Positions 1 through 64,000 of a DNA stretch of 64,000 nt are shown here, piece after piece. Under the pieces are notes generated by a model. That model was not told where the DNA came from. It saw only the letters and a program-made list of their open reading frames with translations, and searched no databases. Positions within the stretch are counted from its first letter, which is position 1, and each line of letters begins with the position of its first letter. The position numbers and the translations under genes are program-made. The stretch is from Nitrospirota bacterium (GTDB lineage: Bacteria > Nitrospirota > Nitrospiria > SBBL01 > JAADHI01): NCBI GenBank assembly GCA_029261135.1, contig JAJDBX010000057.1, positions 1 to 64,000 of the forward strand, written 5' to 3'.

Positions 1-779
1 TGATGGACGCGCAGGTTGTCGAGAATCAGGAAGATCTTTTTCTTAGATCCCTTGATCAATTGTTTCATGAATTTGATCAAAACCTGAGCTCTCATCTTTT
101 CCTTATAGATCATGAAACGGACTTTTCCCTGGTTTGTCACGGAGGAGATCATATTGACTGAGGTCCGCTTCGCCGATAAGCGAATGACTGGAGTCTTCCC
201 TCTAGGTGCGTAGCTTCGGCCATGTTGACTATCACTGCGTATCCCGGTCTCATCGCCCCAGTGGACCTCTGCCCTTTCCTGTTTGGCCTTTTGCGTGATT
301 TCCACGTACTCCTCTTTCAGCCATTTCTGAACCGCTGCGGGTCGTTGTTCATAAGCCTGCTTCAAAGGCTTCTGTGGGGTGAAGCCCCAACGCATAAGGT
401 ACTCTCCGACTGTTCGAATCGGCATCCGAAGACCAAGCTCAGATTGAATAATCTCCTGCACCGCCTGACGGGTCCACAAGGCAAAGGTAAGCTTCAACTG
501 ATCCGGCGTGTTGTTTCTGATCAATGTCTGAATCTTTAATTCCTGAGAAATATCAAGGCGACGCTGTGCTCCCTTACGTCTGCCGCGTGTCTGGACTTTC
601 AGCCCTTTTTCGCCTTCAGCCTGATATTTCGTCCACCATTTCCAAGCCGTATCCTTATGAACGCCGACTATCGTTCCAATATCTTTAAATGTCTTCCCCT
701 GTTTGCGAAGCCGAATCGATTGCTTCCGTAACTGTTCTTGTGTCTCTGTTGTAAATTTTCTCGCGTCTTCTTTTTTCAT
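1..779 (-). mobile_element. IS630-family transposase gene, partial (runs off the left edge of the window)
   Basis: Reverse-strand translation from 779 reads MKKEDARKFTTETQEQLRKQSIRLRKQGKTFKDIGTIVGVHKDTAWKWWTKYQAEGEKGLKVQTRGRRKG...VHWGDETGIRSDSQHGRSYAPRGKTPVIRLSAKRTSVNMISSVTNQGKVRFMIYKEKMRAQVLIKFMKQLIKGSKKKIFLILDNLRVH: HTH followed by a DDE_3-type core (HWGDE, LILDN). Confidence 0.92.
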
Positions 780-937
780 TCATGCAGTATACCAAAACTA
801 ACACTCATTATCGATATATTTAGTTGCCGAGTTAATAAGTAAGTTTACACAAAATTATCTGAGTATTTACATTCACACCCTAGCCTGATAACCCTTCATA
901 GATTACAATTAAAATTAGAGAGGAAGAGAGATTGGTT

Positions 938-2155
938 ATGCAAAGTTCTATCGTTGCCCCAGACCCGAATGCCACCAACTATGAATACGTGTGGACGACG
1001 CTCCGTCAAGTGAAAACCCTGCATATTCCTATGGGAATTTCAGAAACACCCGGAGATCGCCAGCTGACCGCCAACGAGGACGACCTTTGGTTTTTAATTG
1101 ATCGAATCTTCTTCCAAGCGGGTGAGCAAAAAATGGGTCTTGTTTTCACGGATCAAGCCTTTTTAAGGGAATGGACACAACATATTGCCGTTGAAACCCT
1201 CATGTTACTTCGGCGGTTTTTTGAGGACAACCATGTCGATGGCTTGCTTTTTAATCAATCCTGTGCTGAATCCCATGATCAGAATGGCATGCCCAATTTT
1301 AGCCATGAAACCCAGTCTGTGTTTTCCCTTCCAAGAGTCGTGTTGCCGAAAGTGATTGGCATGCTCATGTCTCAAGACCCTCAATCCACTCGCGGGCTTG
1401 AGCACGCCCGAATGGGTGATTTAGCCTTACGCGCAGATAACCCTTATGTCGCTTTTTATCATGCAGACATTGCAAAAGAAGATACCGCAACACTAAAAGA
1501 AGCGATGCCAACACTGATCGCCGCGCTGCTTGATTTAGGACTCCTGAATGAAGCAAGAGATTTTATTCAATATGCTCTTCAGAGCAGGGTGGAAGAGAGA
1601 GACTTATATTTCCACAACGCACGCTATCTAACCTTATCGGGGCAGCCCGAAAAGGCCTTTGAACAAATTCACGATGTGTCTCATTCTGATTTAGAGCCCT
1701 TGGCACATCTTGAACGGGGTCGGGCTTTCATTGCGATGCATGATTTTGAATCCGCACAAAGAGCCTTACGGCGTTCACTGGAATTAGAAGCCGATAACTA
1801 TAGTGCAGAGCTTCTAATGGGGATCAGCTTACGGAACCAACATTATGGAAGTGGCGACCCGCACGGGCTAGCGCAAGCGAAACTTTGTTTTGAAAAGGTA
1901 CTTTTACGCCAGGGATATCATGCTTCTCAAGCTTATCATCACCTCTGTACCGTATATTTTGCCCAAAAAAAGTTTGAGAAAGCCAAAAACTATGCAGAAC
2001 GTTGTCTTAGATTCCGCGACCATGCCCCCGCACGCCGGAACCTTATTTTGTGTCTCTATGCCTTGGGAAAATTGGACGAGGCAAAAACACAGGCCAGGCT
2101 CCAGCGGGTCAGGCATCCCGATGAAAAACCCATTCTGGATCAATACGGGTTTTAG
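938..2155 (+). CDS. TPR-repeat protein
   Basis: ORF of about 405 aa with TPR-like repeats in the C-terminal half (AHLERGRAFIAMHDFESAQRALRRSLELEADN, AYHHLCTVYFAQKKFEKAKNYAERCL). ATG at 938 follows a purine-rich RBS (gaggaagagag); the track used the upstream TTG at 932. Confidence 0.8.
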   Translation: MQSSIVAPDPNATNYEYVWTTLRQVKTLHIPMGISETPGDRQLTANEDDLWFLIDRIFFQAGEQKMGLVFTDQAFLREWTQHIAVETLMLLRRFFEDNHVDGLLFNQSCAESHDQNGMPNFSHETQSVFSLPRVVLPKVIGMLMSQDPQSTRGLEHARMGDLALRADNPYVAFYHADIAKEDTATLKEAMPTLIAALLDLGLLNEARDFIQYALQSRVEERDLYFHNARYLTLSGQPEKAFEQIHDVSHSDLEPLAHLERGRAFIAMHDFESAQRALRRSLELEADNYSAELLMGISLRNQHYGSGDPHGLAQAKLCFEKVLLRQGYHASQAYHHLCTVYFAQKKFEKAKNYAERCLRFRDHAPARRNLILCLYALGKLDEAKTQARLQRVRHPDEKPILDQYGF

Positions 2156-2162
2156 GAATCAA

Positions 2163-3668
2163 TTAATCATTCAAAATGATCGTCGCGTCGGTGGACGCAA
2201 TCAAGGGAAGATCCTTGTCGTTGTAATCAACCAGGCGATCGAGATCGTAAAAAAGCGCTGCTTTGATTCGATAAGTCCCAGAGGTTTCCCCTAATTTCAC
2301 CATGACTTTTTCAGTGGCGCCTGCACGGATGGCGGGGTGGATATTTTGGGAAGCAGTGCCTGCATTTGGCTTGACCGTGTAAACAGCCGCCGCAAGACCT
2401 TTGGAAGTATCCATCAAAACATTCCCATCAGGCCCTTCAATTTTGACATGAAGCAGAATCGCCCTGAGGGCATGTCCGGTGGGCAGCGAATGGCCCGCAC
2501 CGCTATTCGTCACGCCGATTTCGACCATCTTCGGATCATTTGGGTTTTGTTCGATGGACAAGGTGGCCGCTTTTTTTAGCATCGAAGGAGAATGTCCACC
2601 CGCAAAAAAATGTTTCCCGATCGCACGTTTCGGCAAGCTCGAATAAATCTTTGCAAAAAGCCGTACCGTTCTGGGCATATGGCATGTTTGACAGGTTCGG
2701 TCATCCCTGGGGGCAAAGTCATTTTTCCATTCGAGAAAAGTCTGTTGCGCCGGAGCCGAATAATCGGTCTGGTGACAGGCCGCGCAAAGCTCGGCAGATC
2801 GAGCTGCGGTAAAAAGAGGATCCTGCACCGTCGGATGAGGGGCGGAAAGGTCATATTTCCCATGCACATTGCCATCCTGGTCTAAATGGCAGCTTGCGCA
2901 AGTTACGCCATCGATTCTGTTTTTATCGCGAAGTTCCGGTGCGACAGGAGTGTCCCCGCCTTGCAAAATTCGGGTCGGCGCATGGCAAGACCGACACTTA
3001 TCCTGTTTTTCTTTGGGCTGCTTGGCAATGCTTGCCACCGTAATGGGCGCCACGTAGGACAAGTGTTCGGGAGAAGAATTAGCATAAAAATCGCGTTGTA
3101 AATCGGGCAGGTGAATCAGCTTTCCATCAGGGCCAGGCCATGGGCCGCTATAAAAATCAGCGCCTTCTCCCCGGATCATCTCCATGTACACACTTTTATG
3201 ACAGGCGCTGCACATGATGATTTTTGTGGCATCACCCTCTTGAAAAATGGTAAGGGCCTTGGGCATTTTCACTTCAATGTGAGTTGTCTTTTTGGGCTTA
3301 ATTTGGACCACATCTTCTTTTACGAAAGTGGTGTGCCCATTGGCTTCAATCACCAAGTCGTACATTCCAGGGGAGATCGATTCGATACGAAAAGACTCTC
3401 CCGCCGGGAAACGCATTTCATACAAGGGATCACCAAATGCCTTGATTTTAACTTTATAGTGTTCAGCGCCAGCGCTGGGATCGAGATGGACGGTTCCAAT
3501 CAGTCCACTTGAAGAGGATCCCTCCATTGTTGAAACAATTTCAGGGAGAGTGATGGTTTGTGCAAATAAAGGGGAAGGCATCATTCCCTTCAGTCCGACA
3601 TTCAAAATCAGGACAAATGAAAGAACCCAATTTTTTGAAATGAATTTCGATAAGGTCACAGAACTCAT
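2163..3668 (-). CDS. Secreted multiheme c-type cytochrome (five CXXCH) with N-terminal carboxypeptidase-regulatory-like domain
   Basis: Signal-like N-terminus; CSACH, CRSCH, CASCH, CAACH, CQTCH motifs; N-terminal beta-rich region (GLIGTVHLDPSAGAEHYKVKIKAFGDPLYEMRFPAGESFRIESISPGMYDLVIEANGHTTFVKEDVVQIKPKKTTHIEVKM). Resembles the cytochrome c554 family. Confidence 0.88.
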   Translation of the reverse strand: MSSVTLSKFISKNWVLSFVLILNVGLKGMMPSPLFAQTITLPEIVSTMEGSSSSGLIGTVHLDPSAGAEHYKVKIKAFGDPLYEMRFPAGESFRIESISPGMYDLVIEANGHTTFVKEDVVQIKPKKTTHIEVKMPKALTIFQEGDATKIIMCSACHKSVYMEMIRGEGADFYSGPWPGPDGKLIHLPDLQRDFYANSSPEHLSYVAPITVASIAKQPKEKQDKCRSCHAPTRILQGGDTPVAPELRDKNRIDGVTCASCHLDQDGNVHGKYDLSAPHPTVQDPLFTAARSAELCAACHQTDYSAPAQQTFLEWKNDFAPRDDRTCQTCHMPRTVRLFAKIYSSLPKRAIGKHFFAGGHSPSMLKKAATLSIEQNPNDPKMVEIGVTNSGAGHSLPTGHALRAILLHVKIEGPDGNVLMDTSKGLAAAVYTVKPNAGTASQNIHPAIRAGATEKVMVKLGETSGTYRIKAALFYDLDRLVDYNDKDLPLIASTDATIILND

Positions 3669-3783
3669 AAAGACCGTTTTAACACAGCCTCTTGTTTATA
3701 TTCAATATCCTTGATTTGAGATAAGGCTATTTTTCTTTTCGCGATTCCTTTAAACTAAGTGACTTCATCTCGGATGAGGGTTC

Positions 3784-5187
3784 ATGGCAACATTGTTGAA
3801 AAAAAGAAAGCGGGTTCCTTGTTCGAAAAATAGGCGATATCAATGCGCATTTGTTTTATTCCTCTTCCTCATCCAAGCCGCTTGTCCTTCTGCTTCAGAT
3901 CAAAAACTGAGTCAAGCAACAGAAGCTTTTCAACAAAAACAATACAAAAAGGTGATTGCCTTAAGCGATCAAATTCTTCAAACATCCCCGACACAACTTG
4001 ACGGGCATATACTGAAAGCCCGTGCAAATGTCGCATTGAATGATATTTCGGCGGCACTGCATGACCATAAGGTGCTTGAGAAATCCTCGCCTGATCTTGC
4101 GCCGCAATTGATGCAAGAAATCATTATTTCAATTTTCAAAACATCGCTTCAAGATCGGAACTACTTCGTGAGAAGCGCTGCGATCAAAGCCCTCGGGGAG
4201 ATGAGTGATTCGAATCTGATTCCCATCATCATTCCCAGTATGAAAGATCCGCAGACCTTTGTGCGGTTTTTTACCGTTGAATCTTTTGGCCAACTCGAAG
4301 GACCCGATGTTTTAAAACTACTCATGGCCGGCGGGCAAGACCCAGAAGGCATGGTACGTGTCGCAGTGGTCAAGGTTTTGGCAAGAATGGGAGAGACCCA
4401 TCAAGGGGTACAAATCAATAAACTATTGGAAACATTTAGCACAGATGCCGATCTGACGGTGAGACTGCTTGCGATGGCCGCCATGTCCAAAAATGGGGAT
4501 GGCGCGGCTTTCCCTAAAATAGTGGCTGAAATCGAAAAACTCCCCAAGGAGGCCCTTGCATCCGGCGTCGCCGCCCTGGGTCAGAGTAAAAACATGCAGG
4601 CCATTCCCTTACTGAAATCCTACCTGGCGGACAAAAATGACACACTGCGCATGTATGCCGCAGAGGCCATGGGTGTAACAGTATCTCCTGAGTTTTACGC
4701 CCAATTGCTTGCCGCACTCGACGATAAAGATCCCTCTGTCAGAGGTTCTTCTGCCACATCGCTTGGAAAGTTGGGAAATAGAGAGGCCATTCCCTGGCTC
4801 GAAAAAAGGATGGGTGATTCCGATCCCATGGTAAGAGTCTCTGCGGCAGAAGGCTTAAAACGCCTCGGGAAGCGTGAACTCGCGATTTATCAAGAAGCGC
4901 TTTCCAATCCGGATTATGGCGTCCGCCATTTTGCCATCGGATCCCTCAGAAGGGTTTGGGGAAAAGAGGGCCTTCCTCTGCTGATCTCCGCATTAGAAGA
5001 TGAGGCGCCTCGCGTGCGGACAACGGCCATTCGGGCCATTGGCGAAGTGGGCGGGGCGGAAAGTCTTGCACGTTTGAAAGAAATGATGAAAGATCCAGAC
5101 CTTGCGGTGCGAACCTATGCAGCAGGAAACGTGGGACGGATCATCAATAAAATGGCGGGCAAAAGGCTTAAAACATCAACACATTAA
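3784..5187 (+). CDS. HEAT-repeat protein with N-terminal TPR-like segment and lipoprotein-like signal
   Basis: Repeated DxxxxVRxxAAxALGxxG units (FVRSAAIKALGEM, SVRGSSATSLGKLGNREAIPWLEKRM, RVRTTAIRAIGEVGG); N-terminal LFLIQAACPS signal. Confidence 0.85.
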   Translation: MATLLKKRKRVPCSKNRRYQCAFVLFLFLIQAACPSASDQKLSQATEAFQQKQYKKVIALSDQILQTSPTQLDGHILKARANVALNDISAALHDHKVLEKSSPDLAPQLMQEIIISIFKTSLQDRNYFVRSAAIKALGEMSDSNLIPIIIPSMKDPQTFVRFFTVESFGQLEGPDVLKLLMAGGQDPEGMVRVAVVKVLARMGETHQGVQINKLLETFSTDADLTVRLLAMAAMSKNGDGAAFPKIVAEIEKLPKEALASGVAALGQSKNMQAIPLLKSYLADKNDTLRMYAAEAMGVTVSPEFYAQLLAALDDKDPSVRGSSATSLGKLGNREAIPWLEKRMGDSDPMVRVSAAEGLKRLGKRELAIYQEALSNPDYGVRHFAIGSLRRVWGKEGLPLLISALEDEAPRVRTTAIRAIGEVGGAESLARLKEMMKDPDLAVRTYAAGNVGRIINKMAGKRLKTSTH

Positions 5188-5594
5188 GCAAAGGCCCTAA
5201 AGGACGACAGGCTAGTATCGGCTGAGCGGCCTTTTTAAAATACAAAAAAAAGGAAATTCCTCATCCGGTTGATGTGTAACCTGAACCAACTCCCAGCCTT
5301 CTTTTCCCAAAAAATTTAATTGGTTATCAATCTGCACCCCCGCCAAATGCGGGGCTTTATATTCCCATTTCGTCATTCAAGGCCTTCATGTTTATTTTTA
5401 TGTGGTTATAGAAATTTAAAAGATTTTTATTGTAGTTGATACAACTCAATCTTCCAAACCTTTTATTCCTGGAATGAACTTTTTATGTTCTCTTGAATTT
5501 ATCTGGTTTACTATAGTAAATGTTTTTTATTTTAAATTTTTATTTTCATGCTTCAAGTCTAGTAGTCTATCCTTAGGGCTTGTGTGTCATGTTT

Positions 5595-6497
5595 TCAGTT
5601 GGCGACGACGACCCGATTCCGACCACTCTCTTTTGCTTTGTAGAGTGCATCGTCCACTTTCTTCATCAGTGTCGCGATATCATTGATATCATCAGTGTAG
5701 GTTATGACACCAAAACTGGATGTGATTTTGACTTGAGATTGCTTATAGGAAAGAGGTAATTCTTCGATCAATTTTCTTATTTTTTCAGCAAACCCAACAC
5801 CACCTTCAGAATCCGTTTCAGGGAGCACACAAACGAACTCTTCTCCCCCATATCGAGCAAAGCGATTTGATTTTCTCATATTCCTAACAACAGTACTGGC
5901 GAACAATTTTAAGACTTCATCTCCGAATGGGTGTCCGCATGTGTCGTTTATTTTTTTAAAATGGTCAATATCCATCATAATGACACTAAATGGCCGATTA
6001 TACCGCCGACATCGATACAACTCGTCCTCGAGAAAGTTCATTAAAAACCGCCTATTGTAACTTCCCGTCAATTCATCATTCAGGGTTAATGCAACCAGCT
6101 TTTTTTTGTAGGCAGCCTCTTCTGTCATGTCGCGGATAGAAACAAAGAGACGTTCGATTTCTTTACCCTCACCACGGATTGGGCCGATTGTGCAGCTTTG
6201 CTGCATGAACTTAAACTCCGATCGAAACCATTCAACGGGTTTCATCGAAAAGAGGTAGCCATATGGATCCTGTGGAAAGAACGCTAAATTTCCAAAAGCG
6301 AAGACCGCTTTACAGCTTCTCAAGAAGCGGGGATTTTTTAATTTTGGGAAGAAATCGAAAAGAGAGCGACCGAGAATCTCATTCTCGCTTATCTGGGTAT
6401 GCGCAGCCATCCACCCATTCCAATAAGTGGCGCTATATTCTCGGTCGAATATGACAATGCCAGTATCGACCGTGTCTATAACTTGATTCTCTTCCAT
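5595..6497 (-). CDS. PAS-GGDEF diguanylate cyclase
   Basis: PAS-like N-terminus (VIDTVDTGIVIFDREYSATYWN) and GGDEF domain with intact RYGGEEF. Confidence 0.92.
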   Translation of the reverse strand: MEENQVIDTVDTGIVIFDREYSATYWNGWMAAHTQISENEILGRSLFDFFPKLKNPRFLRSCKAVFAFGNLAFFPQDPYGYLFSMKPVEWFRSEFKFMQQSCTIGPIRGEGKEIERLFVSIRDMTEEAAYKKKLVALTLNDELTGSYNRRFLMNFLEDELYRCRRYNRPFSVIMMDIDHFKKINDTCGHPFGDEVLKLFASTVVRNMRKSNRFARYGGEEFVCVLPETDSEGGVGFAEKIRKLIEELPLSYKQSQVKITSSFGVITYTDDINDIATLMKKVDDALYKAKESGRNRVVVAN

Positions 6498-7135
6498 TAA
6501 AATTGCTCGATATAGCGATGAAGCGCTTCTTTAAGCCATTGAAACGAGTCTTGGTTTGTAATGAGAAAAAGAAATCCGCTGACATCATTGTCCGCGAATT
6601 GGAACTCAGTTTTTACCAATATAACAACGCTATCTTTATCAACGAGGTCGATAAGTGAAGATGATGAGTTGAGGATGACTCTGGGCAGAGTGTAGTAAAC
6701 GACCTCATCAAGCTGTTCTGCGATCTTCCCGACACAAGCCCCAGTGAGCATATTACCTATTTCCATTAAGGTCTCTTTTTCTAATTGATCGATGCCCTGA
6801 ATTCCATCTTCTCCCCCCTCTTCATCAAGAATCGCCACCATATTTTTACCTGATTCGGAGGAAAAAACGAGGAATGCGATCCCGCTCAATTTCCCTGAAA
6901 ATGATTGTTCTATGACATTAAAAGGGGGTGAGAGTTTTAGCTTTTTTGAAAGATAATTCTGGAAGTCCTTACCCGGTACCACGGTTACATTTGGAACACT
7001 GAGCACAACCAAAACATCGATAATTTCTGCGAGTTCGGCTGCTACTTGTCCAAAAGAGATATTCATGACCTCTTGTAGAATGTCTTTTTCGTCTTCTGAA
7101 ATGGGAACTTCTGTACTATTAGGTATTATCATCAT
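6497..7135 (-). CDS. CheC-family CheY-P phosphatase
   Basis: Two matches to the CheC/CheX motif [DS]x3Ex2Nx22P: DILQEVMN-x22-P (exact) and ETLMEIGN-x22-P (first residue Glu). Shares 1 bp with the downstream GGDEF gene. Confidence 0.88.
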   Translation of the reverse strand: MMIIPNSTEVPISEDEKDILQEVMNISFGQVAAELAEIIDVLVVLSVPNVTVVPGKDFQNYLSKKLKLSPPFNVIEQSFSGKLSGIAFLVFSSESGKNMVAILDEEGGEDGIQGIDQLEKETLMEIGNMLTGACVGKIAEQLDEVVYYTLPRVILNSSSSLIDLVDKDSVVILVKTEFQFADNDVSGFLFLITNQDSFQWLKEALHRYIEQF

Positions 7136-7533
7136 AAACTGGACTCATTGTTTCTGAGCGATTCCTTTAATCGTTGCAATACCTGCATCATGGCAGCCTT
7201 GATGCTCTCTTTCGAAGGTGGCTTCTTGATCATCATAAATGCCCCGAGCGACATAACCTTGTCATAAACTTTTTTCTGAGAATCTGCGGTGCACACAATC
7301 ACCATTGCATCCGCATCATAATTCATGATTATTTCAAGGGCTTCAATACCGTCCATCACGGGCATCGTCAAATCAAGAAAAGTAAGATCGGGCTTTTCAG
7401 ATTTATAGGCTTCAACACCCTCTGCACCATCACTGGCTGTAACACATTCATATTCCTTATCGGTCGGCAGGCACCTTTTGAGGATCTTAAGGGCAACCTC
7501 TGAATCGTCGACCATTAATATTTTATTAATCAT
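7132..7533 (-). CDS. CheY-like single-domain response regulator
   Basis: Receiver fold with MVDDS, FLDLTMPVMDG and KKPPS; stop overlaps the CheC start by 4 bp. Confidence 0.92.
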   Translation of the reverse strand: MINKILMVDDSEVALKILKRCLPTDKEYECVTASDGAEGVEAYKSEKPDLTFLDLTMPVMDGIEALEIIMNYDADAMVIVCTADSQKKVYDKVMSLGAFMMIKKPPSKESIKAAMMQVLQRLKESLRNNESSL

Positions 7534-7989
7534 GGAATCTCCAAAATCACGTGGAACTTAGATCATATTCAAGTGGGAAGAAAACCACCTCCTTCTACCA
7601 CAAGTATCAGCTTACGACCACCTATTATCATTTATACCACTTTCTTTAAATCTTAGATAATTTTACCATGTATTTCATGAATTATTTTTAAGAAGAAAAA
7701 CGACTATTTTTATGAATCGCTCCTTCCCTTTAACTTTTGTTTGTATTTTCACCAATTTCAGGTTATTACCCCTAAAAAAATAGGATATGTATCACATCGA
7801 AAAGACCATTATCTGCTGGAGTTACCCCTACTTCTCTCAAAGATTGATTGACATACTGACGGAAAGTGAAAAGGGGAATCGATTGCTTTGAAACAAAATG
7901 GTCTCTATAGCTTTGAACTCTAATGATCGAATTCGCTTACTTATCAGCGAAAACAATCGAGTTTATTTCATGTCGGATTAATAGATTCG

Positions 7990-8660
7990 GATATTAATCA
8001 TCTAACTTAAGAAAGCGCCATTGAGCTGGGGTTTCTGGATGAGCTGCGCCTAAAGGAGCTTTTCGAGATCCAGAAAAAATCGCTTCAACCGATTGGTGAA
8101 ATATTGGTAAAATTGGATATAAGCTCTTCTTGCGCATTCCGTTGAGCCTCGTCCAATAGACCTTTCAAAACCTTGAATCCTTTCTTAAAAATATGAAACG
8201 TCATCTGCTCGCAGTTTACGTGATACCCACCACAACGACACGTTGTGTACCCTTCAAAATTGGATTGCGCCAATATATATGGACGCTTGACCCGTTTGTT
8301 TCTTCATCACCTTTCTCCTTCCTGATAAAGACTCTATGGTTATCTCATACGCCCAAACTATGCGTCGACCCTTTCCCAATACGGATCGGATTCTGCTTTA
8401 ATCAGTCGTTTTTCCGTAATCTTCCCGAGAGACCGCTTAAAAAGTCGGGCCAATTGTTCAAATTCAAATGCAAAAAAAAACAGAGCATCACCATATAAAA
8501 CCGGACATAATAGGTCCCGCGTTCACATCGGGAAATATTCCCATAGGATGTGGACACCAAAACTTCTCTCTTACAATATTTTTTCAACATGTGGACCTCT
8601 ACAGAAACCAGTTCAGACGGTAGCCTAATGAAAAAGGTAAAATCCGCGTCCAATTTTAAC
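7990..8660. pseudogene. Decayed coding region (PilZ-like / signalling-protein fragments), tentative
   Basis: Scattered protein-like stretches in several frames on both strands (e.g. EAIELGFLDELRLKELFEIQKKSLQPIGEILVKLDI on +; CRCGGYHVNCEQMTFHIFKKGFKVLKGLLDEAQRNAQEELI and RLPSELVSVEVHMLKK on -). No long intact ORF. Confidence 0.3.
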
Positions 8661-8998
8661 CTGGATAATGACTAAGGCCTAATACCACTTACCCTCCGGA
8701 GCGGAGAAGGCTTCAATGCTCCGGGTCTGCGCAGCATCTTGTCCACTTCACCCCCGTGCGTTTCTTTTTCGATAATCATTCGACCTGCGTAGTCCTCCAA
8801 TAAGACAGAACGCCCTTACACCAACCCTATTGATCCGGCACGAATTAGTTTCTATGCTGCATATTTGACGAGAGGGTCTTGAAAACAGGATGTCATTCTT
8901 TCTGGAGATTGCTCAAGCATCGTCATATACGTATTGTGGCCTCACCTAAATAAAATCAAGACTAAAATATGCCGAATCTATAATAGCTCACAATGAGT

Positions 8999-9290
8999 CT
9001 AAAGTACCTCGCCTTCGTGGCCCAAGGATTCCCGCAGGATTTCGCCAATAACGTGCTGTTGGGTCTCCAACAAGGGGCCAATCGCCAAAGAGGAATGTCC
9101 GCCTAAATGTGCAATAAGTTCTCCCGCCTCTTGGGCATGAGCAAGAGATCCTGTCGCCTGTTCCCGTATCCAGGAAATGATAGGAATCCGATTATAACGG
9201 TAGACCATAAGAGTATAGTGGGTATGACACACCGCTCCTGCAAGTTCGGATTCTAAAATCCGGTTCAGTTTTTCGGTTGCTACACTTTTG
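8999..9290 (-). pseudogene. Ferritin/bacterioferritin-like four-helix protein fragment
   Basis: YTLMVYRYNRIPIISWIREQATGSLAHAQEAGELIAHLGGHSSLAIGPLLETQQHVIGEILRESLGHEGEVL resembles the ferritin-like superfamily; truncated at both ends. Confidence 0.45.
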
Positions 9291-9642
9291 TTCGGTGAGT
9301 TGACCTGTGGAAACGATAGACTAAAGAGAGTTCTCCTTGTCGGTGTGTGTGTGACCAGAAAGAATAACCCGCTTGGTCGTAACCCCTTGGGTTCAGTGAA
9401 TCGTGTGGAGTTGCAACAAAGATCGTTCCAATCAAGTCTGTCTACCTTAAGACAGTCCGTCGCACGGTCTTGCGAAAAGGGTTTGAAGGGGGGGCCACAT
9501 GGAGTTGTAGTGAGTTTGGCCGCAACAGCTAAGAGTCGAGTTTAAAGCGCCTCGAATGAAAAGGAGAAGTCTTTGGAACGATCGCCTGCCATGCTGAAGC
9601 CGGATGCTTCGTGGTCTCAAGGGTTCGGATTTTTTAATAAAA

Positions 9643-9672
9643 TTGACATTTTAAGAGCCATTGTGGTATAAA
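9643..9672 (+). promoter_or_regulatory. Sigma70-type promoter for the first cspA-like gene
   Basis: TTGACA (9643-9648), 18-nt spacer, TATAAA (9667-9672). Confidence 0.75.
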
Positions 9673-9697
9673 AATCTAGGTTCAAATTAAGAAAGCG

Positions 9698-9753
9698 GTA
9701 AGAAAAATTTAGTTGCTGTAGCCCTCTCCATTTTACTACAGATTTTTTCTTAC
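9698..9753 (+). promoter_or_regulatory. Long hairpin in the 5' leader of the cspA-like gene
   Basis: GTAAGAAAAA (9698-9707) pairs with TTTTTCTTAC (9744-9753); CTGTAG (9716-9721) pairs with CTACAG (9736-9741). Confidence 0.7.
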
Positions 9754-9816
9754 TAATTTATTAAGTTTGGGCATTTTGTCAGCGGATTGCTGATCACATA
9801 ACAGGAGAAATAAACA

Positions 9817-10020
9817 TTGAGTACAGGAACAGTAAAATGGTTTAACGGCAGCAAAGGTTTTGGATTTATCACACCTGAAGATGGGGATGATGTATTCGTC
9901 CACTTTTCAGCTATTGCCGGTGACGGCTACAAATCCCTCGAAGAGGGCGATGAAGTCGAATTCGAAATCACCCAAGGCCAGAAAGGCCCGCAAGCCGAAA
10001 ACGTCACTAAAGTTTCCTAA
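9817..10020 (+). CDS. cspA: Cold-shock protein (CspA family), TTG start
   Basis: [70 protein letters not shown]1/RNP2 motifs present; RBS aggag upstream of TTG. Confidence 0.95.
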
Positions 10021-10051
10021 CAAAGGATTTTATTGAATTGAAATTGCCCTG

Positions 10052-10079
10052 CCGGAATGATTTTCCGGTGGGTTTTTTT
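10052..10079 (+). terminator. Intrinsic terminator downstream of the cspA-like gene
   Basis: CCGGAA-tgatt-TTCCGG followed by a T-rich tract (gtgggttttttt). Confidence 0.75.
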
Positions 10080-10277
10080 GGCTCACGATAGGATAAGTAA
10101 GAAAAGTAGTCCCTTTGTAAAAACCAAGATCTCGAATTAGCATCGACATTACTTCCTCACAAGGTTCCCCTATAAATCGCCGATCACAGGCAAAAACAGA
10201 TTTCATTTGAAAGCTTGCATCGGAAAGAAAAATTCAAAGATCACGCTTTCTGGAAGTAGTTGAGCCGTGAGTTATAC

Positions 10278-10481
10278 TCATTTTTTGAGCATTTTTGGCT
10301 CCTCAAGCCCATTAGCACCCGTCAAGACCCAAATGTCATTTAGAACCCCACGGGCGTTTTCACCCCCGAAAAGAATCATGTGGTTCTGTCCTGGGTCATA
10401 GACAAGGGGGTGATGACTTCTCGGCTGAGGGAGATCTCCAATGGGATGACCCTGTCTCCAAGAGAAGGAAACCTGTACCAC
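10278..10481 (-). pseudogene. Kelch-repeat protein fragment
   Basis: PQPRSHHPLVYDPGQNHMILFGGENARGVLNDIWVL is a Kelch-type motif; only about 67 aa remain. Confidence 0.6.
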
Positions 10482-10579
10482 TGGCGTTGATCAGAACCCA
10501 GAGATCATTTTGAAAAGTGCATCCCTGTTTTCCAGAGAGACCGTTAGCAAGCCAGAATAGACACATGAACCTTCGCTAT

Positions 10580-11290
10580 ATCGGCTTATGCGACCTTGGC
10601 TGGCCTTGGCTGAATTCATGCACTCACTTAAAACGGGTGAGACCGGTGTCGAAAAAGCTTTGGGGATGCCTCTTTTCGATTATCTCACAAAAAACCCGGA
10701 AGAAGCATCGTACTTTAGCGAGGCCATGCTTGAGTTACATGAGGCTGAACCGCCCGCGCCGAGGCGCTTATGATTTTTCAGATATCGCCACCCTGGTCGA
10801 TGTGGGGGGGGGCGCCACAGGGAATATGCTTGCTTCAATTTTAAAGCGCTTTGATGGTCCAAGCGGTTTGTTATTTGATCGGCCACATGTGCTTAGAGAA
10901 GCACATGCATTATTAGAATCACATGGTGTTGCAGCCCGGGCACGTATCGAATCAGGTGATTTCTTTTCGGGCGTCCCGGAGAGTGGCGACGCTTATCTCT
11001 TATCCCACATTATCCATAAGTGGAATGAAGATCACTGCCTGATGATTCTGGGGCATTGTCGAAAAGTGATGCAGCCAAAGGGACGCCTTTTAATTGTTGA
11101 AATGGTATTACCCGCCGGTGACACACCACATCCTGGGAAGCTATTGGATATGACCATGCTCTTGGTGCCAGGCGGGCAAGAGCGAACCGAGACCGAATAT
11201 GTGGATTTGACTGCCAAGGCCGAGTTCCGTCTCAAGCGTGTCGTCTCCACACAGTCTGCCGTGAGTGTGTTAGAGTGCGTTCAGATTTAG
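10580..11290 (+). pseudogene. SAM-dependent O-methyltransferase (Methyltransf_2-like), N-truncated and frameshifted
   Basis: Frame 1: LAEFMHSLKTGETGVEKALGMPLFDYLTKNPEEASYFSEAMLELHEAE. Continues in another frame: AYDFSDIATLVDVGGGATGNMLASILKRFDGPSGLLFDRPHV...SHIIHKWNEDHCLMILGHCRKVMQPKGRLLIVEMVLP. Frame change near 10750-10770. Confidence 0.8.
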
Positions 11291-11409
11291 ACCGAATTCT
11301 ACGTTTCAAAACGCCCTTTATTTTCAGTCCGAATCATAATGTTTGTGTCCTTGCTTCTTAATGGATACATCACCATAAGTGAAGTGCACTCTGCTCTATA
11401 TTTTTAGAT

Positions 11410-11721
11410 TTAAATCCCCCCGACCCAAATCGCCGCCATCATGAGACACAAGCCGGACAAAGTGGTGACCGCCGCAAATTTTCTTTCTTGGCTCATATTC
11501 GCCGTGATTGCTTGGTTCAGCCGATATTGATAATAGGTTACATCTCTCCAGCTTTTGTCTTGCGAGACTTCCTCCACACCCAAATGCAGCAAGATCTTAC
11601 TTTGAATACGCTGCAGAGTCTCCGCTTCACTGAAGCCGCTGCTGATGCAGGCGGGCAAACTGGGGACTGTTGCCTGATACTCCCCACGATCACGCTTTGT
11701 TAGTAGGATTTTAAATTTCAT
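11410..11721 (-). CDS. HicB-like antitoxin-fold protein with C-terminal transmembrane segment
   Basis: MKFKILLTKRDRGEYQATVPSLPACISSGFSEAETLQRIQSKILLHL (HicB/UPF0150-like) followed by FAAVTTLSGLCLMMAAIWVGGI. Confidence 0.6.
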   Translation of the reverse strand: MKFKILLTKRDRGEYQATVPSLPACISSGFSEAETLQRIQSKILLHLGVEEVSQDKSWRDVTYYQYRLNQAITANMSQERKFAAVTTLSGLCLMMAAIWVGGI

Positions 11722-12068
11722 TGGTCTATCCCTCCCGAATATTATCGATTGATCCAGCTCTTTATGCCTATTTTAAATAGCAAAGTTGATGCCAAAAGAG
11801 AGTGTCCTTGTCGGATGAATCCGGTGGGTTATTTTGCCCTATTTACAAATCAAGACCGTATATTGTTTTGGAATTCAAAAAAATCTTTCCAAATTCTGAA
11901 AATGAGAAAGATCGATGCTGAGGTGAGGCTAGTGTGGCCCTTATATTTTCAGGCAGGCCTTTTCTAAAGGGATTCTAACGGAACGATTTTGGATCTATTG
12001 GAAGTACAGTATCGGAAGCGTATGATAATAAAAAATCAAACCAGGTAGAGCTAGCCGGAAGAATACAG

Positions 12069-13028
12069 TTGAAACCTTTGAATAAAGCAGTCTTCCTTAT
12101 CATGCTTTCTCTCTTTATTTCTTTAAATGCACCTGCATTGGGAAAAAACGAGACAATTTCACACGAAGACATCAGTGTCGAATTTGAGGCCTCCTTAGAG
12201 AAGGCGGCCCAAGAAATCATCGCTATATATCCTGCACTGAAAATGGAGCTCGAAGATCTTTTCAAATGGCCATTGAATTTCAATCCGAAAGTGATTCTCA
12301 CAATCGCCCGGCATGACTTTCAAGGCTTCTCTGACAGTACGCTGGTTTTGGCTTACGCCCAGCCTCAAACACATCTCATCGTGATGGATTATTCAAAAAT
12401 GAAGGACAACCCACTCAGGCTGAGCGCAACCCTGAAACATGAATTGAGCCACCTTTTGCTTCATGATCAGATCGGGATGAAAAACCTGCCAAAATGGCTG
12501 GATGAAGGCTTGTCACAGTGGGCCAGTGGCGGGATGTCCGATATTTTAATGGGTGGAAAAGGTGATGAACTCAAACAGGCCAACCTGCGGGAACGTTGGA
12601 TTCCGCTTTCGTCTATAAAGCAATCCTTTCCAAATGAAGAAAAAAAGCGTTTACTCGCCTACGCTCAATCTAAAAGCATTGTCGAATATATCCACAATAC
12701 GTTTGAGATCAGCGGCATCAGGGCGATATTGGCAGAGCTGAAGGCGGGAGAGGAGATCGATGTGGCCATTCAAAAAGGGATTTCAATTTCAATCGGAGTA
12801 CTTGAAAAAAGATGGCACGCCGACCTCAGTGAAAAAATGACAGGTGTCGCCTTTTTTGGAGACCATCTTGTCTTGATCATCTTCTCAATGGGAGGCCTGA
12901 TGACAGTCTATGGGTTTTTCCGGCTGATGCTTCAAAGAAAAAGATATAGAGAAAAGGAAGAGGAAGAAGAGATCTTAAGGCAACTGTTTGAGGATTTTGA
13001 TCAAAAAAATAACGATTCCTTCGACTAA
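12069..13028 (+). CDS. Secreted MA-clan-like metalloprotease with HELSH motif and C-terminal TM
   Basis: TTG start, signal peptide, LKHELSHLLLHD followed by LPKWLDEGLSQWASGG (gluzincin-type HExxH...E); C-terminal hydrophobic helix. Confidence 0.8.
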   Translation: MKPLNKAVFLIMLSLFISLNAPALGKNETISHEDISVEFEASLEKAAQEIIAIYPALKMELEDLFKWPLNFNPKVILTIARHDFQGFSDSTLVLAYAQPQTHLIVMDYSKMKDNPLRLSATLKHELSHLLLHDQIGMKNLPKWLDEGLSQWASGGMSDILMGGKGDELKQANLRERWIPLSSIKQSFPNEEKKRLLAYAQSKSIVEYIHNTFEISGIRAILAELKAGEEIDVAIQKGISISIGVLEKRWHADLSEKMTGVAFFGDHLVLIIFSMGGLMTVYGFFRLMLQRKRYREKEEEEEILRQLFEDFDQKNNDSFD

Positions 13029-13323
13029 AAGAAGTTCGAGAAGGATATTCCTTCTGGATACTCGAAGAATTTTTTCAGTATCAAAATTAAAAGATAAAAA
13101 ATTTTCACTACAAAGGATCCCTTACTTTTGGATGATAAAGTTGGTGCTCGTAAGTCTGTCCCTGTGGTGGGCCTTTTTTTGAGAGTAAGCTTAAGCGTCA
13201 CGGGAGACAATCGGTAAACTAAAATAGCCACGAACACTGACACAGAGAAACCGCTTTTTAAGTCACATTCTGAGTGAATTTGATAAGACATTGATTGCAG
13301 AAAAAAGGTAGAATTATGAAGAA

Positions 13324-14019
13324 ATGTATTACGCACTCAACAAACAAGCTGTCTTCCCCGATCCGAACGAAGCCGATGAAGATGGTCTCTTGGCCTATGG
13401 TGGCGATTTAAGTCCTGAGCGATTACTCAGGGCCTATTCCGAAGGGATCTTTCCCTGGCCTCACGGTGATGACACCCCCCTGCTTTGGTTTTCTCCCGAT
13501 CCAAGAACAGTACTTTTACCCGAACACATTCATATTGGGCGGTCACTCAAAAAAATTTTAAAAAAACAGCTTTTTGAAGTACACTTGGATACGGCTTTTG
13601 AACAAGTGGTTCATGCTTGTGCAAGTGTGAAAAGAAAAGAGGAAGCCGGCACATGGATTACGGATGAAATAATGGAAGGCTATTGCCGCCTTCACACCTT
13701 AGGTTACGCCCACTCCGCAGAAGCGTGGCAGGACAATGAACTCGTTGGCGGACTCTACGGTGTTTCTTTAGGGGCCGCATTTTTTGGGGAATCGCTCTTT
13801 ACACTTCGAAACAATGCATCCAAAGTGGTGCTTGTCACCTTGCTGTCTCAGCTCCAAAAGTGGCGATTCCATTTTGTAGATTGCCAAATGCGCACAAATC
13901 TGATGGGGCAACTGGGTGCAGTCGATTGGGAGCGGAAGCGTTTCTTGAGTGAATTAAAAAAAGCAATGCGTGTCTCAACACGGCAAGGGATGTGGCAGAT
14001 TGATCCTGAACTCTCGTAG
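13324..14019 (+). CDS. aat: Leucyl/phenylalanyl-tRNA--protein transferase
   Basis: FPDPNEADEDGLLAYGGDLSPERLLRAYSEGIFPWP...LLWFSPDPRTVL...SAEAWQDNELVGGLYGVSLGAAFFGESLF, characteristic of Aat. Confidence 0.97.
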   Translation: MYYALNKQAVFPDPNEADEDGLLAYGGDLSPERLLRAYSEGIFPWPHGDDTPLLWFSPDPRTVLLPEHIHIGRSLKKILKKQLFEVHLDTAFEQVVHACASVKRKEEAGTWITDEIMEGYCRLHTLGYAHSAEAWQDNELVGGLYGVSLGAAFFGESLFTLRNNASKVVLVTLLSQLQKWRFHFVDCQMRTNLMGQLGAVDWERKRFLSELKKAMRVSTRQGMWQIDPELS

Positions 14020-14037
14020 AAAGACCAAAACAGGAAA

Positions 14038-14682
14038 CTATTTCCTGGGTGGCATGCCCCCTGGGGGCATTGAGATCTTTTTATAACCTGAAGGGATTTC
14101 AAATAGGAGGGGATCAAGTTTCTTGACTTTGATATTGGCTAATTGAAGTAATAAGTGTTGATTATTGTTAAAAAATTCCTGGCGAATCGGGGCGTTGTCA
14201 AATTCGATGGCTTCCCAAACAAGTCCGCTTTTCCGCGTGCCATCCTCCTCTTCCCAAGCCAGCTTAAATTTATTGGTCATGATCCCTGCCACAGGCTCTT
14301 TTGCGAGAAAAATTTTCTCGTAATTTCGTTTTTTCTCCCGTGAAACCTCGCCGGGACCTCCTGGGTTACCCAGAGATTCCATATACATTTTTTCATCGGG
14401 CATGAGTGTCCAAAAAATGGGGACTTCTGTATCGCCCCGTGAAATGTTAATGGAACGCCGACCCGCAATGACGACCTCCATTCTCAGTTTCTTTTTTTGA
14501 GAAAAGATGCGCGACGAAAAAATACGCGGGTTTGCGCCAATTTCACCCTGAGAGATGGTGACAAACTGATCGGCGATGTAATCGGCCCAGGCCATCCGGG
14601 GCATCAAAACGAACAGGACAATCAATATTAGGGCGCGGTAAGCCTTACGACGAAGCATCCATTTCTCCAAAATGAAGGCCAT
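14038..14682 (-). CDS. LolA/outer-membrane lipoprotein-sorting-like secreted protein
   Basis: Signal peptide; repeated beta-strand pattern similar to DUF4412/LolA-like proteins (EKMYMESL, SGLVWEAIEF). Confidence 0.5.
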   Translation of the reverse strand: MAFILEKWMLRRKAYRALILIVLFVLMPRMAWADYIADQFVTISQGEIGANPRIFSSRIFSQKKKLRMEVVIAGRRSINISRGDTEVPIFWTLMPDEKMYMESLGNPGGPGEVSREKKRNYEKIFLAKEPVAGIMTNKFKLAWEEEDGTRKSGLVWEAIEFDNAPIRQEFFNNNQHLLLQLANIKVKKLDPLLFEIPSGYKKISMPPGGMPPRK

Positions 14683-14809
14683 AATATAGCATTATTACGA
14701 TTCTGACGGCAATCTGAATCCGCTTGATCCAGATCTTCATTTCCGATAAGCTCAATCAGAGCGGTCATAAATATCCCATACAGGGGAATATTAAGGTATC
14801 ATTTAAAAG

Positions 14810-16231
14810 ATGAAAACGCGCAAAACCAAAATTGTAGCCACATTTGGCCCAGCTGTAGATACGCCGGAAATGCTCTCTCGGTTGATTAAAGCGGGAACCA
14901 ATGTCATTCGCCTTAATTTTTCGCATGGCACACAAAAAAAACATGGCGAAACCATCCGCCTGATCCGGAAAATTTCGAAAGAACTCAATCAGCCAGTGGC
15001 CATTCTTCAAGATCTTCAGGGGCCAAAGGTTCGGATTGGCCCCTTAAAAGCAGCATCCTACGTCCTCAAACGCCATGCGGCCTTTAAACTCTTAAAAAAC
15101 CCTATACTAGGCACAGAGACTGCCGCATCGACAGACTACCCCATTTTATATAAAAAAGTGCGGCCCGAGGATCAGATCCTCATTAATGACGGAAAGATTA
15201 TTCTAAAAGTCCTCGAAATCAAACAGGGTGAAATCCACTGCCGCGTTGTTGAAGGCGGCACTTTGGAAGCAAACAAAGGGGTGAATGTACCGGGAAGAGC
15301 ACTGGGTTTTCCGGCTTTAACAGAAAAAGATAAAAAAGATTTGGCATTCGGGCTGTCACAGCAGGTCGACTATATCGCCCTATCAATGGTTCGCACTGCA
15401 GACGATGTGAGGGCCGTCAAGACACTTACAAAAAAGACGGGCCCTTGGACACCCGTCATCGCAAAACTCGAACAAGCGATGGCGATTGAGAATTTGGAAA
15501 GCATCATGGCGGTCGCAGATGGGGTTATGGTGGCGCGAGGAGATCTCGGGGTTGAAATTCCACTGGAAGAGGTGCCGCTTTTACAAAAGAAAATTATTAA
15601 GCTGGCTAATAAAGCGCGTATTCCAGTCATCACGGCGACACAAATGTTGGAATCGATGGTCGCGCATGCACGGCCAACCCGTGCGGAAGTTTCAGATGTG
15701 GCCAACGCGATTTTTGATGGGACAGATGCCCTCATGCTTTCTGGAGAAACGGCTTCGGGGAAGCACCCGATTCGTGCCGTTCAAATGATGTCTCGTATTG
15801 CGTTGTCAGCAGAAAAGGAGCTGTCGGATATTCATCCATCCACTGAAAAAGGCATCCCCGTGCCGGAGGCGATGAGTCAAGCTGCTTGCACTTTAGCCTC
15901 ACAAACGAATGCAAAAGCCATTGTAACCTCAACCCTTTCAGGCGGTTCTGCACTGAGGCTTTCAAAATATCGACCGGAGATCCCTATTTTTGCTTTTACA
16001 CCCAGTCCTGAAGTGGCACGCCGGATGAACTTGTATTGGGGGGTTTCTCCCTTTCTCATGCCGATGCTTAGCCAGAAAGAGGATCTTTTTGTGGCGATGA
16101 TCAAGAAGGTACAAGCAGAAAAACTGGTAAAAAAAGGAGACCTTTTTTTGATGGTCTCTCAATCTCCCCGAAAACAGTCAAAAATGGATGAGTTGCCGCC
16201 GACCGATTTGATTAAGATTCACCAAATGTGA
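14810..16231 (+). CDS. pyk: Pyruvate kinase
   Basis: RKTKIVATFGPA, NVIRLNFSHG, ILQDLQGPKVRIG, MVARGDLGVEIP, VITATQMLESM, DGTDALMLSGETASG. Confidence 0.98.
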   Translation: MKTRKTKIVATFGPAVDTPEMLSRLIKAGTNVIRLNFSHGTQKKHGETIRLIRKISKELNQPVAILQDLQGPKVRIGPLKAASYVLKRHAAFKLLKNPILGTETAASTDYPILYKKVRPEDQILINDGKIILKVLEIKQGEIHCRVVEGGTLEANKGVNVPGRALGFPALTEKDKKDLAFGLSQQVDYIALSMVRTADDVRAVKTLTKKTGPWTPVIAKLEQAMAIENLESIMAVADGVMVARGDLGVEIPLEEVPLLQKKIIKLANKARIPVITATQMLESMVAHARPTRAEVSDVANAIFDGTDALMLSGETASGKHPIRAVQMMSRIALSAEKELSDIHPSTEKGIPVPEAMSQAACTLASQTNAKAIVTSTLSGGSALRLSKYRPEIPIFAFTPSPEVARRMNLYWGVSPFLMPMLSQKEDLFVAMIKKVQAEKLVKKGDLFLMVSQSPRKQSKMDELPPTDLIKIHQM

Positions 16232-16274
16232 GGATGCTTCTTCTCACGTGAATCAGGTCTACAGCACAAAAAAA

Positions 16275-16307
16275 AGCGCCAAGATGAATCCCTTGGGGCT
16301 TTTTTTG
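16275..16307 (+). terminator. Intrinsic terminator downstream of pyk
   Basis: AGCGCCAAG-atgaatcc-CTTGGGGCT-TTTTTTG; the A-rich left flank could also serve the opposite-strand csp gene. Confidence 0.7.
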
Positions 16308-16333
16308 TGACAATATACTATGAAAACTAAAAG

Positions 16334-16534
16334 CTATGCTTTTACAACATTAGCCGCTTGTGGTCCTTTATCGCCAGAACTGACTTCAAATTCAACCTCT
16401 TCACCTTCTTCAAGGGACTTAAAACCTTCTCCTTGAATTGCAGTAAAGTGAACGAAGATCTCATTTCCATCTTCTTGCGTAATAAATCCGTAACCTTTGC
16501 TGGCATTGAACCACTTCACACGACCTTTAAGCAT
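16334..16534 (-). CDS. cspA: Cold-shock protein (CspA family), second copy
   Basis: From [69 protein letters not shown] at 16534 is preceded by AGGAGGA; the track extends further upstream. Confidence 0.95.
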
Positions 16535-16685
16535 TTGTTCACTCCTCCTGTTTACGGGTACGACCCTGAGCTTTCCCCAAGTTTGATCTGAGGGACTAAA
16601 AACTGTGATCTCATACAAACACCAGTCTTAACCAATGACAACACCCATGACGCCATTTCAATCAAGAATACTCCCAAGAAGGAAT

Positions 16686-16714
16686 TTTATAGTATTGGCA
16701 GAAAAAGAGTCAAG
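16686..16714 (-). promoter_or_regulatory. Sigma70-like promoter for the second csp gene
   Basis: Reverse strand: TTGACT (16714-16709), about 17-nt spacer, TATAAA (16691-16686). Confidence 0.6.
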
Positions 16715-16747
16715 CCATTTTCAGTGGATCCAAATCTCGGAAAAAAC

Positions 16748-19165
16748 TTAAGACAAAGCAAGGACTTTTGTAAGAGAGGAAAGGGCTTCGAGCAAAGCAT
16801 TTACAGATTGAAAGCGTTTGTTTTTTTCTTTTTCAATACATTTTAAGACGATGGTATTCAATTCATCCGGGAGATCCGGTGTCGTCATTTTGGGTGGTGT
16901 CGGTGGGGTATGGAGATGTTGGTAGTAAATGTCACCTTTTGAAAAAGGCGGGTGTCCCGTTAACATACGATAAAAGGTGCACCCTAAAGAATAAATGTCT
17001 GATAGGGTGTCTACCTTTTCTCCGATGATCTGTTCAGGCGGCATATAAAGCGGTGTCCCCTTGACAGAGGTATTTTCTTTCATCGTGTCCGTGAGGACTT
17101 TTGCCAGACCAAAATCCATAATTTTCACGGTTCTATCTTTGAGCAGCATGATATTTCCGGGCTTCAAATCACGATGAATAACATTCCGCTCATGCGCATA
17201 ACTCACCCCGCGGCATACCGACTTCATGATTTCAACACGCACTCTCACGGAGGATTTATATTTTTCTAAATAGTGTTTCAGACTCATGCCATCGATATAC
17301 TCCATCGTAATATAGATCTCGTCTTCGTTTTTACCCGTATCAAATATCGTCACAATATTGGGATGATTCAAGGCCGCAGCAATGCGCGCCTCTTGCAAAA
17401 AATTTTTAAGAACAGTCGCATTTTCCCGGATTGACTGCGGAAGAATTTTATAGGCCACTTCGCGTTTTAATACCGCATCTTCGGCAAGATAAACCACCCC
17501 CATCCCGCCTTGTCCAATTTTTTTGATCATCTTGTATCGACCGGGAGATACAGCCCCTTGTGTGTCAGCTGATTTAGAAGCAGCAGAGGCGCTCGCTTCC
17601 AAGGCCTTTTGTTCTTTTTCTAATGTTTTTTTTAGCAGTGAACTCCGTTGCTTCACGTCTTTGTAGTTAAAATCAGTACTCAATATCTGTTCATAAAGAG
17701 TATTGGCTTCGTTAAAGGACTCTTCAGATTCATGCAAAATTGCAAGCCGGTAGTAAATGTCAATATTTTTAGCCGATATCGGCTGCCTTGAAGTGACTTT
17801 TTGAAAACAATCTTTTGCAGAGGGGATCATTTTACGCTCAATCAGTAATTCTCCCAAGAGCAGAGAAGCCGAACAGAAATCTTCTGAGTCTGCGTCTACT
17901 TTTTGTAGATGGGAAATACTTTGGTCAATATCTCCACTTTGTTGAAACAAGAGGCCTGCTGAATAATAATTCCCAATCAATTCTTGCATTTGAGCCGCAG
18001 GTGTAAATTCTTTGAGTTTGACGTAAAGGTCAGATGCCTCATCAAGACGACCCGCTTTTTCAAATGACTTTGCTGCAGAGGCAAGATTACCCTCTAAAAG
18101 GAAGAGATCTGCAGAGCGGTGGTAATCTCCTGCCTGCTGATACATCTCACCCGCTTCAGATTTATGACCGAGTTGTTCATATATTTCTGCGGCTTCTGAC
18201 CAACTTTCCCCTTTTTGAAATGACTTTGCCGCTTCCAGGAGATCTCCATCTTCTTGATACTTCTTTGCCATGACCCAATGGCCTTGTTTCTGATCGCCCA
18301 TGTCATCAAAAAGCTTCGCTGCTTTGTTATACAGCTTTGCCGAAAGGTAAAACTGAGCAGCCTTTTCAAGATCCCCGCTATGGACTGCGGCATCAGCCGC
18401 TTGCTCTGGAAAATTTCCGGCAGAAAAAATCTCCATCGCTTTTTTGAATTTTTTGGTTCTCACATAAAGCGTGCCACTTTCAAAAGCGGCATCGGCAATC
18501 TGGTTCTTTTTTTCAGAGGTAATATTTGAAGAACCGACCTTCTGCTTTAGAAAATACGCTTCAAATTTTTCAGCGGCTCGTTCATAATCTTTAGAGAGCT
18601 TGTACAGTTGGGCTGACTTGAGTTGTTTTCCGAATTTTTCATACTGGATAGCCGCTTTTTTATATTCTTTTCCTTTTTCATACATTTCTGCCGCAAGTAA
18701 ATTCTTATTGCATTTTAAGTAACAATCAGCCGCTTGAAGATAATTTCTTCCACGCTGGTACATAATGGCTGATTTTTCAGAATCACCCGAAAGGTTATAG
18801 AATTGCGCCGCATCATCCCATTGCTTCAAATGTTCATAAACACGTCCGAGTTTTTGAAACGCGCGTACAGATTTATAGGCTTCAATGGCTTGTTGATAAT
18901 TCTGGGCTTGTTCATAAAGTTCTCCTGCCAGTAGCGGATCTTGTGATCTCGCGGCTTGCTCGGAGACCTGCCGCGTGTTCAGAGAACTTCCTCCTTCCAT
19001 GGCGCTATATTTCTTAAATAGAGAGAAACCCCAAATCAGCAAGAGCATTAAACACGCATAGGCAACAAGGGACATGCCTGATAACGAAATGACATAGTCG
19101 AGCGCAATGCGCGGAAAGTCCTTAAGAATCGGGACGAAGTTCTCTTTTAAGAACGAAAAATCCAT
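16748..19165 (-). CDS. Membrane-anchored TPR-solenoid protein with C-terminal Hanks-type Ser/Thr kinase
   Basis: N-terminal TM (MSLVAYACLMLLLIWGF), about a dozen TPR-like repeats, then YKMIKKIGQGGMGVVYLAED, HRDLKPGNIMLL, DFGLAK, GTPLYMPPEQ. Confidence 0.95.
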   Translation of the reverse strand: MDFSFLKENFVPILKDFPRIALDYVISLSGMSLVAYACLMLLLIWGFSLFKKYSAMEGGSSLNTRQVSEQAARSQDPLLAGELYEQAQNYQQAIEAYKSVRAFQKLGRVYEHLKQWDDAAQFYNLSGDSEKSAIMYQRGRNYLQAADCYLKCNKNLLAAEMYEKGKEYKKAAIQYEKFGKQLKSAQLYKLSKDYERAAEKFEAYFLKQKVGSSNITSEKKNQIADAAFESGTLYVRTKKFKKAMEIFSAGNFPEQAADAAVHSGDLEKAAQFYLSAKLYNKAAKLFDDMGDQKQGHWVMAKKYQEDGDLLEAAKSFQKGESWSEAAEIYEQLGHKSEAGEMYQQAGDYHRSADLFLLEGNLASAAKSFEKAGRLDEASDLYVKLKEFTPAAQMQELIGNYYSAGLLFQQSGDIDQSISHLQKVDADSEDFCSASLLLGELLIERKMIPSAKDCFQKVTSRQPISAKNIDIYYRLAILHESEESFNEANTLYEQILSTDFNYKDVKQRSSLLKKTLEKEQKALEASASAASKSADTQGAVSPGRYKMIKKIGQGGMGVVYLAEDAVLKREVAYKILPQSIRENATVLKNFLQEARIAAALNHPNIVTIFDTGKNEDEIYITMEYIDGMSLKHYLEKYKSSVRVRVEIMKSVCRGVSYAHERNVIHRDLKPGNIMLLKDRTVKIMDFGLAKVLTDTMKENTSVKGTPLYMPPEQIIGEKVDTLSDIYSLGCTFYRMLTGHPPFSKGDIYYQHLHTPPTPPKMTTPDLPDELNTIVLKCIEKEKNKRFQSVNALLEALSSLTKVLALS

Positions 19166-20241
19166 CAGGCCAGAACCACTTTTAAACGAATATTACCGAG
19201 TCGAATTTCATCGTTGAGTGTTAGTTTTTTTTCACGGAGTTTGATGTCATTGACAAAGAGACCATTTGTGCTGTCATGATCACGAACCACTAGGCCAAAG
19301 TTTCCCCATTCCAGTTCTGCATGTTTACGAGAAATCTGAGGATCATTGAGACGCACATCGACGTTTCCCCTGCCTAGGATGACGGGTTTATTGGCCATCC
19401 GAATTAAAAATCCAGTGCGACTGCCTGTCAGAACCTCAACACACAATCCTGCTGTTTTTTCTTGATCAGCAGTATCTTCCAAAAGAACACTGGAAGGAAG
19501 AGGGGTCTGCTCGTCTCCGGAGAGATCATGGCCCCCTGTAATTTCATCTTGTACTTCATCGCCCTCAATCTTGTGATCCGATTCATGTTCTGATGCATTG
19601 CCTTGGTACTCCGAAATAAGCTGTTCTGCATTTTCAACATCTTGGGCGGGTTCGATATCTGTACTATCAAAAACTTCAATTTGAAAGGAATGTTCATCTG
19701 AAGACGTATCTGCCCAAAGCCGATCTTTCAAGTCTGACGTTTTAATTTTTTGAGCATCTTGGAAGTAAGCGTCTCGCAAATCGCCGTCAATAAAATAAAA
19801 GAGGTTGACCTGCTTATCGTTTTTTAACACAAGAACGGCTTCCTTTTTATTTTTTTTGATTTGGCCCAACAGCCATTCGGTATCGAGTGCCCGGTTCGTC
19901 ATAACTAAACTGGGCTGAACCTGGGCCAACATGAGTAATGACTTGAACAGGACAGGGCTGACCTGGTAGAGCGTCAGTGTCCCCTCAGACGCTTGTGATA
20001 GCTTAAAGTAATCTGAAAAAAGCAGTGCTTTGAAACGATCGGCTGTATGGCAGTAGGGTGCATACAAGCGATTCTCCAAAATGAATAAGAGAACGGACTG
20101 TTCCTCTCCATTTAAAAGTAAAATTGCAGTGCTGAGGTCTTCTTTTTGCTTAATTTTGCTCAGTATGGGCTCGATGGAATCGGGCGGTTTGAGCTGCGCT
20201 GAGAAGACCTTTTTTTCATTACAAATAAGGTCTGTATACAC
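19165..20241 (-). CDS. FHA-domain protein with N-terminal DUF4388/PatA-like region
   Basis: C-terminal FHA: VILGRGNVDVRLNDPQISRKHAELEWGNFGLVVRDHDSTNGLFVNDIKL; overlaps the kinase start by 1 bp. Confidence 0.88.
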   Translation of the reverse strand: MYTDLICNEKKVFSAQLKPPDSIEPILSKIKQKEDLSTAILLLNGEEQSVLLFILENRLYAPYCHTADRFKALLFSDYFKLSQASEGTLTLYQVSPVLFKSLLMLAQVQPSLVMTNRALDTEWLLGQIKKNKKEAVLVLKNDKQVNLFYFIDGDLRDAYFQDAQKIKTSDLKDRLWADTSSDEHSFQIEVFDSTDIEPAQDVENAEQLISEYQGNASEHESDHKIEGDEVQDEITGGHDLSGDEQTPLPSSVLLEDTADQEKTAGLCVEVLTGSRTGFLIRMANKPVILGRGNVDVRLNDPQISRKHAELEWGNFGLVVRDHDSTNGLFVNDIKLREKKLTLNDEIRLGNIRLKVVLA

Positions 20242-20383
20242 ATAACAAAGTCTATTTTATAAGTGAATTCTTGTCAAACAAGGCAGGGCTTACGACAGAG
20301 GTCTGAGGACTCAGAAAGGAATTGGGAGTAATAATTGAGGAAGGAAATAGAGAATTTACAAAAAGGGTTAAAAATGAAAGGTT

Positions 20384-20923
20384 CTAATGTTCTTTGACGT
20401 CCTGACCAAAACGAGCATTAAGATATCTGGCGGCTTTTTCAAGAATAGAACGCTCACTATTATGCGTGAGCATCCCCAATCCTTTTTGAAGGGAAACCCA
20501 ACGGGCTTCATCTACTTCGCCATCATGATCATCCACATTCCCATTAAGATATTCAAGCAGATAGAAATGAACAGTTTTGAAGATTTTCATTTCTTCTTGC
20601 CTTGAATAAAACCAGTATTGGATATAATCAATTTTCTCTAATATTTTACCGTTGGTTCCCGTTTCTTCTCGCACTTCGCGGAGGGCGGTTTCGGGTAAGG
20701 TTTCTCCTTGCTCGACAGAGCCTTTGGGAAGACACCAGATCATCTTTCCTCTCAAATTATGATGGGTGATCAAAATGACCTGTAATTGATCATCTTCCAC
20801 CTTATAGACAACGCCTCCCGAAGAGGTATGTTTCCTAGTTTTCACGATTCGCTGTCCACATGGGGTTGCGGGAGAAAAACAAGCTCCCGCCTTAACAAAG
20901 TTTACTGGGGGAGATCGTAGCAT
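20384..20923 (-). CDS. NUDIX hydrolase
   Basis: Nudix box GSVEQGETLPETALREVREETG. Confidence 0.92.
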   Translation of the reverse strand: MLRSPPVNFVKAGACFSPATPCGQRIVKTRKHTSSGGVVYKVEDDQLQVILITHHNLRGKMIWCLPKGSVEQGETLPETALREVREETGTNGKILEKIDYIQYWFYSRQEEMKIFKTVHFYLLEYLNGNVDDHDGEVDEARWVSLQKGLGMLTHNSERSILEKAARYLNARFGQDVKEH

Positions 20924-21006
20924 TTATACAAAAAAATGAACAGCCCTTTCTGGAAATCATTTAAAGTATGGAGGGGGTAAAAATATTGTGGTCACTTATT
21001 CGGGAT

Positions 21007-22083
21007 TCAAGGTCTATCGGTGGTGATTTGAGAAAGCTTGTTCCGAAGAAAAAAATCGGCCAAAATAAGGGCCATCATGGCTTCGGAAATAGGAACCGCA
21101 CGGATGCCAACACAGGGATCATGCCGTCCTTTTGTTGAAACATTTGCGGGTGCGCCGTGAATATCAATCGTATCTTGCTTCACAGAAATCGATGAGGTCG
21201 GTTTTAGGGCAAGGCGGATGATGAGATCATCTCCATTGGAGATGCCTCCTAAAATTCCTCCCGCGTTATTCGTCTGAAAACCCTCTGGGGTAATGGGGTC
21301 GCAATTTTCACTGCCCTTCATCTCAACCACCCGAAAACCGGCACCGATTTCGACCCCTTTGACTGCATTGATCGACATCATGCCTCCGGCCAAAACGGCA
21401 TCAAGCTTGTCAAAAACAGGTTCTCCGAGACCCACAGGGAGCCCTTTTGCGATGACTTCGACCATTGCCCCAATGGAATCGTGCTCAGATTGGGCCTGAC
21501 GAATCTCTTCCTCCATGGCCTCAACCACATCAACATCAGGGCAAAAAAGTAAGTTCTGATTAATTTGTCCCATGTCAAAGTTTTTGGCTTTGACCTTGCC
21601 GACTTGCGTCACATAACCGATTATTTCAATCCCCTCTTCTGAGAGTATTTTTCGGGCAATGGCTCCTGCCGCAACTCGAGAGACTGTTTCTCGCGCAGAA
21701 GCGCGTCCGCCTCCCCGGTAATCACGAAAACCATATTTTTTAAAATATGTATAATCGGCATGCCCCGGACGGAAGAGCTCTTTAATCGAGGAATAATCCC
21801 GTGATCGTTGGTCTTCATTATGGATGACAAAGCCAATAGGTGTTCCAGTCGTTTTTCCCTCAAAAATGCCTGAGAGGATCTGAACCGTGTCGGACTCTTT
21901 TCGTTGGGTCTGAAGACGATTTTGCCCTGGGCGTCTTCGATTGAGGTCTTTTTGAATGTCTGCTTCAGAAATAGAAAGCCCTGCAGGGCAACCATCCACG
22001 ATGCCTCCCAAGGCAAGACCATGACTTTCCCCGAAGCTTGTTAATCGAAAAACCTGACCTAATGTATTTCCTGCCATCTTCAC
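21007..22083 (-). CDS. aroC: Chorismate synthase
   Basis: [71 protein letters not shown]. Confidence 0.98.
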
Positions 22084-22135
22084 TCGATTTTAGATTATGG
22101 TGTGTTCAAAACTAAGGCAAAATTTTCTCTGCCAA

Positions 22136-22590
22136 TCAGATACTTGCCAACTTAATCGTACAAGCGATGGCATGAGTCTCAAGCGTTTTAACGCGCTTCC
22201 CTACAAGCACAGCCTCAATAGCCTCCCTTAGATCATGAGAACGGGCTGGCGCTTGGATCTTGCCAGGAATCATCAATCCGACCTGTATATCTGAGCCAAC
22301 GCGCCGCATCAAGCAAAAAGACTTCGGGTGTATAGTGCGCACCGTAAGCATCTGCAATTTTTTGGTGTTCATCTCTTAAATAATGGAAGTCGAATCCGTT
22401 TTCTTTTGAACGAATAATCATATTGAAAGAATCATCTTTAGGATGATTCTTTCTCGCGTTTGAATTAACCACTGACAAAGACAGTTCTCTTTTTGAAAAA
22501 TCCCGCTGAATTGCGATGAAGCAATCTTCATCGACTTGCGCATAAGGGCAATGGTTGCAGGTAAAGACACAACAAGCAGTTTATAATCGT
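22136..22590 (-). pseudogene. Redoxin/thioredoxin-like protein, truncated and frameshifted
   Basis: Reverse translation ACCVFTCNHCPYAQVDEDCFIAIQRDFSKRELSLSVVNSNARKNHPKDDSFNMIIRSKENGFDFHYLRDEHQKIADAYGAHYTPEVFLLD...YTGRIDDSWQDP, then the C-terminus DLREAIEAVLVGKRV in another frame. Confidence 0.75.
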
Positions 22591-22695
22591 TAAAATTTTG
22601 GAGAGAATGGCTTTTTACCCATCCACACCTGAAAGGTCGAAATCAGATCCGTTTGCGCCAATGCGCAAACGGTGGGGATTCATCTCTTTGTGGCA

Positions 22696-23289
22696 TTAAG
22701 CCGCTTTAGCTTCTAAACATTCTTTGCAGAGTGTTTTACCATCCGCCTCATTCAAAAGAACCTCATCTACATGCTCACGACATTGATCGCAGGGTGATGC
22801 AGGATATTTTCCTGCAATTTTTGGTGCGGGGAGAACAAGTCGTGTGACACGAAAAAGATCCACTTCCGGGGCAGCTAAAATCTCTTCAATCGTCCCTTTT
22901 GTTAACTTTTCCAACTTTTCTTTTTCTTCAGAGGTCGCATCTGGTTTTTTGACCGCTTTTCGTAATGCGCGAAATTCAGTATGATCAAAGGTATCCCAAT
23001 AACGACAGTACGCCCTCACGCTATTCCCCGTTTTCGTGTTTTGCAAAATATAAACGGGTTTTCCAAGATCGGTCAAAATGAGATTCTTTTTCCCAAAAGT
23101 ACATCCGGTAATCTCTTGTATGGCGTCCAATGCACAGGTTGTATTTCCCACAAGTGCAACGACTTCTTTCATATTTTTTAACTCATCACCCATTTCCCGA
23201 ACAAGAATTTGTGCAGCACGGTAACCAATCGCAATATCTAGACAAAGATGTCGATGAAAATCAACAGCATCTTTAAAATTTTTTCCCAT
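22696..23289 (-). CDS. FmdE-family protein (FmdE domain plus C-terminal zinc-ribbon-like CxxC pair)
   Basis: FHRHLCLDIAIGYRAAQILV...VALVGNTTCALDAIQEITGCTFGKKNLILTDLGKPVYIL; C-terminal CDQC and CKEC. Confidence 0.85.
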   Translation of the reverse strand: MGKNFKDAVDFHRHLCLDIAIGYRAAQILVREMGDELKNMKEVVALVGNTTCALDAIQEITGCTFGKKNLILTDLGKPVYILQNTKTGNSVRAYCRYWDTFDHTEFRALRKAVKKPDATSEEKEKLEKLTKGTIEEILAAPEVDLFRVTRLVLPAPKIAGKYPASPCDQCREHVDEVLLNEADGKTLCKECLEAKAA

Positions 23290-23417
23290 AAAGTTCCTCC
23301 CTTAATTGATGAAAGAAAGTATGAAGAGAATCATACCATAACGTCGTGATGAATGAAATCATCCATCTAAACGACAGTCTCCCCTTAAAAAAAGCGTGTG
23401 TGAGACCTCAAAAAAAT

Positions 23418-23885
23418 TTAATCGCTGATAGAAAGGATATAATTTTGATTGATGTAGACGACATGCTCATTTTGAAGCAATCTTAAAAAAATAATGTCTT
23501 GATTCGCATAGTCCTTTACACGGCCATGGCCTTCATTAATAGAGATGAACACATCGCCTTCGATCGACTTTCCACTGATCATTTTTATGCTGATCGAATA
23601 GGCGCTTCCCAATTTCATGAGTTCATCCAATTCCTGCTCCAAAGTAATTTCCACAGAAACCAAGTGCGTTATATTGGCAAGAAGAATTTCGGTGTCTGTT
23701 CTAATAGGGATGAATTGTTCGCTGTCATTGAGCAAATCGCCTAAACTTTGAGAGCCATCGTGGTGTTCATCAAAAAAACTCAGGAACACGCAACCCTCCA
23801 CCTGGCTACCATTCGAAAAGTAAAAAGATGCTTTTCTCAGGTGTTTTTTGATTTGGAGGTGTTCGTCCGTCTTATGCGTGCTCAA
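23418..23885 (-). CDS. Small protein with two internally repeated beta-rich units, function unknown
   Basis: Two alignable halves: ASFYFSNGSQVEGCVFLSF...LVSVEI and YSISIKMISGKSIEGDVFISI...YILSISD. Confidence 0.65.
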   Translation of the reverse strand: MSTHKTDEHLQIKKHLRKASFYFSNGSQVEGCVFLSFFDEHHDGSQSLGDLLNDSEQFIPIRTDTEILLANITHLVSVEITLEQELDELMKLGSAYSISIKMISGKSIEGDVFISINEGHGRVKDYANQDIIFLRLLQNEHVVYINQNYILSISD

Positions 23886-23904
23886 TGAAAATTTCTCCTG
23901 TTGA

Positions 23905-24954
23905 TCAGCTTGTCGGGAAAAGTCCTTTATTCACTGCGTATTTTTGTGCTTCTTCAGCCGTCACTTTTTTATCGGCAACTAAGGCTTGAAGGGATTGATC
24001 CATAAGTTGCATGCCTTCTGCTTTACCGGTTTGAATCACTGATGGGATCTGAAATGTTTTTGCTTCACGAATCAGATTTGAAACGGCATGCGTGGCATAA
24101 AGAATTTCCAAAGCGGCAACTCGCTTACCGTCCACGGTTTTTAAAAGCTGTTGTGCGATGACCCCTTTTAGTGACTCAGAAAGCATAGCCCGAATTTGCT
24201 CCTGTTGATTACTGGGAAAGACATTAATGATCCGATCAACCGTTTTAGCTGCACTACTCGTATGCAGTGTCCCAAAAACAAGATGACCCGTCTCTGCCGC
24301 AGTAATAGCCAACTCAATGGTTTCTAAATCGCGCATTTCTCCAACCAAAATAATGTCGGGGTCTTCACGAAGCGCCGCTTTCAATGCAGAGGCAAAGGAC
24401 GCAGTGTGCCGCCCAACTTCTCGTTGGTTCACCAAAGATTTCTGACTGTGGTGAACAAATTCTATCGGGTCTTCAACGGTCAAAACGTGTTCCTTTTTGG
24501 TACGATTAATATAGTCAATGAGCGCAGCAAGGGTTGTTGATTTTCCACTACCTGTCGGACCGGTTACTAAAACCAAGCCTTTTTTTAATTGAGAAAACCT
24601 CAGGACAGAAGAAGGAAGCCCAAGCTCTTCCACTGTGAGTATTTCTGTTGGGATTAAACGAAAAACGGCGCTGATCCCCAAACGCCCATTAAATACATTC
24701 GCACGAAACCGTGAGGACAATGAAGGAACTTCATATGCAAAATCAATGTCTTGTGTTTCTTCAAACTGTTTTCGTTGGATCGCGGACATCATTTCATAGA
24801 GCAGTCTTTTATTTTGCTCGTGTGATAGCTTCTGCTCTAAAATAGGGACTAAATCCCCAGAAGCTCGCATTAAAGGCGGGTTGTCGGGGGAAATGTGGAG
24901 ATCTGAACCTCCCTTCTCTTTTAAGGTCTTAAAGAGCGTATCAATCTGAGGCAT
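23905..24954 (-). CDS. pilT: Type IV pilus twitching ATPase PilT
   Basis: GPTGSGKSTTLAALIDYIN, EDPIEFVHHSQKSLVNQREVG, REDPDIILVGEMRDLETIELAITAAETGHLVFGTLHTSSAAKTVDRII. Confidence 0.96.
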   Translation of the reverse strand: MPQIDTLFKTLKEKGGSDLHISPDNPPLMRASGDLVPILEQKLSHEQNKRLLYEMMSAIQRKQFEETQDIDFAYEVPSLSSRFRANVFNGRLGISAVFRLIPTEILTVEELGLPSSVLRFSQLKKGLVLVTGPTGSGKSTTLAALIDYINRTKKEHVLTVEDPIEFVHHSQKSLVNQREVGRHTASFASALKAALREDPDIILVGEMRDLETIELAITAAETGHLVFGTLHTSSAAKTVDRIINVFPSNQQEQIRAMLSESLKGVIAQQLLKTVDGKRVAALEILYATHAVSNLIREAKTFQIPSVIQTGKAEGMQLMDQSLQALVADKKVTAEEAQKYAVNKGLFPTS

Positions 24955-25245
24955 AGCGGAATCCTTGTTTTACGAAATCGGAAGAGTAACCTTAATAAAA
25001 AGCTTACCAGAAAATAGTTGATTCGCAAGAGAGGGAAATCAGCCACGAATCACCTATATTAACGGGAGTTCTACGACCAATGACTCTTCAACTAAGCGAA
25101 GTTCGGAGGATACGAGATGGGCCTGCAGACATCCCAGGTGAACGATATTTTTCAAATTTGATCTCTCATTCTATTATGAGATAAGCCAACTTTGACTGAT
25201 GATGTGTTACACTTTTTGAAAGAATCCCGAACAGGAGAAGAGAAC

Positions 25246-25557
25246 GTGGCCAAACAAAAATTAGGGATTCTCCTTTCAAGCCCCCCGGAACACAAAAATG
25301 TAAAAACGGTTGCGGGTCTTGTTGAAGCGGCGCTTCAACAAGAGGTGCAGGTTTATCTCTACCTTGTCGATGAGGGGGTAAAAAACCTGAATCAGACGAC
25401 AATAACACCTCTTGGCCGAAAAGGGCTTAAGGTTTTTGCTTGTGCCTATGGCGCCCAACGGTATGGCATTTCTGTGGACGAGAAAGCCGTATTCGGGGGA
25501 TTGGTTGTCCTTTCCGATCTCATCAAAGGTTGCGATCGATTTATTTCGTTTAATTGA
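25246..25557 (+). CDS. DsrE-family protein (likely GTG start)
   Basis: VAKQKLGILLSSPPEHKNVKTVAGLVEAALQQEVQVYLYLVDEGV...GLKVFACAYGAQRYGI; RBS aggagaagag; the track starts upstream at a TTG. Confidence 0.75.
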   Translation: MAKQKLGILLSSPPEHKNVKTVAGLVEAALQQEVQVYLYLVDEGVKNLNQTTITPLGRKGLKVFACAYGAQRYGISVDEKAVFGGLVVLSDLIKGCDRFISFN

Positions 25558-25571
25558 AAAGACTCTGATTC

Positions 25572-25919
25572 ATGAAAAAACGCGCCATCATTCTAATAGA
25601 CAGTAATCCGAGAAAGACGCATCTTCCCTGCGAGGGGCTCCGCATCGCTCTTGGCCTTGCCTCGAGCGGACATCACGTCTCTGTCATACTCGCCCATCAT
25701 GGCATTCATGTTTTAAGTGAAGAGACGGATGATTTCATTGATGAAGATCGTTTGCTCACCTTCCTCCCTGCTTTAAAAGACGCTGTTCCAATATTTTCTG
25801 TTGATGAAGAGAGTGTGGGAGAACAAGATCTCAGTGAAATTGACTGTGAAGTCGCATTGCTTTCAAAAGAAGCTATTGCGTCAAATATTGCCGAAGCAGA
25901 CTGTTTTTTTAGGTTTTAA
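25572..25919 (+). CDS. DsrE/DsrF-like family protein
   Basis: MKKRAIILIDSNPRKTHLPCEGLRIALGLASSGHHVSVILAHHGIHVL; second gene of a three-gene set. Confidence 0.65.
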   Translation: MKKRAIILIDSNPRKTHLPCEGLRIALGLASSGHHVSVILAHHGIHVLSEETDDFIDEDRLLTFLPALKDAVPIFSVDEESVGEQDLSEIDCEVALLSKEAIASNIAEADCFFRF

Positions 25920-25929
25920 AGGATCACCC

Positions 25930-26196
25930 TTGGCCGGAAAGAAAAAAATACTGTACATCTTAAGAGAAGCATCAGACGCATACCCGATTGGGCTGATTCA
26001 GACGAAAACATCATCAAGCGATGTTTCTGTCATTTTAATTCAAAATGCAACAGAACTAGAACCTGAAAAGTTAGAAGGGAATATCTTCGTATTATTGGAT
26101 GACCTTTCACCGTCACACCCATCCCCCTACCCGAAGATTCGCTACAAAGAGATACTTAAGATGATCTTTGCTGCGGATTCAGTTGTCACGTGGTAA
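25930..26196 (+). CDS. DsrH/TusB-like small protein (TTG start)
   Basis: AGKKKILYILREASDAYPIGLIQ...EILKMIFAADSVVTW; the terminal ADSVVTW is DsrH/TusB-like. Confidence 0.65.
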   Translation: MAGKKKILYILREASDAYPIGLIQTKTSSSDVSVILIQNATELEPEKLEGNIFVLLDDLSPSHPSPYPKIRYKEILKMIFAADSVVTW

Positions 26197-26233
26197 TTTG
26201 AGCCCGGATTGAAGAAGGAATCGTGGCTCTGAA

Positions 26234-27184
26234 TTAGAGATGATCAAGAAATAATATGCCGACATAGCCGATATAAATGAGTACAAGCAACAAGCCTTCC
26301 CAACGTTTTAAAAGCAGTCCATTTTTAAGAAAAGGAAAGAGTAAAACGGTCAGCAGTCCCATCACGGGCAAGTCCCTGACCAATAAGGCTTTCTGAACCG
26401 TGATGGGCTGAACCGCTGCCGTTGCGCCAAGAACTCCCAGAGTATTAAACAGGTTACTACCTAGGACATTGCCGATGGCAATATCTCCATGTTTTCGCAT
26501 GACGGCGACGATGGAAGTGATGATTTCCGGAATCGAGGTTCCAATCGCAACAACCGTCAAACCAATAATCAATTCAGAGAGTCCTGCCCAGCGGGCAATG
26601 CCAACAGAGCCATCAACCAACAGATTCCCGCCACCCGCTAATGCGGCAAGACCAAAAATGATCCGCCCTAAGCTGTGCGCAATACTTTTTTCACTTTTAT
26701 TATTCTCAGAGAATTCAGCCTCAACTTCAGGCGGCTCCTGAAGCGACCATCGGTAAAGCAAGAAGATATAACCCAAAAGACCAAAAACGAAAATTGTGCC
26801 AAACCAGCGAGGAATTTCCCCCGTTAAAGCCATCAGATAGGTAAGCATGCTGATTCCCAATAGAAGCGGGACTTCAAAACGAACCACGCGACTCTGTACA
26901 ACCAAGGGACAAATCATAGCGGAGAGTCCGAGAGCCAGGCCGATATTGCCAATATTGCTTCCCACCACATTTCCGATGGCAATATCAACGCGCCCAGTGA
27001 GACTTGCCGATAGACTCACCGCCATTTCGGGGGCTGAAGTGCCCAGGGCCACAATGGTGAGCCCGATGACCAAAGGAGAAATGCCCCATCGTTTCGCAAG
27101 ATGGACAGCGCCGGAAACCATCACATCTGCGCCTCCTGTCAGAAGCAGTAAGCCAATGAAGATGTACAGAATGTCTTTCAACAC
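26234..27184 (-). CDS. CaCA-family sodium/calcium antiporter (YrbG-like)
   Basis: Duplicated alpha repeats: GLTIVALGTSAPEMAVS...GNVVGSNIGNIGLALGL and GLTVVAIGTSIPEIITS...GNVLGSNLFNTLGVLG. Confidence 0.95.
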   Translation of the reverse strand: MLKDILYIFIGLLLLTGGADVMVSGAVHLAKRWGISPLVIGLTIVALGTSAPEMAVSLSASLTGRVDIAIGNVVGSNIGNIGLALGLSAMICPLVVQSRVVRFEVPLLLGISMLTYLMALTGEIPRWFGTIFVFGLLGYIFLLYRWSLQEPPEVEAEFSENNKSEKSIAHSLGRIIFGLAALAGGGNLLVDGSVGIARWAGLSELIIGLTVVAIGTSIPEIITSIVAVMRKHGDIAIGNVLGSNLFNTLGVLGATAAVQPITVQKALLVRDLPVMGLLTVLLFPFLKNGLLLKRWEGLLLVLIYIGYVGILFLDHL

Positions 27185-27232
27185 AGGTCGCGCGCTTTCA
27201 GGTCGTGGTGAGTGGGCTGTAAAATGCGGTGG

Positions 27233-27874
27233 TTATTTATGGACGGTAAACGCCCCAAATTCTGCTTCAAGTGTGGTCATGATGCCAAAACCGTAGGATG
27301 CATCTGGGGGAACTTCGCCATGAAGCCGCTGATGTTCTTCCAAGACATTGATGGTTTCGGTCACCCATTCCCCGGATTCAGGTTCACCGCTACGGATCAC
27401 TATCGTTGTGGGGCGAAACATGCCACCGGATTCCTCTGTGCCAACAGGTTTATTACTGCTCCATGCATACTTCGTCAGCTTCGGGATACCTAAAAGGTCG
27501 GTCCCGAGAGACACATAGACCGTCGCGTTTCTTTCTTTTTCTGGATCATTGGGGACTTTGAGCATACGCCATTTCCAGGTAATGAAGGGATATTCATGCG
27601 GATTCCACGTCATCTTTTTAAAAATACGGTTTGGCTTGCCACTTGCGTAGAGCAAGGGTTCTTTTCCTTTTATCTTGATCTGATACGCTTCAAAAGGCGC
27701 AGGGTTTTCCCGTTGAGGTTTCCAACCGCTAGGGAGACCTTTTTCGTTTGGATTTGAAAAATCCTCCAAAATGAGGCCCTCAATTGTCTTTTGTGTTTCA
27801 CCGGAAATCGCCCCTCCCGAAGAGAGAAAAATAAGTTGGAATAAAATCCCAGTAAAGAAAAAATAACGTTTCAT
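27233..27874 (-). CDS. DUF3047-like secreted protein
   Basis: Signal peptide; LEDFSNPNEKGLPSGWKPQ, YPFITWKWRMLKVPND, YAWSSNKPVGT. Confidence 0.75.
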   Translation of the reverse strand: MKRYFFFTGILFQLIFLSSGGAISGETQKTIEGLILEDFSNPNEKGLPSGWKPQRENPAPFEAYQIKIKGKEPLLYASGKPNRIFKKMTWNPHEYPFITWKWRMLKVPNDPEKERNATVYVSLGTDLLGIPKLTKYAWSSNKPVGTEESGGMFRPTTIVIRSGEPESGEWVTETINVLEEHQRLHGEVPPDASYGFGIMTTLEAEFGAFTVHK

Positions 27875-28231
27875 TGATTGGTGCTCCTATTAATGTGACC
27901 ATCGAACCAGCAAGACCCATGCATAATAGATCTGATTGGTTCGCAAAATGTGGAAGTCATTTTACCAGGAAGGTAAAGCGATTGACAATTCATCCAGAAA
28001 TTAAAAAATATATCAATAAAAACAAAGACATAAAATATTTTTCTATCATAAAAAATCTCTAATTTTGAGTCGAGAACGCTCTTTTTGACGACTCCGCTTA
28101 AGGGCGGGGGAGCTCAAGAATCGGAGCAGGGAAGTTTGTGGCTAAAAATTGTTCTTTCTTCAAATTGATGAGAATGTTTCCTTGGATGATTCGGGGTGAA
28201 ATCCTATGAATCGAGGTATTGAAAACGGCCT

Positions 28232-29425
28232 TCAGAAAAATTTATTGGATTTAATATTTTCTGAGTCCGCCATACGTGTGGCTCGTGCGGTCGCTTTGCC
28301 GGCACGGTGACTGATCAATCTTTGTTGTTTGTATCCCAAGACCAACTCCCATGCATCGGCGGGATATTTTTTTAGCAGTGGAAGGGCGATATCATCAAGC
28401 ATCCAACGACCGTGCCGCGCATCTTCTTTGATATGGAGATCCCAATAGCCCGTGGCTCTTTGGGGAAATTCGAGTCGTTTTGCAGCAGCCGAATAGTTGC
28501 GAAAGGAGGACGGAACCGAGATTTCAGTATAAAGTAATCCGCCGATGTATCGGAGAAAGTGACGTTTTCGTTCCGTGAGAAGAAAGCTGTGATTGATACC
28601 CGCAAGCACCTCCCAGGGCACCACCTTAAAATAGGCCTCCGGTATTGTTTTCATGTCGAATTCAATGAGCATAGCTTCAAAAAAAGTGGAGTGTTTGCGT
28701 GAAAGACGTCCACCGCCGTATTCCTCCAAAAACAGCTTGGTCAGCGTGGTGTGAACCTCGTTCGCAACCCCCCCCAACATCCGCGACATCTGACTGGCTT
28801 CAACCAATCCATCAAGTGATGTGATCGCCAGAAGCCGCCGATAACCTGCAGCCCCCATTTGATCACGGAAAAAAAGGCCCGATTCGGAGGGTTCGGGATC
28901 CAAATCTTCTCGACTCATCGCGATTAAGCTTTCATCGACGTTTATTTCTTTTAAAGCGGAAAGATCAAAACAGCTCATTTCCCAAGCCTGCCAGGCCGTT
29001 TCAATCTGGTCACGGATGCGTTGAAGGTAAACCGAGCGTTCATTTTCGTAATATTTCAAATCATCGTACCAGAAAAGCTTGAGGCGATTGATACGATAGA
29101 GAATCCGCTGTAAAAATAGTTGTGCGGTTTCCGAGTCAGGCTTATCTTGATAAGCAGCGATCAGCGCCTGCGCCAGGGTCTGCTCAAAATCACAGGTGAT
29201 GGGATGGAGTCTGCCGAGGTTTTGATCCAGTGCCTCAGTTCCAAGGAGGGTCGTAAATTGTGTTTCGGCAGTATCGTAGTTTAGACGGGTCTCTTCCTTA
29301 AAACCATCAAGAATTTGTCCCGTTACCGGTTTTGATGTTTTCATTAAAAATATCCTGGAAAAAGAGGAAGCAAAAACTTCATTCGATGAGAAGGGCGTGT
29401 CAAAGTAAGGCTGTAGTCTAGTCAC
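28232..29425 (-). CDS. Iron-containing redox enzyme family protein (haem-oxygenase-like fold)
   Basis: TKLFLEEYGGGRLSRKHSTFFEAML and YWDLHIKEDARHGRWMLDDIALPLL match the conserved helices of this family. Confidence 0.75.
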   Translation of the reverse strand: MTRLQPYFDTPFSSNEVFASSFSRIFLMKTSKPVTGQILDGFKEETRLNYDTAETQFTTLLGTEALDQNLGRLHPITCDFEQTLAQALIAAYQDKPDSETAQLFLQRILYRINRLKLFWYDDLKYYENERSVYLQRIRDQIETAWQAWEMSCFDLSALKEINVDESLIAMSREDLDPEPSESGLFFRDQMGAAGYRRLLAITSLDGLVEASQMSRMLGGVANEVHTTLTKLFLEEYGGGRLSRKHSTFFEAMLIEFDMKTIPEAYFKVVPWEVLAGINHSFLLTERKRHFLRYIGGLLYTEISVPSSFRNYSAAAKRLEFPQRATGYWDLHIKEDARHGRWMLDDIALPLLKKYPADAWELVLGYKQQRLISHRAGKATARATRMADSENIKSNKFF

Positions 29426-29458
29426 AGGCTCCCTACGCTGTCAAGAAGGGGGGGGTCA

Positions 29459-29777
29459 CAACTGATCAGTTGTGTTCTTGCTGATTAACTTCTGAATCTT
29501 TAATTCCTGAGAAATATCAAGGCGATACTGTACTCGCTCACGTCTGTCGCGTGTCTGGACTTTCAACCCTTTTAGACCTTCTGATTGATATCTCTTCTAC
29601 CAAAGCCAAGGCGTATCCTTATGAATGCTGACAATCGTTCCAATCTCTTTAAATGTTATCTCCTATTTTCGAAGCCGAATCGATAGCTTCCATAAATTTT
29701 CTCGCGTCTTCTTTTTTCATCTATGCGATATACCAAAACGAACACTCATTGTTGATATATTTAATTGCCGAGTCAAC
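29459..29777 (-). mobile_element. Decayed IS630-family remnant related to the copy at 1-779
   Basis: Nucleotide similarity to about 497-840: tgaatctttaattcctgagaaatatcaaggcga, gtgtctggactttca, tctcgcgtcttcttttttcat, gatataccaaaac-aacactcatt, gatatattta-ttgccgagt; multiple substitutions and deletions. Confidence 0.88.
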
Positions 29778-29794
29778 AAATATTGGCAGACTGT

Positions 29795-29834
29795 GAAAAA
29801 ATGCCGACCTCCCGGTAACCTCCGGGAGGTCGGC
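29795..29834 (-). terminator. Strong intrinsic terminator for the lipoprotein gene
   Basis: Perfect 13-bp inverted repeat GCCGACCTCCCGG/CCGGGAGGTCGGC with a 6-nt loop; T-rich on the reverse strand (aaaaaat at 29796-29802). Confidence 0.85.
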
Positions 29835-29858
29835 AACGTGGTGGACAACACAAAGGTT

Positions 29859-32087
29859 TTATCTGGCGTGCGGCGAGAAAATGGCATTGTCGTGGAAGAG
29901 ATCGTCAAACTGGTAAAACACCTCTCCCGATGCGCGCGGCGCTTCAACCTTTGCAGTGATCGCGCTATTCCCCGAAACGGGGCTGCCATGCGCAAAGGTC
30001 AGGTCGGCCCAGTACCCTTTACTCGGATCAGCCGGGTCGATGAAAAGCGTCCCGTTGTTCGGGTTGATCCATAGAAAAGGTTTCCAAGTCGGCGTCGGGG
30101 CGATAATGTCGCCGCCGTTCGGATTGGGATTCCGAAGAAAGGGCGGAAACCGGAGCTGCGTCGCAGACAGGCCGGAGGGAGGTGGCGGAAAATTCAGCAC
30201 ACCGTGCGGGTTAAACAAGGGATTGATCTGGCCGCAGAACTGACCCATCGGAAAATCGGTGTTGCTGCACATTTTCGCGAGGCCATAACCTTCAGTCAAC
30301 TGACCGATGACCAATCCCTTCGATCCATCCGACTCCTCGAGCCTCTGGCTACTCGGATCGGAAAAGGATGCGCCGATAATAAAAGGCGGCGGATTAAAGC
30401 GGAAATCGCCCTTCCGCGCTCCGGAAGAAAACTGGTAGCCCAGGCGGGCATTCGCCTCCCCATCCTGAAACCCGCTCAGCAAGACCTGATCTTCCACGCG
30501 CGGAAAGACATCCTGCTGCTGAATCACGTCAAAATGCGGACGAAAGCCCCAGCCAGCCCGCCACTGCATTTCGGCCACCTTCGGCGCACCGTAGGTCGGC
30601 TTAAAGTTGAAGAGCTCAACGCTCTGGCTTCCCGCATGACTCAACTCCGAAATATCGTCATGGAGCGGCTTACCAAAATCGACATTCCTGAAATAATGGG
30701 TGTGATTGTCGAGATTGATGACCTTGACCCTCCGCATCTCCCCCTGACCAAAGGCTTCGATTTCTTCGCCGCCCTTCGGGCTGTCCCCGTACATTTCGTT
30801 GTTGGCGTAAACACTCACGAAATCGTAGGGGCCGAATGTCCCATCCGAAACGCCTTCGTCTGAAAGGATTTTCTTTGCTTCGGGCGGAAGCTGACGCTGG
30901 TCTTTCACGAGATCGGCCCACTCCTGCCAGAGGCCCTTTGGCCCGGATTCAGACTCATTCATCATCACGAACACCTCCACCGGAGATGCGCCACCCATCA
31001 CGGCCAATACGACCTCGTACATCTTTTTCTCCGGCGCGGCGTCCCCGATGCCCTCGATGCTGAGGGTCTTGTTTCGCATGGCGAAACTTTTTCCCTGCGG
31101 CTCCAGCTCGATCTCGCCGGTGTGGGCGTTTTTGATCTCAAAGATCGGCTGAAGAAAGTGAATCCGCGGAGGATGCTGACGCCACCCCCAAGTGTAAACG
31201 CCGCGCAGCATCCGCAGCGGCGGATGGTCAATCGTGATTTCCGTGACCGTGTCGCCATTGACCGGCACCCATGCGGAATCAAATCCTTTAAAAGGAAAGG
31301 ATACGCTTGTTCTCTGATCGGTCATCACGGTGGTCGGGGAAAATTCTTCGCGGACGAGCGAATAGATTTTGTAATTGACCCGCAAGGTATCGTTTTTATG
31401 GGCCTCGAATGGCACGCGGATCAGGAAAGTGTCGGCGTCGAACTGCCCGTCGTACCAGAGCATGTTCACATCCACTTCCCAGATTTTTCGCGGCACGCCG
31501 TCGATTCCCGGCGCGGTCAGGCCGGTATCACGAATCAACTTCGTTTTGTATTCGCCGGGCAGGTGATCGGCAAGGTAATTGCCCCGGTTGAAGTTGAGTT
31601 GAGCGAAGCCGTCATAAATACGCCCCTTTGTCTCACCCAGGAGAATATTTTTCAACTCACTGGCGGCGGCGCTCATCGCCGCGGCCTCTCCATTTCCGGC
31701 TGCGGCAGAAAGGCCTTGAAGCGCCTTTCTCATGTCGTCATTGGGGCTTGAGACCTGCGTGATCGTCTCGCCCATGAGACTGATCGCGCCTTCGGCGGAA
31801 TCTGAATGGACATCGCCGACGACAAGCAATTGTTCCTCCCCGTCGGTCTGATCCGTGTTGGGAATACGAACCTCGCTCCCGGAGAGCACTGTGAGCACGG
31901 GTTCAAGTACGCCCGGATTGTTCGGCCCGCCATAGGGGGCATGGGGAGCCGATTTTTGCAAGACCGAAGTTTCTGATACCGGAGTTGCGGTTGAGGCGGC
32001 GGAACCCCCGCCGCCGCTACAGGCTGTCAATGAAATGGCGCCAATGACGCCGATAAAATAAAGCCCTTTATTTAAGTATGCTTCCAT
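29859..32087 (-). CDS. Large secreted lipoprotein of unknown function, 742 aa
   Basis: Lipobox-like SLTACSGGGGS; ATG preceded by AAGGAGGA; visibly higher GC than neighbours; contains INLDNHTHYFRNVDFGKPLHDD. No family recognised. Confidence 0.8.
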   Translation of the reverse strand: MEAYLNKGLYFIGVIGAISLTACSGGGGSAASTATPVSETSVLQKSAPHAPYGGPNNPGVLEPVLTVLSGSEVRIPNTDQTDGEEQLLVVGDVHSDSAEGAISLMGETITQVSSPNDDMRKALQGLSAAAGNGEAAAMSAAASELKNILLGETKGRIYDGFAQLNFNRGNYLADHLPGEYKTKLIRDTGLTAPGIDGVPRKIWEVDVNMLWYDGQFDADTFLIRVPFEAHKNDTLRVNYKIYSLVREEFSPTTVMTDQRTSVSFPFKGFDSAWVPVNGDTVTEITIDHPPLRMLRGVYTWGWRQHPPRIHFLQPIFEIKNAHTGEIELEPQGKSFAMRNKTLSIEGIGDAAPEKKMYEVVLAVMGGASPVEVFVMMNESESGPKGLWQEWADLVKDQRQLPPEAKKILSDEGVSDGTFGPYDFVSVYANNEMYGDSPKGGEEIEAFGQGEMRRVKVINLDNHTHYFRNVDFGKPLHDDISELSHAGSQSVELFNFKPTYGAPKVAEMQWRAGWGFRPHFDVIQQQDVFPRVEDQVLLSGFQDGEANARLGYQFSSGARKGDFRFNPPPFIIGASFSDPSSQRLEESDGSKGLVIGQLTEGYGLAKMCSNTDFPMGQFCGQINPLFNPHGVLNFPPPPSGLSATQLRFPPFLRNPNPNGGDIIAPTPTWKPFLWINPNNGTLFIDPADPSKGYWADLTFAHGSPVSGNSAITAKVEAPRASGEVFYQFDDLFHDNAIFSPHAR

Positions 32088-32162
32088 TTATTCCTCCTTG
32101 TTCATTCGCGAAAAATGTGCTGCGCATAATCGTTTCCTTCATTTTCTGGAAACATGTCGTTT

Positions 32163-32217
32163 AATATAAGGAAGGCTTATGAAGCCGATGTGAAGGAGAT
32201 ATGAAGATTTTATGAAG
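32163..32217 (-). promoter_or_regulatory. Candidate OmpR/PhoB-type operator-promoter: four 7-bp direct repeats at 11-bp spacing plus a -10-like element
   Basis: Reverse strand CTTCATA-aaat-CTTCATA-tctc-CTTCACA-tcgg-CTTCATA, 9 nt, then TATATT (32168-32163). Plus-strand repeat starts are 32178, 32189, 32200, 32211. Confidence 0.75.
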
Positions 32218-32364
32218 ATGACTTAAAAAATTTTCCCAGAGACAAGCATTGGTCCCCGAAAAGCAAACAGAGAATTCGCGTGCCACCCTTGGTGATATTT
32301 TCAATGAAATTCAAAAATCGCCACATCCCACAGCCATCCGCGAATGCGAAGATTTAAGAGGGAT

Positions 32365-33465
32365 TTAAATGGATTCGGAGGAAAAAGGAAGCGTGAAGAA
32401 GATGTCCGTGCAACCGGGTCGGCTTTGTGCACCCACCTTGCCGCCATGGGCTTCGATGATTTGCCGAACGATGGCCAATCCAATCCCTGACCCGCCGCTT
32501 TCGCGGGCGCGAGACTTTTCCGCACGGAAAAAACGTTCAAAAATATGAGGACGGTCCTCTTTGGAAATACCCTCCCCGGAATTGCTGAAAGTCACCGCAA
32601 GCTGACCAGCCTCTTCGTGATATTTCACGCCCGCTTCGCCGCCTTTCGGGGTATATTGCAGGATGTTTTCGACCAGATTTTGAATCACCTGCGTCATCTG
32701 GCCGTGATCGGCTAACACGGGCATCGGTTTTAAATTGGCATCAAATTGGATATTTTTCTGCGCCATGCGCTCCCGCGCTGGTCTTAAAACGCCGAGAATG
32801 ACCGCCGAAAAATCAAATGATTCTTTTTTCAAAGTAGAAACATTTTTATCGACTAGCGAAAGACGGTGGAGGGCCTCAACCAAGTGGACGAGCCTTAAGA
32901 TCTCTTCTTGAAGCGAACGAACCGTGTCTTTCGACAAGGGGATCAGGCCGTCCTGTATCGCCTCAAGTTCCCCCTTAAGATTATTGAGCGGCGTCCGAAG
33001 CTCATGCGCCACATTCGCGACCAATTCCTTCCGCATCGCCTCGATTCGCGCAAGGCTTTCCAGCATCCGATTAAAGGCCTTTCCCAATTTACCAACCTCG
33101 TCGCGGGTCAGCACCGTAACGCGCCTGGAGTAGTCCCCTTCAGAGAGCCGGAGCGCAATCGCGGTCATCTCTGTCAGAGAGCGCAAAACCCTTTTCGTCA
33201 TAAAATAGGAGAGAAGTGTGACGACCCCTAAGCCGAGTACCCCGGATATGAGGAGGAACTGATGAGTGGCCTTCAGGAATATCTGGTGAAGGATTTCGGG
33301 TTCGATCTGATAGGCCTGCATCAGACTCATAAAATAGGCCGATGCAAAGTAGTTGATCACCTCCCAGATGAGAAGGATTGTGAGGCCGACCCCCAGAAGA
33401 TTGACTAAAACGAGTTTCCAAATCAGGCTTACTTTAGGCTGATCCAAGACATTCCTCCGCGTCAT
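32365..33465 (-). CDS. Membrane sensor histidine kinase (HAMP, HisKA, HATPase_c)
   Basis: TM helices, HAMP (RVLRSLTEMTAIALRLSEGDYSRRV), H-box ELVANVAHELRTPLNNLKGELE, G-box GGSGIGLAIVRQIIEAHGG. Start taken as the ATG of MTRRNVLDQPK. Confidence 0.93.
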   Translation of the reverse strand: MTRRNVLDQPKVSLIWKLVLVNLLGVGLTILLIWEVINYFASAYFMSLMQAYQIEPEILHQIFLKATHQFLLISGVLGLGVVTLLSYFMTKRVLRSLTEMTAIALRLSEGDYSRRVTVLTRDEVGKLGKAFNRMLESLARIEAMRKELVANVAHELRTPLNNLKGELEAIQDGLIPLSKDTVRSLQEEILRLVHLVEALHRLSLVDKNVSTLKKESFDFSAVILGVLRPARERMAQKNIQFDANLKPMPVLADHGQMTQVIQNLVENILQYTPKGGEAGVKYHEEAGQLAVTFSNSGEGISKEDRPHIFERFFRAEKSRARESGGSGIGLAIVRQIIEAHGGKVGAQSRPGCTDIFFTLPFSSESI

Positions 33466-34159
33466 CCAAGAATCGATAGCCGATCCCGTGAATGGTCCTG
33501 ATATAGCAGGGTTTTCCGGGGTTCGGTTCAATCTTCTCACGGATGTTCCGTATATGAACGTCAATCGTGCGATCCAGGACAACGACTTCGCCATTCGGGT
33601 AGATACTGTCGAGGAGTACCTGCCGCGAGAAAACATGGCCGGGCGATCCTATCAGTGTTTGTAAAATTTTAAATTCAATATGTGTGAGCGAAACCAGAAC
33701 CCCGCCGCGTGTCACCTTATATTTCTGAAGATCCACCTTTAAATTGCCAAAGGTATGGGATACAGGAGGAGAAGGCTCTCCCTGTTTCATTCTCCGTAAA
33801 ATAGCCTTGATCCGTGCGATGACTTCCCGTGGACTGAAGGGCTTCACAACATAATCGTCGGCCCCTACGGAGAAACCAGCCAAGCGATCCTCCTCCTCAA
33901 TTTTTGCCGTGATCATCATGATAGGGACTTCCGATTGAAGCCGGATCCGGTCACACACCGTAATGCCGTCGAGCCGGGGAATCATGAGATCGAGAATAAT
34001 AAAGCCCGGTCGATGTCTCTCCCATAAAGAAAGTGCTTCTATCCCGTCAGTGGACATCAAGGTTTTAAAACCTTCTTTTTTCAAATAAAGGGCTAATAAG
34101 GCTGAGGTCTTACGATCGTCTTCAACAATCAGAACAAGGGCGCGTGATAAAGGATTCAA
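33434..34159 (-). CDS. OmpR-family DNA-binding response regulator
   Basis: Receiver (IVEDDRKT, FIILDLMIPRLDG, VVKPFSPREV) plus winged helix (VSLTHIEFKILQTLIGSPGHVFSRQVLLDSIYPNGEVVVLDRTIDVHIRNIREKIEPNPGKPCYIRTIHGIGYRF). Confidence 0.95.
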   Translation of the reverse strand: MNPLSRALVLIVEDDRKTSALLALYLKKEGFKTLMSTDGIEALSLWERHRPGFIILDLMIPRLDGITVCDRIRLQSEVPIMMITAKIEEEDRLAGFSVGADDYVVKPFSPREVIARIKAILRRMKQGEPSPPVSHTFGNLKVDLQKYKVTRGGVLVSLTHIEFKILQTLIGSPGHVFSRQVLLDSIYPNGEVVVLDRTIDVHIRNIREKIEPNPGKPCYIRTIHGIGYRFLDDAEECLGSA

Positions 34160-34488
34160 AAAAATACCTCGGGAATAGGGAGTGTCATGCCATGCGAGAA
34201 AAATTATCGTAAATACGGTTGGAATAATGTAGGTCAGAATACAATCAGAGTCATTTCTCTCTCACTTCTCCATTATCTTGCGTAAAAAGAAATGTCAGAC
34301 CGTAAAGATTTTGCCCTCCATATTACTCTTAAAATAAATAATCCCCACCGCTTGAGGTTGTCTGACAATTATCTTCACAGTGGGTATATTTTCATAAAAC
34401 CTCATATTCGAGACCCATTTTGCCAACGATAAACCATTGAAAAAGTCTGTTGATGATCTTGCTGTTCACGGGTTTTCTCTCTATTTCT

Positions 34489-35170
34489 GGCTCTGCTGCA
34501 AAAAATCTGAAGATATGAGCAGAATTTATTTTTTTCAATGGAGAGCGATAGATGTCTGATTTTAAATGGTGGCATTTTCGTGGTGAAATTATTCTGGGCT
34601 GCGTTCGCTGGTATTGTGAATATCGGATCAGCTATCGTGATCTGGAAGAAATGATCTCAGAGCACGGTCTCGATATTAATCACACAAGGCTCTATCACAG
34701 GGTTCAACACTAGGCTCCTTAAATGGAAAAGCGCTTTCTATCTTTCATCCATCGGAATACGAATGCCGCCAAAAAGTTTTTGGGAAAAGCCTTGCGTGAG
34801 CTAAACCGCCATCATCAATACAGATAAAGCCTCAACTTATGGACGGCCATTGCTGAATTGAAAGAGAAAAAGGTGTGTCCTAAGAACTTATTTCACCGAC
34901 AAGTCAAATATCTCAACAATATCATCGAAGTGGATCTCGGTAAATTGAAACGCTTCATCAACCCTGTTCGCAGGATCAAATCGATGAAGACCGCTTATGC
35001 CACCATGAAAGGGTTTGAACTTATGAGAATACTAGAAAAAGGGCAGATGAAGTCCTGGATCTCTGGGCGAGAGTGAACAGCTGAGATCCCTCTGATTAAA
35101 AGACAATTTGGGATTTTTAAGGACTAATTGGCTTATGGTGAAGTTCACTACATTTTTTTGCAACAGAGCC
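34489..35170 (+). mobile_element. IS6-family element remnant, copy 1 (internally deleted)
   Basis: Ends GGCTCTGCTGCAAAAAA and TTTTTTTGCAACAGAGCC; fragments MSDFKWWHFRGEIILGCVRWYCEYRISYRDLEEMISEHGLDINHTRLYHRVQ and CPKNLFHRQVKYLNNIIEVDLGKLKRFINPVRRIKSMKTAYATMKGFELM. Confidence 0.92.
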
Positions 35171-35395
35171 ACAAAATGCCTATCTTGAGCGATATAACCG
35201 AACCGTGCGACATAAATGGTTAGAAATGCACGAACACCGATCAATCGAACATGCACAGGAGGAGGCAACAAAATAGCTCTGGATATATAATAACGACCAG
35301 CCTATTATGGCCATCGGAAATATTACGCCAGCAGCTATGAAGCTGGCTACAGTAAACAAACCACAACCCTCTACTCTAAACCCCTGTTAACTTTG
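35171..35395 (+). mobile_element. IS3-family orfB C-terminal remnant abutting IS6 copy 1
   Basis: AYLERYNRTVRHKWLEMHEHRSIEHAQEEATK*LWIYNNDQPIMAIGNITPAAMKLATVNKPQPSTLNPC: DDE C-terminus with an internal amber codon. Confidence 0.82.
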
Positions 35396-35725
35396 GGGGG
35401 ATTACCTATTGGTTTCGATCCCTATTTTCTATATCTACTTGCAATAAGCCTAGATTGACTCTATAATTAACGCCAATGAGTTCACAGCCGCGCATCGCGC
35501 GCTTCTCTCAGATAACTAGCTCAGAACTCCTTTATTGACATAAAAAATTCATGGAATGCGGGGAGTAGATCAGTAAATTATTGACATTTTATCTATTTAT
35601 AGTATTTGGTTTGATTTCTGCTGCTGGAGGAGATTCCTCCTTTGACTTCCCTCTTAAATCATCAAAGTAGGGGGAATGCCGCAACAATCAAGGCAAATAA
35701 CCCAATCGAAAGGAAAAATCAGATA

Positions 35726-36322
35726 ATGAAGTTGAAATTATTTAGAATGACCGGCGTGGCAATTATTAACGTAACGATTCTCGCCTTACTTGTAGTAACG
35801 ACTATCGGCAGCAGTTTAGCTTTTGCCCAATTTGCGACGCTTGACCCTAGTCTGGAAGTATTTCGTATCCGTTGTCAAATTGATCAGGATATTGATCTTG
35901 CCACAGGTCTGACGGTGCCTAAAGTTCAAATTCAGGCGAAGGCCCGCGCAGATTCACTGGATGGGCAAGCAGTTGGTATCATGGTTGAAAACGTTTCGAG
36001 GGTATTACCGCCTTTGCCATCCGTAGTCAACACTGTATTTGAACTGGGTACCGCAACAGCGGACTGGGATACCTTCCCGGACCCAGCTTCTCTCACTCCG
36101 GTAACGGTTATCTCTGGTGACTTCGTTTCGGCAGATGAGATTATAAAAATCACCGTCCAAGTAACAAGTACAGGTCAAACTGTTGCCGAAACAGGGACAT
36201 GTGCAGATAAGACATCCGCCCAATTCAAACAGGACACCAAAAATCTCTGTACGATGGAGAAATTCCTCCGAGGCAAATGTAAATCCGGCGATACCCTGCC
36301 AGACGGCACAATTATGCCATAG
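35726..36322 (+). CDS. Small secreted protein of unknown function lying between two IS6 remnants
   Basis: From ATG 35726: MKLKLFRMTGVAIINVTILALLVVTTIGSSLAFAQ signal peptide; beta-rich mature part (VQIQAKARADSLDGQAVGIMVENVSRVLPP). Followed by a strong terminator. Confidence 0.7.
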   Translation: MKLKLFRMTGVAIINVTILALLVVTTIGSSLAFAQFATLDPSLEVFRIRCQIDQDIDLATGLTVPKVQIQAKARADSLDGQAVGIMVENVSRVLPPLPSVVNTVFELGTATADWDTFPDPASLTPVTVISGDFVSADEIIKITVQVTSTGQTVAETGTCADKTSAQFKQDTKNLCTMEKFLRGKCKSGDTLPDGTIMP

Positions 36323-36392
36323 GGTATTCGCTGGGGAGATGAAGGACAGAGTAAACCCTTCATCCCATCCTTAATCAGAGTACCAAAACTTA

Positions 36393-36427
36393 GTGGGGGA
36401 ATGCGGATGCATTCTCCCACTTTTTGT
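36393..36427 (+). terminator. Strong intrinsic terminator
   Basis: GTGGGGGAATGC-ggat-GCATTCTCCCAC followed by TTTTTGTTT. Confidence 0.85.
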
Positions 36428-36430
36428 TTA

Positions 36431-36522
36431 TGAGGTGGTCGAGTTTTAGTGGACACATTCTTAAGATTGAATTATGAATCGTAGAGGAGCTGTTCAATGC
36501 GAAGAAATCACACAAAAGAATT
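36431..36522 (+). mobile_element. Possible IS3-family left end and start of orfA, cut off by IS6 copy 2
   Basis: tgaggtggtcgagttttagtggacacattcttaag resembles an IS3-family left end; ATGCGAAGAAATCACACAAAAGAA (MRRNHTKE) then runs into the IS6 end. Confidence 0.45.
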
Positions 36523-37292
36523 GGCTCTGCCGCAAAAAATCTGAAGATATGAGCAGAATTTATTTTTTTCAATGGAGAGCGATAGATGTCTGATTTCAAA
36601 TGGCGGCATTTTCGTGGTGAAATTATTCTGGGCTGCGTTCGCTGGTATTGTAAATATGTGATCAGCTATCGTGATCTGGAAAAAATGATCTTGGAACGCG
36701 GTCTCGATGTTGATCACACAAGGTTCTATCGACGGGTTCAACACTAGGCTCCTCAAATGGAAAAGTGCTTGCGTTATTTCTGGAAACCGACTTTGGGATT
36801 TAGCTGGCGTGTTGATGAGACCTAATCATAAGTAAAAGGCCATTGGATCTATTTACATCGTGTTGTCGATAAACAAGGAGACACAATCGATTTCTATCTT
36901 TCATCCACCCGTAATACGAAGGCAGCAAGAAGTTTTAGGGAAAGGCCTTGCGGGGGATAAAAGACCGGGCAAAAACCGCGCACAATCAATAAGATCTGTC
37001 CTAAGAACCTATTTCACCCGCAAGTCAAATATCTCAACAATATTATCGAAGCGGATCACGAGAAATTGAAACGATTGATCAAGCCCACTCGCGGGTTCAA
37101 ATCGATGAAGACCGTTTATGCCACGATTAAGGGATTTGAAGTCATGAGAATGTTCAACTTAGGGCAGATGAATGCCTGGACTTCTGAGCAAGGTTTAAGA
37201 GCTGAAATCCGTTTGATTGAAAGACAGTTTGGGATTTTCACGGCCTAAACGGCTTATGTTGAAGACCACTACATTTTTTTTACAACAGAGCC
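36523..37292 (+). mobile_element. IS6-family element remnant, copy 2 (multiple stops/frameshifts)
   Basis: Ends GGCTCTGCCGCAAAAAAT and TTTTTTTACAACAGAGCC; MSDFKWRHFRGEIILGCVRWYCKYVISYRDLEKMILERGLDVDHTRFYRRVQH ... FWKPTLGFSWRVDET*SKVKGHWIYLHRVVDKQGDTIDFYLSSTRNTKAA ... CPKNLFHPQVKYLNNIIEADHEKLKRLIKPTRGFKSMKTVYATIKGFEVM. Confidence 0.93.
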
Positions 37293-37452
37293 GTTTCTGA
37301 GTTTATAGGGTTTAATCACTCTTTTTTTTCTCATCCTCCTCATGCACATCAGGCGCATCGATTTTACACATTTGTGATCTTTTTGTGACCGACACTTGAA
37401 ACCTATTTGTCATAGTAAGGTCATCACAGTATGATATTAGATAAGGAGAAAG

Positions 37453-38082
37453 GTGATGGAACTCAAAACAAAAAAATGGACGTTAATAAGCCTGCTGGTT
37501 TTCTCAGTATTAATACTTGGGACTCGCACCGCAAGAAGTGAAAAAGTGATGGGCGCACTTGAAACAGCGACCTTTGGCGGAGGATGTTTCTGGTGCACAG
37601 AACATGCCTTTGATGAAGTGACAGGGGTGATATCGACCACCTCGGGCTACACCGACGGCCACACGGAAAACCCGAGCTATCGCGAGGTTTCTTCCGGAGA
37701 AACCGGGCATGTCGAGGTGGTGCAAGTGGTTTTCGACCCCAACAAAGTCAGTTATGAAACCCTGCTCGATGTGTTTTGGCGTAATATTGATCCCACAGTA
37801 AAAGATCAACAATTCTGCGATCATGGGGATCAGTATCGGAGCGCGATTTTTTATCATTCTGAACAACAAAAAGAGCTCGCATGGACTTCAAAAGAACAGT
37901 TAGAAAAAGAGAAGCCCTTTAACGATCCTATTTTTACTGAAGTGACAAAAGCTTCAACCTTTTATCCAGCCGAAGAATACCATCAAGATTTCCATCACAA
38001 AAATCCAATTCGATATAAAGTGTACCGCTTCAGCTGTGGTCGGGATCAACGCTTGAAAGTGCTCTGGGGCGCTGAAAAATGA
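37453..38082 (+). CDS. msrA: Peptide methionine sulfoxide reductase MsrA, exported
   Basis: Signal peptide; ATFGGGCFWCTEHAFDEVTGVISTTSGYTDG, YHQDFHHKNP. Confidence 0.95.
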   Translation: MMELKTKKWTLISLLVFSVLILGTRTARSEKVMGALETATFGGGCFWCTEHAFDEVTGVISTTSGYTDGHTENPSYREVSSGETGHVEVVQVVFDPNKVSYETLLDVFWRNIDPTVKDQQFCDHGDQYRSAIFYHSEQQKELAWTSKEQLEKEKPFNDPIFTEVTKASTFYPAEEYHQDFHHKNPIRYKVYRFSCGRDQRLKVLWGAEK

Positions 38083-38573
38083 ATCGGAGAATTTTTATAC
38101 TCAGGGCGGCGGGATTTTTGACCATGCTCATGACGGCCCCGCATCTATTGGCAAAAACCACACGAACACGCATTCAAAAAATAGTCAAAACTAAAAAGGA
38201 ATGGCTTAAGCTCTTGTCTGCTGAGCAATATCACATACTACGTGAAGAAGGGACTGAGCGGAAATTCTCAAGTCCGCTCAACAAAGAATATCGTGAGGGA
38301 ATATACCTTTGTGCGGGTTGTGACCTTGAACTATTTACATCTGAAACAAAATATGACAGCAAAACTGGTTGGCCCAGCTTTTTTGACGCGATCGAAGGAC
38401 ATCTCGAAACCCAACTCGACTTCAAACTCATACTGCCTCGCACAGAATATCATTGCGCCCGCTGTGAAGGACATCAAGGCCACATCTTCAAGGACGGGCC
38501 AGAACCCTCGGGGAAACGCTGGTGTAACAATGGCATCGCACTACGATTTATTCCAGGAAAAACTTCTTCTTAA
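38079..38573 (+). CDS. msrB: Peptide methionine sulfoxide reductase MsrB, exported
   Basis: Signal sequence; YLCAGCDLELF, DSKTGWPSFFDAI, YHCARCEGHQGHIFKDGPEPSGKRWCNNGIALRF; 4-bp overlap with msrA. Confidence 0.94.
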   Translation: MNRRIFILRAAGFLTMLMTAPHLLAKTTRTRIQKIVKTKKEWLKLLSAEQYHILREEGTERKFSSPLNKEYREGIYLCAGCDLELFTSETKYDSKTGWPSFFDAIEGHLETQLDFKLILPRTEYHCARCEGHQGHIFKDGPEPSGKRWCNNGIALRFIPGKTSS

Positions 38574-38717
38574 GCCCTGGCGACCCTGATCTCCGCAACA
38601 TCAATGGAAACGCCTCATAAGCCATCCCTGCAAAATCATGAGGATGAGATATAATTAGAACGTTATATTGAAAATAAGGTTAATTTTTATCTCATTCGCT
38701 CGTTAAAACGGAGACCA

Positions 38718-40181
38718 ATGCAAGCCCACCCACAACAACAGCCAAAGAAACGATCTCGCATTCTTGTGGTAGATCGTCAACCTTCCGTCCGTGACCTCTT
38801 GCGTGAACGGTTGTCAAGACTGGGGTTCAAAGTTGTCGAAGCGCCTAGCGTCGAAATTGCCCTTGTGAAAATTTCGAGCATCCCCTTTGAACTTATTATT
38901 TCAGAGATTAAAATGGTTGGGCAAAGTGGCATCGACCTGCTCAAAAAAGTAAAAGAAATGAAGATCGGGGCGGAAGTCATTATCATGACCAGCACCCCTT
39001 CTCTGGAATCTTCTCTAAAAGCAACGCGACTTGGCGCATACGATTACCTAGTAAAACCTTTCGAAGACCTTGAATACCTTGAAATTGTGGTCGCGCGTGC
39101 ACTGGCCCAAAATGCACTAAAATTGGAAAACCAAGCGCTTTTGGGCCAGCTCTCACAACAAAATGAAGAAATGACCCAGGGAAGCGAACGCGCAGCCGAT
39201 ATTATGCTTGAAACAACCCGTTTTTATAAAATTGAGACCTGTATTTTAAAATCTAAAAATAAGGAAGAGCTGGTGAAATACCTTGAACAAGGGGTGAAGC
39301 TGCTTTCAAAAGGGAAACCCGGTATTATCTGGTTCTACCGACACAAACAAGGCACGCTTGAGGCCTATAAAACAATTGAGTTAGGAGACATCCCGCTTCC
39401 ACCGATCTCATTCTTTCATCTCGCCAATATCTCAGAAAATGAGGCGGCATTATGGCTTTCAAACGAGGACTACAAAGCAACTTTAAATCAATCACTAGAA
39501 GTCATCCGCCCGAAAACACAACTCAGTCAACCCATGATCTACCAAAACAAATGGTACGGATTGATCACCATTTTGAATCGACGTCCGGAGGAGTGGGCCA
39601 TCCACGAAAAAAATAGCTTAACGCACATGTGCCTGCTTGCAGCGACAAAGTTGAGTGGCTTCGACGCGGCATCTAAAACCCCTCAAACGAGCACCCATGA
39701 AAAAGAGGCGTCGAAGCCGAATCATCAACAGATCAAAGTCCATGATACAATCACACCCCTACTCAATTTTGACTATTTTTTAGAGTACATCAAACTTGAA
39801 GTGGCAAGGTCCCGCCGCTATCGACACATTTTTACGCTGCTTATGCTCACATTTAAACCATCAACCGATCCGGAAAAAAACCCGTTCTTTCGGACATTCA
39901 TCCAAGAATGGGGAGAATCGCTCGCCCAGCAGATTCGCACCACGGACTTTGCAACACGTAAAAGGAATAAGTTTTATATCGTACTACCTGAAACAGACCT
40001 TGTGGGAAGCAAAAAAATCATCCAATCATTGCAACATCAAATCGGAATCTCCAATCAATCAGAACAGAACTCCAATGGCCCTTGGCAGGGTATTATCGGC
40101 AGCGTTGAATACCCGAAAGATGGAGATACTCCGGAAGTCTTAGTGACAAACCTCAAAAAACGTCTTCAAAATAAGTCTTAA
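38718..40181 (+). CDS. Receiver-domain protein with middle GAF-like region and degenerate GGDEF-like C-terminus
   Basis: Receiver ILVVDRQPSVRDLLRERLSRLGFKVVEAPSVEIALVKISSIPFELIISEIKMVGQSGIDLLKKVKE...YLVKPF; C-terminal LNFDYFLEYIKLEVARSRRYRHIFTLLML...RKRNKFYIVLPETD. Confidence 0.85.
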   Translation: MQAHPQQQPKKRSRILVVDRQPSVRDLLRERLSRLGFKVVEAPSVEIALVKISSIPFELIISEIKMVGQSGIDLLKKVKEMKIGAEVIIMTSTPSLESSLKATRLGAYDYLVKPFEDLEYLEIVVARALAQNALKLENQALLGQLSQQNEEMTQGSERAADIMLETTRFYKIETCILKSKNKEELVKYLEQGVKLLSKGKPGIIWFYRHKQGTLEAYKTIELGDIPLPPISFFHLANISENEAALWLSNEDYKATLNQSLEVIRPKTQLSQPMIYQNKWYGLITILNRRPEEWAIHEKNSLTHMCLLAATKLSGFDAASKTPQTSTHEKEASKPNHQQIKVHDTITPLLNFDYFLEYIKLEVARSRRYRHIFTLLMLTFKPSTDPEKNPFFRTFIQEWGESLAQQIRTTDFATRKRNKFYIVLPETDLVGSKKIIQSLQHQIGISNQSEQNSNGPWQGIIGSVEYPKDGDTPEVLVTNLKKRLQNKS

Positions 40182-40236
40182 TTAACCCTCCCCCTCACTT
40201 GACTTTCCACAACGAAGCCATGCGATAATCGGAACC

Positions 40237-41067
40237 ATGTCCACACAGGAAAACATCCCCGAAGAAAGCACAATCAACTGGAACGATATGGCTGAAGCAT
40301 TCGACCGATGGCTCCCTTATATTCAACCCGTGGCCGAAGCCCTTATTGATTTGGCGGATATTTCTGCAGGGCATCGAATTTTAGATGTGGCCTCAGGAAC
40401 GGGAGAACCCTCCCTCACACTGGCGCGTCGCCATCACCATCAAAACATCCAAATCATCGGTATCGACGGGGCAGAAGCCATGGTACAACGCGCCAATCAA
40501 AAAGCGGAAGCAGAAGGTCTGTCTTGCCTGTCATTTCAACAAATGAGTGCAGAAAACCTCCGTTTTGAGAATGCAAAATTTGATCGCGTCATCAGCCGAT
40601 TTGGGGTCATGCTGTTCGACGATCCCGCCAAAGGCCTGGACGAAATGCGACGCGTCTTACGCCACGAAGGTAAGATGGCCATTGCCGTTTGGGGAGAATT
40701 TCATTTGATCGAAGGATTGTTCCTCATTTGGGACACGCTGATGAAAGTCATGCCGAAGGCCGATCATCCATCCTTTCCCCGAATTGGAAAACTCGGGGCA
40801 CCCGGTGCACTAGAAACCTTACTGGAAGAAGCCGGATTTGAAGATTTCGATGTCAATCCGTTTTCTCTCAGTTATCGATATGACAATTTTGAATCATACT
40901 GGAAAACCAATACCGAAGCCGGCCTACTCAAAGAACCGCTTGATACCCTTTCACCAGCAAAAAAAGAAGCACTAAAAAAAGAAGTCGAAGCGCTCGCCTC
41001 GTCTTATCAAAAAGACGGCCAATTTGTATTTGAAAACGAAGCGCTTTTAGCCAGTGCGATTAAGTAA
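40237..41067 (+). CDS. Class I SAM-dependent methyltransferase (UbiE/COQ5-like)
   Basis: HRILDVASGTGEPSLTLARRH, NIQIIGIDGAEAMVQRANQKAEAEGLSCLSFQQMSAENLRFENAKFDRVISRFGVMLFDDPAKGLDEMRRVLRHEGKMAIAVWGE. Confidence 0.92.
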   Translation: MSTQENIPEESTINWNDMAEAFDRWLPYIQPVAEALIDLADISAGHRILDVASGTGEPSLTLARRHHHQNIQIIGIDGAEAMVQRANQKAEAEGLSCLSFQQMSAENLRFENAKFDRVISRFGVMLFDDPAKGLDEMRRVLRHEGKMAIAVWGEFHLIEGLFLIWDTLMKVMPKADHPSFPRIGKLGAPGALETLLEEAGFEDFDVNPFSLSYRYDNFESYWKTNTEAGLLKEPLDTLSPAKKEALKKEVEALASSYQKDGQFVFENEALLASAIK

Positions 41068-41806
41068 GTGGTCGCGTTTCTTTCAACGCCATTTTTGGAT
41101 TATTCTTATCGGGTTTGATTAAGGTGATGAAGAACGTCGATGCCATCCCTGAAGCCCCGAACACCATACACATGACCATAATTTGATAACGTACCGCGAT
41201 GAGCGGGGAAATCCCTGAAAGGATTTGTCCTGTCATCATCCCGGGCAGTGAAACAAGCCCCACCGCAAACAGGGAATTGGTAATGGGGATGAGCGAGGCG
41301 CGCAGCGCAATGCCTCTCGCCTCTGAATAATCCACCCCGCGATCCATTTCCGCACGCATTCTTTCTGAGGCAAGCGACACGCTGTTCATGGCCTGCGAAA
41401 AAATCATGCCCGCTAAAGGGATGAGATAGCGGGGCGAATACCAAGGATTCAGATCAAGCACCCCTTGCGAGATAAGCGCTAAGGTCAATCCCCCGGCGAA
41501 GAAGATAGCCGAGAAGGCTTTAAAAAATAGATGTTTCCGCTCAAGTTTCATCAAACGAAGGGAGATCCAACTTGAAGCAATGACCATAACCGCCAAAACC
41601 ATCAACACAATGAAGGCATTGTCCGATTCAAAAATATAGGCCAAAAAATAACCCACCAACAACAGCTGGCCCAACATGCGAGAAATCGCGTAGATCCCAT
41701 CACGATAATCAAGCGACCATTTATAATAAATAACCACGACGACAATCGCGGGAATAAAAGAAATAGCCAATTTCAAAAAAGGAATCAGTTGAATCGAATT
41801 ATTCAT
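41060..41806 (-). CDS. FetB/UPF0014-family ABC transporter permease-like protein
   Basis: RYLIPLAGMIFSQAMNSVSLASERMRAEM, LPGMMTGQILSGISPLIAVRYQIMVMCMVFG; multiple TM helices. Confidence 0.85.
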   Translation of the reverse strand: MNNSIQLIPFLKLAISFIPAIVVVVIYYKWSLDYRDGIYAISRMLGQLLLVGYFLAYIFESDNAFIVLMVLAVMVIASSWISLRLMKLERKHLFFKAFSAIFFAGGLTLALISQGVLDLNPWYSPRYLIPLAGMIFSQAMNSVSLASERMRAEMDRGVDYSEARGIALRASLIPITNSLFAVGLVSLPGMMTGQILSGISPLIAVRYQIMVMCMVFGASGMASTFFITLIKPDKNNPKMALKETRPLT

Positions 41807-41831
41807 AGTCTCTGTTCTAAACCTTTATTTC

Positions 41832-42254
41832 CTATTTTAAATATTTGGTCATCCGTTGATGGCTGATCTTTGCTTCAAAAAATGCATCCCCCGAGGCAAG
41901 ATACCCCAGTCTGACATAAAATGGGATGACTTCAGATTGTGCATGAATAAAAACCTTATTCACACCCACAGACTGTGCCCTTGCTTCGAGACCTTCCATC
42001 ACAATCTTTCCGAATCCTTTTTTCCGGTATTGATGTAGAACAGCAACCCGTCCGATTTTTCCATTTTCATCAAGCCGTCCCGTTGCTACCGGGGATACAT
42101 TCACAAATACAACAATGTGATGCAAGAATTCGTCATGTTCGTCATGTTCCAAATGCTCGGGGATGCCTTGCTCCCCAATAAAAACGGCATCGCGCACTGA
42201 TCGTGCAGATTCTCCCAGTTTGCCCCAATCTCCTTGAGAGACGCGCCTTGTCAT
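41832..42254 (-). CDS. GNAT-family N-acetyltransferase (ElaA-like)
   Basis: VRDAVFIGEQGIPEHLEHDEHDEFLHHIVVFV, IGRVAVLHQYRKKGFGKIVMEGLEARAQSVG. Confidence 0.88.
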   Translation of the reverse strand: MTRRVSQGDWGKLGESARSVRDAVFIGEQGIPEHLEHDEHDEFLHHIVVFVNVSPVATGRLDENGKIGRVAVLHQYRKKGFGKIVMEGLEARAQSVGVNKVFIHAQSEVIPFYVRLGYLASGDAFFEAKISHQRMTKYLK

Positions 42255-43447
42255 CGTTCCGCGTTTTTAGGTGTCATCAGGGTTTTGATCGCGTTCGCCA
42301 ATCGCTTCATCCCAACTTCAATGGTTTCGATATTGGCACAGGAAAAATTCAGACGAAAGGTATTGACCCGCGTTTGATCGATGTAAAAGGGGTCTCCGGG
42401 GACAAAAATGACTTTGTCTTTCACGGCCAGATCAAACAAGTCGAGCGCAGCAATCCCTTTCGGCAGTGTGATCCACAGAAACATCCCGCCTTTAGGATTG
42501 GTGTAGGTGACCTCGATCGGAAATTGCCGGAGGATGCTCTTGGTCATCACTTCTTTTTGTGTCCCATAGGCGTCTATAATCTTAGCAATATGCGCATTGA
42601 TATCATTATCGATTAGATACTGGTGCATCACGCACTGTGTGAATTGATTCGTGTGGAGATCCGAGGCTTGTTTTGCAATCACCAGCTTTTGCATCATAGG
42701 TTCCGGTGCGACAATCCAGCCGATCCGAAAACCCGGAACGACCACTTTTGAGAAAGAGCCGAGTAAAATGGTGTTGTCAGGAATGAGTGATTTAAAAGAA
42801 GGCTGTTCCATCGGCGAAAAACGTAAATCACCGTAAGGGTCGTCTTCAATTAAAAGGGTTTTTGTCCCCTCAATGATCTTCGCAACTGACCTCCTGTTTT
42901 GCTCCGGATAAGTAATACCGGAAGGGTTTTGAAAGTTGGGCACTGTGTACATCAGTTTAGGATTTTCGCTTTCTATCACAAATGAGAGATTTTCGGTATC
43001 CATCCCCTTTTCAGAGACCGATACGGGAAAAAATTGGGCACGATAAATGGAAAAAGCCTGAATCGCCCCCAAGTAGCCGGGCTCTTCAATAATTAATCCG
43101 TCGCCATCGTTCAACACCGTTTTTCCGAGTAGATCGAGCCCTTGTTGAGACCCACTGGTTATCAAGATCTGCTCAACCGGAACCTCCAGCCCTTTTTCTT
43201 TGTATCGATGAGCAATCCATTCGCGAAGCGGCAAAAACCCCTCGGACGCGCTGTATTGAAAAAGATCGTTCCCGTAACGTTCAAAAACTTGATTTGTCGC
43301 CGCTTGAATTTCTTTTGAAGGAAAGAGGTCTCGGTTTGGCAAACCTCCCGCAAACGAAATCGTGCCCGGCACAAGCGCGTCTTTTAGAATTTCACGAATA
43401 AAAGACCGCGGCACATCACGCACCCGGTCTGAAAAAATCTCTTCCAT
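42251..43447 (-). CDS. PLP-dependent aminotransferase, class I/II (LysN/2-aminoadipate aminotransferase-like)
   Basis: SFAGGLPNRDLFP, QYSASEGFLPLREWIAHRY, ILITSGSQQGLDLLGK, LLGSFSKVVVPGFRIGWIVAP. Confidence 0.92.
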   Translation of the reverse strand: MEEIFSDRVRDVPRSFIREILKDALVPGTISFAGGLPNRDLFPSKEIQAATNQVFERYGNDLFQYSASEGFLPLREWIAHRYKEKGLEVPVEQILITSGSQQGLDLLGKTVLNDGDGLIIEEPGYLGAIQAFSIYRAQFFPVSVSEKGMDTENLSFVIESENPKLMYTVPNFQNPSGITYPEQNRRSVAKIIEGTKTLLIEDDPYGDLRFSPMEQPSFKSLIPDNTILLGSFSKVVVPGFRIGWIVAPEPMMQKLVIAKQASDLHTNQFTQCVMHQYLIDNDINAHIAKIIDAYGTQKEVMTKSILRQFPIEVTYTNPKGGMFLWITLPKGIAALDLFDLAVKDKVIFVPGDPFYIDQTRVNTFRLNFSCANIETIEVGMKRLANAIKTLMTPKNAER

Positions 43448-43817
43448 CCCTGTCCTTTGATAATCAGCTCACCTTAAAAGATCTGCATGGCAAGCAGTAT
43501 AATGGGAAACTTGATCGGTCTGCTATAAAAAATAACACCAATAATCAGGATGGGTAAAATATGGGAAATTATTTTAAGGAATTGCTAAAAAACACAGAAT
43601 ACGCTGCACATTTTTTAAGATATTTCAGTCGCACAATTGACCCGATATCAATATTTTATTTCTCTGACAAGGTTGTGATCGTCATTGTTTGATTGTGGAG
43701 TTCACAGGTGCCATTTTGAGTAAAGGGTGAAATTTCGCCATAGGAATAAAAACAAGCGAGTGTGGTTTTCTCTCCCATAACGTTCTTGACGCCTTCAACT
43801 TCCTATTTGGCGCTCCT

Positions 43818-44359
43818 TTAGAAGCATTTTTTGGCCCATATAACTAATAAGTATGGACAATTCTGGAGCACTCGAACCCACCGCCATATAACTGATTTCA
43901 GCCGCTCTGGACCAAATGGCTCCCACCCCCCATCGACCCCGCAAGCAACCCTTAATCTGTCTACGTAGAGTCCCAACAATACAAGTATTTCTATTTTTGG
44001 AGGCCCAGACAAACTACCAGTTACGGTAACGAGGTGGGGTAAAGATTTCGATACTCCCTTGATCAGGTCACCCCCAAAAACACTAATCCCATCAGCAAGC
44101 ACAAAACATGTTGCAACCCATCTTTGGGTAAAGATTTTGATACGTATTCTCCCGCTTCATAACTGCTGGGATGTTCATCTATTTGTACCTGAACACTTTC
44201 TATTGTTGAATATTCAAAATGAACTGCAGTGACAACCAAGGAATCATCAAACACTTCTGAACCACAAATTCCTCCGGAAGTCGAACAACCCATGCGGTAA
44301 GTATTTGGATAGCTCACCGAAACCTCTTCCAACTGCAGTTCTTTATGTTTGAGAGCCAA
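43818..44359 (-). pseudogene. FIST-domain protein fragment, frameshifted
   Basis: PNTYRMGCSTSGGICGSEVFDDSLVVTAVHFEYSTIESVQVQIDEHPSSYEAGEYVSKSL then LADGISVFGGDLIKGVSKSLPHLVTVTGSLSG...GGWEPFGPERL in a shifted frame. Confidence 0.8.
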
Positions 44360-44588
44360 TGTCGAACCAAACAGGAAGAGAAGCGGAGCCTTTTGACCTC
44401 AATGAGCACCAAGCGGTTCACGCCATCCTTCAGCTTCCCTCCAGATATTTTGTTCGACCCTCATTGTTTTTCTCAAATATTTATCAAAAAATGAGATCTA
44501 CAATATAGTGCCCCTGCAAACCCTCACTCAAAAGAACTCAAGACTTTAAAGTATTCTTTTTTCATATTTTATAAATAATACCGCGAGT

Positions 44589-44618
44589 TTTATAAGCTGG
44601 CAGAAACCAGCTTATAAA
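44589..44618. repeat. Perfect 12-bp inverted repeat with 6-nt loop
   Basis: TTTATAAGCTGG-cagaaa-CCAGCTTATAAA. Confidence 0.85.
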
Positions 44619-44712
44619 TGATTTAGAAAAAATTGGTTCGGAAATTTCCACGAAAAGTGTTCTAGAGTGTATAGCATACTGTCTGGACTCTTCTACCATA
44701 AGGAGTCAGAAA

Positions 44713-45444
44713 TTAGGGAATCGCAATGCCCACGTCCAGCTCCTCAAACCAGTCTAGAAATCGTTTTACATCTGCTCCTTGAAACAATCCCCCGTGTTGC
44801 GGCGCTAAGATATCTATGTCGAGTTTACCTACCCGCTTGATCCAATCCTGTTTCGCTCTGTTTGAGGGCATCCACTGCTGATGAAACATCTTCATTTTTT
44901 CGATATGTGCATCAAAATCTTCAACAAACATCGGGGCGTCGGGTTTATCGAGCACAGCCCCGACATCACCACTCATCAATATTTTTGCTTTAGGATCATA
45001 AATATGAAAATTCCCCGATGAATGTAAATAGTGTGCGGGAATAAATTGCAATTTTACTTCGCCCAAATCAAGTGTCCCTCCATGATCTTCGATCGGCATA
45101 TATTTAATTTTCTTTGCGCCAAAGTGCCGAATAAACCCTTCCCATAACCAGGGTACGTGTAACCTGGCACCAGGCAAAGCTTGTTCCCACAAACCCAGTG
45201 AAGAGATGATGTCGGGATCTTGGTGCGAAGCAAAAAGGTCGGTAATTTCCTCTAAATGTACGTGATGTAAAACCGCTGTGAGCATAGAGGAAAAAATCTC
45301 TATACCACCGGGATCCAGTAACAAGACTCGATTGTTTGCCTTCACCATGTACTGATTGGTATCTATAATCCCTTCTACTTTCTCTGGATCTCGAGCAAAA
45401 ACATGCCATGCGTGGATGTCATCATAAATAATTGTCGATTTCAT
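44713..45444 (-). CDS. ODP-like (oxygen-binding diiron) metallo-beta-lactamase-fold protein
   Basis: NNRVLLLDPGGIEIFSSML, LFASHQDPDIISSLGLW, FIPAHYLHSSGNFHIYDPKAKILMSGDVGAVL, DILAPQHGGLF: flavodiiron-type MBL core without a flavodoxin domain. Confidence 0.82.
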   Translation of the reverse strand: MKSTIIYDDIHAWHVFARDPEKVEGIIDTNQYMVKANNRVLLLDPGGIEIFSSMLTAVLHHVHLEEITDLFASHQDPDIISSLGLWEQALPGARLHVPWLWEGFIRHFGAKKIKYMPIEDHGGTLDLGEVKLQFIPAHYLHSSGNFHIYDPKAKILMSGDVGAVLDKPDAPMFVEDFDAHIEKMKMFHQQWMPSNRAKQDWIKRVGKLDIDILAPQHGGLFQGADVKRFLDWFEELDVGIAIP

Positions 45445-46094
45445 TTCTGAGTTTCTCGATGAAGTTGTTCCATTACGGTGATTATTTTATCGTAACTGAT
45501 ATCCGTATGGCTCCGAATATCCTCTGTTGACGATTCGAGATTATCTGCAACCACTTCAAGATCCTTCCTAAACTCAAATGCACCGGCTGCTTCAACTCTA
45601 GACATGATTGAAATGACTATTGAACTCCGTGTGATGTTTTTCATGTCATCTAACGAAACGCTTAGACTCTCCAATTTTCTCAATAAAAGGGTCCGACAGT
45701 TTTCAAATTCATCATAAAGCTTTTGCATGATGCCCTTCAAAGATGAAACATGTGCCGCGTCTTTCGCTTTTCTGATTACCGTTTCATATCTTTTTAATCC
45801 AATTTCACTCTGACTATAGATGACGGAAAGACGAGAAAGCGTTCTGGCTTCTTCTGAGATCTGAATAACCAAGTGATCAATGTTTTTTGCGATATCTTCA
45901 ATATAATCCGTAATCGGATGAAACCCACGGGCAGATTCACCTGCACACTGTGAAATGGTCTTGGCATTCATCACGCTGAGGGTCATATTTTTCGCAACTT
46001 GGCTCACTTCGCTTAACTCACTTGTCACAGTGGCAGCTGCAATCAAAACCGTTTCTTGCGTTGTCATCTTCTGATCCATTTTATTTTTCATCAA
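45441..46094 (-). CDS. Soluble, all-helical MCP-like protein encoded upstream of the ODP-like gene
   Basis: ETVLIAAATVTSELSEVSQVAKNMTLSVMNAKTISQCAGESARGFHPITDYIEDIAKNIDHLVIQISEEARTLSRLSVIYSQ; predicted helical, no TM; 4-bp overlap with the ODP-like gene. Confidence 0.6.
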   Translation of the reverse strand: MMKNKMDQKMTTQETVLIAAATVTSELSEVSQVAKNMTLSVMNAKTISQCAGESARGFHPITDYIEDIAKNIDHLVIQISEEARTLSRLSVIYSQSEIGLKRYETVIRKAKDAAHVSSLKGIMQKLYDEFENCRTLLLRKLESLSVSLDDMKNITRSSIVISIMSRVEAAGAFEFRKDLEVVADNLESSTEDIRSHTDISYDKIITVMEQLHRETQK

Positions 46095-46325
46095 AGTTTA
46101 AAATTTAATAATTCAATCGTCTTGGTTCAGAAAATGGCGGGAATACCCCTCTCGTAAATCTCAAAACCCTATACCTTGATTATAGCAAGTGTACCAATAA
46201 TTGTAGGAAATGGAACCACGCCTTTTTTGCTCGCTTCCCTGTTTTATTGCAAGTGGGTATCGTAAACACGATTCTGTATCGGGTTCGATGTTTCAGTTAG
46301 ATTGCCATCCAAATTCTAATCTACT

Positions 46326-46395
46326 GAGGTTCGCATGGCGAAACCTCGGTCTACCTCGGTCCCTCCCTGATTCCCAGTCTGGAACGAGGTAGACC
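46326..46395. repeat. Tandem hairpin-forming intergenic segment
   Basis: GAGGTTCGC-atg-GCGAAACCTC (46326-46347, one bulge) then GGTCTACCTCG (46348-46358) paired with CGAGGTAGACC (46385-46395). Confidence 0.65.
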
Positions 46396-46535
46396 CTGGA
46401 AATCACTCATGATTCGTATTGGGGGGAGACCTTGCTTGTTCGGGAATTAGTATGTTAGTTCGAAAAAATATTCAAAAATTTTCTTTGGCGAACTTCCTGA
46501 CATGATGACGACATATGAAAATATGATAAGGTCAT

Positions 46536-48658
46536 TTGATGGTAAAAGCCCTATCCAAATCAAAAAATAAAAAAACTGATCCTCTGGAGTCTGATATGCT
46601 TTTTCAGGAAATTCTCCATACAGCGAGTGATGCGATTATTGTCTTGGATCAGTCACAAAACATCATTGTTTTTAATCTGCATGCGGAAGAGATATTTGGT
46701 TATTCTGGGAAAGATGCGATCGGAAAGCCACTTGCGTTCTTGATTCCAAATCGTTTCAGATCGTTTCAGAAAAAATCATTCGGGCCATATCGAAAAATTT
46801 GAAGAGAAAGACACTTCAAGGGTTTATATGAGCAATCGTAAAGAGCTGCTTGGCTTGCGAAAAAATGGCGAAGAATTTCCCGTAGAGGTGACGATTTCAA
46901 AATCAGAGGTGGATGGGGAAAAATATTTTATTGGCATAGTTTGAGATGCGAGTACGCGAAAGAAGGCAGAGCAAGCCTTGCAGAAAGCGAATCTTTCCTT
47001 ACGGCAATCTAATGATCGATTGTCTCAATTATTGGAAGCCACACCTGTATGCATCTACACCTGTGAAGCGGACGGAACCTATGGCGTACGTTTTATGGGG
47101 AACTCAGCCTATGAAATTACCGGTTATACACCGGAAATGTTTACTGCTACGTCCTCTTTCTGGCCGGAACATATTCACCCTGATGATGTCAATCGTGTTT
47201 TTGGTGATAAAACAGCACTTTTTGAAACGGGCCGTCACGAGGACACCTATCGATTTCAGGTGGCTGACGGCTCATACAAATGGTTCCAATATTTTACGCA
47301 AATCATCAAAAAACTAGATGGCCATCCAGACTGTATTATCGGAGTATGGGCTGATGTCACGAAACAAAAACAAGCAGAAGAGAAGATCCATTCTCTGGCT
47401 TATTATGGTGATTTAACAGGTCTTCCAAATCGTGTGCTTTTGCACGACCGACTTGAAGAGACCGTCCAATTTGCTAAAAAAAAGAATAGACCGGTTGCAT
47501 TACTGATGATGGATTTAGATCGGTTTAGAGAAATCAATGACACTTTGGGACATCATCGAGGGGATGTACTGATTAAAGAGGTTGCGGCACGGTTAGAGGG
47601 TGTTTTGTTTGAAAATGATTTGGTCGCCCGTATGGGAGGAGATGAGTTCGCGTTGATTGCACCTTTATCAGAATCCGATCATGCCGGTACACTTGTAAAT
47701 AAAATTTTAAAGGTATTGGAGGCCCCTTTTTTCATTGAGAAGATGCCCGTCAGTATTGAGGCCAGTATCGGTATCTCATATTTCCCGGATCATGGATTGG
47801 ATGTAAAAAGTCTGATTCAGCATGCAGATGTGGCCATGTACATCGCTAAAGAGAAGAAACAAGGATATGTAATCTATGACAGCACTCGCGACAAGCATGA
47901 CCCCCGTCATCTAGCGCTGATGTCCGAATTGCGGAGTGCCATTGAAAAGGATGAACTGGCCTTGCACTATCAACCCAAAATCGACCTCAAAACGAAGCAA
48001 GTGATTGGACTTGAAGCCTTACTGCGATGGAAACACCCTGAGTGGGGGCATGATTCCGACTGATCAGTTTATTGGTCTGGCAGAGCAAACCGGTTTAATT
48101 AAGCCGCTGACGGAATGGGTGTTTAATGCAGCCTATGATCAATGTTTGTTACTGTGTAAAAGAGGGATCGAAATCAATATCGCGATGAATATCTCATCCC
48201 GAAATATGCAGGACACTGAACTTCAGACGCTTATCAAAGAAAAGGTTAAAAGTTGTGATGTACATATGGGTTTGCTGGAATTCGAGCTGATTGAGAGTGC
48301 GATCATGAATGATACTGACGGCGCTTTGAAAATTATGCATCACTTAAGAGATTTCGGGGTCACTTTCACCATTGATGATTACGGAACGGGATATTCTTCG
48401 CTCACTTATTTAAAGTGCCTGCCGGTGAGCACGCTGAAGATTGATCGATCGTTTGTAACGCATATGGCGACCAATAAAGAAGATGCGGCCATTGTTCGCT
48501 CAACGATTGATCTTGGGCATAGTTTGGGTCTTTTAGTGGTTGCAGAAGGCGTCGAAGATAAAGCCGCCTATAAGCAATCGCCGCGATGGGCTGTGATGCA
48601 GCTCAAGGGGATTACATGTGCAGGCCTGTTCCACCGAATGCCCTTTATACCTGGTTGA
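46536..48658 (+). pseudogene. PAS-PAS-GGDEF-EAL protein interrupted by two frameshifts and one stop
   Basis: PAS (LHTASDAIIVLDQSQNIIVFN), second PAS (LLEATPVCIYTCEADGTYG), GGDEF (RMGGDEFALIAPL), EAL (LEALLRWKHPEWG / MIPTDQFIGLAEQTGLI ... FTIDDYGTGYSSLTYLKCLPVSTLKIDRSF). Breaks near 46774, at 46942 and near 48046. Confidence 0.9.
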
Positions 48659-48820
48659 ATCATCCGGTCTGGGATTAAGGACAAAACATCAGTACCGCAA
48701 AAACTTCCGTTTTATCATTTCCTGCCATAGAGAATGAATCGTTAGGGTCGGTTAAAAACCACAGGAAAGTGCTTGTCCCCATGATCAGGGTTGTTTCGTA
48801 GAAAAGAAACAAGAGTCGTT

Positions 48821-50260
48821 TTATTTTTCTTGTTTCTTTTGAAGGTAGGCTTCAATCCCTTTTGCGGCTTCACGGCCTTCGTAAATCGCCCAAACGATGA
48901 GGGAGGCCCCGAGTTTGACGTCGCCGGCGGCGAAGACGCCGTCTACATTGGTCATGCGATTTTCATCGACCGTCACGTTCCCTCGACCGTCGGTTTTGAG
49001 GCCGAAGTCTGTTAAGAGCCCATTTTTTTGCGGACCGGTGAAACCCATCGCCAATAGGACAAGATCCGTTTCGATCTCAAATGCGCTTTCAGAAACCTCA
49101 AAAAATTTGACCCCGCCGGCATCATTGATGATTTTTTCAACACGCGTACCGTGCAGCTTTTGAACATGTCCATTTTCACCGGAAAACTTTTTGGTCATAA
49201 AAGACCATTCCCGAGTCCCACCCTCTTCATGGGCGGCGGATGTCCGTAATTGCATCGGCCATAAAGGCCAGGGAGTGCTTTCAGATCTTTTCAAGGGGGG
49301 TTCAGGAAGAAGCTCGATTTGGCGCACTTCGCGTGCCCCTTGGCGGTGGCTTGTACCGAGGCAGTCGGCTCCGGTATCTCCACCTCCTAGAATCACAACG
49401 CGCTTCTCTAGGGCGGTAAGTGCCGAAGCGGGGTCGATCGTGTCTCCACTGTTACGCTTGTTTTGCTGGGTCAGAAAATCCATTGCGAAATGAATCCCTT
49501 GAAGGTCTCTTCCCGGGACGGGGAGATCGCGTGGAAGGCCTGCGCCAATGCTAAGACACACTGCATCGAAATCTTTTTTGAGCACCTCCACCGTGAGATC
49601 GGGTCCGACATGTACATTTGTTTCGAATCGAACCCCTTCAGCCGTCATTTGTTTGAGACGGCGGTCGAGTACCGATTTTTCCATCTTAAAGTCGGGAATA
49701 CCGTAACGGAGCAGGCCGCCAATGCGGTCGTCTTTTTCAAAAACAGTGATACTGTGCCCACTACGGCGAAGTTGCTGTGCAGCGGACAAGCCTGCCGGCC
49801 CTGAGCCTATAATCGCAATTTTATGCCCGGTTTCTTGATCTGGGGGGATGGGCGTCACCCAGCCTTCCGAAAATCCGCGGTCAATAATGTTCCATTCCGT
49901 GACGCGGATCGCGACGGGATCGTCGATAATGCCAAGCACACAGGCGCTTTCGCAAGGTGCGGGACAAAGCCGCCCCGTAAATTCTGGAAAATTATTGGTG
50001 GTATGGAGCGCTTTTAAGGCATCTTTCCAGCGGCCACGTGAAACAAGATCATTCCATTCCGGAATCATATTCTGCACGGGGCAACCTGACCAGCCCTGGC
50101 AAAAAGGAACGCCGCAATCCATACACCGCGCCCCCTGTTGTTTGAGCGTTTCTTCTTTCATTGGTTTATAGATTTCTTTCCAGTCTTTAACACGCGATGA
50201 AACAGAACGTCGTTTTGGGCCGGTTCGGTCTATTTTTAGAAATCCCCTTGGATCACCCAT
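48821..50260 (-). CDS. gltD: Glutamate synthase small subunit
   Basis: RCMDCGVPFCQGWSGCPVQNMIPEWNDLV, KIAIIGSGPAGLSAAQQLRRSGHSITVFEKDDRIGGLLRYGIPDFKM, VVILGGGDTGADCLGTSHRQGA. Confidence 0.97.
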   Translation of the reverse strand: MGDPRGFLKIDRTGPKRRSVSSRVKDWKEIYKPMKEETLKQQGARCMDCGVPFCQGWSGCPVQNMIPEWNDLVSRGRWKDALKALHTTNNFPEFTGRLCPAPCESACVLGIIDDPVAIRVTEWNIIDRGFSEGWVTPIPPDQETGHKIAIIGSGPAGLSAAQQLRRSGHSITVFEKDDRIGGLLRYGIPDFKMEKSVLDRRLKQMTAEGVRFETNVHVGPDLTVEVLKKDFDAVCLSIGAGLPRDLPVPGRDLQGIHFAMDFLTQQNKRNSGDTIDPASALTALEKRVVILGGGDTGADCLGTSHRQGAREVRQIELLPEPPLKRSESTPWPLWPMQLRTSAAHEEGGTREWSFMTKKFSGENGHVQKLHGTRVEKIINDAGGVKFFEVSESAFEIETDLVLLAMGFTGPQKNGLLTDFGLKTDGRGNVTVDENRMTNVDGVFAAGDVKLGASLIVWAIYEGREAAKGIEAYLQKKQEK

Positions 50261-53200
50261 GAAGTGCTTCCTCCTTCGCCTTTCTTGCCTTACGGATTTC
50301 TAGTACCTTTTTGTATTCCGACGAAATTACTTTTACAAATTGGGGCAGCATACTCTCCCATTGCTCCAAAATTCGTTTTGCTTTTTTGCTGTCTGTATAG
50401 CGGACATATTTTTCAATGAGGTCTTTAAGCAGATTTTGATCTTCCTGTGTTTTCACGGCTTCCAATTCAACCAGACTGAGATTGCATTGTTGCTCAAATC
50501 TATTGTCTTCGTTGAGCACAAAGGCCAGACCTCCACTCATGCCTGCGGCGAAGTTACGCCCTGTTTTTCCTAGCACGACAATGACCCCGCCGGTCATGTA
50601 TTCGCAGCCATGGTCGCCAACCCCTTCGATGACCGCTGTGGCACCGCTGTTTCTAACGGCAAATCGCTCTCCTGCCACGCCATAAAAATAGGCTTCACCA
50701 GCAGTAGCCCCATAAAGGGACGTATTCCCAATCAGAATAGTTTCTTCCGGAACAAAGAGTGATTTCTTAGGTGGATAAACAATAATTTTCCCACCGGAAA
50801 GCCCTTTTCCGGTGTAGTCATTTGAATCCCCCTCCAAGGTGAGCGTGATGCCTTTGGTGCAGAAGGCTCCGAAACTTTGCCCTGCCGTTCCTGTGAAATC
50901 AAAGCGAATGGTATCCTCCGGCAGCCCAGACGAGCCGAACTGTTTTGAAATGGCCCCGGAGAGCATCGCACCGACGGTCCGGTGAATGTTACGGATCGGC
51001 AGTTTTTGATGGACAGGTGTTTTTTGCTCAAGGGCGGGTTTTGCCATTTCGATCAATAGATGATCCAGTGCTTTTTCAAGACCATGCTCTTGCGGCTTGA
51101 CATAGTAACGGGGAATGTCGGGATGGACTTCTGGTTTATATAGTATCGGAGAAAGATCGAGTCCTTTTGCTTTCCAATGATCGATGGCCTTTTTGTAGTG
51201 GAGTCGATCTGATTGACCAATCATTTTTTCAAATTTTCTGAAGCCGAGTTGTGCCATTAGGCTTCGAATGTCTTCTGCTAAAAAATGGAAGTAGTTGACC
51301 ACATGTTCCGGCTGTCCACGATATTTTTTTCGGAGTTCGGGATCTTGTGTGGCGATGCCGACAGGACAGGTATTTAAGTGGCATTTCCGCATCATAATAC
51401 AACCCTCGACAATCAGGGGCGCTGTCGAAAATCCAAATTCGTCCGCACCAAGCAGCGCGGCGACGACAACATCACGTCCTGTCTTGAGTTGCCCGTCGGT
51501 TTGGATGCGTGTGCGTCCACGAAGGTCATTTAAAACGAGTGTCTGTTGTGTTTCGGCCAGGCCAAGTTCCCAGGGGAGTCCTGCGTACTTAATCGAAGAG
51601 AGGGGTGAAGCCCCTGTACCGCCCGATCCCCCTGCAATCACAATCAAATCAGCGTGTGCTTTAGACACACCAGCAGCCACGGTGCCAACACCCACCTCTG
51701 AAACGAGCTTGACCGAGATCGCGGCATCCGGGTTCACATTTTTCAGGTCAAAGATCAATTGGGCGAGATCTTCAATCGAATAGATATCGTGATGCGGCGG
51801 CGGAGAGATCAAAGTGACTCCCGGTGTCGAAAACCGGAGCTTTGCAATGACTTCATCAATTTTATGTCCCGGGAGCTGTCCGCCTTCTCCAGGTTTCGCG
51901 CCTTGTGCCATTTTGATCTGAAGTTCTTCGGCATTAACCAGGTAATTTGCCGTGACCCCGAACCGTCCGGAGGCCACTTGTTTAATTTTACTGTTCCGCT
52001 CACTCCCAAACCGATCTTCGTGTTCTCCTCCTTCGCCGGTATTGCTTCGTCCGCCGATGCGGTTCATGGCGATGGCCAGGGTTTCATGAGACTCGCGGCT
52101 GATCGCCCCGTAAGACATAGCCCCGGTCGTGAAGCGCTTCATGATTTCTGAAGCCGGTTCGACTTCTTCAAGTGGGATGGCTTGGCCTTCGTTAAATTCA
52201 AACAGTGCTCTTAATGTCGAACGTCGTTTGGATTCATTGTTCACGAGGCGGGCAAATTCAGTATAGGTCTCGAAATTGTTTTCTTGGGTGGCATGCTGCA
52301 AAGTCGCAATAGTCTCTGGATTCCAATTATGATGCTCTTCCTGAATGCGGTAATGATATTCTCCGCCAAAATTCAATTGCCGGACGGCGTGAAAGGTGTG
52401 GTAGGCCGTCGTGTGGCGTCGAAGAACCTCCTCTGCGATAGTGTCAATGCCGATGCCGCTGATTTTGGAGGGTGTGCCGGTAAAGTATCGGTCGATGGTT
52501 TCTTTGTTGAGTCCCAGTGCTTCGTATATCTGTGCCCCGCAATAGCTTTGCACAGTCGAAATGCCCATTTTGGAAAAGATTTTGAGAAGCCCTTTATTCA
52601 CCGCTTTAATGTACTTGGTTTCTGCAGTGAATTCGTCGATGGCCTCCGGGAGGTATTCTTCACGGGCCATGTCCGTCAGAGTTTCAAAGGCAAGGTAAGG
52701 GTTGACGCTCCCTGCGCCGTAGCCGATGAGTTGTGCGAAATGCGCCACTTCCCGGGCTTCACCCGTTTCGACGATCAGGCCAATTTCTGTACGAAGCGAT
52801 TCCCGGATCAAATGATGATGTATAGCTGAAACAGCAAGCAGCGAGGGGATTGGCGCCCATTCTTCATTTCCCCCTCGGTCGCTTAAGATAATAAATTTAT
52901 AGCCTTCGGCAATCGCGTCACTGGCTTCCTGGCAGATCCGGTCAACCGCGACGGCCATCTCTTTTGGCCCGTTTGCCGTCCGAAAGAGCATTTTGAGGGT
53001 AATGGGCTTAAAGTTTTTATCTGAAATTTGCCGAATCTTTTCAAGATCCGCATTCGTGAGAATCGGCTGTTGAATCTTAATGCGCCGCGCATGCTGAGGG
53101 GTTTCAGACAGTAGGTTGGCTTTTGGGCCGATGGTGGTGATGAGCGACATCACCAAATGTTCCCGAATGGGGTCAATCGGCGGGTTGGTCACTTGGGCAA

Positions 53201-54806
53201 AAAGCTGTTTGAAGTATTTAAAAAGAAGCTGCGGTCGGTCGGATAAAACCGCCAGTGGGGTATCATGGCCCATTGATCCAATCGCTTCTTCTCCATTAAC
53301 CGCCATGGGGGTGAGCAGCATTTTTAAGTCTTCGATCGTGTAGCCGAATGTTTGCTGACGCTGACGCAGTGTTTCATGGTTGGGTTGAAGCAGGTTCAAA
53401 GGCTCAGGCAATTCGCTGATACTGATCCGATACCTTGAAACCCACTCCCGATAGGGTTGTTGAGAAGCAATTTTAGCTTTGATTTCGTCATCATCAATAA
53501 TGCGGCCTTGTTCGGTATCGATCAAAAACATCTTGCCGGGTTGAAGACGTCCCTTGGTTCTCACGTCCTCCGGCGCAAATTGAAGGACGCCTGTTTCGGA
53601 GGCCAAGACAACAAGATCATCCTGCGTGACGAGATAACGCGCCGGCCTGAGGCCGTTTCGATCCAGTGTCGCACCGATCATTTTTCCATCGGTAAAGGCA
53701 ATGGCGGCGGGGCCATCCCAGGGCTCCATCATCGCCGCATGGTATTCATAAAAGCCACGACGGTCGAGATCCATATGGGGGTTTCCTGCCCAGGCTTCTG
53801 GAATAAGCATCATCATGGCATGGGGTAATGAACGCCCTCCCATGACTAAAAACTCCAAGGCGTTATCAAAACAAGCCGAATCACTTTGCTCTGAATCGAT
53901 GATGGGGAAAAGCTTTTCGAGATCATCTTTGAAAAGGGAAGATGAAAAACGTCCCTGCCGTGCCCGCATCCAATTAACATTGCCTTTCAGGGTATTGATT
54001 TCACCGTTATGGCAAGTGAAACGAAAGGGGTGTGCGAGCGGCCAACTTGGAAAAGTATTGGTTGAAAAACGGGAGTGCACGAGTGCCAGCGCGCTAGTGG
54101 TTTCCGAGTCGGTCAAATCGGGGAAAAAGAGAGGCACCTGATCTGGTAAAAGCAGTCCTTTATAAAGGATAGTGTTACACGAAAGACTACAAACGTAAAA
54201 ATAAGATTTTCCTTCAATGGCAGAGTTGAGTACGGCATTTTCAACGCGACGACGCAGCACATAGAGTTTTCGTTCAAATTCAGATTCGCTTAAGATATCA
54301 CGTGCAATAAAAATTTGACGAATCGTCGGCATACTTTCTTGAGCAAGATATCCAATTTGGCCGACCTTTGTAGGCACGTCACGCCAACCGATGAGTCGAT
54401 GGTCTTCTTCTTGAATCATTTTTTCAAAAATACGTTCACAGGCAGCACGCTCTTTTGGGTTTGGCGGGAGAAAAACCATGCCCACGCCATAGGCCCCAAG
54501 CGCCGGAAGATGAATACCTAACTCAGCCGTTGATCGCTCTAAAAGCTGATGTGGAATTTGTAATATAATGCCCGCCCCATCACCCGTACAGGGATCACAA
54601 CCCACTGCGCCGCGATGAGTGAGGTTTTCAAGCACTTCCAGGGCTTTTTTGATGATGTCATGGGAACGGATGCCTTTGATATTGGCCACAAAACCAATCC
54701 CGCAACTATCATGCTCGTTTTGAGGGTCGTAGAGCCCTTGTTTCTTTGGGAGTTGGGCTGAAAAAGGTTGGCCGTTTTTTTTTGAAAAGGTTAAGGCGCT
54801 TTCCAT
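50253..54806 (-). CDS. gltB: Glutamate synthase large subunit
   Basis: DSCGIGFVANIKG, THRGAVGCDPCTGDGAGI, FRFTCHNGEINTLKGNVNWM, ARFGVTANYLVNAEELQIKMAQGAKPGEGGQLPGHKI, CHLNTCPVGIATQDPELRKKY. Confidence 0.98.
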   Translation of the reverse strand: MESALTFSKKNGQPFSAQLPKKQGLYDPQNEHDSCGIGFVANIKGIRSHDIIKKALEVLENLTHRGAVGCDPCTGDGAGIILQIPHQLLERSTAELGIHLPALGAYGVGMVFLPPNPKERAACERIFEKMIQEEDHRLIGWRDVPTKVGQIGYLAQESMPTIRQIFIARDILSESEFERKLYVLRRRVENAVLNSAIEGKSYFYVCSLSCNTILYKGLLLPDQVPLFFPDLTDSETTSALALVHSRFSTNTFPSWPLAHPFRFTCHNGEINTLKGNVNWMRARQGRFSSSLFKDDLEKLFPIIDSEQSDSACFDNALEFLVMGGRSLPHAMMMLIPEAWAGNPHMDLDRRGFYEYHAAMMEPWDGPAAIAFTDGKMIGATLDRNGLRPARYLVTQDDLVVLASETGVLQFAPEDVRTKGRLQPGKMFLIDTEQGRIIDDDEIKAKIASQQPYREWVSRYRISISELPEPLNLLQPNHETLRQRQQTFGYTIEDLKMLLTPMAVNGEEAIGSMGHDTPLAVLSDRPQLLFKYFKQLFAQVTNPPIDPIREHLVMSLITTIGPKANLLSETPQHARRIKIQQPILTNADLEKIRQISDKNFKPITLKMLFRTANGPKEMAVAVDRICQEASDAIAEGYKFIILSDRGGNEEWAPIPSLLAVSAIHHHLIRESLRTEIGLIVETGEAREVAHFAQLIGYGAGSVNPYLAFETLTDMAREEYLPEAIDEFTAETKYIKAVNKGLLKIFSKMGISTVQSYCGAQIYEALGLNKETIDRYFTGTPSKISGIGIDTIAEEVLRRHTTAYHTFHAVRQLNFGGEYHYRIQEEHHNWNPETIATLQHATQENNFETYTEFARLVNNESKRRSTLRALFEFNEGQAIPLEEVEPASEIMKRFTTGAMSYGAISRESHETLAIAMNRIGGRSNTGEGGEHEDRFGSERNSKIKQVASGRFGVTANYLVNAEELQIKMAQGAKPGEGGQLPGHKIDEVIAKLRFSTPGVTLISPPPHHDIYSIEDLAQLIFDLKNVNPDAAISVKLVSEVGVGTVAAGVSKAHADLIVIAGGSGGTGASPLSSIKYAGLPWELGLAETQQTLVLNDLRGRTRIQTDGQLKTGRDVVVAALLGADEFGFSTAPLIVEGCIMMRKCHLNTCPVGIATQDPELRKKYRGQPEHVVNYFHFLAEDIRSLMAQLGFRKFEKMIGQSDRLHYKKAIDHWKAKGLDLSPILYKPEVHPDIPRYYVKPQEHGLEKALDHLLIEMAKPALEQKTPVHQKLPIRNIHRTVGAMLSGAISKQFGSSGLPEDTIRFDFTGTAGQSFGAFCTKGITLTLEGDSNDYTGKGLSGGKIIVYPPKKSLFVPEETILIGNTSLYGATAGEAYFYGVAGERFAVRNSGATAVIEGVGDHGCEYMTGGVIVVLGKTGRNFAAGMSGGLAFVLNEDNRFEQQCNLSLVELEAVKTQEDQNLLKDLIEKYVRYTDSKKAKRILEQWESMLPQFVKVISSEYKKVLEIRKARKAKEEALHG

Positions 54807-55075
54807 AATTCTCCGAGATTTATCGATATATCTACAAACCCAGTATTTTTTAGGGTGTGGTTCTTATCCGATGGTTTTTTCTTATCAATCGATAAGTAGC
54901 TAAGCAGTATAGCTTAGGCGGCGGGCTGAAGACAAGATCTTGTCTGACGAACTTTTAGAGAGAGAGTTGTTTTTATGTGAAAAATACCACTAAAACCACC
55001 AAGAAATTCGTAAAAATAAGATTTTTTTGAGTTGGTGAGACAGAAAATGAAGTGTTTGAACTGTCGTCACCTCAC

Positions 55076-55450
55076 TTAATAAGATTGATAAATCGCGAAA
55101 CCTTTTGAAACAAGTTCATCATTGATATTGATATAATCAAGTCCATCTTTAAGCCAAATTTCGACGAGAAAACGACCATATTTTCCTTTTTTATCTCGCA
55201 CGGTTTGTACAATAATTTCCTGATTTTCGATGCGATTTCTCAGGTAATCCCTTGCTTCCAATCCCTTTTCTCGTTCCTCCCCTCTGACTTCGGGTGCATT
55301 GATACGATTTAAACGCAAGGATTCATTTCTGACAACAATACTGAGGCCCAAATCAATATCAGCCCTGATCGTGTCGGCATCATAAACAGAACGTACACTG
55401 GCTCTGTAAGTGTATAAGTGGGTTTCATCTATCATAGACGTTTTCTTCAT
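55076..55450 (-). CDS. Thermonuclease/SNase-like protein
   Basis: YTYRASVRSVYDADTIRADIDLGLSIVVRNESLRLNRINAPEVRGEEREKGLEARDYLRNRI...KYGRFLVEIW. Start at ATG 55450 is likely; the track extends to 55624. Confidence 0.85.
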   Translation of the reverse strand: MKKTSMIDETHLYTYRASVRSVYDADTIRADIDLGLSIVVRNESLRLNRINAPEVRGEEREKGLEARDYLRNRIENQEIIVQTVRDKKGKYGRFLVEIWLKDGLDYININDELVSKGFAIYQSY

Positions 55451-55823
55451 ATTGTTCTCAACTGAATGCTTTAAAAGAAAAGCTCCCGTCCATCTTGTCT
55501 TGTTGGTATAGTAGCGAAACCCCTGATAAATTGCAAATTCGTATAAATATTGTGACCATGAGCCTAAGCTCTCAGCTTCAGAGTGTTTCTGTTGTTTTGA
55601 TCTTTGTAGTGAAACTCGAGGCATTTAGGGATGCTTCCCTTCTTGCTAGAATATTAGATCAAACGATACTATTACATGTCGATGCTTCTGACTCATGGCA
55701 TAGTTGAAGACATTGCGCTCATGGGTATTTAAAATGTTCATTAAAAAAGAGTCCATGCTTTTTTCTAAAAAACGGGCCAAATGGCACTCACTACGAAGTA
55801 ATCGTTGATAATCTGGAGTGGTG

Positions 55824-57471
55824 ATGAAAATTGAACAAAATATTTGGGTAGAATCCGCCGGCTGGAAAGAAGCCTCAAAAACAGGACTCGGAGCGACGGA
55901 TCATCTGGTATTGTTGTTCGGGTCGACTACTATTTTAAATCAAAAACCGCATCTCGAAGAGATTAAAACACCTTATCCACAGGCACATCTTCTGGGCTGC
56001 TCTACCGCAGGAGAAATATGTGGGACTCAAGTTTACGATCATTCCCTCGGCACAATCGCAGTGCCATTCGAGCATTCAACAATAGAGTGTGCCCAGTAGA
56101 AAATCAATGAAGAAAGAACCAGCCTGCAGGTGGGTGAAGTCCTCGCCAAGTCCTTGCTTCACGATGACTTGGCTCACATTTTTGTGCTTTCTGACGGGAT
56201 TGCGGTCAATGGCATGAACTTGTCGAGGGACTGACCACCCATCTACCGAGCGGTGTCACGCTGACACGGGGCTTATCTGGCGATGGAGACCGTTTTCAGG
56301 AAATGCTTGTTTTGTTGGATGGTTTTCCATAAAGTGGGAATGTGGCTGTTGTAGGGCTTTATGGGAACCGATTAAAAGTGGGCTTTGGTTCTCTTGGCGG
56401 TTGGGACTCTTTTGGGCCAGAACGCCTGATCACCCGCTCTGGCGGATTGAAGAAGAAGTGGAAGGGGTTCTGGATGTTTTTGGGAAAAAATACCATCCTC
56501 ACAGGCTTTTATTCCTAGGGGGAAATCTCCCCCTTTACCTCAAAGGGCAAGTCCGGACTCCATAATCAAACAATGACAATCACAACATTGTCGGAGACTT
56601 AGATTTGGAACGAATTCACAGTCTATTAAGACGTCAGTTGCGGCGTTATTTTGGAAACCCTGGGACGGTTCCAGATGAATGGCAAGGCCTCATCAAACTC
56701 ATCAAAGAAGCCTATTTTCAGTTTAGATGAGGATCGTGAGATGATCGAACGTTCTTTGGATTTAAGTTCCAAAGAACTGATCCAAGCCCATGCAAATATC
56801 CGAACGATCTATGAGCGCATTATTACAAGTAGTGTGGATGGGATCTTTACCGTTGACCTCAACCTAAACTGCACCGTTTGGAATCCGGGCATGGGAAAAA
56901 CTCAGTGCGGAAAAATTATTTAACAAATATGAACTGGTGGGAAAGTTAGGCGAATTGAAAGAAATCAGTTTTAAAAAAACAGATTAGCAGCCCAGTCGCA
57001 ATCGGACTTAAACGGGTCTTTATTAACGTTGATTTTGAGTTATTAGAGCGATTCTCTTGTCCCGATAAACCGCCTAAGCTGGATATCATCCTTGAAATTT
57101 CAGAGCGAGAGGCACTGAATCATGTGAAAAGTATTTTACAGATAGCTCAAACCTGGCGTAGTAAAGGCTATAAATTCGCCATTGATGATTTTGGCGCAGG
57201 ATTTATCTCACTTCCCTTTATTGCGAGGCTTGTTCCTGAATATGTCAAGTTGGATCGGATGACCATCTTAGATGCGGTGTCGTCTTTGAAATTTAGAAAA
57301 TTTTTAAATTATATGATCTTGGCTTTAAGAAATTACTCAAAAAAAGGCATTATCGCGGAAGGCATTGAAACCGAAAAAGAACTCCGAGTTGTGAAAAAAA
57401 TGGGGGTTCACCTGATCCAAGGCGATCTCTTAGGAAAACCTGAAATCGTTTATACTCCAACAAATCGCTGA
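55824..57471 (+). pseudogene. FIST-PAS-(GGDEF)-EAL protein, heavily decayed
   Basis: FIST: LLGCSTAGEICGTQVYDHSLGTIAVPFEHSTIECAQ*; PAS: RIITSSVDGIFTVDLNLNCTVWN; EAL: KFAIDDFGAGFISLPFIARLVPEYVKLDRM...KGIIAEGIETEKELRVVKKMGVHLIQGDLLGKP; many breaks between. Confidence 0.85.
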
Positions 57472-57572
57472 TAGAACAAACCCTGTAACTGCATCACTTT
57501 TCAATTGATGAGAACTCACCCTCAAGTGATCCCAATAATAAATTTTTTAATAGACCAAAAAGAAATATGCTC

Positions 57573-59897
57573 TTAAGAGCTCGTCGCACGCGTGACCGCA
57601 AGGGTATAGGTTTTACTTGTTAGTTCGTCTTCCGAAGTGACCCGAACAGTGATCGGATTGAGGCCTTCATTAAGCGCGACAGGGTTTTCTGGAGATCCAT
57701 CGTTAATCGTGACGGTTGCGCCACTGAACTCTGCCGTCGGTGTCAAAGTAATATTCGAGGTCTCAAAAGAGACCGATGCGACATAGTCTAATATATCAGC
57801 ATCAAAGTCGGGTATTAATGATGTTGCATCAGAGAGCGTCAGGCCCGAAAGGTTGGCATTTCTAAATGGGAATGAATAAGAGATCGAATAAACAGCACCG
57901 CTATCTTGTCGGTTGTTATCTGTTTGATCTCCATTAATCCCCGTCGCAACGCTATCCTCGAAAGGTGCGCCGACGACCAAGAGATTGTCAGAAAGGGCGA
58001 GACCGACACCAAAGCGGTCTTGCGCATCTGCATTCGAGCCCTTGATGTAGGTCTGCTGAAGCCAGTGATCCTTTTTTCGTGTAAAAAGATAAACAGCTCC
58101 CGTGTCGAGTGCATTGTTATTATTTGAGAAACCATCGAAATCCCTTGTATCGCTATCTTCCAAAAAAGCACTTACGGCCAATACATTATTGAATAAAGAA
58201 ACATTGGTTCCAAATCCGTCAAACCTGTTTGTGTTCGAGGCTTTGAGATAAGCTTGCTGTGTCCAAGAAACACCTGTTCGCTCAAAGATATAGACGGCTC
58301 CGCTATCCGATGCGCTGTTATTTGAATCATCTCCATTAATCCCGGTTGCTGCGCTATCTTCGGATCGTGCCCCGACAGCCAGGGTATGACCGAGGAGACT
58401 CACACTGCCGCCAAAGGCATCAGAGATCTCACTGTTACTTGCTTTAATGTAGGCTTGTTGTGTCCAGGTATCATTTGCTCTCGTAAAAACATAAACCGCG
58501 CCGCTATTCTTGTTATTATTGTTTTCCCTGGGATTTTGGCTGAGATTGATCCCCTTAAACGCGCTGGCTTCAAATGGAGCGCCCACAACCAAGGTGTCCC
58601 CCGAAAGAGAGACGCTTCCACCAAACAGATCGCCTGCCTCCGTATTAATCCCTTTAGGGCTCGCCTGTTGTGTCCAGTCAGATCCACTTATAGGATCACC
58701 TGTTCGTGTAAAAATATAGACGGCCCCGCTGTCGAGACCGGAATTGTCAGCAAATTGAGCGCCCACAACCAGGGTGTCTCCTGAAAGGGTCACGCTGCCG
58801 CCAAACTGATCACCTGCTTTAAGACGCGGTATCGTAATGTCTTCTCGACTCCAAGTCGCTCCTATTCGTGTAAAAAGATAGACCGTCCCGCTATCGCTTC
58901 CTTTCCCATCATCAAATCGTGCGCCCACAGCGAGGATATTCCCAGAGAGGGCAAGACTGCTCCCAAACCCATCCTGTGGTGAAATGATCAAACCTTTAAG
59001 GTAAGCTTCTTTTTCCCACTCACCATTAACGCGCGTGAAAACATAAACGGCACCGCTATTTTCTGCACTATTATCAAATTCACTCGTACCGTCACTATCT
59101 TCTCCGGGTGCTCCGACAGCCAGAGTGTCTCCGGATAACGCAATACTCCAGCCAAAATGGTCGTTAGAATCGCTATTCGAGGCCTTAAGGTAAGCCTCAT
59201 ATGCGAAGTCCCCCGCGACCTGGCGTGTGAGGTTAATCGTATAATCCTTTGTAATGATGCCGTCTGGCGCGGTGACCGTGACAAGAATCTCATTATCTCC
59301 TTCCGATAGATCAAGGGAGAAAGGCCCTGTGACGGCGGTCTCATTAATATGGACTGTGGCACCGCTCAAGCTCACTTCAATCTGGATCGTTGTCGCGACA
59401 CTCAGAAAACCGACGGTCGCAGTGTAACTTGTAATCCCAGAATCGAATTCAGGACTCAAAATGACATCCGAGAGCGATAATGCTTTAAGATCGGCGTTTG
59501 CGGGCAGTTGAATCGCACGACTGAGGGTGATCCGATAGCTTTGGCTCGTGACACCGTTTGACGCAGTCACCAACACTTCAATGATATTGTCCCCTTCATT
59601 AAGCGGGATTGAAACAGGTGATGCGGCAGGCTCCCCATTGACAGTCACTCTTGCACCGCTGTTTCCAGCGTTCGGCGTGACGGTGACACTCGAAACCAAG
59701 GGAGGAACAGAAGCCGTATAATCGGTAATGGATGGATTAAAATCAGGGCTTAATGTGCCGTTGGAAAGAAGGATATCAATTAAATTTGTATTTGAAGCAC
59801 CTGCGCTGCTCTCGGATTCGTCACCACAGGCTCCCAGTCCAAGTGCGAAGAATAAAGCCGTGAAAACAAACAAAAATGATTTAATGGATTGAGCCAT
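57573..59897 (-). CDS. Lipoprotein with cadherin-like beta-sandwich domains flanking FG-GAP (integrin-alpha-type) repeats
   Basis: Lipobox LGLGACGDES; two N-terminal and one C-terminal cadherin-like units (LSPDFNPSITDYTASV, LSPEFDSGITSYTATV, LIPDFDADILDYVASV); about seven repeats of DxFGxSxxLSGDTLAVGAPxEDS...SGAVYVFTR. Confidence 0.93.
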   Translation of the reverse strand: MAQSIKSFLFVFTALFFALGLGACGDESESSAGASNTNLIDILLSNGTLSPDFNPSITDYTASVPPLVSSVTVTPNAGNSGARVTVNGEPAASPVSIPLNEGDNIIEVLVTASNGVTSQSYRITLSRAIQLPANADLKALSLSDVILSPEFDSGITSYTATVGFLSVATTIQIEVSLSGATVHINETAVTGPFSLDLSEGDNEILVTVTAPDGIITKDYTINLTRQVAGDFAYEAYLKASNSDSNDHFGWSIALSGDTLAVGAPGEDSDGTSEFDNSAENSGAVYVFTRVNGEWEKEAYLKGLIISPQDGFGSSLALSGNILAVGARFDDGKGSDSGTVYLFTRIGATWSREDITIPRLKAGDQFGGSVTLSGDTLVVGAQFADNSGLDSGAVYIFTRTGDPISGSDWTQQASPKGINTEAGDLFGGSVSLSGDTLVVGAPFEASAFKGINLSQNPRENNNNKNSGAVYVFTRANDTWTQQAYIKASNSEISDAFGGSVSLLGHTLAVGARSEDSAATGINGDDSNNSASDSGAVYIFERTGVSWTQQAYLKASNTNRFDGFGTNVSLFNNVLAVSAFLEDSDTRDFDGFSNNNNALDTGAVYLFTRKKDHWLQQTYIKGSNADAQDRFGVGLALSDNLLVVGAPFEDSVATGINGDQTDNNRQDSGAVYSISYSFPFRNANLSGLTLSDATSLIPDFDADILDYVASVSFETSNITLTPTAEFSGATVTINDGSPENPVALNEGLNPITVRVTSEDELTSKTYTLAVTRATSS

Positions 59898-60345
59898 TTA
59901 TCATGTGCTCTCGGTCAAAGTTTGGACAAAAACCGAATGCGACACCCCATTCTTCATAAAACAAGATAACTTGAGCGGATTCAAATCCAACACAAAATTC
60001 TATATATTATGTAAATTAGAAATAAAAATCAAGTCATTTATGATCTAAGAGATGATCGTGTTGTACCACAGGGGCAAAACCCTAAAGTGTTCAAAGTGCT
60101 TTTTGTATGGCGTCATGCTATCGATTTCCTTGTCAGATTTGAGGGTATTATATGAGCTGAATGCGATCACGTAAAGCCGAAGACCATTATGTAAGTAGAA
60201 AATGTGCAGAGCGTGGGGAATTTCAAGCATTCAAATTGGAGATGACCGCATTAGAGGCGGCATTTCGATCCTTGATGAATTTGATCATAGAAAAAATGGG
60301 TAAAAACGTATTCAAAAACCCTGGGCCAGCACAAGAGGAATTGGC

Positions 60346-60890
60346 TCAAATCCTTGTACGAAACGCTCCGCTGATTTCGTGACCGATGTCGGTAAAAATC
60401 CAGATCTCTGCTTTATTAAAATCGTGCGCCTTTGTGCAATGATGGATACCGAAGAGCCAGGGTTTTTCAAATGTGGGTTGGATGGACATGTATAGCATTG
60501 ATTCCATGTTAAACAAGGTTTTAATCTGCTGATATTGCTCAGGCCATGCTTTCTGGTCGTCGGACCAAAGCGCACTGTTTACACCTTTAATTTCGTGAAA
60601 GAGATTCGATATGAACGGCATGAATGGACTATTAAATGGTATTTTACAACTGGATCGACTTTATCGTAGGTTTTTCCCCATAAAGTGACACCCGGTCCAT
60701 GGGGTAATTGACATTCACGATTTTAATGCGGTTTGCGGGGCGATCAGAGGAATTAATTTCGCCGATAGCAACGACCCTGTATTCACAGGGGACAAGGTTG
60801 GAGATAGAAAAAAGAAGATCTTGTAATGATTGGTCTTGGTCTATCCTTAATGAACGATTAATGATCTCCAAAACCCAAATCAATTCATTT
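60346..60890 (-). pseudogene. GAF/LuxR-autoinducer-domain-like regulator fragment
   Basis: LEIINRSLRIDQDQSLQDLLFSISNLVPCEYRVVAIGEI then SALWSDDQKAWPEQYQQIKTLFNMESMLYMSIQPTFEKPWLFGIHHCTKAHDFNKAEIWIFTDIGHEISGAFRTR; frame break; no DNA-binding domain found. Confidence 0.5.
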
Positions 60891-61131
60891 TGATGATAAA
60901 TCGCTTTTGTCCAACATACTTCATCACCCCTGTAACATAGTTTTGGCGAGATAGGAACAACTATATTATAAGTAACAAGCTATTCATAATTTAGGATATT
61001 AAATGGAAAACGGCGAAATAACTACTGGCAGTCCGTACAGATAGAAGTTAAGGGGTTTCTCATGATTCGGCCATTTTTCAAAAATGACCTCAAAGGCTGA
61101 GAAAGGAATAAAAGTCTCTCGGTTGACCACA

Positions 61132-61557
61132 TTAAATCGAGGCAAGCGCGTTAGATAGGGCTTCCCAGGCAATTAAGACACAACGACGGCGTGCAGGAAA
61201 GTCTCTCACGGATGACAAGGCCTCAAGCGTGTGGAGGGGTTCTTTGACCTCGAGACTACTGCCTTGACCAAACCAGACTTGCATCTTTTCGCAGAGTAGC
61301 TGTGCTTCTTCTTTTTTTTTGCCAGTGACGACCTCAGACATTATGGATGCCGAAGCGATACAGATGGAGCACCCGCGTCCTCTGAATTTCACCAAATCGA
61401 GGGTTTCTCCATGCTGAAAAAGCCCCACTTCAATTTCGTCGCCACAACGCGGGTTATTGCCACGATGAATAACATTGGCCCCTGTGAGCTCACCCCTATT
61501 TCGTGGATGACGAAAATGATCTAAGAGGACATTTCTATAAATAACATTTTTAATCAT
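61132..61557 (-). CDS. sufU: SufU/IscU-type iron-sulfur cluster scaffold protein
   Basis: LDHFRHPRNRGEL, NPRCGDEIEVGLF, KFRGRGCSICIASASIMSEVVTGK, RRCVLIAWEAL: three-cysteine SufU arrangement. Confidence 0.92.
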   Translation of the reverse strand: MIKNVIYRNVLLDHFRHPRNRGELTGANVIHRGNNPRCGDEIEVGLFQHGETLDLVKFRGRGCSICIASASIMSEVVTGKKKEEAQLLCEKMQVWFGQGSSLEVKEPLHTLEALSSVRDFPARRRCVLIAWEALSNALASI

Positions 61558-61568
61558 GGGCTTCCTAT

Positions 61569-61940
61569 TCAGAGCAATAATCGTCGGGCTTTGTCAATCG
61601 TAGACAATAATGCCCCAATATCTTCTTGGGAATTGTACAAACCAAAACTGGCACGGATTGTGCCGGGGATATCAAGAGTATTCATGAGTCGCTGACAAGC
61701 ATGATTTCCGACCCCGAGTGCGACATCATGCTCTCCGGCCAGCTGGGCAACATCATAAGGATGAACCCCGCTGAGACCCCGGAATCCGGCCATAAACGGA
61801 TATCTTGAAATTTTGAAAGTGCTTCGACTGTGCTATTCCTTAAGGTCTTCACATGATGTTTGATGGTTTCAAAACCCTGATCAGAAAGATACTCAGCCGC
61901 TTGGGAAAATCTGTTTTACAATCTCGCCCCGGATTCTTTG
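61569..61940 (-). pseudogene. SufS-like cysteine desulfurase C-terminal remnant, frameshifted
   Basis: AAEYLSDQGFETIKHHVKTLRNSTVEALSKFQDIRLWPDSGVSAGFI then, in another frame, SGVHPYDVAQLAGEHDVALGVGNHACQRLMNTLDIPGTIRASFGLYNSQEDIGALLSTI; the PLP-binding N-terminal portion is absent. Confidence 0.82.
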
Positions 61941-62341
61941 TGGTGACGAGTGGACGATTTTTTGTGACAGACATCTTGTGTGCTCCTCATTGCGTTTCGG
62001 GTGATCTGTGCTTGTTTGAGATGGGTTCTATCTCTGAGCTCTTCTTTTCATGAAGGTTCAAAGATATGTTGGGATCATTTTCTGTCAAGAGCAACAACCG
62101 TTTTCGATGAGCTTTTCTTGGGCCCTGATCCAATATTTTGGATCATAGTGGCAAGCGCGAAGGGTCGGTAGCACTTGCGTATTCCGAGGATAATATCTAA
62201 AATACCTTAAGTTATCAAGAGGCTCCGATTTCAGCAGGATATTTTAAGGGATCAAAGTATTTTTATCAGGTGAGGTTTCGCACAAAATGTAATATTGACG
62301 ATTTTTTTAAGGACATCTCGTGTATTTTAAAGACGGGCTAA

Positions 62342-63946
62342 ATGAGACGTTTTCTCTTTAAAAAACAATCTTTTTTTTTGATCCTTTTATGGGGCTGGTT
62401 CTTATTGTTGGGTTGCGCAGATGACGCCATTCCCGTCAATACTCAGCAGAGTGATAAGGTGTCCCCCCGAGTCATGTCTGCCTTGCCTAGTGGAAGCAGT
62501 GTCCCCGTATCGGCAAAGATCGAAGTTGCATTCAGTGAGGCTGTGGATTTATCCTCTTTTTCGCTCGGATCTGAGATCAGCCCTTCCATTTCAGGAGGTG
62601 AGAGTGTTTGTGTTTCTCAAGCGGATTGCACAAACATCCGGTTTTCCCCATCAAGCCATTTAGATTACGCGACGACATATACCGCCAGCCTGACAAGCCT
62701 CTTGAAAGACTTGTCTGGAAACGGGCTGGCGAATGCCCCGCATACTTGGCTATTTACCACAGAAGTCTTTACACCACCCCAGAGTTTTAAAAATATTACG
62801 ATTGATGGTGCGCCAACAAATGATGCGGGCGATGTGGGAGAATCGTCGTCGATCGGGATCGATTCCAATGGCACAATTCATATCGTTTATTTTTCAAACG
62901 CAGAATCCATCCCAAAACATGCTTTTTGTAGCGCTGAATGTGAATTGAGCAAAAGCTGGTCCATTCAGTCGATCGATGAAAAAGGCTCCAGTCCGCAAAT
63001 GGGGCGCGACATTAATCTTGCAATTGAGGGTTCTGATCTCCATGTGAGTTATCGTGATGTCGTCAGCCCGAGTGATGCCGCAAAAACAAACCAAGGGGTT
63101 TTGAAATATGCATTAGGTGTAAAACCTGGAAGTAGCTGGATTTGGACCTCCCCTGCTGTGGTTGTGTACGACGATACCAACGAAGGCGTGACAGATACCC
63201 ATATTCAAGTGGAGTCTGGGAATATACATATTACCTATCGATATGTTCATGATATAGACAGTGATGAAAATGATTTTGATGTGCTCGCTTATGCCACTTG
63301 CAATACAAATTGCAGTACGGACTCGGCAAAATGGTTGTCGGCGGACGTGGACTCCGGCCTTGATATTGCGGCATCAAACCACCTTTTTGTCACCTCGAAT
63401 GCGATTCATCTCAGCTATTATTTTAACGGCACCTTAAAATATGCGAGGTGTTTAAGTCCTTGCACGTCATGGTCGAAAACAGTTGTGGACAACCCTGGGA
63501 CGGATAAGGATGTTGCTCGAAATAGTTCAATCGCAGTGGAATCTTCAGGGGAAGTGGATGGGGCAATTCATATCACGTATTCTGATAGTTCAAATGGAGA
63601 TCTTAAATATGCCCGGTGCATTGTCACTTGTACCACCACAAGCAATTGGCAAACCGCCCAAATCGATACCGAGGGGGAGGTGGGGCAAAGTAACCAATTG
63701 GTCATCGCCCCAGAGAGGCTACACGTAAGTTACCGTGATTCAAGAAATAGAGACTTGATGTATGCGACCTGCCTTTTGACAGCGGATTGCTTGATTTCCT
63801 CTAATTGGACGCGACACCGGATTGATGCCGTGGGAGATGTCGGGTCGGATACCGCTCTGGCGGTTCAATCGAATTCCACCATTCATCTCAGCAGCCAAGA
63901 TCGGGGCAATCTTGCCTTAAAGTATGCAAGCGGCATCATTCCTTAA
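62342..63946 (+). CDS. Lipoprotein with SbsA/Big_5-like Ig domain and repeated propeller-like modules
   Basis: Lipobox LLGCADDA; VSPRVMSALPSGSSVPVSAKIEVAFSEAVDLSSF...YTASLTSLLKDLSGNGLANAPHTWLFTTE (Big_5); repeated modules (GDLKYARCIVTC...NWQTAQIDTEGEVGQSNQLVI; RDLMYATCLL...NWTRHRIDAVGDVGSDTALAV). Confidence 0.85.
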   Translation: MRRFLFKKQSFFLILLWGWFLLLGCADDAIPVNTQQSDKVSPRVMSALPSGSSVPVSAKIEVAFSEAVDLSSFSLGSEISPSISGGESVCVSQADCTNIRFSPSSHLDYATTYTASLTSLLKDLSGNGLANAPHTWLFTTEVFTPPQSFKNITIDGAPTNDAGDVGESSSIGIDSNGTIHIVYFSNAESIPKHAFCSAECELSKSWSIQSIDEKGSSPQMGRDINLAIEGSDLHVSYRDVVSPSDAAKTNQGVLKYALGVKPGSSWIWTSPAVVVYDDTNEGVTDTHIQVESGNIHITYRYVHDIDSDENDFDVLAYATCNTNCSTDSAKWLSADVDSGLDIAASNHLFVTSNAIHLSYYFNGTLKYARCLSPCTSWSKTVVDNPGTDKDVARNSSIAVESSGEVDGAIHITYSDSSNGDLKYARCIVTCTTTSNWQTAQIDTEGEVGQSNQLVIAPERLHVSYRDSRNRDLMYATCLLTADCLISSNWTRHRIDAVGDVGSDTALAVQSNSTIHLSSQDRGNLALKYASGIIP

Positions 63947-64000
63947 GGGCTAAGTAACTGTCGCAGTTGCTCACATCAATTTTCAGTTTTTAAAGAAAAA

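Follow-up and report, generated by a model that had tools for sequence, protein, structure and literature searches.

A repeat array between a two-component system and a lipoprotein gene

The window, by which we mean the whole 64,000-nucleotide stretch analyzed here, carries on its minus strand, in order of transcription, genes for a response regulator and a sensor kinase, a terminator-like hairpin, an array of four short direct repeats, and the gene for a large lipoprotein. These features are listed in that order.

33434 to 34159 (minus strand): OmpR-family response regulator (receiver plus winged-helix effector); closest named model BaeR, below its cut-off
32365 to 33636 (minus strand): sensor kinase ORF (HAMP, HisKA, HATPase_c); probable start near 33465; YFMxLM in a short periplasmic loop
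32233 to 32262 (minus strand): terminator-like hairpin, then AATTTTTTAA, between the kinase gene and the array; a consensus match only
32211 to 32217 (minus strand): half-site 1, CTTCATA; letters read, array geometry conserved in relatives
32200 to 32206 (minus strand): half-site 2, CTTCATA; letters read, geometry conserved in relatives
32189 to 32195 (minus strand): half-site 3, CTTCACA, overlapping the would-be -35; letters read, supported by relatives
32178 to 32184 (minus strand): half-site 4, CTTCATA, 9 nt ahead of the -10-like hexamer; letters read, supported by relatives
32163 to 32168 (minus strand): -10-like hexamer TATATT; N9 spacing and TANNNT kept in relatives
29859 to 32087 (minus strand): 742-aa lipoprotein with lipobox LTAC, encoded directly behind the array; unmatched in Pfam and NCBIfam

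The terminator-like hairpin suggests that the lipoprotein gene, whose ATG is immediately preceded by AAGGAGGAA, has its own transcript, separate from that of the two-component system (TCS). A Haem_oxygenas_2 gene (an iron-containing redox enzyme; 28232 to 29425, minus strand) lies downstream of the lipoprotein gene, possibly on the same transcript. No autoregulatory array was found upstream of the window regulator (34159). The region on that side (34160 to 37250) contains frames resembling IS6-type transposase remnants and repeated end-like sequences, both recognized by eye only. Since the lipoprotein and the regulator orthologue are both absent from four genomes of the same genus, the TCS-lipoprotein unit may be mobile.

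Read on the minus strand from 32217 to 32163, the array is CTTCATA-AAAT-CTTCATA-TCTC-CTTCACA-TCGG-CTTCATA-AGCCTTCCT-TATATT, that is, four copies of CTTCAYA at an exact 11-bp period, followed by N9 and TATATT. All of the plus-strand repeats listed by the sequence-only reading (TATGAAG at 32178, 32200, and 32211; TGTGAAG at 32189) are present, and the letters bear out the 9 nt that it counted from the last half-site to TATATT (32168 to 32163). Direct repeats of ~7 bp at a period of ~11 bp in a promoter region are the arrangement of a tandem operator. The same reading had compared the array with pho-box promoters in which the last half-site takes the place of the -35, a placement that needs correcting. 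Counted from TATATT as the -10, site 3 covers about -39 to -33 and thereby reaches the -35 position. Site 4, at about -28 to -22, falls inside the spacer, so the last half-site lies off the exact -35 place. No sigma-70-type promoter was scored on the array strand, and the -35 consensus is absent.

A motif-free scan of the window for four copies of any 7-mer at period 11, with up to one mismatch per copy, returned the array and nothing else; the same scan of the window at other periods from 8 to 30 gave no matches, and 100 windows simulated with a second-order Markov model contained 0. The sequence-only reading had proposed scanning the genome for CTTCAYA-N4-CTTCAYA, and in the 3.2-Mb assembly such pairs occur, beyond the array, only within the secY and rpoB coding sequences. 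The full pattern (four sites, N9, and TANNNT) at up to 3 mismatches yielded the array alone, plus its own 11-bp shift, and no further array targets were found in this genome at up to 3 mismatches, the genome-wide scan having been made by pattern and not by weight matrix. The earlier description of the operator as dedicated is therefore apt for this genome, with its single site, but not for the family, in which relatives carry several arrays.

Co-occurrence of the array with one regulator clade

A search of 61 genomes with the window regulator recovered seven close orthologues at 56 to 62% identity, with the next proteins at 50% or below (271 to 321 bits in the seven relatives versus ≤226 elsewhere). 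Kinase orthologues (317 to 478 bits versus ≤172 elsewhere) were recovered from the same eight genomes and from none other among the 61, with an extra copy in G029. The orthologous regulator/kinase pair is thus present in eight genomes at 45 to 63% identity, with a clear gap to all other proteins. Maximum-likelihood analysis placed the eight regulators in one group (support 88/76) and the window regulator, on a long branch, within a clade of six (98/94) formed by itself and its five nearest relatives. The recognition helix is nearly invariant (LDRTxDxHIxNxRxKIE); the two that carry HIGRLRDKIE are accompanied by sites of the CGTCA type. The window regulator scored 202.7 bits against the PhoB model, under the cut-off of 296.2, and separate phoB-like genes exist in the window's family. 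The BaeR and BaeS equivalog cut-offs were likewise not reached (233 of 380 and 247 of 603, respectively).

We scanned 275 genomes of the class for four CTTCA sites followed by N9 and TANNNT, allowing up to 3 mismatches, and obtained ~100 matches versus eight for a reversed control pattern. Ten arrays had zero mismatches: one each in G000 and G013 and two each in G022, G023, G028, and G031. Nine of the 10 were in genomes of the regulator clade, and eight were within ~4 kb of the regulator; G013 has a perfect array with no regulator detected (the genome is 82% complete). An independent search with a three-half-site pattern, made without regard to the regulator, led in G022, G028, and G031 to the contigs that the regulator search had found. 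The perfect form of the array adjoins the TCS pair in five of the eight genomes, the window included, starting ~10 bp past the kinase stop codon in G022, G023, G028, and G031. It is degenerate in the other three. Post-kinase arrays in G029 and G024 have CGTCA or TGTCA half-sites with the same N9-TAGAGT ending, and G015 has weaker arrays, one ahead of a DUF7482 gene that is transcribed convergently with the TCS, the other ahead of a distant lipoprotein homologue. N9 and then TANNNT follow the last site in 13 of the 14 arrays collected (the exception, in G015, ends in CATGCT), a spacing mostly built into the class-scan pattern and fairly tested by the perfect arrays found earlier without that requirement.

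Perfect-array genomes and regulator-clade genomes coincide more than expected (hypergeometric P = 5e-5; 61 genomes, kinship ignored). An OmpR-family regulator (Response_reg plus Trans_reg_C) is genetically linked to the array, and the linkage is kept in relatives. The sequence-only reading had named the adjacent regulator as the partner of the array from adjacency alone; conserved co-occurrence of array and TCS now supports that assignment well, since distant relatives that keep the regulator carry the same four-repeat promoter. Arrays resembling CATGAAG-N4-CTTCAT were also observed in genomes of the large family f6 (G121, G034, G045, and others), several of them behind other sensor kinases. 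Many of these distant matches are probably operators of other OmpR-type systems, and the motif class would thus be wider than the clade.

Genes behind the arrays, the kinase loop, and the lipoprotein family

Exported methionine sulfoxide reductase (Msr) or methionine-rich genes lie behind arrays in six relatives (G013, G022, G023, G024, G028, and G031) but not behind the single array of the window. In G023, G028, and G031, one array ends 27 to 28 bp ahead of the start codon of the regulator gene, which is thus itself downstream of an array. A 588-aa DsbD_TM plus redoxin protein is encoded downstream of an array as well. In G028 and G031 the gene for a TAT-type MsrB comes next, and in G023 the contig breaks off within the DsbD_TM plus redoxin gene. 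Small exported methionine-rich proteins are also found under arrays (19 and 23% Met in the two that were counted), with DsbD-redoxin and MsrB genes next in G022 and a lactonase-like protein next in G023, G028, and G031. Further array-associated genes encode an MsrA-MsrB pair in G013 (the MsrA frame seemingly broken near its start), an exported MsrA in G024, DUF7482 proteins in G022 and G015, and a Spondin_N protein in G022. No phosphate genes were found downstream of the relatives' arrays. The exported MsrA/MsrB, DsbD-redoxin, and methionine-rich proteins encoded behind these arrays make cell-envelope oxidation, through reactive chlorine or oxygen, the most likely signal, and the arrays look like marks of an envelope methionine-oxidation regulon for which this genome has only one site.

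An exported MsrA (209 aa) is also encoded in the window, and the gene for a probable exported MsrB (164 aa) follows it directly (37453 to 38573, plus strand), 3.3 kb from the regulator. Upstream of this msrA, TTTGTGA occurs twice at 11-bp spacing (37371 and 37382; read as TCACAAA from the opposite strand) and may be a different or reversed regulator site. No CTTCAYA array was found at the msrA-msrB pair, so the link to oxidation comes from the relatives and not from this genome's own target.

Judged by eye, a loop of ~25 residues apparently separates two membrane segments of the kinase, and in that loop the motif Y-F-M-x-L-M is invariant in all eight kinase orthologues. For other kinases of the 61 genomes, the alignment to it begins only farther into the sequence, at residue 69 in the best case. 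Two periplasmic-loop methionines allow Escherichia coli HprS to sense reactive chlorine (PMC10151825), and OrhKR of uropathogenic E. coli turns on an Msr system together with a methionine-rich peptide (PMC8550376). By analogy with these two systems, a sensor of methionine oxidation is a reasonable hypothesis for the kinase, whose loop methionines possibly sense the signal.

The lipoprotein belongs to a family found in many phyla, with >100 invariant columns and a C-terminal FDDLFHDNxIFSPH (window plus L011 to L038); tblastn recovered relatives at 45 to 67% identity from MAGs labelled Planctomycetota, Acidobacteriota, Gammaproteobacteria, anammox, and others. In the stretches fetched around these relatives, this TCS was not found beside the gene (one partial locus has a generic receiver-domain match), and no comparable array was found in the upstream regions scanned. 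We therefore rejected the array as a general trait of the lipoprotein family, given that upstream regions of relatives in other phyla are without it. Within the window's own family, G007 has the lipoprotein at 66% identity without TCS or array. G005 is the only relative with both a piece of the TCS and the lipoprotein, and there the intervening segment is missing: the first 73 regulator residues continue, out of frame, into the lipoprotein at residue 186 (L040:5133-5360). The stretch expected to carry the array is therefore gone, through either a deletion or a misassembly. The link between array and lipoprotein recurs once elsewhere, in G015, where the gene for a 533-aa distant homologue, 26 kb from the regulator, has an array 92 bp ahead of it. 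The structure model of the window lipoprotein (mean pLDDT 70.9) gave only weak matches to multicopper-oxidase/cupredoxin folds with low TM-scores, insufficient for assigning a function.

Probable activation, competing explanations, and a candidate redox regulon

We interpret the array as an OmpR/PhoB-type operator through which the adjacent regulator would activate the lipoprotein gene, with a probability of about 0.83. The neighboring kinase would phosphorylate the neighboring regulator, and head-to-tail dimers of the latter, two for four sites, would occupy the CTTCAYA half-sites. The bound dimers would recruit RNA polymerase to a promoter with the TATATT -10 and without a recognizable -35, and this recruitment would lead to transcription of the lipoprotein gene. 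Site 3 reaching the -35, site 4 in the spacer, and the promoter scoring described above make activation by two tandem dimers the best reading of this step, together with two precedents. PhoB sites overlap the -35 (PMC3348028), and Mycobacterium tuberculosis PhoP binds 7-bp repeats with a strict 4-bp spacer, three or four repeats being bound tighter than two (PMC4832192). Such repeats, 7 bp long and 4 bp apart, are typical binding sites for regulators of this family.

The serious competitor for the array is a different member of the OmpR family, chiefly a PhoB-like paralogue, which would read it as a pho box variant and leave the neighboring TCS incidental. Two pstS promoters near phoBR (L130:4036 and L131:3223, in G006 and G007), which surfaced as 3-mismatch matches, have four CTTNACA-like half-sites at period 11 and at the same distance to a -10-like hexamer. 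PhoB-like regulators of this genome have related sites too (TCTAACA and TCTCACA; TCTCATA and CCTCATA), and the promoter of regulator C15 in this genome combines related sites with identical period and spacing. As period and spacing are shared by other OmpR-type regulators, the sequence of the half-site is not enough to identify the binder. However, perfect CTTCAYA-type arrays go with the clade of the adjacent regulator, phoB occurs in genomes without such arrays, the relatives' targets are Msr, DsbD, and methionine-rich genes instead of phosphate genes, and the pst promoter of this genome is not within 3 mismatches of the array pattern, all of which makes a PhoB-like binder unlikely.

Binding by the adjacent regulator might instead repress the lipoprotein gene, as protein on sites 3 and 4, over the -35 position and the spacer, could block polymerase. 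We consider this very improbable, given that the strand has neither a -35 consensus nor a scored sigma-70-type promoter and that the same site position serves activation at pho boxes (PMC3348028). An origin of the array by chance, or as a non-regulatory short tandem repeat, has a negligible probability. Simple CTTCA-containing repeats do appear in the class scan (G127, G237, and G047), but here the spacers vary among the copies, and position, period, and N9-TANNNT are kept across diverged genomes; the simulations and the class scan rule out a chance or satellite origin, and the conservation beside an orthologous TCS is the decisive argument against chance.

The type of operator is already known, and the regulon and the lipoprotein look new. 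In E. coli, PhoB binds the pho box CTGTCAT-N4-CTGTCAT. The array shares with that system the 7-bp direct repeats, 4-bp spacers, sites over the -35, and an OmpR/PhoB-family regulator, but differs in its CTTCAYA half-site, its regulator clade, its constant four sites, and the lack of phosphate genes downstream. It has the period of 11 in common with the M. tuberculosis PhoP sites, whereas sequence (TCACAGC for PhoP) and regulon differ. The envelope-stress TCS BaeSR provides the closest NCBIfam models for both proteins, although the scores are far under the equivalog cut-offs. HprSR-MsrPQ and OrhKR-C3566/C3567/C3568 are TCSs that switch on periplasmic methionine sulfoxide repair (PMC8550376, PMC10151825). 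In contrast to these, the repair genes of the relatives encode exported MsrA/MsrB and DsbD-redoxin and not MsrPQ, the arrays are direct repeats whereas an inverted repeat was proposed for OrhR, and the sole target found in this genome is an uncharacterized lipoprotein. A word-based literature search returned no description of a CTTCAT tandem operator of this kind or of the regulon.

A tentative extension, which we hold as possible though doubtful, is an envelope redox regulon in which the kinase would sense methionine oxidation through the YFMxLM of its minimal periplasmic loop, and promoters with four CTTCAYA sites, read by the regulator, would drive exported MsrA/B, DsbD-redoxin, methionine-rich sacrificial proteins, and the lipoprotein family. 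If so, the lipoprotein would be an envelope redox-protection protein, for which there is a weak cupredoxin-like fold signal.

The comparative evidence links a single, exactly defined operator to a single regulator clade in little-studied bacteria. It defines a candidate regulon and provides an initial clue to the function of a 742-aa lipoprotein family of many phyla. Related OmpR-type regulators of one lineage appear to have a common promoter geometry, with half-sites that differ by a base or two, and the pairing of N versus GR in the recognition helix with CTTCA versus CGTCA in the sites may offer a test bed for regulator specificity.
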